A stretch of DNA of 32,136 bases from Planctomycetia bacterium (lineage in GTDB: Bacteria > Planctomycetota > Planctomycetia > Pirellulales > UBA1268), in NCBI GenBank assembly GCA_009924545.1, contig RFRL01000018.1:1-32136 (forward strand). Direction: 5' to 3'. The notes below the pieces were generated by a model. That model was given only the letters and a program-made list of their open reading frames with translations, had not been told where the DNA came from and did not search any database. Position numbers and translations under genes: made by a program. Positions 1 to 32,136 of this stretch are shown here, piece after piece. Positions within the stretch are counted from its first letter, which is position 1. Each line of letters opens with the position of its first letter.

Positions 1-887
1 GGCTCGGGGGGTGGCCGCAGCGCGAGGTGCTGCCGACGGGGTTCGGTCCGCTCGACCGACTGTTGCCCGCCGGGGGTGTGCACCGCGGTGCCCTGATCGA
101 GTGGATCGAAGACGGGGCTGGCACGGGTGCCACGGGTGGAACGACCGCCGGTGGGGTGACGGCACTGGCCTGCGCGGTCGCCTGCACGATCGCACGGCGA
201 TCGGCGGGAGCAACGGTCATCGTCATCGACCGCCGCGGTTGGTTTCACCCACCGGCGGTGTTGCCGTGGCTGAATAGCCGCGAAGCGCTCGATGGCCGCG
301 AAGCGCTCGATGGCCGCGAAGCGCTCGATGGCCGCGAAGCGCTGAATAGCCGCGAAGCGCTCGGTGGGATCAGCCCCAGCCATCTCCATGTCGCGCGGCC
401 GGCACGGGAGGATGACGAGATCTGGGCGATCGATCAGGCGCTCCGCTGCCCCGGTGTGGCGGCCGTGCTCGCCTGGCCCGGTCGCGTCCACCCCACCGCC
501 ATGCGCCGCTGGCAACTGGCGGCACGGTCGGGCGGCGCGGTGGGGCTGCTCGTCAGGCCGGCGCACACCCGCCGCGATCCCTCCTGGGCCGAGGCACGCG
601 TGCAGGTGACGCCCGCGGTGGCCCCGGCTGGGCAGCCGGCTGCTGGGCTGCAGGCCGATCTCGGCGTCCGCCGGCTGCGGGTGGCGCTCGTCGGTGGTCC
701 CTGGTGTGGCGGAGCCGGTACCCGTTGTGACGGCGAAGCGGAACGGTCGGACGAACTGCTCATCGACATGCGCACCGGACGGGAGCCGTTGCCCCACGAA
801 GCGGCGCTGTGTCACGGATCAGCAGGCCGGCAATCGAAAGCGCGCCGACACCAACTCCGGGAGGGATGGTCGTGCCGCGCTTCATGA
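1..887 (+). CDS. imuA: ImuA-like RecA-fold protein of the mutagenesis cassette (5' partial)
   Basis: The reading frame is open to the left edge and reads WPQREVLPTGFGPLDRLLPAGG from about base 12, which is the usual N-terminal region of ImuA/SulA-like proteins. The GTG at 27 is therefore probably internal and the true start lies outside the window. ImuA is a RecA-related accessory protein that works with ImuB and DnaE2 in damage-induced translesion synthesis; this role comes from family knowledge. The nucleotide-binding region (bases ~105-180) is a degenerate glycine/threonine-rich loop. It is followed by a hydrophobic strand VIVID and the segment IWAIDQALRCPGVAAVLAW. A five-copy hexapeptide repeat (bases 273-362) is inserted after the VIVID strand. 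The stop TGA (885-887) overlaps an in-frame ATG of imuB as ATGA, so translation is probably coupled. Any SOS box would lie upstream, out of view. Confidence 0.85.
   Translation, partial: LGGWPQREVLPTGFGPLDRLLPAGGVHRGALIEWIEDGAGTGATGGTTAGGVTALACAVACTIARRSAGATVIVIDRRGWFHPPAVLPWLNSREALDGREALDGREALDGREALNSREALGGISPSHLHVARPAREDDEIWAIDQALRCPGVAAVLAWPGRVHPTAMRRWQLAARSGGAVGLLVRPAHTRRDPSWAEARVQVTPAVAPAGQPAAGLQADLGVRRLRVALVGGPWCGGAGTRCDGEAERSDELLIDMRTGREPLPHEAALCHGSAGRQSKARRHQLREGWSCRAS
273..362 (+). repeat. Five 18-bp tandem repeats inside imuA
   Basis: Five contiguous 18-bp units start at 273, 291, 309, 327 and 345. The inner three read gatggccgcgaagcgctc with one terminal change; the outer two begin aatagc. 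In the imuA frame they encode NSREAL, DGREAL three times, then NSREAL. Near-identity of the units points to recent slippage or unequal exchange. The unit is a multiple of three, so copy-number change would lengthen or shorten a loop without breaking the frame. Confidence 0.95.
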
Positions 888-2854
888 CGATCTGGCTGCC
901 GCGGTGGCCCGTGCAGCGGCGGATCCTCGAACAGCCACACTGGCGGTCGGTGCCGCTGCTTGTCTGCCGCCAGCAGCGCCGGGGGGTGATGACGGTGGTG
1001 TCGTGGTGCCTGCCGCCAGTGCGGCCGAGTCTTGCGCCGCGAACCACCCGATCGGGCATGAAGTCCGGCGCTGTGAATGGCTGTGTGACTGGCAGGCCGC
1101 TTGGCCTGGCGGGCATGCCGCTTGGCTTGGCGGGCAGGCCGCTGAGCTTGGCGGGCATGCCGCTGAGCCTGGCGGGCATGCCGCTGGCCGAAGCGATGGA
1201 TGTGCTGGCGCGGTCGCACGGGGTGCAGGTCTGCCGCAGCGCCGTGATCGACCCCGACGATCCCTTGGCCGACCGCGAGGCACTCACGGTTCTGGCACGC
1301 TGGTGCCGCCGGTTCGCGCCGCTTGTATCCGTGGAGGAACCACGTGTCTCCGTGGAGGAACCACGTGTCTCCGTGGAGGAACCACGTGTCTCCGTGGAGG
1401 AACCACGTGGATCGGCGAGTGGTCCGGAGTGCATCCAACTCGACGTGAGCGGCACCGCCGGGTTCTTCGGCGGCGAAAATCGTCTGGCGCGGTTGGCGGT
1501 GTGGATCCTGGCGGGCCGGGGGATCCATGCCCGGGTGGCGATCGCCGACACCCCCGCCGCCTCCTGGGCCGCCGCCCACCACACCGCCACGCTCACGACC
1601 CTGCTTCATGAGCGGATGCCGGCGGATCGTCTGCCGGTCAAGCACGGTATTGCTGGTGCCAGCCGGGCGGTGGGGCGCGCCGGGTGGGCGGCCGGACGCT
1701 ACGTGGTGGTGCCGCCCGGTGAGACGGTGACGCTCCTGTCGCCACTGCCACCGGCGGCGCTGCGGCTGGCCGAGGACGACCTGCTGCGGCTGGCGGAACT
1801 GGGGATCGACACGATCGGCGGTGTGCTGCGGCTGCCGCGCGCGGAGCTCGCCGCGCGCTTCAGCCCCCTGCTCCACCGGCGGCTGGCGCAGTTCCGGGGA
1901 ACGATCGCCGAGCCGCTCACGCCACCCGCCGCCGACGAGTTGCCGCAGGCCCGCCATGCCTGGGAGGCACCGGTGCTCGTGCGCGATCTGCCCCGGGAGG
2001 CGCTCGAACGGCTCTTGCAGCAGCTCATTGCCGGGTGCGTGGCGCCGCTGGCAGCCGCCGGCCGTGGTGTCACCGCCCTGCAGGTGCGGTTCGAGCGACC
2101 GCGTTGGTGCCACGAGCAGCGCGAAGGAGGGTGGCGCGATGGACAACGGCATGGCGGGAACGGCCGATCGGCAGACGGGGATGAGGGCCCGACGGTGATC
2201 GACGTCGGACTCTACCGGCCATCGGCGTCGGTCGGCCACCTCGCCGATCTGGTGCGGCTGCGGATGGCACGCACCCCGCTGCCCCGGGAGATCGACGGCA
2301 TCGCAGTGGAGGTGCTGGCCGACGGGCAGGTGGTCACCAGGCAGCGCCTGCTGTTCGATGCCGGCGTGGAGACCGACTCGCAGGTGGGCATGCTGCTGGA
2401 TCGCCTGTCGGGCCGCCTGGGGCGTCGGTCCGTTTTCACCCCGCGGGCGGTGGCCGATGCCCAGCCGGAGCATGCCTGGATGCCGGCGCCACCGGTGCCG
2501 GCCGGCGGTGTGCCGTCGCGGCACCGTTCCCGTGAGACGCAGCAGCGGCCGGGGGGCGTGCATGGGCAGGTGCCGGCGGCCCCCCAGCGACGCCCGGTCT
2601 GGCTCATGCCGCGGCCACGGCGCCTGGAGGTGGTGTCGGTGGTGCCCGATGGGCCCCCGGTGCGCTTTCGCCGGCAGTCGCAGTGGCTCCGTGTGGTGCA
2701 GGCCCAGGGGGCGGAGCGGATCGAGACGGCCTGGTGGCGGGGGCCATGTGTGCGCCGCGACTACTGGATCGTCGAGATGGAATCGGGGGAGCGCTACTGG
2801 ATTTTCCGGCGCCTGCCGGATGGAGCGTGGTTCATCCACGGGCTGTTCGGCTGA
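872..2854 (+). CDS. imuB: ImuB, catalytically degenerate Y-family DNA polymerase
   Basis: ImuB is a Y-family polymerase homologue without catalytic residues that bridges DnaE2, ImuA and the sliding clamp. The N-terminus reads MTIWLPRWPVQRR where active family members have an Asp-containing strand, so the first metal ligand is absent. The palm segment LDVSGTAGFFGGE (bases ~1440-1475) and the segment ARVAIADTPAASWAAAHH are typical of ImuB, as is the end, with GPCVRRDYWIVE and FIHGLFG. LLDRLSGRLGRR (~2393-2428) is the conserved linker region. I chose GTG at 872 because GGAGGG (860-865) lies 6 nt upstream. ATG at 866 is too close to that site; ATG at 884 overlaps the imuA stop as ATGA and is the main alternative. 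Two 21-bp repeat arrays (1094-1177 and 1325-1408) interrupt the palm region. About 71 bp separate it from dnaE2, with no promoter seen. Confidence 0.9.
   Translation: MPRFMTIWLPRWPVQRRILEQPHWRSVPLLVCRQQRRGVMTVVSWCLPPVRPSLAPRTTRSGMKSGAVNGCVTGRPLGLAGMPLGLAGRPLSLAGMPLSLAGMPLAEAMDVLARSHGVQVCRSAVIDPDDPLADREALTVLARWCRRFAPLVSVEEPRVSVEEPRVSVEEPRVSVEEPRGSASGPECIQLDVSGTAGFFGGENRLARLAVWILAGRGIHARVAIADTPAASWAAAHHTATLTTLLHERMPADRLPVKHGIAGASRAVGRAGWAAGRYVVVPPGETVTLLSPLPPAALRLAEDDLLRLAELGIDTIGGVLRLPRAELAARFSPLLHRRLAQFRGTIAEPLTPPAADELPQARHAWEAPVLVRDLPREALERLLQQLIAGCVAPLAAAGRGVTALQVRFERPRWCHEQREGGWRDGQRHGGNGRSADGDEGPTVIDVGLYRPSASVGHLADLVRLRMARTPLPREIDGIAVEVLADGQVVTRQRLLFDAGVETDSQVGMLLDRLSGRLGRRSVFTPRAVADAQPEHAWMPAPPVPAGGVPSRHRSRETQQRPGGVHGQVPAAPQRRPVWLMPRPRRLEVVSVVPDGPPVRFRRQSQWLRVVQAQGAERIETAWWRGPCVRRDYWIVEMESGERYWIFRRLPDGAWFIHGLFG
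1094..1189 (+). repeat. Four 21-bp tandem repeats plus a partial unit in imuB
   Basis: Units begin at 1094, 1115, 1136 and 1157, with a partial unit from 1178. They encode RPLGLAG, MPLGLAG, RPLSLAG, MPLSLAG and then MPLAEA. The R/M alternation together with the G/S change suggests that a two-unit block was itself duplicated. The last unit runs into GMPLAEA, which resembles a segment present once in typical ImuB and DinB proteins, so the array looks like a multiplied conserved segment. Confidence 0.93.
1325..1408 (+). repeat. Four 21-bp tandem repeats in the imuB palm region
   Basis: Four units start at 1325, 1346, 1367 and 1388. Three are identical (gtctccgtggaggaaccacg plus t) and the first differs by one synonymous base (gta). 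They encode VSVEEPR four times, immediately before the palm motif LDVSG. The position matches the SIDE-type active-site strand of active Y-family enzymes, here degenerate as SVEE. Confidence 0.95.
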
Positions 2855-2925
2855 AGTGGTGGATGGAACCGGTGGGCTGAGCGGGTGGGCTGTTTGGGGG
2901 CGACGTTGGTGTGGGAGATGCCGTC

Positions 2926-5900
2926 ATGATCGAGCCCGACTATGCCGAACTGCACTGCAGGAGCAATTTTTCCTTCCTCCAGGCGGCGTCGCATCCGGAG
3001 GAGTTGATCCGCACGGCCGGTGCGCTCGGCTACCGGGCGCTGGCCATCACCGACCATGCGACCCTGGCGGGCATCGTGCGGGCCCATGGTGCCTGCAGGC
3101 AGGAGGGTGCTTGCCGACAAGAGGGTGCCTGCCGACAGGAAGGGGCTGGCGGGCAGGCGGGGTTGCAACTGGTCATCGGGGCGGCACTCGAGCCGCTCGA
3201 TGCCGCGGGGCTGGTCGTGTGGGTCGCCGATCGGCGGGGCTACGCCAACCTCTGCCGGCTGCTGACGCGGGGCTACGGAGTCGATCCTGTCTCCGGTAGT
3301 GTCACTGACGGCGGTAGTGTCACTGACGGCGGCAGTGTGAGCGGTGGCGGTGTCACCTGCCGGATCACGCTCGCCGACGTCGCCGCCCATGCCGAGGGAC
3401 TCCTGGTGGGGGTGCCGCTGGCGCCGCTGTGGGACGCGGGGGACGCGGACGGGGTGGAGGCCTCCTCCGCCCGGTGGAACGACGCCGTGGCAGCCGTGCG
3501 GCAGTGGCGCGAGGTGTTCGGCGAGCGGCTCTGCTGCCTGGCCGAGGTGGCCCGCGAGGGGGACGATGCCCAGCGGCTCTCGTGGTATGGGGAAGTGGCC
3601 CGGCGGGCGGGGGCGCCGGTGGTGGCGGCCGGCGACGTCCGCTGCCATGCGCGCAGCCGGCTGCCGCTGCTGCACGCCCTCACGGCGGTGCGGCACGGTG
3701 CGCCGATCGAGGAGATCCGCGGCCGGCTCCTCGCCAACGGTGAGCGGCATCTCCACGAGCGCTGGCGGATCGCGGAGCGGTTCGCCCCCCTGCCGGGCGC
3801 CGTCGCGCGCTCGGTGGAGTGGGCCGGGCGCTGCACGTTCACGCTCGACGAGCTGCGCTACGAGTATCCCGAATCGGTCGTGCCGCCGGGCTGCACGCCA
3901 CGCGAGCACCTCGGGCGCATGGTCTGGAAGGGGGCGCGGCAGCGCTATCCCGACGGCGTCCCGGAGAAGGTGCGCGAGCTCATCGAACACGAGTTGGCCC
4001 TCGTGGCCGAGCTGGGCTACGAGGCCTACTTCCTCACCGTGTTCGACATCGTGCGCTTCGCCCGGCGCCGCGGCATCCTCTGCCAGGGGCGCGGCTCGGC
4101 GGCCAATTCGGCGATCTGCTACTGCCTGGGGATCACCTCGGTCGATCCGGCCCGGCTCGACGTGCTCTTCGAGCGCTTCATCAGCCGCGAGCGGCGCGAG
4201 GCCCCCGACATCGACGTCGATTTCGAGCACCAGCGCCGCGAGGAGGTGATCCAGTACATCTACACCACCTACGGCCGCACTCGGGCGGCGATGACCGCCG
4301 AGGTGATCTGCTACCGCCTCCGCTCGGCCGTCCGCGACATGGGCAAGGCGCTGGGGCTGTCGCTCGACCGCGTGAACCGCATCGCCGAGGTGCTCGACGT
4401 GGGGGACGGCGCGGAGCGGCTCCCCGCCCGGTTGGCGGAGGCGGGGCTCGAGCCCACCGGCGAGACGGGTAGCCGGCTCGTGTCGCTCGTCGGGCAACTG
4501 GTCGGCTTCCCCCGCCATCTCGGCCAGCACGTCGGCGGCATGGTGATGACGCGCGGCGCGCTGTGCGACCTGGTGCCGATCCAGCCGGCGACGATGGACG
4601 GCCGCACGGTCGTGCAGTGGGACAAGAACGATCTCGACGAGCTGGGCATCCTCAAGGTCGATTGCCTCGCCCTGGGGATGCTCACGGCGATCCACCGGGC
4701 CTTCGACCTGGTGGCGGCGGCGGGCGGGCCGCAACTCTCGCTCGCCACCGTGCCGGCGGAGGATCCGCAGGTCTACGAGATGATCTCCCGGGCCGACACG
4801 GTGGGGGTGTTCCAGATCGAGAGCCGGGCGCAGATGAGCATGCTGCCCCGGCTCCAGCCGCGCTGCTTCTACGATCTGGTGATCGAGGTGGCGATCGTCC
4901 GCCCGGGGCCGATCCAGGGCGACATGGTGCATCCCTACCTGCGGCGGCGGGCCGGGGAGGAGACGGTCACCTATCCGAGCGACGCGATCCGCGACGTGCT
5001 GGAGAAGACGCTCGGCGTGCCCCTCTTCCAGGAGCAGGCGATGCGCCTGGCGGTGGTGGCAGCGGGATTCACCCCCGGCGAGGCCGACCAGTTGCGGCGG
5101 GCGATGGGGGCTTGGCGGCGGCCGGGTGTGATCGACGAGTTCCACCGCCGGCTCGTCGACGGCATGGTCGCCCGTGGCCTCTCCGCGGAGTTCGCCGAGC
5201 GGGTGTTCCAGCAGATTCGCGGTTTCGGCGAATACGGCTTCCCTGAGTCGCATGCCGCCAGCTTCGCCCTGCTGGTCTACGTGTCTGCCTGGCTCAAATG
5301 CCATCATCCGGCCGCCTTCACCGCGGCACTCCTGGCCAGCCAGCCGATGGGGTTCTACGCGCCGGCGCAGTTGGTGCGCGATGCCCGGCAGCACGGCGTG
5401 ACCGTGCTGCCGGTCGATGTGAATGCCAGTGGGTGGCATGCCGGGCTGGAGGTGACGCCGCGCCAGGACGGCGCTGGGCGGGGGAACGCGGCCCAGGGGC
5501 GCCGCAGGGCGGTTCCCGAGTTGGCGGTGCGCTCGGGGCCGGTGGTGCGCCTGGGGCTCGAACAGATCCATGGCTTGGGGGAGACGGCCGGGCGGCGGAT
5601 CGAAGCGGCCCGGCTGTCGGGGGCCGCAGCGGCCCGGCTGTCGGGGGCCGGGACAGCCGGGCGGCAGGTGCCGTTCCGGTTGGTTCACGAACTGGCCCGG
5701 CGGGCCGACCTCGACCGGGAGCAACTGTTGCATCTGGCCCGCGCTGGTGCTCTGGCGTCGCTGGGGCTCGATCGGCGGCGCGCGGTCTGGGAGGCGATGC
5801 GGCAGATCGACCGCACCGGCCGGCGACCGCTGCTCGATGCCTTGGAGGATGCCGATGCCGATGAAGCGCTACTTTCCGGGGGCCCGCCGGGGAGCGGCAC

Positions 5901-6567
5901 GGGTGCTGGGTCGCTGGACGGTGGGTCGATGGACGCTGGGTCGCTGGGCGGTGGGGCAACGGACGGTGGGGCAACGGACGGTGGGCGGCAGGTGGAGGGC
6001 AGTGCGGTGGTCCTGCCGGTGGCGAGCGCCCGGGAGGAAGTGATCGCCGATTACCGTGCCGTGGGGCTGTCGCTGGCGGATCACCCGCTGTCATTTGAAC
6101 GCCCGTGGCTCTCCGACCGGGGGGTGATCACGGCGGCGCAGGCCACGACCGCTCCGGAGGGGAGGCGCGTGTGCGTGGCGGGGATCGTGCTGGTGCGGCA
6201 GCGACCTGCCACCGCCAGCGGCATGCTGTTCCTCACGATCGAAGACGAGACCGGGGCGGCGAACGTCGTGGTGCGGCCGGCGGTGTGGGAAGCCGCCGAT
6301 CCGTCCGCCCGTCGGGCCGTGGTGCTCTTGGTGCATGGCCGGATCCAAAGGCGCGGCACGGTGGTGCACCTGCTGGCGACACGGCTGGAGGCCGCGCCGC
6401 AGTCGCGGGAGAGCGGCGGCTCGGGGCCGGTCACCTGCGACCCGAGGTCGGTCGCTGGTGGGGCGGTCGCTGGCGGGCAGGTAAGCGGTTACCCGGGACC
6501 GACGGCCGGCGGTGGGGATGGCGTCCGCCCCCCTGCCTTGCCGCGCATGTCGCGGGATTTCCGCTGA
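2926..6567 (+). CDS. dnaE2: DnaE2, error-prone DNA polymerase III alpha subunit
   Basis: This is the polymerase subunit of the ImuA-ImuB-DnaE2 mutasome. It has an N-terminal PHP domain (ELHCRSNFSFL near the start; ALAITDHATLAGIVRAH). The polymerase III catalytic motif PDIDVDF is at about residues 427-433. The DnaE2-type segment GEYGFPESHAASFALLVY lies at about 768-785, with ASQPMGFY after it. A C-terminal OB fold begins near residue 1082 (VAGIVLVRQRPA). ATG 2926 was chosen because GGGAG at 2913-2917 lies 8 nt upstream; GTG 2911 is the alternative. At about 1213 residues it is longer than the ~1050-1100 usual for DnaE2. The excess is largely six in-frame tandem-repeat or low-complexity insertions in loops. 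The stop overlaps an ATG in frame with purC (TGATG), but purC probably has its own promoter. Confidence 0.95.
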   Translation: MIEPDYAELHCRSNFSFLQAASHPEELIRTAGALGYRALAITDHATLAGIVRAHGACRQEGACRQEGACRQEGAGGQAGLQLVIGAALEPLDAAGLVVWVADRRGYANLCRLLTRGYGVDPVSGSVTDGGSVTDGGSVSGGGVTCRITLADVAAHAEGLLVGVPLAPLWDAGDADGVEASSARWNDAVAAVRQWREVFGERLCCLAEVAREGDDAQRLSWYGEVARRAGAPVVAAGDVRCHARSRLPLLHALTAVRHGAPIEEIRGRLLANGERHLHERWRIAERFAPLPGAVARSVEWAGRCTFTLDELRYEYPESVVPPGCTPREHLGRMVWKGARQRYPDGVPEKVRELIEHELALVAELGYEAYFLTVFDIVRFARRRGILCQGRGSAANSAICYCLGITSVDPARLDVLFERFISRERREAPDIDVDFEHQRREEVIQYIYTTYGRTRAAMTAEVICYRLRSAVRDMGKALGLSLDRVNRIAEVLDVGDGAERLPARLAEAGLEPTGETGSRLVSLVGQLVGFPRHLGQHVGGMVMTRGALCDLVPIQPATMDGRTVVQWDKNDLDELGILKVDCLALGMLTAIHRAFDLVAAAGGPQLSLATVPAEDPQVYEMISRADTVGVFQIESRAQMSMLPRLQPRCFYDLVIEVAIVRPGPIQGDMVHPYLRRRAGEETVTYPSDAIRDVLEKTLGVPLFQEQAMRLAVVAAGFTPGEADQLRRAMGAWRRPGVIDEFHRRLVDGMVARGLSAEFAERVFQQIRGFGEYGFPESHAASFALLVYVSAWLKCHHPAAFTAALLASQPMGFYAPAQLVRDARQHGVTVLPVDVNASGWHAGLEVTPRQDGAGRGNAAQGRRRAVPELAVRSGPVVRLGLEQIHGLGETAGRRIEAARLSGAAAARLSGAGTAGRQVPFRLVHELARRADLDREQLLHLARAGALASLGLDRRRAVWEAMRQIDRTGRRPLLDALEDADADEALLSGGPPGSGTGAGSLDGGSMDAGSLGGGATDGGATDGGRQVEGSAVVLPVASAREEVIADYRAVGLSLADHPLSFERPWLSDRGVITAAQATTAPEGRRVCVAGIVLVRQRPATASGMLFLTIEDETGAANVVVRPAVWEAADPSARRAVVLLVHGRIQRRGTVVHLLATRLEAAPQSRESGGSGPVTCDPRSVAGGAVAGGQVSGYPGPTAGGGDGVRPPALPRMSRDFR
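3088..3159 (+). repeat. Three exact and one degenerate hexapeptide repeat in the DnaE2 PHP domain
   Basis: Units of 18 bp start at 3088, 3106, 3124 and a decayed one at 3142. The first three all encode GACRQE although their DNA differs at several positions (gcc/gct, agg/cga, cag/caa, gag/gaa). Every difference is synonymous. The insertion sits between DHATLAGIVRAH and LQLVIGAAL, where related proteins have a short loop. Confidence 0.9.
3295..3348 (+). repeat. Three 18-bp tandem repeats (GSVTDG) in dnaE2
   Basis: Units begin at 3295, 3313 and 3331 and encode GSVTDG, GSVTDG and GSVSGG, followed by GVT. They lie in the PHP-domain loop between LLTRGYGV and the segment CRITLADVAAHAEG. The glycine/serine composition fits a flexible surface loop. 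Confidence 0.88.
5605..5652 (+). repeat. Two 24-bp tandem repeats (AARLSGA) in dnaE2
   Basis: Two adjacent 24-bp units (5605-5628 and 5629-5652) differ only in their last codon and encode AARLSGAA and AARLSGAG. They lie just before the helix-hairpin-like segment FRLVHELARRADLDREQLLHLARAGAL. Confidence 0.85.
5908..5982 (+). repeat. Five 15-bp tandem repeats in the dnaE2 linker
   Basis: Units start at 5908, 5923, 5938, 5953 and 5968. They encode GSLDG, GSMDA, GSLGG, GATDG and GATDG. They form a glycine/aspartate-rich linker between the DNA-binding region and the segment EEVIADYRAVGLSLADHPL that precedes the OB fold. Confidence 0.88.
6451..6480 (+). repeat. Two 15-bp units near the 3' end of dnaE2
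   Basis: Units 6451-6465 and 6466-6480 encode VAGGA and VAGGQ. They lie in the glycine-rich C-terminal tail of DnaE2, after the OB fold. This is the weakest array and is listed for completeness. Confidence 0.6.
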
Positions 6568-6592
6568 TGCCCCCGCCGCCGGCGGCATCGGC

Positions 6593-6606
6593 TACAACAC
6601 CCACCA
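6593..6606 (+). promoter_or_regulatory. Candidate leaderless promoter of purC
   Basis: TACAAC at 6593-6598 resembles a -10 box and ends 7 nt before the purC ATG at 6606. Transcription would then start at or next to the start codon. No convincing -35 element and no Shine-Dalgarno sequence are visible. Confidence 0.4.
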
Positions 6607-7526
6607 TGACCACCTCCGACACCACCGCCGTCGTCACCACCCAGCTCCCCCTCGGGCCCGCCCACCGCGGCAAGGTCCGCGACTGCTATCACCTCGGCGA
6701 CCACCTGCTGATCATCAGCACCGATCGGATCAGTGCGTTCGACTGGGTGCTGCCCACGCCGATCCCCGGCAAGGGGCAGGTGCTGACGGCGCTGTCGGCC
6801 TTCTGGTTCGACCTCCTCGCCCGGGGGCCGGAGCCGGTGCCGCATCACCTCCTCACCACCGACGTCGACGCCATGGGATTGCCGGCGACCGTCGACAGTG
6901 GTCCCCTGCGCGGCCGCACGATGCTCGTGCGCAAGGCCGCCGTCGTCCCCTTCGAATGCGTCGTCCGCGGTTGGCTCGCAGGGTCGGGGCTGGCGGAGTA
7001 CCGCGCCGGCGGCAGCGTCTGTGGCGTGGCGCTTCCGGCAGGTCTGGCGGCAGGCGCGCCGCTGCCGGAGCCGATCTTCACTCCCGCCACCAAGGCGGTC
7101 AGCGGCCACGACGTGAACGTCCCATTCGCCACCATGGCCGCCGCCGTGGGGGAACAGCTCGCCGGCCAACTGCGACGCCGGAGCCTCGATGTCTATGCCC
7201 GCGGTGCCGCCCATGCCGCCTCCCGCGGGATCATCGTCGCCGACACGAAGCTCGAGTGGGGGCGCACGGCGGCCGGTGAAGTGATTCTGGTCGACGAGGT
7301 GCTGACCCCCGACAGTTCGCGGTTCTGGCCCGCCGACCGGCTCGAGCCAGGGCGCGTGCCCGAGTCGTTCGACAAACAGTTCGTCCGCGATTGGCTGGAG
7401 ACGAGCGGGTGGGACAAGGCGAGCCCACCTCCCGCGCTCCCCGACGACGTCGTGGCGCGGACCCGGGCGACCTACATCGAGGCCTGCCGTCTGCTCACCG
7501 GCGCCGTGCCAGCGGCACTGGCCTGA
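6606..7526 (+). CDS. purC: Phosphoribosylaminoimidazole-succinocarboxamide (SAICAR) synthase
   Basis: PurC joins CAIR and aspartate with ATP hydrolysis to make SAICAR in purine synthesis. Visible family signatures are GKVRD at residues 22-26, STDRISAFDWVLPTPIPGKG after it, and VVRGWLAGSGLAEY. DTKLEWG lies near residue 213, followed by VDEVLTPDSSRFW. At 306 residues it has the length of the longer bacterial/eukaryotic-type enzyme, and no PurE fusion is present. ATG 6606 fits the usual short lead before GKVRD and a -10 box just upstream. An in-frame ATG at 6567 overlapping the dnaE2 stop would add 13 residues (MPPPPAASATTPT) and is the alternative if translation is coupled. A hairpin with a T tract follows the stop. 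Confidence 0.95.
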   Translation: MTTSDTTAVVTTQLPLGPAHRGKVRDCYHLGDHLLIISTDRISAFDWVLPTPIPGKGQVLTALSAFWFDLLARGPEPVPHHLLTTDVDAMGLPATVDSGPLRGRTMLVRKAAVVPFECVVRGWLAGSGLAEYRAGGSVCGVALPAGLAAGAPLPEPIFTPATKAVSGHDVNVPFATMAAAVGEQLAGQLRRRSLDVYARGAAHAASRGIIVADTKLEWGRTAAGEVILVDEVLTPDSSRFWPADRLEPGRVPESFDKQFVRDWLETSGWDKASPPPALPDDVVARTRATYIEACRLLTGAVPAALA

Positions 7527-7527
7527 G

Positions 7528-7575
7528 TGGCGCTCCCGCCGGGCAGGGAGAGCGCCAGACAGGGTCGGCTTTTTT
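7528..7575 (+). terminator. Probable terminator after purC
   Basis: A perfect 8-bp inverted repeat, TGGCGCTC (7528-7535) and GAGCGCCA (7550-7557), extends inward through CC/GG pairs past a bulged A. Six Ts (7570-7575) follow, but 12 nt after the stem, which is further than usual for an intrinsic terminator. Confidence 0.55.
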
Positions 7576-7626
7576 CCCCCTGTGGGCGCGGGGCCGAATG
7601 ACCTAGGGGGGGCCGGGCGGTCGAAC

Positions 7627-7632
7627 TAGAAT
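7627..7632 (+). promoter_or_regulatory. Possible -10 box of aroC
   Basis: TAGAAT at 7627-7632 stands out in very GC-rich intergenic DNA and lies 59 nt before the aroC ATG. No recognisable -35 hexamer is at the proper spacing, so support is weak. Confidence 0.35.
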
Positions 7633-7691
7633 CGGATTGTCGGGGCTCTCCCTGCTCCGCGTGACGCCCGATACCCGCAGGCCCCCGCCCC

Positions 7692-8831
7692 ATGCTGCGC
7701 TACTGGACCGCCGGTGAATCGCACGGACCGGCGCTGGTTGCCCTGGTCGATGGATTCCCCGCCGGACTGGCGATCGACGTGCCTGCCATCGATGCCGAAT
7801 TGGTCCGCCGTCAGGGAGGCCACGGCCGGGGCGGCCGCCAGCGGATCGAGACCGACGCCGTGCGCTTCCTCTCCGGCCTGTGGCGCGGCGTGACGCTCGG
7901 CAGTCCGCTGGCTCTGGAGGTCGTCAACCGCGACGCCAAGCTGGAGCGGCTCGACGAGGTGGAGCGCCCCCGGCCCGGCCACGCCGACCTGCCGGGGGCC
8001 GTCAAGCACCTGGGAGGCGTGCGCGCCGTACTCGAGCGGGCCAGCGCCCGGGAGACCGCGGCCCGGGTGGCCGCCGGGGCGCTCACGCGGCAACTGCTCG
8101 CCGTCTTCGGCATCGACGTGGCGGGCTTCGTGACGGAGCTCGGCGGGGTCGCGCTCGGCGCGGCCGAGGGGACGCTCCCCGAACTGCGGGCGCGCCGGGA
8201 TGCGAGCCTGATCTACTCCCTCCATCCCGACCGCGATGCGGAGGTGACGGCCCTCATCGACCGGGTCGGCAAGGAGGGGGACACGCTCGGGGGCGTGGTC
8301 GAGGTGCGCGTCGACGGACTGCCGATCGGCCTCGGCACCCACGCCCAGTGGGACCGCAAGCTCGACGGCCGGCTGGCCCAGGCCGTGATGGCGGTGCAGG
8401 CGATCAAGGGGGTGGAAATCGGCCTCGGCTTCGAGGCGGCGCGGCGCCGGGGTTCGGAGGTCCACGACCCGATCCACTACGACGCGGCCCTCCGCGACAC
8501 GCGCCACCTCGGCTTCACCCGGCCCACCAACAACGCCGGCGGCCTCGAGGCGGGCATGACCAACGGCCAGCCGCTGGTGGTGCGCGCGGCGATGAAACCG
8601 ATCAGCACGCTGCGCAAGCCCCTCGGGTCGGTGAACCTCGTCACCAAGCAACGCGAGGAGGCGGCCTACGAGCGGAGCGACGTGTGCGCGGTGAGTGCCG
8701 CCAGCGTGATCGTGGAGAACGTCGTGGCCTTCGCCGTGGCGGAGGCGCTGGTGGAGAAGTTCGGCGGCGACAGCGTCGAAGAGATGCAGGCGCGCTGGCG
8801 CCTGTTCCACGAGTTGGCCCGGGGCCGGTGA
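7692..8831 (+). CDS. aroC: Chorismate synthase
   Basis: AroC removes phosphate from EPSP to make chorismate, the last shikimate step, using reduced FMN. The protein starts MLRYWTAGESHGPALVALVDGF, which includes the family's GESHG signature. It continues with the arginine-rich QGGHGRGGRQRIETD phosphate/FMN-binding segment. Further on are RASARETAARVAAGA, a conserved THAQWDRKLDGR region and the C-terminal TNNAGGLEAGMTNGQPL. The length of 379 residues is normal. It is separated from the other shikimate genes of the window (aroDE-aroK) by about 10 kb. No strong Shine-Dalgarno sequence precedes the ATG. Confidence 0.97.
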   Translation: MLRYWTAGESHGPALVALVDGFPAGLAIDVPAIDAELVRRQGGHGRGGRQRIETDAVRFLSGLWRGVTLGSPLALEVVNRDAKLERLDEVERPRPGHADLPGAVKHLGGVRAVLERASARETAARVAAGALTRQLLAVFGIDVAGFVTELGGVALGAAEGTLPELRARRDASLIYSLHPDRDAEVTALIDRVGKEGDTLGGVVEVRVDGLPIGLGTHAQWDRKLDGRLAQAVMAVQAIKGVEIGLGFEAARRRGSEVHDPIHYDAALRDTRHLGFTRPTNNAGGLEAGMTNGQPLVVRAAMKPISTLRKPLGSVNLVTKQREEAAYERSDVCAVSAASVIVENVVAFAVAEALVEKFGGDSVEEMQARWRLFHELARGR

Positions 8832-8888
8832 ATCGGGGCCGGTGGCGTCGGGGAACGTCGCGGCGGAGACCGTGCGGAGACACCAGGG

Positions 8889-10118
8889 ATGTTCGTCGAA
8901 CGGTCCGCCGGACGGATCCGGCTGGTGCGCCGGCTGTTCGTGCTGTGCGGCCTTCTCCCCCTGATCGCCCTGGTGGCCGCGGCCGTCTGGCGGCAGGGGG
9001 CCACGAGGCGCGGCGGGCTGGAGTCCCGCATCGCCGCGGCACTGTCGCTCCCGGTGTCGATCGGCTCGGTCACCGATCCGCGCCCCGGGGTGATGCTTCT
9101 GCGTGACGTGGTGATCGGCGCTGCGGGCGGGGGCATGGTCAGCCTGAGCCAACTGCGCATCGAGGAGTCGGCCGCCGAGATCCGCGTCGTCGTCGATGCG
9201 GTCGAGTGCCCGCCCGATGCCGCGCGCGTGTTCGCCCGCCTGGCACGCACGTGGCTCGAGGGGGAGTACCGCTTCCGCCGGGACTGGGTCGTTGACTGTG
9301 GGCGCGTCGGGTGGGGAGAAGCCGCGGGGGCGATCCCGCTGGAACAGGTGCGCGTGGAGTGCGTGGCGACCGCCGGGGCGCGCGCCGTGCGCCTCCGCAC
9401 CAGCGGCGCGGGCGGTGGCGATGATGTTCGCCTCCGGCGCCTGCGCGACGACGACGGTGCCGTCCGCCACGAGTGCGAGGCCCGCATCGAGTCGCCGGTG
9501 GCGGCGGCGGCCGTGGCCCGGGGGCTCGATCTGGCCGGGGCGCCCGCGGGCCGTGACGCCACCTTCCGCGGCGAGGCTCACCTCACCTGCACCTCCGGCG
9601 TGTGGAGCGGTCGGTGCACGGGGGTCGTGACCGGCCTCGATCTGGGGCAACTCACCGCCGGGCTTCCCGACGGTGTGGACGGCAGCGCCACCCTACGCGT
9701 CGAGCAGGCCGAGGTGCGGGACGGCCGCCTCGTCGACGCCCGGTTCGAGTGTCGCTCGCCGGGCGGCACCATCAGCCGCCGCCTCCTGGCCGCCTGCATC
9801 GACTGGCTCGGCTGTCGGCCGCTCCGTGCCCTCGCCGCCGATGACGACATCCCCTACCGCGACATGGCCTGGTCGTGCCGGCTCGGTGAACAGGGCCTCG
9901 ACCTGGTGGGCCTGGGGCCACAGGCGGCGCTGGTGGCGGACGACGCCGGGCCACTCCTCGGTCCACCGATCGGCACCATGCCTGCCGACCGGCTGGCGTG
10001 GCTCGTGTCACCTCCCGGACTGCCGGTCGTGCCCGCTTCGCCGGGAACCGGTCTCCTTCTCCCCTGGCTACCGATCCCCAACGCGGGGGCGGCGCCGTCG
10101 GCGCGGATCGGGCGTTGA
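8889..10118 (+). CDS. Membrane-anchored protein of unknown function
   Basis: I do not recognise this family. The start ATG 8889 has GGAG (8876-8879) 9 nt upstream. Residues ~14-35 form one hydrophobic segment (LFVLCGLLPLIALVAAAVW) preceded by arginines, so the rest is probably exported and anchored at its N-terminus. The remainder of the 409 residues alternates short beta-prone stretches (GVMLLRDVVIG, AEIRVVVDAVEC, GSATLRVEQAEVRDGRLVDARFEC). The phrase about a subspace being built and reduced (LTAGLPDGVDGSATLRVEQAEVRDGRL) recalls AsmA/TamB-like or DUF3971-like outer-membrane biogenesis proteins, but this is only a resemblance. It follows aroC by 57 bp and may be cotranscribed with it. Confidence 0.7.
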   Translation: MFVERSAGRIRLVRRLFVLCGLLPLIALVAAAVWRQGATRRGGLESRIAAALSLPVSIGSVTDPRPGVMLLRDVVIGAAGGGMVSLSQLRIEESAAEIRVVVDAVECPPDAARVFARLARTWLEGEYRFRRDWVVDCGRVGWGEAAGAIPLEQVRVECVATAGARAVRLRTSGAGGGDDVRLRRLRDDDGAVRHECEARIESPVAAAAVARGLDLAGAPAGRDATFRGEAHLTCTSGVWSGRCTGVVTGLDLGQLTAGLPDGVDGSATLRVEQAEVRDGRLVDARFECRSPGGTISRRLLAACIDWLGCRPLRALAADDDIPYRDMAWSCRLGEQGLDLVGLGPQAALVADDAGPLLGPPIGTMPADRLAWLVSPPGLPVVPASPGTGLLLPWLPIPNAGAAPSARIGR

Positions 10119-10348
10119 CGGTGACAGCGTGTGCACCCGCAAGGCCAGACAGCGCGGCGCCCTACGCGACCGGTCGCCCCCCTGTCCGGGCGGTCCTGCC
10201 GCGAGGAATTGACGCGGATTTGACCGTCCTTCGACCGGCTGCTGACGGCGGCCCGGTGTCGAACCGCCGCCGATCGGTCACAGTAGCGACATGCACCGGC
10301 TCTGGCTTCGCGGCCGGCGCCAGCGTCCCCGAGGACAGGATTCCATCC

Positions 10349-11365
10349 ATGGCTACCGCACCCGTTCACGATGCTTCCGCCATCGACGCCTCCACGATCG
10401 AGCTCATGCCCGATCCGACCAACGCGGGGCCCGGGGGGGAAATCCACGCCGAGCCGCGCCAGGAGGGACACCGCGGCTGGGCCGACCTCGACTGGCCGAC
10501 TGTCCTGTGGATCGGCGGTATCCATCTGGCGGCCCTGGCAGCCCCCTTCACCTTCACCTGGTCGGGCCTGGCGATCTGCCTGGTGCTCTACTGGATCACC
10601 GGCGGGCTCGGGGTGTGCCTCGGGTACCACCGGCTCCTCACCCACGGGAGCTTCACCACCACCAAAGCGGTGCGGTTCCTCTATGCCTTCCTCGGTGGCA
10701 TCTCCGGCGAGGGGTCGGCGCTGGTATGGGTGGCCAACCACCGCAAGCACCATGTGTACAGCGACCTGGAGGGGGATCCGCACTCGCCGCGGGACGGTGG
10801 CCTGTGGTCCCACGTGCTCTGGCTTTTTCCCCGGCACTCCCGTGCCGAGGTCGAGGCGCACGTCCGCCGCTGGGCCCCGGACCTGCAGAAGGACGCGGGG
10901 ATCGCCTTTCTTCACAACACGTTCCTCCTGTGGCACTTCATCATCGGGGCGGCGCTGTTGGCGTCGGGCTGGCTGCTCTACGACCGGGCCACGGGGGTGT
11001 CGTGGCTGGTGTGGGGGCTGGCGGTGCGGATGGTGATCGTGTTCCACGTCACCTGGTTCGTGAATTCCGCCACGCACATGTGGGGCTACCGCAACTACGA
11101 GACGACTGACGATTCCCGCAACCTGTGGTGGGTCGGTCTGCTCGCCTTCGGCGAAGGCTGGCACAACAACCACCATGCCTTCCAGCGCATGGCCCGCCAC
11201 GGTCACCTGTGGTGGGAGGTGGACTTCACCTATTGGGCCATCCTGGCGATGGAACGGTTGGGTCTGGCCTGGAACGTCGTCCACGACGTGCCGGGGCGTC
11301 CCGGTAGCGCCGCGGCCGCTCCGGGCGGAAGGCGGGGGTCCGCTGTAGTCGGGATCCAGGACTGA
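10349..11365 (+). CDS. Membrane fatty-acid (acyl) delta-9-type desaturase
   Basis: Integral-membrane di-iron desaturases introduce a double bond into acyl chains. The three histidine boxes are present: HRLLTH (residues 94-99), HRKHH (131-135) and HNNHH (272-276). Hydrophobic segments lie around residues 49-85, 190-215 and 225-245. The typical GEGWHNNHHAF segment is intact. The 338-residue protein carries a ~45-residue hydrophilic N-terminal extension before the first membrane segment. ATG 10349 has AGGA 8 nt upstream. The 230-bp region before it contains two TTGAC-like hexamers (10209-10214 and 10220-10225) but no matching -10 box I could defend. The natural acyl substrate and electron donor cannot be told from sequence. 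Confidence 0.9.
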   Translation: MATAPVHDASAIDASTIELMPDPTNAGPGGEIHAEPRQEGHRGWADLDWPTVLWIGGIHLAALAAPFTFTWSGLAICLVLYWITGGLGVCLGYHRLLTHGSFTTTKAVRFLYAFLGGISGEGSALVWVANHRKHHVYSDLEGDPHSPRDGGLWSHVLWLFPRHSRAEVEAHVRRWAPDLQKDAGIAFLHNTFLLWHFIIGAALLASGWLLYDRATGVSWLVWGLAVRMVIVFHVTWFVNSATHMWGYRNYETTDDSRNLWWVGLLAFGEGWHNNHHAFQRMARHGHLWWEVDFTYWAILAMERLGLAWNVVHDVPGRPGSAAAAPGGRRGSAVVGIQD

Positions 11366-11367
11366 CA

Positions 11368-11403
11368 CGAACGGCCGCGGCGACCGTGGGCGCCGGGCGT
11401 TCG
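11368..11403 (+). terminator. Possible hairpin after the desaturase gene
   Basis: CGAACG (11368-11373) pairs with CGTTCG (11398-11403), with an inner GGCG/CGCC pair (11379-11382, 11391-11394). It begins 2 nt after the stop codon. No T tract follows, so it is only a candidate. Confidence 0.3.
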
Positions 11404-11467
11404 CTGCTGTCCGACCGCGCACCTGAGCCGGCCCGTGGCGGCAGGATCGCGGGGGCTTTCGCTCCAG

Positions 11468-11495
11468 TTGCAATATTCAGGGCTCTCGATACACT
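11468..11495 (+). promoter_or_regulatory. Sigma-70-type promoter of rpsO
   Basis: TTGCAA (11468-11473) and TACACT (11490-11495) are separated by 16 bp in a locally AT-richer stretch. A transcript would start near 11502 and carry a ~70-nt leader. That leader is where S15 autoregulates in other bacteria; I saw no clear S15-binding structure. Confidence 0.65.
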
Positions 11496-11572
11496 TTCCG
11501 CACGTAAATCATGGGTTTCACACGTTGTCCGGCCCCTCGGATCGGTCGTTCACATTGGGCTGATGTCGGCAG

Positions 11573-11839
11573 ATGATCACAAAAGATCGCAAGAATGAAC
11601 TGATCGGCGCGTTCCGTCGCGGGAAAGCCGATACCGGCTCCGCCGAGATCCAGATCGCACTGTTGTCGAGCCGCATCTCCCATCTCACCGACCATTTCAA
11701 GAAGCACTCGAAGGATTTCGCCAGTCGCCGTGGCCTGCTGATGATGGTCAGCCGGCGGCGGAGGCTTCTTGACTATCTGAAGCGGACCGCACCACAGCGG
11801 TACCTCGACATCATCAAGCGGTTGGAGATCCGCAAGTAG
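11573..11839 (+). CDS. rpsO: 30S ribosomal protein S15
   Basis: S15 binds 16S rRNA and nucleates assembly of the 30S platform. The 88-residue protein begins MITKDRKNELI and contains the conserved segment DTGSAEIQIALLSSRISHLT, followed by HKDF-like HSKDFASRRGLLMMVSRRRRLLDYL. Length and sequence are standard. No strong Shine-Dalgarno site precedes ATG 11573. The downstream neighbour is pnp, the classic arrangement in which polynucleotide phosphorylase is cotranscribed with rpsO. Confidence 0.97.
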   Translation: MITKDRKNELIGAFRRGKADTGSAEIQIALLSSRISHLTDHFKKHSKDFASRRGLLMMVSRRRRLLDYLKRTAPQRYLDIIKRLEIRK

Positions 11840-12142
11840 TCAGGGCCAGCCGCGGGGGGCGTCTGGCCATCCCCGTGGTGCGGCTGATGTCGGTCCAACG
11901 CTGCGGAACAAGAGCCGCCGGCCTTTCCGGTGGCCGGATCCGTGTGAACCCCCGTGATGCGTGGCAGGTGCCGTCGGACGGCGGGCGGAATGGTCCGCGC
12001 GCCCTGGCGCCACCATCAGGGGTGTTGCCGTGGAACCATGTCGGTTCCTCCGCCCCGCGGGCTGGTCGTCCGGGTTGGAGCCCGGGGCGCTGGTCCGGCG
12101 ATTGATCCAAGTGAAGGCTGTGGGAACGAAGGGAAAGAAGAC
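11840..12142 (+). other. rpsO-pnp intergenic region with two hairpins
   Basis: This 303-bp gap holds no convincing gene. Two GC hairpins are visible. GGCCAG (11844-11849) pairs with CTGGCC (11863-11868) just after the rpsO stop. CCGGCC (11918-11923) pairs with GGCCGG (11932-11937). Neither has a T tract. In other bacteria this interval carries the RNase III/PNPase autoregulation site; whether these hairpins serve that purpose is inference. No clear promoter was seen. Confidence 0.5.
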
Positions 12143-14281
12143 GTGAAAGCACGAGTGGAGCGGACGGTCGGCGGTCAGGTACTGAGCATGGAAACCGGCC
12201 TCCTGGCGAAGCAGGCGGCAGGGTGCGTGGTGGTGCGCTACGGCGACACCAGCGTTCTTGTCGCCGCCGCCACCGGCGCGCCGCGGGCGGGGATCGATTT
12301 CTTCCCCCTGACCTGCGACTACCGCGAGCGGGCGGCGGCGGCGGGCAAGTTCCCCGGCGGCTTCCTCAAGCGCGAGGGGCGGCCGACGATGAAGGAGACG
12401 CTCACCAGCCGGCTCATGGACCGGCCCATCCGTCCGCTGTTCCCCGACGGGTTCTACGACGAGGTCCAAATCCAGGCCAACGTCCTCTCCAGCGACAAGC
12501 AGAACGACGCCGACGTGCTCGCCATGAACGGTGCCTCGGCGGCCCTGTGCGTGTCGCAGTTGCCCTTCCGTGGGCCCCTGGGCAGCGTGCGCCTCGCCCA
12601 GGTGGGGGGCGCGTTCGTACCGTTCCCCACCCAGGACCAACTCGAGGAGAGCGATCTCGATCTGGTGATCTCCGGCAGCGAGACCGCCGTGCTGATGATC
12701 GAAGGCTTCGCCCGCGAGATGCCCGAGGACCGGATGCTCGAGGCGATCGCGGAGGCGCACCGCATCGTCCGTGAGCTGTGCGCCATGCAGCACGAGCTGG
12801 TGCGGCAGGCGGGCAAGCCGAAGAAGGACTACGTCCTCGCCGACTACTCGCAGCTCCGCCACCGTCTCACCGACGGCTACCTCGCCGCCCTCAAGGGGGC
12901 CAAGGGGCTGCCCGGCAAACAGGAGCGGGCCGAGGCGGTCAAGGTGGTGAAGGAGCGGGCCAAAGCGGAGGTCTGCCCGAGCGAACCGCCCCCGGGGCGG
13001 TCCGGCGATGCCGGCGGGGTGAGCGAGGCCGACTTCTCCCACGTCTGGCACGGTCTCGAGGAGCAGGCGGTCCGCGAGTTGATCCTGGCGGGGATCCGGC
13101 CCGACGGGCGCGGCCATACCACCCTGCGGCCCATCGCCTGCGAGGTGGATCTGCTGCCCCGCGTGCATGGCTCGGCGTTGTTCCAGCGCGGCGAGACACA
13201 GGCCCTCGTCACCGTGGTGCTCGGTACCGGCAAGGACGAGCAGCGGGTCGACGGGTTGATCGACGAGTACTCCAAGAAGTTCATGCTCGACTACTACTTC
13301 CCGTCGTACTCCGTCGGCGAGGTGCGTCCGATCCGTGGTCCGGGGCGGCGCGAGATCGGGCACGGGGCCTTGGCGGAGCGGAGCGTGAAGCCGGTCCTCC
13401 CCGATCCCGACCAGTTCCCCTACACGATCCGCGTCATCTCCGACATCCTCGAGTCGAACGGCTCGAGTTCGATGGCGTCGGTGTGCGGGGCGACGCTCGG
13501 GCTGATGGCGGCCGGCGTGCCGATCTCCAACCCGGTGGCCGGGATCTCGGTGGGCCTCGTCAAGCAATCGGAGCACGAGTGGAAGCTCCTCACCGACATC
13601 ATCGGTGACGAGGATCACTACGGCGACATGGACTTCAAGATCGCCGGTTCCCACAAGGGCATCACCGGGATCCAGCTCGACCTGAAGATCGACGGCATCT
13701 CGCCGGCGATCATCGAGGCGACGCTGCGGCAGTCGCGGGAGGCCCGGCTCGAGATCCTCCGCGCCATGCTGTCGGCGATCCGCCGGCCGCGCACCGAGAT
13801 CTCGGTCCATGCCCCGCGGCTCCTGCGGACGCGGATCGATCCCGACAAGATCGGCCTCCTCATCGGACCGGGCGGCAAGACGATCCGCGCCATCCAGGAG
13901 TCGACAGGTGCCAGCATCGAGGTCGAGGACGATGGCACCGTGACGGTGGCCAGCCACGACGCCGAGGGGGCGATGGCGGCCATGGCCAAGGTGGAGGCCC
14001 TCACCGCCAGCATCCAGGTGGGGCGGATCTACGAAGGTCGGGTGACGAGCGTGAAGGATTTCGGGGCCTTTGTCGAGCTGGTGCCGGGCAAGGACGGTCT
14101 GTGCCACATCAGCGAGTTGTCGGACGAGTATGTCGGCAGCGTGGCCGACGTATGCCGTGTGGGCGACATCATGCGGGTCAAGGTGATCGCGGTCGACGAC
14201 CAGGATCGCGTCAAGCTCAGCCGCAAGGTGGCGATGCGGGAGTTGGCCGAAAAGGGCCAGCAGCCGGGATCCGATTCTTGA
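12143..14281 (+). CDS. pnp: Polyribonucleotide nucleotidyltransferase (PNPase)
   Basis: PNPase degrades RNA 3' to 5' by phosphorolysis and can add tails; it is a core component of RNA turnover. Two RNase PH-like domains are evident: the first around [13 protein letters not shown] and [22 protein letters not shown], the second around [24 protein letters not shown] and [23 protein letters not shown]. The second domain continues through [16 protein letters not shown] and [22 protein letters not shown] domain ([15 protein letters not shown]) and a C-terminal S1 domain ([22 protein letters not shown]) complete the family layout in 712 residues. GTG 12143 is chosen because conservation begins at [12 protein letters not shown]; the longer open frame upstream has no family similarity. 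The ribosome binding site is weak (purine-rich gggaaagaag). Confidence 0.97.
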
Positions 14282-14315
14282 CACCGGCGGTCCGAGCGGT
14301 CGTAACGCGCCGGTG
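14282..14315 (+). terminator. Inverted repeat directly after pnp
   Basis: CACCGGCG (14282-14289) and CGCCGGTG (14308-14315) form a perfect 8-bp stem starting at the first base after the pnp stop. No T tract follows, so it may be a 3'-end-stabilising hairpin or a factor-dependent stop. Confidence 0.4.
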
Positions 14316-14341
14316 GTCGGATGGGCACGCGCTCCCGGCCA

Positions 14342-14359
14342 CCGTCGCGCGAGCGACGG
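14342..14359 (+). other. Seven-bp stem with a GNRA loop before the histidine kinase gene
   Basis: CCGTCGC (14342-14348) and GCGACGG (14353-14359) enclose the tetraloop GCGA, which fits the stable GNRA class. It lies 27 nt before the kinase ATG, ahead of its GGGGAG ribosome binding site. It could affect readthrough or expression from pnp. Confidence 0.4.
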
Positions 14360-14386
14360 CGGACGTGAGCGGGGAGACGGCCCAAC

Positions 14387-15160
14387 ATGGAGATCCTGGT
14401 GGAGTCGGAACCCGCGCGGGCGGCGGATGTGTATGCGGAGTTGGCGGCGCTGGTTGGGGCGCTGGCGCACGAAATCCGCAACCCCCTGTCGACCATCAAG
14501 CTCAACATGGACCTCCTCGCGGAGGACTTCGAGGGCACCGATCCCGCTTCTCCCACGAAGCAGCGAGATCGCCGGGCCCGGGCCAAGATCGAAGTCGTCC
14601 GGCAGGAATGTGACCGCCTGCAGAAGTTGCTCGGCGACTTCCTCGACTTCGCCCGGCAGGAGTCGCTGCACCTCGAGCCCGGCAGCCTCAACACCGAGAT
14701 CGAGCAGTTGCTCGATTTCTTCGCGCCGCGCGCGGCGGAGGCGCAAGTCGAGATCGTCCGTTATCTCGACCCCGAGTTGCCGATGGTGCGGCTCGACCGA
14801 GACTCCTTCCGCTCGGCGGTCCTCAACCTCCTCATCAACGCCGTGCAGGCGCTGGAGACGGGGGGCCAGATCGTGATCCGCACCCGTCCGGCGGGGCTGG
14901 GCGTGGTCCTGGAGCTGATCGACACCGGACCCGGGATGGACGAGGAGACGCTCGCCAAGGTGTTCCGCGCCTTCTATTCGACGAAGCAGGGTGGCTCGGG
15001 GCTCGGTCTGCCCACCGCCCGCAAGATCATCGAGGCCCACGGCGGGACGATCGACATCGAAAGTGCCCCGCGGCGCGGGACCCGGGTGACCATCTGGCTC
15101 CCGGCTCCACCCCGCCTGCCTCCCACGGAGAAAGCCGGGACAGGGACCGCCCGCGACTGA
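14387..15160 (+). CDS. Soluble NtrB-like sensor histidine kinase
   Basis: This protein autophosphorylates and passes phosphate to a response regulator, most likely the NtrC-type protein encoded next. The H box ALAHEIRNPLSTIKLN places the phospho-acceptor at His28. The N box (NLLINAVQAL, Asn147/Asn151), the IDTGPGMD box and the G box GGSGLGLPTARKI follow in order. The chain is only 257 residues, with no membrane segment and no PAS or GAF domain, since the H box comes almost at the N-terminus. Signal input must therefore come from a partner protein or the short N-terminus. ATG 14387 has GGGGAG 10 nt upstream. The family context resembles nitrogen or stress two-component systems, but the signal cannot be named. 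Confidence 0.9.
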   Translation: MEILVESEPARAADVYAELAALVGALAHEIRNPLSTIKLNMDLLAEDFEGTDPASPTKQRDRRARAKIEVVRQECDRLQKLLGDFLDFARQESLHLEPGSLNTEIEQLLDFFAPRAAEAQVEIVRYLDPELPMVRLDRDSFRSAVLNLLINAVQALETGGQIVIRTRPAGLGVVLELIDTGPGMDEETLAKVFRAFYSTKQGGSGLGLPTARKIIEAHGGTIDIESAPRRGTRVTIWLPAPPRLPPTEKAGTGTARD

Positions 15161-15174
15161 CCCATCCCGGGAAC

Positions 15175-15204
15175 TGGACGGGCCGCCGCGGGCGGCCGTA
15201 CGAT
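15175..15204 (+). promoter_or_regulatory. Promoter with an internal palindrome before the NtrC-type regulator
   Basis: TACGAT (15199-15204) ends 7 nt before the regulator's ATG at 15212. TGGACG (15175-15180), a weak -35 match, is 18 bp upstream. The spacer is almost filled by the perfect inverted repeat GGCCGCC/GGCGGCC (15181-15187 and 15191-15197). The repeat could be an operator or a hairpin ending the kinase transcript. Confidence 0.45.
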
Positions 15205-15211
15205 CCCATCC

Positions 15212-16648
15212 ATGACCAGTGCAGCACAAGGATCCGAACAGCCTCCGGTGGCCGGCGATGGGGGCCCGCAGCGGCTCGTCAGGGTGCTCGTCGTCGACAA
15301 CGACATCGTGCACGCCCGGACGATGGGGGAGGGGCTGAGCCGGCTCGGCTACCAGTGCATCGTTGCCGGGAGCGGCAACGAGGGTGCCAAGCGCCTCGAG
15401 GCCGAGGTGTTCGACGTCGTCGTCACCGACTTGATGATGAACGACATCGGGGGCCTGGAGATCCTCGCCCGGGCGAAGCGGTCGGCGCCGGAGACCGAGG
15501 TGATCGTGGTCACGGGGCACGGCACCGTGCCCTCGGCGGTGGCCGCCATGCAGCAAGGGGCCTTCACGTACCTGCAGAAGCCGCTCGATCTGGGCCACCT
15601 GCGCACGGCGGTGGAGCGCGCGTCGGAAGGCGGGCGGCTCAAGCGGCAGAACCTCGAACTCAACCAGCGCCTCGACGAGAAATTCGGCTTCGAGGGGGTG
15701 GTGGGGTCGAGTCCGCAGATGCTCGCCCTCATCGATCGCCTGAAGCGCATCGCCCCCACCGACGCCACCGTGCTCATCCAGGGGGAGACGGGCACCGGCA
15801 AGGAGCTCGTGGCCCAGGCGATCCACCAGAACAGTCCACGCAAGAGCAAGCCCTTCGTGGCCCTCAACTGCGCCGCCCTCAGCGAGAACATCCTGGAGAG
15901 CGAGCTGTTCGGCCACGTCCGTGGCGCGTTCACCGACGCTTCGAGCGATCGCATCGGCAAGTTCGAATACGCCAACGGCGGCACGCTGTTCCTCGACGAG
16001 GTCGGCGACATGCCGATGGCCACGCAGATCAAGCTCCTGCGCGTGCTGGAGTCGGGGGAGATCACCCGGGTCGGGTCGAACGCGCCGGTGCGGGTCAACG
16101 TCCGCATCCTCTCGGCCACCAACCGCAACCTCGAGGAGGCGATCGCCTCCGGTGCCTTCCGCAGCGACCTCTACCACCGGCTCAAGGTGGTGACCATCGC
16201 CATCCCCAGCCTCCGCGAGCGCGCCGCCGACATCCCGTTGTTGATCGAGCACTTCGTGCGCCAGTTCGCCCGCCGCCACGGCAAAGTCGTCAAGGGGATG
16301 TCGTTGTCGGCGCGGATCAAGCTCGGGGCTTTCTCCTGGCCGGGCAACGTCCGCCAACTCCGCAACGTCATCGAGAGCATGGTCGTGGTGGACTGTGACG
16401 AGACGCTCGACGTCGACGACCTCCCCCTGGAATTGGAGCCCGCGGTCCCGGTCGACCGTCCCGCGGCGGGCGAGCCCGCCCCCGCGTCGCTGGCGGCGCT
16501 GGTGGGGCGGCCGCTGGAGGAGGTGGAGAGGATCTTCATTGGCGAGACGCTCAAGCTCACCGGGGGCAACCGCGAGCAGGCGGCGGAGTTGCTCGGCATC
16601 GGCGAGCGGACGTTGTACCGCAAGATCAAGGAGTTCCAGCTCTCCTGA
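15212..16648 (+). CDS. NtrC-family sigma-54-type response regulator
   Basis: The order is receiver, AAA+ and Fis-type DNA-binding domain in 478 residues. The receiver has the acidic pair in VVDND (29-31), the phospho-acceptor Asp73 in VVTDLMM and the lysine in LQKPLD. The AAA+ domain has Walker A GETGTGKE (191-198) and Walker [10 protein letters not shown] (258-266). The sigma-54 contact loop reads GAFTDA (238-243) rather than GAFTGA. The C-terminus [20 protein letters not shown] is a Fis-type helix-turn-helix. The adjacent histidine kinase is the likely partner. There is no Shine-Dalgarno site and a -10 box 7 nt upstream, so the mRNA may be leaderless. The N-terminal ~20 residues before the receiver are non-conserved and the start could be slightly later. 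Confidence 0.95.
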
Positions 16649-16749
16649 CCGGCGCGCGACCGATCGCGGTGGTGTCGCCCGCGCCGCGGCCGGGCCCCCG
16701 CCGCTACCCCAGCGGTGGCCACGGATCCGTGCCGTCAGTCGGCTGCACC

Positions 16750-18564
16750 ATGCCCCGCATCCATTCGCTCCCCGCCGCCGTCGTCAACCGCATCGCCGCC
16801 GGCGAGGTCGTGGAACGGCCGGCGAGCGTGGTCAAGGAGTTGCTCGAGAACGCCATCGACGCCGCGCCGACGCGCATCGACGTGGCCGTAGAGCGCGGGG
16901 GCACGGCCCTCATCCGCGTGGCCGACGACGGTGTGGGAATCGAGTCCGACGACCTGCCGCTGGCGATCTCACCCCATGCCACCAGCAAGCTGCGGGTGGC
17001 GGAGGACCTGGAGCGGATCGAGACGCTCGGCTTCCGCGGCGAGGCTCTGGCGTCGATCGGCGCCGTCGCCCGGCTCGTGCTCGCTTCCCGGTCGGCGGCG
17101 TCAGACCGCGGGGCGGCGATCGAGGTGGACAGTGGCCGGGTGGGGAGGGTGCGGCCCGAGGGGCGGGCCCGGGGCACGGTGGTCGAGGTCCACGAGTTGT
17201 TCGGCCAGGTGCCGGCCCGGCGGGCTTTCCTCCGTGCCCCCGCTACCGAATGGTCGCATTGCGCGGAAGCCTTCGTGCGTACGGCCCTCGCCCATCCCCA
17301 GGTCGCCTTCTCGCTCTCGCACAACGGTCGGCTGGTGCACGACCTGCCGCCGACCGGCGACTGGCGGGAGCGGATCGCGGGACTGTTCGGCCGCGACCTC
17401 GCCGCCCGGCTCATCGATCTCGAGGTACGCGACGGCGACATCGTGTTGCAGGGCCTCGTGGGCCGGCCGGAGGACGATCTGGCCACCGGCCGGCTCCAGC
17501 ACTTCTTCGTGGGTGGCCGCCCGTTCCGCGACCGCACCATCCTCCACGCCGTCCAGGAGGGCTACCGCGGCGTGCTCCTCAGCGGCCGCCAGCCGATGGC
17601 CTTCCTGCGCTTCGACATGCCCCCCACGGCAGTCGACGTCAACGTCCATCCGGCGAAGATGGAGGTCCGGTTCCGCGAACCCGACCGCCTCCATCGCCTC
17701 GTCTGTGCGACGCTGCGGCGCCGGTTCCTGGAGTCCGACCTGCGCACCGCCCTCGACGTGTCACGCGTCGGCGATGGGACCGCGGTCGCGGGCCAGCCAC
17801 GCTTGCCAGCCGGCGCTTTTCCCGGGGAGTCGCCCGCCGCGCCGGGCGCCGATGGCGATCCGGGGACCCGCCCGGCCCCCGATGCTGGGAATGCCCCGCC
17901 CGCGGCTTTCCAGGGCAACGCCCCCGGTCCGGTGCCCACGGCGCGCGACCCGGCCGCGGGGCATGCGGCCAAGGGGTGGGGGGAGACAGGGACGGCGGAG
18001 CGGGCCGTCCAGATGCACGGACGCTACATCGTGGTGGAGACGGCGGAGGGGATCGAGGTCATCGACCAGCACGCGCTCCACGAGCGGGTGCTCTACCAGC
18101 GGCTCCGCGACCAGGTCGCCTCCGGCGGGCTGGAGGTCCAGCCGCTCCTCATCCCCGAGATCGTCGAACTCGGAGCCGCCGACCTGGAGTTGGTCCGCGA
18201 CCACGGTGCGGCGCTGGCCCGGGCCGGCCTCCGCGTGGACCCGTTCGGCGGCGTTACCGTGATCGTCACCGGGAAACCGGCGCTGGTGGGCACGACGCCG
18301 GGGGGGGCGATCCTCGAGGAGACGCTCGGCCGGCTCAAGGCGTTGTCGGGGAACCCTCCGGCAGGCATGATCGTCGACGAAGTGCTCCACGGCCTGGCCT
18401 GCCGGGCAGCCGTGAAGGCGGGAGATCCCCTCCGGCAGGCCGAGGTCGATGCCCTCGTCGGCGAGCGCCACCGCTGCATCGACGCCCATCACTGCCCGCA
18501 CGGCCGGCCCACGTCGCTGACCCTGTCCCGCCAGGAACTCGACCGGCAGTTCCGGCGCACCTGA
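16750..18564 (+). CDS. mutL: DNA mismatch repair protein MutL
   Basis: MutL couples mismatch recognition by MutS to strand removal. The GHKL ATPase domain begins MPRIHSLPAAVVNRIAAGEV and contains KELLENAIDA (Glu30, Asn34), ADDGVGI, HATSKL and GFRGEALASIG. ATG 16750 is chosen because similarity starts there; upstream codons of the open frame are not conserved. A proline/alanine-rich linker (about residues 340-415) leads to the C-terminal dimerisation domain. The endonuclease-type motif is DQHALHERVLYQ (439-450), and ACRAAVKAG and CPHGRP (from 582) follow. The last acidic position of the usual DQHA(X)2E(X)4E motif is Gln here. The 604-residue length is normal. Confidence 0.96.
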   Translation: MPRIHSLPAAVVNRIAAGEVVERPASVVKELLENAIDAAPTRIDVAVERGGTALIRVADDGVGIESDDLPLAISPHATSKLRVAEDLERIETLGFRGEALASIGAVARLVLASRSAASDRGAAIEVDSGRVGRVRPEGRARGTVVEVHELFGQVPARRAFLRAPATEWSHCAEAFVRTALAHPQVAFSLSHNGRLVHDLPPTGDWRERIAGLFGRDLAARLIDLEVRDGDIVLQGLVGRPEDDLATGRLQHFFVGGRPFRDRTILHAVQEGYRGVLLSGRQPMAFLRFDMPPTAVDVNVHPAKMEVRFREPDRLHRLVCATLRRRFLESDLRTALDVSRVGDGTAVAGQPRLPAGAFPGESPAAPGADGDPGTRPAPDAGNAPPAAFQGNAPGPVPTARDPAAGHAAKGWGETGTAERAVQMHGRYIVVETAEGIEVIDQHALHERVLYQRLRDQVASGGLEVQPLLIPEIVELGAADLELVRDHGAALARAGLRVDPFGGVTVIVTGKPALVGTTPGGAILEETLGRLKALSGNPPAGMIVDEVLHGLACRAAVKAGDPLRQAEVDALVGERHRCIDAHHCPHGRPTSLTLSRQELDRQFRRT

Positions 18565-18594
18565 AGCCACCACACCACAGCCCCGGAGGAGACG

Positions 18595-20094
18595 ATGATC
18601 TGTGTCGGGATCGCCCGGGGCCGCCATCGCCACGTGATCGCCGAACACCGCCACTTGGCGGAGAACGGCGTGCGCCTGGTGGAACTGCGACTCGACTTCA
18701 TCCAGGGCAACGTCCAGGTCAAACGCCTGCTCGCCGACCGTCCCTGCCCTGTCGTGGTCACCTGCCGCCGACCCGCCGACGGCGGGCACTGGACACGCTC
18801 CGAGGAACAGCGGTTGCTCGTGCTGCGGACGGCGATCGTGGAGGGGGCCGACTACGTCGACCTCGAGGCCGACGTCGCTGGATCGGTGCGCCGCTACGGG
18901 CGCACGAAGCGGATCGTCAGCCACCATGATTTCCACGGCACACCCCCCGACCTCGATGGCCTCCAGCGCAGCCTCGCCGCGCTCGATGCCGACGTCGTGA
19001 AAATCGCCACGATGGCGACCTGTCCCGAGGACAACCTGCGGATGTTGGAGATGGTCCGGGCCGCGGAGGTCCCCACCGTGGGGATCTGCATGGGTGAAAT
19101 CGGCATGCCCACGCGCGTGCTGTGCGGGCGCTTCGGCGCTCCCTTCACGTACGCCACCTTCCACGAGGACCGGCTGCTCGCCCCCGGCCAGATCGGCTGG
19201 CGGCAGATGCGCGACGTCTACCGTTACGATGCCATCACTCCCGCCACGCGGATCTACGGGGTGATCGCCGATCCGGTGGCCCACAGCTATTCACCCCTGG
19301 TGCACAACGCCGCCCTCGCGGAGGCGGGGATCGACGCGGTCTACCTCCCCTTCCGGGTAACGGCCGAGGCGCTCGACGAGTTCCTTTTCGAGGCCCACCG
19401 CTGGCCGCTGGCCGGGCTGAGCGTGACGATCCCCCACAAGGAAGCGGTCCTCCGGCACGCGAGGCGCACCGACGACATGGTGCGGTCGATCGGGGCCGCC
19501 AACACCCTCGTGTTCAGCGGTGACGATGTCGAGGCCTTCAACACCGATGCCGAGGCCGCCGTGGAAAGCCTGGAGGCCACGCTCCGCGACCACGGCCACG
19601 AAGGGCTCGTCGACGTCAACACCGTCAACTCAGCGCTCGTGCTCGGGGCCGGCGGGGCCGCCCGGGCGGTGGCCTTCGGCCTGAAGAACAGCAAAATCGA
19701 CGTCACCGTCGCCGCCCGGACGGTGGAGCGGGCCAAGCGCATCGCCGCCGAGGTGGGCTGCAAGGCGGTCGATTGGGGGGCGCGGTACCGCATGCCGTTC
19801 GGCTGCGTCGTCAACGCCACGCCGCTCGGCATGCATCCCAACGTCAACGAATCCCCCTTCGAACGGGAGCACCTCCGGCCCTACATGGTGGTGTTCGACA
19901 CCGTGTACAATCCGGAAAATACTCTGCTCATCAAGGAAGCGCGGCAGGCGGGCTGCCGGATCGTGTCCGGGGTCGACATGTTCGTCCGTCAGGCGGCGAT
20001 CCAGTTCCGGATCTGGCACGGGCGACCGGCCCCGGAGCAGGTGATGCGGGAGGCGCTCAAGCGGGCCACCGCCTCGGCCAAACAACCTGCCTGA
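18595..20094 (+). CDS. aroDE: Bifunctional 3-dehydroquinate dehydratase / shikimate dehydrogenase
   Basis: The two halves catalyse consecutive shikimate-pathway steps: 3-dehydroquinate to 3-dehydroshikimate to shikimate. Residues 1-215 are a type I dehydroquinase with the catalytic histidine in SHHDF (110-112) and the Schiff-base lysine Lys136 in DVVKIA. Residues ~219-499 are the NADPH-dependent dehydrogenase. It begins RIYGVIADPVAHSYSP, with catalytic Lys282 in VTIPHKEA and FNTDAEA (Asp318). It has a dinucleotide-binding loop VLGAGGAARAVAF and the ATPLGMHPN segment. GGAGGAG (18585-18591) lies 3 nt before ATG 18595, closer than ideal. A fusion in this order is typical of Planctomycetota and some other groups and plants. 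aroK follows after 6 bp, so the two are probably cotranscribed. Confidence 0.97.
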   Translation: MICVGIARGRHRHVIAEHRHLAENGVRLVELRLDFIQGNVQVKRLLADRPCPVVVTCRRPADGGHWTRSEEQRLLVLRTAIVEGADYVDLEADVAGSVRRYGRTKRIVSHHDFHGTPPDLDGLQRSLAALDADVVKIATMATCPEDNLRMLEMVRAAEVPTVGICMGEIGMPTRVLCGRFGAPFTYATFHEDRLLAPGQIGWRQMRDVYRYDAITPATRIYGVIADPVAHSYSPLVHNAALAEAGIDAVYLPFRVTAEALDEFLFEAHRWPLAGLSVTIPHKEAVLRHARRTDDMVRSIGAANTLVFSGDDVEAFNTDAEAAVESLEATLRDHGHEGLVDVNTVNSALVLGAGGAARAVAFGLKNSKIDVTVAARTVERAKRIAAEVGCKAVDWGARYRMPFGCVVNATPLGMHPNVNESPFEREHLRPYMVVFDTVYNPENTLLIKEARQAGCRIVSGVDMFVRQAAIQFRIWHGRPAPEQVMREALKRATASAKQPA

Positions 20095-20100
20095 ATCGGC

Positions 20101-20649
20101 ATGCAGCCCATGGCCACGGTCACGCTCATCGGCTACCGCGGGACCGGCAAGTCGACCGTGGCGCGGCTGTTGGCGGCGCGGCTGGGAATCCCCTCGTGGG
20201 ACGCCGACGTGGAACTCGAGGCCCGGGTCGGCCGATCGGTGGCCGCGCTCATCGCCGAGCGCGGCGAAAGCGCCTTCCGTGACGAGGAGTCGGCGGTGCT
20301 CGCCAGCCTGCTGGAGCGCGGGCCCGGTGTGCTGGCCACGGGAGGTGGGGTGGTGCTCCGGTCCCCCAACCGCGATCTGCTCCGCCGCCGGGGCGGCCAC
20401 CTGGTGTGGCTCACGGCCGAACCGGCGGTCATCCGCCGCCGTCTGGCGGCCGATCGCGCCACCTTGGCGCGGCGGCCGGCGCTCGTCGGGCACGACGCGC
20501 TGGCGGAGGTGGAGACCGTACTCGCGGCACGGTTGCCACTCTACCGCGACTGCGGCGCCGTCGAGGTCGACGCCGGATCGATTCCGCCGGAGGCCGTCGT
20601 CGAACGGATCGTGGGACTCCTGGCCGGCGTGGCCGGGGAGGAGCGATGA
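20101..20649 (+). CDS. aroK: Shikimate kinase
   Basis: AroK phosphorylates shikimate at the 3-hydroxyl with ATP. The P-loop GYRGTGKST lies at residues 11-19, followed by the DADVELEARVGRSVAAL substrate region (the Asp pair), ERGESAFRDEE and GGGVVLR. A lid region rich in arginine (DRATLARRPAL) and an end PLYRDCGAVEVD complete the family pattern. Either ATG 20101 or ATG 20110 could start the protein; residues MATVTLIGYRG from the second start align with the family. It follows aroDE by 6 bp and its TGA overlaps the next start as ATGA, which implies coupled translation with the peptidase gene. Confidence 0.95.
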   Translation: MQPMATVTLIGYRGTGKSTVARLLAARLGIPSWDADVELEARVGRSVAALIAERGESAFRDEESAVLASLLERGPGVLATGGGVVLRSPNRDLLRRRGGHLVWLTAEPAVIRRRLAADRATLARRPALVGHDALAEVETVLAARLPLYRDCGAVEVDAGSIPPEAVVERIVGLLAGVAGEER

Positions 20650-21794
20650 CGGCGTGGCCCGCGGACGCGACTGTCGGGGCCGCGGCGGCCACCCTCGGCG
20701 GGGCGATCGGCGGTGCAGTCGTGGGCCGCGCGGTGCCTTGGTTGATGCGCGCCGAGATGGGGCCTGCGGAGGTGGGTGACACCGGGGTGGCCGACGCGCC
20801 GGTGATCCGACCGGTGCCCTGGTGGGGGCCGGTGGGGATCGGGGCGCTGGCCGCCCTCGGGCTGTGGTGGTGGGAGGTGGTCTGCCGGGGCCAACTCCCC
20901 TTCACCGAGGGAGCCACCAGTCCGGTAGCGCGCGGTGTGTACGTGCGGCTTGCTGGCCATGCGATCCTGCTCACGCTCGTGGCCGCGGCCTCCTGGATCG
21001 ACTTCCGCCTCCGCGTCATTCCCGACGCGATCACGCTCCCGGGGGTGCTCGCCGGGATGCTGGTGGCGTGGCTCGTGCCCGAACAGTTCCTGCCGGTGGC
21101 GGTCGAGGTGCCGCGCTCGTTCGCCGTGCCCCTCCTCCGCGCGGACGTGCTCGGGGCCAGCGGCGGTCTCGACGGCACCCCGCTGCCAGCGTGGCTCGGG
21201 GCACTGCCTGAGTGGTGGGGGCTGGTGACGATGGTGACCATCGTGGCGGCTTGGTGGTGGGTCTGTACCCCCGGGGGCTACGGCCCACGGATCGAACGGG
21301 CACGGTGGCTGCTCGGGGTGGCGTTGGTGGTGGCGATGGGCCTCGCCTGGCGCGCCGGGGGGCGGCACCATGCCGGCCTCGTAGCGGCGCTGGTGGGGAT
21401 CGCCGCGGGGGGCGGCCTGGTATGGGCGACCCGGGCCGGCGCGGGGTTGGCGCTGGGCCGCGAGGCGATGGGCCTCGGCGACGTGACCTTGATGGCGATG
21501 ATCGGCGCGTGGTTGGGATGGCAGGCCGCCGTGATCACGTTTTTTCTCGGCGTGTTCCTCGGCGTCGGTTTCGCTGCCCTGTGGCAGATCGTGAAGCGCG
21601 ACCCGGAAATGCCCTTCGGTCCGTTCCTCGGGCTCGGGGCCGCCGCGACGGTCGTCGCCTGGCGGCCGCTGTGGGGGGCCGTGGGGCCGTGGTTCGACCG
21701 GCCGGCGGAGCTGTTCGCGGTGCTGGTGCTGGTCGTGCTGCTCACCGCGGTCGCCCTGGGTGTCCTGCGGTGGTGGCGCGGATTGCGGGCCTGA
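20646..21794 (+). CDS. Prepilin peptidase, A24 (type IV) family
   Basis: These membrane aspartic peptidases cleave the leader of type IV pilins and pseudopilins. The two catalytic aspartates are visible as WIDFRLRVIPD and as GLGD in MGLGDVTLMAM. At least seven hydrophobic segments are present across 382 residues. The N-terminal zinc-binding CxxC methylase domain of classical PilD is not seen. A soluble stretch (about residues 150-200) separates the first aspartate region from the later helices, making the protein longer than minimal A24 enzymes. The start ATG 20646 overlaps the aroK stop, and GGGGAGGAG just upstream, inside aroK, can serve as its ribosome binding site. Its pilin substrates are not in this window. 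Confidence 0.85.
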   Translation: MTAWPADATVGAAAATLGGAIGGAVVGRAVPWLMRAEMGPAEVGDTGVADAPVIRPVPWWGPVGIGALAALGLWWWEVVCRGQLPFTEGATSPVARGVYVRLAGHAILLTLVAAASWIDFRLRVIPDAITLPGVLAGMLVAWLVPEQFLPVAVEVPRSFAVPLLRADVLGASGGLDGTPLPAWLGALPEWWGLVTMVTIVAAWWWVCTPGGYGPRIERARWLLGVALVVAMGLAWRAGGRHHAGLVAALVGIAAGGGLVWATRAGAGLALGREAMGLGDVTLMAMIGAWLGWQAAVITFFLGVFLGVGFAALWQIVKRDPEMPFGPFLGLGAAATVVAWRPLWGAVGPWFDRPAELFAVLVLVVLLTAVALGVLRWWRGLRA

Positions 21795-21801
21795 GCCGGC
21801 C

Positions 21802-21830
21802 TTGTCGTGGGCCGGGGGGCCTCCTACCAT
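21802..21830 (+). promoter_or_regulatory. Promoter of the OmpA-type lipoprotein gene
   Basis: TTGTCG (21802-21807) and TACCAT (21825-21830) are exactly 17 bp apart. They lie just after the prepilin peptidase stop and 26 nt before the GTG start at 21857, leaving room for the GGAG ribosome binding site. Confidence 0.6.
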
Positions 21831-21856
21831 CCCGGACCCTCGCGCTGGAGCCTCCC

Positions 21857-22714
21857 GTGTCGGCCCCTCATCCGTTCCGCCACTGCTCCCGGGGATGCGG
21901 TTGGCTGCTTCTGGCCCTGGCGGCCGTCGGCTGTTCCAACCGCCCCGCCTGGCTGGCCACCGCGCCGCAGCCGGTGCTGGCGCCGACGGGTGCCGCCGGC
22001 GCCCCGCTCCCGGTGACACCCGCCGCCATCCCCCTGCCCTCCTACAGCGATCCCGGACTGGCGGCGGCCCGCGCGGCCGAGGAACGGAGCCGGGCCGAGG
22101 CCCGCCTCCTCCAGGACGAGGTGGCGGCGCTGCGGGAGCAGCTCGCCAGCACGTCGACGCAACTGGCCCAGGCCCGGGCCGCGGCCCGCCCGGTTTCTCC
22201 AGAGCAGACGGTCGCCGGTGCGGCGGCAGCCCCGCCGCCACCGCCGGTCCTGGCGGAAGCGCTCGCCAGGTTGGCGGTGCCCCAGGCCACAGTCCGCCTC
22301 GATGGCGGCGTGATCCGCATCGACATCCCCGCCGACCGCCTCTTCGAGCCGGGCACGGCCGGCCTGCTCCCCGGCGGGGCCACGATCCTCACGGAGGCCG
22401 CGACCGAGATCGAGCGCGTCTGCCCCGGGCACTTCATCGGCATCGAGGGGCACACCGACAACCAGCCGCTGCCGGCCGGGGCGCGCGGATCGCCGCATCA
22501 ACTCGCCTCCGCCCGCGCGTCGGCCGTGTTCGACTTCCTCACCGAACGGACGGCCCTCACCGCGGGGCAGTTGTTCATGGTCGCCCACGGGCCCAACCAC
22601 CCGCTGGTGTCCAACGCCACCGCGGCCGGCCGGACGCGGAACCGACGCATCGAGTTGGTGATCTACCCCGAGCGGGCCCCGTCCCGCGACGCGGTCGCCG
22701 CGGCGACGCTGTGA
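21857..22714 (+). CDS. OmpA-family peptidoglycan-associated lipoprotein
   Basis: The N-terminus has basic residues, then WLLLALAAVGC, a lipoprotein signal with Cys at about residue 25. A proline/alanine-rich spacer and a short coiled-coil-prone stretch (ARAAEERSRAEARLLQDEVAALREQLA) follow. The C-terminal half is an OmpA domain with FIGIEGHTDNQPL, LASARASAVFDFL and TRNRRIELVIYP, which carry the Asp and Arg that bind peptidoglycan in this family. The predicted place is the outer membrane or cell wall interface. GTG 21857 is chosen because GGAG (21847-21850) is 6 nt upstream and a signal peptide starts there. The open frame extends much further upstream without meaning. The length is 285 residues. 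MotB-like or Pal-like roles cannot be separated from sequence. Confidence 0.85.
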   Translation: MSAPHPFRHCSRGCGWLLLALAAVGCSNRPAWLATAPQPVLAPTGAAGAPLPVTPAAIPLPSYSDPGLAAARAAEERSRAEARLLQDEVAALREQLASTSTQLAQARAAARPVSPEQTVAGAAAAPPPPPVLAEALARLAVPQATVRLDGGVIRIDIPADRLFEPGTAGLLPGGATILTEAATEIERVCPGHFIGIEGHTDNQPLPAGARGSPHQLASARASAVFDFLTERTALTAGQLFMVAHGPNHPLVSNATAAGRTRNRRIELVIYPERAPSRDAVAAATL

Positions 22715-22776
22715 ATCTCTGACGGGAACGCGGCTCGGAGCGCAGCCGGGAGCGCGGCATGTGGGACTCCTCCGGC

Positions 22777-22785
22777 TGCTACAAT
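22777..22785 (+). promoter_or_regulatory. Extended -10 promoter of hisH
   Basis: TGCTACAAT (22777-22785) is an extended -10 element (TGnTACAAT) that would not need a -35 box; none is visible. It ends 6 nt before the hisH ATG at 22792, so the mRNA is likely leaderless or nearly so. Confidence 0.6.
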
Positions 22786-22791
22786 GGGCCC

Positions 22792-23427
22792 ATGGTGGCA
22801 ATCGTCGACTACGGCAGCGGCAACCTCCGCAGTGTGCAGAAGGCGTTCGAGCGACTCGGTTGTCCGGCCGTCGTCACCGACGACCCGCAGCGCGTGGCCG
22901 AGGCCGATCGCCTCGTGCTCCCGGGTGTCGGCGCCTTCGGCGATGCGATGCGCGAATTAACCAACCGCGGGCTGGTGGCGCCGCTCGTCGCCCACATCCA
23001 GGCCGACCGGCCGTTCCTCGGGATCTGCATGGGGCTCCAGCTCCTCTTCGAGACCGGCCGGGAGGGGGGCTGCCATGCCGGGCTCGGGGTGCTGGCCGGC
23101 GAAGTCGCCCGGTTCGACCTCCCGCCCCCGCTCAAGGTGCCCCACATGGGATGGAACACCGTGTCGTGGCAGGGACGGGGGCGCGAATGGAGCGGAGCCA
23201 CCGCGCCGGCCCACTACTACTTCGTCCACTCCTACACGGCCCGTCCCCGCGATGCCGACGTCGTGGCCGGCGTGTGCGACTACGGGGGGCCGTTCTGCGC
23301 GGCCGTGGCCCGGGGCCGTCTCCTGGCGACGCAGTTCCACCCCGAGAAGAGTCAGGCGGCGGGGATGGCGCTGTTGGAGGGGTTCCTCCGCGCTACACGG
23401 CACGTGGAACGGGCCTGCACGGGGTGA
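22792..23427 (+). CDS. hisH: Imidazole glycerol phosphate synthase, glutamine amidotransferase subunit
   Basis: HisH hydrolyses glutamine and channels ammonia to HisF for imidazole ring closure in histidine synthesis. The class I glutaminase triad is visible as Cys79 in LGICMGLQLL, with His183 and Glu185 in TQFHPEKS. The oxyanion region LPGVGAFGDAM and the start VAIVDYGSGNLRSVQKA are characteristic. The length of 211 residues is normal. ATG 22792 lies directly behind an extended -10 box with no Shine-Dalgarno site. hisA follows after 6 bp; hisF, the partner cyclase, is not in the window. Confidence 0.97.
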   Translation: MVAIVDYGSGNLRSVQKAFERLGCPAVVTDDPQRVAEADRLVLPGVGAFGDAMRELTNRGLVAPLVAHIQADRPFLGICMGLQLLFETGREGGCHAGLGVLAGEVARFDLPPPLKVPHMGWNTVSWQGRGREWSGATAPAHYYFVHSYTARPRDADVVAGVCDYGGPFCAAVARGRLLATQFHPEKSQAAGMALLEGFLRATRHVERACTG

Positions 23428-23433
23428 GCGACG

Positions 23434-24153
23434 ATGGAACTCTGGCCGGCGATCGATCTGCGCGGAGGGCGCTGCGTGCGGCTGCGCCAGGGGGACTACG
23501 ACCGGGAGACGGTGTTCGACGCCGATCCGGTCGAGGTGGCCCGCCGGTTCGTCGGGGCTGGCGCCCGACGGCTCCACGTGGTCGATCTCGACGGGGCGAA
23601 GGCAGGGGGGCCGATCCAGGCCGACCTCGTGGCGCGGATCGTGGCGGCTGCCGGTGTGCCCTGCCAGATCGGGGGAGGCATCCGCAGTCTGGAAACGGCC
23701 GCGCGCTACGTGTCGCTCGGCGTCGAGCGGCTCGTGGTGGGCAGCGTGGCGGTGGAGCAGCCCGATCTCCTTGTCAGCCTCGCCCGGACGCTGCCCGGCC
23801 GGATCGTACTCGGGCTCGATGCCCGTGACGGGCGCGTGGCCGTGCGCGGCTGGCTCGAGACCAGTGCCCTCACGGTCACCGACCTCGTGCGCCGGCACGC
23901 CGATCTGCCGCTGGCGGCTGTCGTCGCCACCGACATCGCCACCGACGGCATGCTCACCGGCCCCAACCTGCCGGCGCTCCGTGAACTGATCGCCGCCTGC
24001 CCCTTCCCGGTGGTCGCCTCGGGGGGGATCTCCAATGCGGAGGATCTCCGGGCGGTGGCCCGTGCCGGGGCGGAGGGCTGCATCGTCGGCCGGGCGCTGT
24101 ACGACGGCTGCCTCGACCTGGCTGCCGCCCTCGAGGCCGCCGGCGAACGGTAA
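23434..24153 (+). CDS. hisA: ProFAR isomerase (1-(5-phosphoribosyl)-5-[(5-phosphoribosylamino)methylideneamino]imidazole-4-carboxamide isomerase)
   Basis: HisA performs the Amadori rearrangement just before the HisH/HisF step. It is a (beta/alpha)8 barrel of 239 residues with the catalytic aspartate Asp8 in PAIDLRGG and the second barrel-half aspartate in LGLDARDG (Asp129). The phosphate-binding loops are GGGIRS and ASGGISN, and TDIATDGML (167-173) is conserved. Cotranscription with hisH is likely (6-bp gap). A strong intrinsic terminator about 100 bp downstream closes the unit. Confidence 0.96.
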   Translation: MELWPAIDLRGGRCVRLRQGDYDRETVFDADPVEVARRFVGAGARRLHVVDLDGAKAGGPIQADLVARIVAAAGVPCQIGGGIRSLETAARYVSLGVERLVVGSVAVEQPDLLVSLARTLPGRIVLGLDARDGRVAVRGWLETSALTVTDLVRRHADLPLAAVVATDIATDGMLTGPNLPALRELIAACPFPVVASGGISNAEDLRAVARAGAEGCIVGRALYDGCLDLAAALEAAGER

Positions 24154-24256
24154 CCGCTGGGGAGGGCGGCGCCCACGGGCGACCGGATGATCGTCCGTGA
24201 GGACCGGCCCCGGGGGACCGCAGAGTCAGCCCCCGCTTCCCCGCCTATGCGGCAGG

Positions 24257-24279
24257 AAACGGGCTGCCGGCCCGTTTTT
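24257..24279 (+). terminator. Intrinsic terminator after hisHA
   Basis: AAACGGGC (24257-24264) and GCCCGTTT (24270-24277) form an 8-bp stem with a 5-nt loop TGCCG, running directly into TTTTT (24275-24279). This is the clearest rho-independent terminator in the window. Confidence 0.88.
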
Positions 24280-24349
24280 CATCGATCCTCAACTCCGGCC
24301 GTCCCGGCCGCCGACCGACAAGGAACGCGGGACGGGGTGGCCCGGCTGA

Positions 24350-24378
24350 TTGCCGGCCCCGCGGCCCGCCCCTACGAT
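24350..24378 (+). promoter_or_regulatory. Sigma-70-type promoter of the serine acetyltransferase gene
   Basis: TTGCCG (24350-24355) and TACGAT (24373-24378) are separated by exactly 17 bp. The -10 box ends 8 nt before the ATG at 24387 and no ribosome binding site lies between, suggesting a leaderless transcript. Confidence 0.65.
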
Positions 24379-24386
24379 CCACGATC

Positions 24387-25385
24387 ATGGCTGCCGACAT
24401 CCGCCTCAAGGAGCAGTTACCCGAGCTCACGCGCCGGATCGTCGAGACGTACCAGGACGTCCCCACGATCCAGTACCTCGGCCACTGCCCCCTGCCCAGC
24501 AACGAGACGATCCAGAGTATCTGCGAGGACCTCAAGGAGATCCTCTACCCCGGATACCGCCGTCGCGAGAACCTCCATCTCGGCAACGTCACTTACCACG
24601 TCGGCGATCTCGTCGACGGGCTGCACGACAAGCTCACCACCCAGATCGGCCGGGCGCTGCGGCACAGCCTTTCGGCCCAGCGGGCGGCGGTCGAGCGCGG
24701 CAGCGAGGTGCCCGCCGTGCCCGACGACGTGCAGCACTGCACGGACGAAGCCGACTTCGACGCCCTCGGGCAGGCGAAGGCGATCGAGTTTTTGGAGCAG
24801 ATCCCGGCGCTGCGGCGCGTGCTCGCCACCGACGTCCAGGCGGCCTACGACGGCGACCCTGCGGTGCGCACGCTCGACGAGGTGATCTTCTGCTATCCCG
24901 GGCTCGAGGCGGTGACGATCCACCGTCTCGCCCACCAACTCCACCAGCTCCAGGTGCCCCTCATCCCCCGGATGATGACGGAGTGGGCCCACTCCCGCAC
25001 CGGCATCGACATCCATCCCGGGGCGGTGATCGGCGACCATTTCTTCATCGACCACGGCACGGGTGTGGTGATCGGTGAAACGTGCGAGATCGGCAGCCGC
25101 GTGAAGCTCTACCAGGGCGTCACGCTCGGGGCCCTCTCCTTCCAGACCGACGCCGACGGCCATCTCGTCCGCGGCACGAAGCGCCATCCCACGATCCAGG
25201 ACCGGGTCGTGATCTACGCCAACGCCACCGTCCTCGGTGGGGCCACGGTCATCGGCCACGACTCGGTGATCGGCAGCAACGTCTGGCTGACGCGCTCCGT
25301 CGGCCCACGGACCACGGTGGTCCTCGAGCGGCCGAAGCTGCGGATGCGCGGCGAGGAACCGGCCGAGTCGGACTACCAGATCTGA
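24387..25385 (+). CDS. cysE: Serine O-acetyltransferase (EpsC/CysE type)
   Basis: The enzyme acetylates L-serine with acetyl-CoA, the first step to cysteine. The C-terminal half is a left-handed beta-helix of hexapeptide repeats ([23 protein letters not shown], then [26 protein letters not shown]). The catalytic pair appears as Asp208 in GIDIHPGA and His223 in FIDHGTG. The ~200-residue N-terminal helical region ([11 protein letters not shown] precedes the helix) makes it 332 residues, the longer EpsC-like form. A sulphur or polysaccharide context is absent in the neighbourhood, so CysE function is assigned by family alone. It stands alone between a terminator and the converging ATP synthase operon. 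The start has no Shine-Dalgarno sequence and sits 8 nt after a -10 box. Confidence 0.93.
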
Positions 25386-25900
25386 CGCCCGGGGCCGCAG
25401 CGGCATGGGGCACGGATGGCGCATCCCGCGCCGGGTCCGTTCGGCTGCGGCCGTGTTTTCAGCGGCGGCCCTGCTCGGCGGTCCGTACCAGGGCCCGCGA
25501 GGAGGCCTGACGGCGGAGCTTCTCGGTGATCGCCTACCGCCCGGGAGGTGCGGATCGACTCCAACTCACCCCGCGCCTGGGCCCCGTCGATCGCCTCCGC
25601 CGGCACCGCCCGCTGCGTGATCACCGTGACCACGTCGTGATTGACCTCGACGAAGCCGCCGTCGACGAACACCCGGCGGACGCTGTCGGAGCCCGCCCCC
25701 TCGCCCGTGATCCGCACCGCCCCCGACCCGAGCCGGCCGATGAGGGGAGAATGCCCCGGGGCGATGCCCGCCTGGCCGTCGAACAAGGGGAGCGAGACCT
25801 GGCGGGCCGTGGTGTCGAGGAGCGTCGACTCCGGCGTCACGACGACGCATCGGACCATGCCGGAGGGCACCGCCACTCGCTGGGAATCGGATTTTGCCAT
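25373..25900 (-). CDS. atpC: ATP synthase epsilon subunit, apparently frameshifted near its 3' end
   Basis: Epsilon sits in the F1 central stalk and its C-terminal helices can inhibit ATP hydrolysis. The N-terminal beta-sandwich is normal: [44 protein letters not shown] and [15 protein letters not shown]. After [13 protein letters not shown] the frame as read turns into a proline/glycine-rich tail and ends at 25373, overlapping the acetyltransferase 3' end. Removing one base near 25531-25540 (for example one G of the coding-strand gtaggcg) instead gives [20 protein letters not shown] and then GRR-stop at 25459. That is a typical epsilon helical tail, with a total of about 146 residues. A sequencing error or a real mutation could explain it. 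ATG 25900 has a purine-rich ggaaaggg upstream. Confidence 0.85.
25393..25459. terminator. Probable bidirectional terminator between cysE and atpC
   Basis: GGCCGCAG (25393-25400) and CTGCGGCC (25445-25452) are a perfect 8-bp inverted repeat enclosing a 44-nt arm region with an inner GGAT/ATCC pair. On the plus strand GTGTTTT follows. It begins 7 nt after the acetyltransferase stop. The frame-corrected atpC stop (25459-25461) would lie just before it on the minus strand, whereas the uncorrected atpC frame runs through the hairpin. Confidence 0.55.
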
Positions 25901-25919
25901 CGGATCGACCCTTTCCGGT

Positions 25920-28385
<2,466 letters not shown>

Positions 28386-28630
28386 TTACCGGGCCCCGGC
28401 GAGTTGCCGGGCATCGCCGCCCGACTTGGCGGCCCGCTGCCGCTTGAACTCCGCGATCGCCGCTTCGAGCTGGCGCTCCCCCTCGGCGTCGATCTCCTTC
28501 GACTCGTCGATGCGCTTGCGCAGCTCCGGCACCTGGTCGCGGACGTAGGTCAGGAACCCCTTCTCCCAGTCGGCCACTTCCTCGCGCTTGACCTCGTCGA
28601 GGTGGCCGCGGGTGCCGGCGTAGATGCTCA

Positions 28631-28634
<4 letters not shown>
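28386..28634 (-). pseudogene. atpA: C-terminal segment of ATP synthase alpha subunit in the -1 frame
   Basis: This frame encodes [15 protein letters not shown] followed by KREEVADWEKGFLTYVRDQV and a helical end. This is the standard last ~80 residues of alpha subunits, which are missing from the upstream frame. The upstream frame ends with FAPMDRSTR-stop at 28631. If the ribosome, or one added base, shifts the frame by -1 after the AGG codon (about 28642-28644), the product reads [16 protein letters not shown] without a break and the full alpha chain is about 515 residues. GTG at 28634 overlaps the upstream stop (GTGATGA), so independent reinitiation is formally possible. A missing G in a short G run is the simplest explanation. 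Confidence 0.85.
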
Positions 28635-29919
<1,285 letters not shown>

Positions 29920-29932
<13 letters not shown>

Positions 29933-30570
29933 GAGTACTCCCCGTTTTGGATGGCATGGATGTTTCGCTCTCGGATCCGGCCGCCGATCCTGTCGAGGCC
30001 GGTGGCGACCGACTGGTCGTAGATGGTGTCGCCGACGCGGACGACAAGCCCGCCGATGATCGCGGGATCGACGACGAACGAGGGCACGAGGCGGGCGGCG
30101 AGCGCCTGCTCGGTCTCGGCCACGACCCGCGCCCGCTCGGCGGCGTCGAGGGCCACCGCGGTGGTGAACGTGGCCTGTTTCTTCCCGTCACGCTCGTCGG
30201 CGAGCCGTTCGGCGGCGTCGACGACGGCGGGGAGCATCCCCAGGCGCCCGTGGCGAGCGAGGACGTGGAGACTGTGGGTGGTGGTCGGCTTGAGCCGGCC
30301 GCCGGCCAGGCGGTCGATGATCCGTCCCTTCTCCTCCGGCGGGATCTTCGGCGACGAGAACACCCCGGCCGCCTCGGGAACGAGCGGCAGCACCTCGCGG
30401 GCGAGCATCCCCAATTCGGCGATCACGTCGCGGCGGCACCCAGCCGCGTCGGCCGCGTCGACGATCGCCTGGGCGTAGACCTTCGCCACCCGATCGGCGG
30501 CGATATCCACAGGGTTCGACTCGGTTTTGCGGGCTGGGGAGGCGCTCAAGGGCCTGGCTGTGGCGCTCAT
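29920..30570 (-). CDS. atpH: ATP synthase delta subunit
   Basis: Delta joins the peripheral stalk (b subunits) to the top of F1. The N-terminal helical domain is recognisable from [17 protein letters not shown], with FFS-like [17 protein letters not shown]. The C-terminal part carries the family signature [22 protein letters not shown]. It is 216 residues long, including a ~25-residue unconserved N-terminal lead before the first helix, so a later start cannot be excluded. It lies 33 bp after atpF and its end overlaps the atpA start by 13 bp, which suggests translational coupling. The frame is intact. Confidence 0.93.
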
Positions 30571-30603
30571 GGAATGGTGTACCAGGGTGGATCCTGACGG
30601 CCT

Positions 30604-31305
30604 TCAGTTCACGCTCGGCCGCCGCGACAGGCTGGCCACCGACTCCCGGACGAGCCGGGCCTGGTCGTCGGAGCCCAGATTCTCCCGGAGGAACTTGCCG
30701 GCCACCTCGACTGCCAGGTGCCCCGCCTTCTCGGCGATCTGCGAGAGGGCGTCGTCCTTGGCGAGCTGGATCTCGTGCTTCGCCCGGTTGCGCTCCTCCT
30801 CGGCAGCCTTGCGGGCCTCGGCGACGATCGCCTGCTTGGTGGTCTCGGCATCGCGGCGGGCCTCCTCGAGAAGGCTGCGGACCTCCTCCGACGCCTCCGC
30901 CATCCGCCGCTCGTAGGAGATCAGCATCCGCTTCGCCTCGTCGTTCGACCGCTGCGTCTGGGCGATGAGATCGGCGATCCCCTGCTCCCGCTTCTGGAGC
31001 CCGTCCATGATCGGCTTCCAGGCGAACTTGCCGAGCAGGAACAGCAGGCCGCCGAACACGGCCACCGACCACAGGGCCAAATCCTTCTGGAAATAGGCTG
31101 GGCTCTCGAAGTCGGACGGCTTCACGTCAGGGGGCGGATTGGCACCGATCTCCGTGTGGTGCTCGCCATGTTCGGCTTCGGCACCCGCCGCGAAGACCCG
31201 CGCATCGATGGCCAGCGCCAAGGCGACGGCCATGACGGCGACACCGGTGGCGCGGACCACACACGCCGGCGACACCGCCGGCACGACACTCGACTGGTTT
31301 TTCAT
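30604..31305 (-). CDS. atpF: ATP synthase Fo b subunit with a long N-terminal leader
   Basis: The b subunit is the peripheral-stalk stator. The membrane segment LALWSVAVFGGLLFLLGKFAWKPI (about residues 76-99) is followed by a long charged coiled-coil helix (REQGIADLIAQTQRSNDEAKRM through EAGH-like EKAGHLAVEVAGKFL), as expected. Unusually, residues 1-40 form a separate hydrophobic segment (ATGVAVMAVALALAIDARVFA) that looks like a cleavable signal peptide. A His/Pro-rich linker leads from it to the real membrane helix. The total of 233 residues exceeds the ~156-170 of simple b subunits. It lies 158 bp after atpE. No strong ribosome binding site is seen. Confidence 0.92.
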   Translation of the reverse strand: MKNQSSVVPAVSPACVVRATGVAVMAVALALAIDARVFAAGAEAEHGEHHTEIGANPPPDVKPSDFESPAYFQKDLALWSVAVFGGLLFLLGKFAWKPIMDGLQKREQGIADLIAQTQRSNDEAKRMLISYERRMAEASEEVRSLLEEARRDAETTKQAIVAEARKAAEEERNRAKHEIQLAKDDALSQIAEKAGHLAVEVAGKFLRENLGSDDQARLVRESVASLSRRPSVN

Positions 31306-31463
31306 GACAAGTACCGCAGGTTCGTGGTGATCGCGGAATGGGCCAGAGCCAAACCCCGGCAGCCGGCAGGGACGCGGACGGCCCGTGGGCAGGATGTGCC
31401 CCGGACCGTCGCGTCATCCCTGCCGAAAACCACCCACCGGGTCGGTGATCGCCGGAATCGCAC

Positions 31464-31769
31464 TCACTTGGGCGTGCAGAGGAACAACGCGAAGAACGTG
31501 AAGCCCTCGATCAGAGCCGCCGCGATGATCATCGCGGTCTGGATCGTGCCCGCCACTTCCGGCTGCCGCGCCATGCTCTCGTAGGCCGCCGCCGCAAGAC
31601 GGCTGATCCCGAAGGCGGCGCCGATCACCGTCAGGCCGATGCCGATGTACGGGGTGAGGTCGATGAGGGTCGTGCCATCCGCGGCACTGGCCTGATTCGC
31701 GCAGGTGAACGTCACCACGAGGGCGGCGAGGATGCTCAAGCTACGGAAGGAAAGAAGAGAACGAATCAT
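31464..31769 (-). CDS. atpE: ATP synthase Fo c subunit with a signal-peptide-like leader
   Basis: The c subunit forms the rotor ring that carries ions. The hairpin starts YIGIGLTVIGAAFGISRLAAAA, with the polar loop ARQPE (67-71). The second helix holds the ion-binding carboxylate Glu88 in AALIEGFTFFALF. The Glu is followed by Gly and the first helix lacks the Gln typical of Na+ rings, so proton coupling is more likely (inference). Residues 1-29 form a basic-hydrophobic leader ending in an ASA|A-type cleavage motif, an addition to the usual ~75-85-residue c subunit. AAGGAG lies 12 nt before ATG 31769. The leader region before it is described separately. Confidence 0.95.
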   Translation of the reverse strand: MIRSLLSFRSLSILAALVVTFTCANQASAADGTTLIDLTPYIGIGLTVIGAAFGISRLAAAAYESMARQPEVAGTIQTAMIIAAALIEGFTFFALFLCTPK

Positions 31770-31904
31770 GACGGGGTCAAACTCCTTGCGAAACGGGGAA
31801 AATGCGCGAAACGAAGGACTGGCGAAACGAACGGGAGTCGGAAACGGAAGACGGTAAAGGGGGTATCTACGGGCCGGATCGCAGCCGGTGGACTGCTCTC
31901 GTGC
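31770..31904 (-). promoter_or_regulatory. atpB-atpE intergenic leader, pyrimidine-rich with CGTTTCGC repeats
   Basis: The plus strand has GCGAAACG at 31788-31795, 31806-31813 and 31822-31829, so the mRNA carries CGUUUCGC three times, 18 and 16 nt apart. The transcribed strand is clearly richer in U and C than the rest of the window. Extra expression of the c subunit is needed for ring assembly, and a U-rich leader enhances atpE translation in E. coli. A similar role here is inference. Confidence 0.45.
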
Positions 31905-32136
31905 TCAGTGCTGATGGACGGCCGCACCAATGAACAGAGCCGACAGGAACGTGAAAATGTAGGCCTGCAGGAAGGCCACGAACAGTTCCAGCACGCTGAA
32001 CAGCGTGCAACTGACGACACTGATGCCGGTGACCGTGGCCCACATGCCCATCGAGTAGGTGGCGGCCGCCGAGATCAGCCCCATGATGCCCAGCAACACG
32101 AGGTGGCCGGCCATCATGTTGGCCAGGAGCCGCACC
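31905..32136 (-). CDS. atpB: ATP synthase Fo a subunit, C-terminal part (5' partial)
   Basis: The frame runs off the right edge of the window, so only about the last 77 residues are visible. It contains VRLLANMMAGHLVL, matching the helix with the essential arginine that faces the c-ring carboxylate. It ends with the typical FVAFLQAYIFTFLSALFIGAAVHQH, where the conserved Glu/Gln residues of the last helices occur. The a subunit forms the ion half-channels in the membrane. It is the first gene of the operon within the window; any atpI would lie further right, outside. The stop is at 31905-31907. Confidence 0.92.
   Translation of the reverse strand, partial: VRLLANMMAGHLVLLGIMGLISAAATYSMGMWATVTGISVVSCTLFSVLELFVAFLQAYIFTFLSALFIGAAVHQH

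Follow-up and report, generated by a model that had tools for sequence, protein, structure and literature searches.

An in-frame minisatellite in imuB within a repeat-rich imuA-imuB-dnaE2 cassette of a Planctomycetia bacterium

According to a survey, ImuB proteins are "quite variable": structural elements are frequently deleted, but the thumb, the little finger and ImuB-C are retained (PMC12926913). In-frame coding minisatellites are known from other bacterial genes, such as ftsK of E. coli and the genes of S. aureus surface proteins, which can contain as many as seven variable segments in frame (PMC2884548).

Here, we analyzed a stretch of 32,136 nucleotides (the window) from a Planctomycetia bacterium, in which the genes of the mutasome subunits ImuA, ImuB and DnaE2 carry such repeats. 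The window ImuB resembles known ImuB proteins in its Y-family fold, lost catalytic acids, QxxLF-type clamp motif, predicted C-terminal beta domain and gene order imuA-imuB-dnaE2, but differs from them in that its loops carry in-frame tandem repeats, and it falls below Pfam IMS detection. DinB/Dpo4 polymerases share the fold of ImuB, according to Foldseek and profile alignment, but DinB has no insertion before the catalytic D-E, whereas ImuB has one. As in the S. aureus and ftsK minisatellites, the repeated segments are short and in frame, lie in flexible protein regions and number several per gene; those cases, however, concern surface proteins or one long linker, while the arrays described here cluster in the cassette of a soluble DNA-damage mutasome. 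While the variability of ImuB was already known, the concentration of in-frame tandem arrays across the whole cassette is new, and our literature search found no paper treating both ImuB and tandem repeats.

The window belongs to a metagenome-assembled draft genome (G000; 4.36 Mb, 444 contigs, 93% complete), the only one of its species in this analysis, and the other comparisons are with congeners and relatives, among them the congener Planctomycetaceae bacterium F1-20-MAGs016 (G003; contig SXWA01000123.1). The own-genome background consisted of 1.04 Mb of sampled contigs, about a quarter of the genome, with the window excluded; replicative dnaE, sought there as a control, was absent from these contigs. 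Arrays were counted if TRF scored them at 70 or more and their period was a multiple of 3 between 9 and 60.

The imu cassette and its ImuB

The order imuA-imuB-dnaE2, found in window bases 1-6567, is the same in relatives, and the imuA stop overlaps the imuB start (ATGA) (Table 1). The window ImuB has no Pfam or NCBIfam match, and IMS (Pfam) is matched by 6 of 33 relatives. Since ImuB also gave no convincing match to the PDB by sequence, a fold comparison was needed. An AF2 model built with 33 sequences matches Dpo4, Dbh and DinB in Foldseek with E values from 1e-13 to 1e-10 (best 6jul, E 1e-13), and hhalign relates ImuB to DinB at 99%. The same model predicts an all-beta domain at residues 572-656, and a putative beta-clamp motif of the QxxLF type reads RQRLLF, with R487, Q488, L491 and F492 invariant in 33 ImuBs.

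Judged from the hhalign register, ImuB lacks the catalytic acids, the D-E of SIDE being replaced by E183-C184, which agrees with the degeneracy proposed for this site in a preliminary description of the window. At the second acid site, where DinB has D-x-D, the ImuB N-terminus MTIWLPRW contains no aspartate, a comparison made by eye, residues 1-14 lying outside the hhalign match.

Two side observations concern the family. The genome has no match to IMS (PF00817), such that no DinB was detected in the assembly, as in most of the family. Besides, records titled Candidatus Kuenenia stuttgartiensis (L036, L039, L040 and L042) carry an imu cassette of the window's family, and L042 matches a locus of G019, a genome placed in that family, so these titles look mistaken.

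Table 1. Genes, in-frame arrays and aligned positions in the imu cassette (window coordinates)
Feature	Position	Strand	Evidence and remarks
imuA	3..887	+	5' end lost at contig edge, start missing; NCBIfam ImuA_translesion 81.5 bits, E 7e-23, under curated cut-off 150
imuA array SREALDG..., 18 bp x 5.1, in-frame	277..367	+	TRF; homologous 3-copy array in G003
imuB	884..2854	+	ATG 884, stop 2852-2854; catalytically dead Y-family subunit; clamp-type motif QRLLF at residues 488-492
imuB array GMPLxLA, 21 bp x 4.8, in-frame	1091..1189	+	copies start of conserved AGMPLAEAMD helix; loop 60-93 with pLDDT < 50
imuB array 4 x VSVEEPR, 21 bp units	1325..1408	+	ImuB residues 149-176; turn before SIDE-strand counterpart
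GPECIQLD, single-copy SIDE-strand counterpart (DinB SLDEAFLD)	1421..1444	+	hhalign, family alignment, AF2 strand 184-187
Positions of catalytic D-E, ImuB E183-C184	1427-1432	+	hhalign register; downstream of array
dnaE2	2926..6567	+	error-prone polymerase; PDIDVDF motif; NCBIfam PRK05672 1328 bits; Pfam
dnaE2 array GACRQE, 18 bp x 2.8, in-frame, PHP domain	3088..3137	+	TRF; G003 repeat at site is AAKEQR
dnaE2 array GSVTDG, 18 bp x 2.5, in-frame	3294..3338	+	TRF
dnaE2 array AARLSGAA, 24 bp x 2, in-frame	5604..5650	+	TRF
dnaE2 array, Gly-rich linker, 30 bp x 2.7, in-frame	5905..5985	+	TRF

The VSVEEPR array and its turn

The four VSVEEPR units announced in the preliminary description are present in the imuB frame, both in the sequence and in TRF (1324-1409, period 21, 4.1 copies, 98% matches, score 165). 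Comparison of the 21-mers starting at 1323, 1344, 1365 and 1386 confirmed that three copies, the second to fourth, are identical in DNA, whereas the first shows two base differences, a synonymous one within the unit (GTA/GTC) and another in the codon before it; the recent expansion read from this identity is likewise supported. With near-identical tandem units whose length is divisible by 3 and with an unbroken frame, the array belongs with coding minisatellites, and congeners differ in unit and length at its site. Chance was excluded by shuffling the codons of the three cassette genes 500 times, which yielded only 4 arrays scoring at least 70, the best reaching 75 against 165. G+C is 60% in the array and 72% in the cassette. 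A dispersed repeat family was rejected, since a genome-wide search allowing up to 2 mismatches gave no other occurrence of the 21-mer.

Alignment by hhalign of 37 planctomycete ImuBs with 9 Y-family polymerases from relatives in the same order (E 4e-18 to 6e-20) pairs DinB FTPLVEPLSLDEAFLDV with ImuB FAPLVSVE...GPECIQLDV. In this register, the array is an insertion between the DinB segments TPLVEP and SLDE, and because the counterpart of the acids comes after it, the unit is a copy of the last part of the strand before the array (VSVE) plus the turn (EPR). An alignment of 35 relatives gives the same layout, FAPLV(A/S)(V/L/I)E followed by a site of 0-30 residues and then PEC(I/L)(H/Q)(V/L)DV(T/S)GT, in which PECI(H/Q)(V/L)DV is conserved in most relatives whether an array is present or absent. 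Relatives carry a single unit at the same place, VA(V/L/I)E. From TP to the acids, the spacing ranges from 9 to 39 in ImuB, but no insertion interrupts the corresponding DinB motif, TPxVEPxSxDE. The loss of an active site may thus leave behind a hotspot of insertion at a position that is free of insertions in active DinB relatives.

The predicted structures place the array in the same turn. In the AF2 model with the array, strand 149-151 is followed by residues 152-183 without regular structure (block mean pLDDT about 52-70) and by strand 184-187, units 2-4 falling in a low-confidence loop; in the model of an array-less relative (L011), strands 116-119 and 126-129 are separated by a six-residue turn. 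In the same ImuB turn, the congener G003 carries SGIAASGGIPAASSRASGGIAAASGRASGG, with a 33-bp repeat unrelated to VSVEEPR, and G002 is longer by 12 residues that form no repeat, which argues that the turn was lengthened independently.

Arrays and gaps across the cassette

Seven in-frame arrays lie within the 6.6 kb of the cassette, compared with 45 in the 1.04 Mb of own-genome contigs, a density about 25 times background. Against an expectation of 0.29 arrays the Poisson P is 2e-8, a value that somewhat overstates the case, as the repeats were what drew attention to the cassette. The densest other sampled 6.6-kb window contains 2 arrays, and the remaining 25.5 kb of our window, flanking genes included, contains 0 at a score of at least 70; within the quarter of the genome that was sampled, tandem repeats are thus most clearly concentrated in the cassette. 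In G003, 6 arrays occur in the 4.3 kb of cassette sequence analyzed versus 0.33 expected, while in other relatives the cassette excess over flanking DNA is only 2.5-fold (P 0.01). The units often copy the edge of an adjoining conserved element, as with LAGMPL before AGMPLAEAMD in the window and GSGGPTVF before GGPTVIDV in G003; the imuA SREAL array is common to both species, with a different copy number.

Length variation follows the same genes. Among 54 reciprocal-best orthologue pairs of G000 and G003, ImuB (16.8%), ImuA (14.9%) and DnaE2 (9.7%) have the three highest gap fractions, against a median of 0.9%, and the probability that these three named genes occupy the top three places by chance is 4e-5. 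In six other genera of the family, median gaps are 14.4% for imuA, 6.5% for imuB, 2.8% for dnaE2 and 0.3% for the flanks. Across the family, the cassette genes accumulate gaps at about 10 to 50 times the rate of their neighbours. The overall identity of DnaE2 is near that of the flanking genes, yet its gaps are in excess, and dnaE2 gaps exceed those of identity-matched flanking genes with P = 5e-8, an indicative value because pairs within a genus are not independent. Since DnaE2, with its PDxDxDF motif, has these excess gaps, the pattern cannot be explained by lost ImuB catalysis alone.

Further repeats were observed in relatives. The G003 cassette (L112/L035) carries six in-frame arrays, among them PQAGR/H x5, GSGGPTVF x5 and ASGGAAAASGR x3 in ImuB. 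A G002 locus (L099) has 9.5 copies of a GGGLA-type repeat (4396-4538), located upstream of the conserved imuA region, and WGKEG x6 within imuA (5405-5499). Elsewhere in the order, imu cassettes from other genera and families carry more in-frame arrays, in L119 (G025), L109/L110 (G034, G020), L124 (G019), L131 (G050) and L136 (G058).

Origin of the array

We consider the array, with a probability of about 0.7, to be a recent in-frame minisatellite in imuB and one case of slippage-type duplication tolerated in the loops of the cassette. A 21-bp stretch, spanning the turn and the last part of the palm strand (PLVSVE) before it, would first have been duplicated and later amplified to four copies, presumably through replication slippage or unequal recombination, so that the turn before the SIDE counterpart would have grown from about 6 to about 32 residues with the strand itself unaltered. 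The site may be tolerant because ImuB is a non-catalytic scaffold, relaxed constraint being the probable cause, and the turn, which lies next to the former active site, may be free because catalysis was lost; insertion tolerance in a dead polymerase is thus plausible from the alignments. In this sense, the earlier proposal of a motif freed from catalytic constraint is plausible for the site, whose length is variable in ImuB but constant in DinB, but is not the whole story, given that dnaE2, with PDxDxDF, also has arrays, which the loss of ImuB catalysis does not account for. Cassette-wide, loops of ImuA, ImuB and DnaE2 may gather in-frame duplications as parts of a conditional mutasome that would be held together by core folds and binding motifs rather than by loop length. 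The density of about 25 times background in the genus, against 2.5 times in other relatives, could reflect a raised local duplication rate or selection beyond tolerance.

Selection would act if array copy number tuned mutasome assembly or mutagenesis, a slow, contingency-like variation of loop length in which the frame is never broken. All frames are indeed intact, the arrays cluster strongly in one functional cassette in both G000 and G003, and the three genes lead the gap ranking with an excess that extends across the family. However, relaxed constraint predicts the same picture, and the units, apart from SREAL in imuA, are unlike between sites or species, so that we regard adaptive variation as unlikely. 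If selection rather than tolerance did explain the gaps, a mutation-making complex would be tunable by repeats. The stronger version, in which the cassette of this lineage is a repeat-driven hypervariable locus whose arrays expand and contract in the loops of all three subunits under selection, copy number thereby tuning the mutation machinery, is highly doubtful.

Improbable as well is a cassette DNA that produces tandem duplications more often, owing to hairpin-prone units or to its own error-prone synthesis. Each VSVEEPR unit can be folded as a CGTGG-AGGAA-CCACG hairpin, the array (1323-1409) forming a row of four, and its dimer is stabler than 93% of GC-matched random dimers. Over 69 arrays, however, the units are no more stable than GC-matched random dimers (mean rank 0.51, KS P 0.66); hairpin-driven expansion was therefore rejected as a general cause. 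Moreover, the flanking genes of the window lack arrays of such score, and the arrays sit in length-variable loops, not in conserved cores.

The preliminary description had read the unit as a decayed SIDE catalytic strand amplified after catalysis was lost, a reading in keeping with an acidic unit placed directly before the SIDE counterpart, but now very improbable, as it is contradicted by the profile alignment, the family alignment and the AF2 model, all of which leave PECIQLD, in single copy, as the only counterpart. The array occupies a predicted loop and is not a catalytic relic, even though it directly adjoins the counterpart of the SIDE strand. Least credible is a metagenome assembly artefact, which a draft in hundreds of contigs might suggest, since the array, at 86 bp, is under ordinary read length, its copies hold one fixed difference and an independent genome has a different array in the same turn.

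Arrays of 14, 17, 23 and 44 bp, which are not multiples of 3 and are probably intergenic, were also observed (L140, L179, L192 and L178), suggesting that minisatellites are made genome-wide in the genus.
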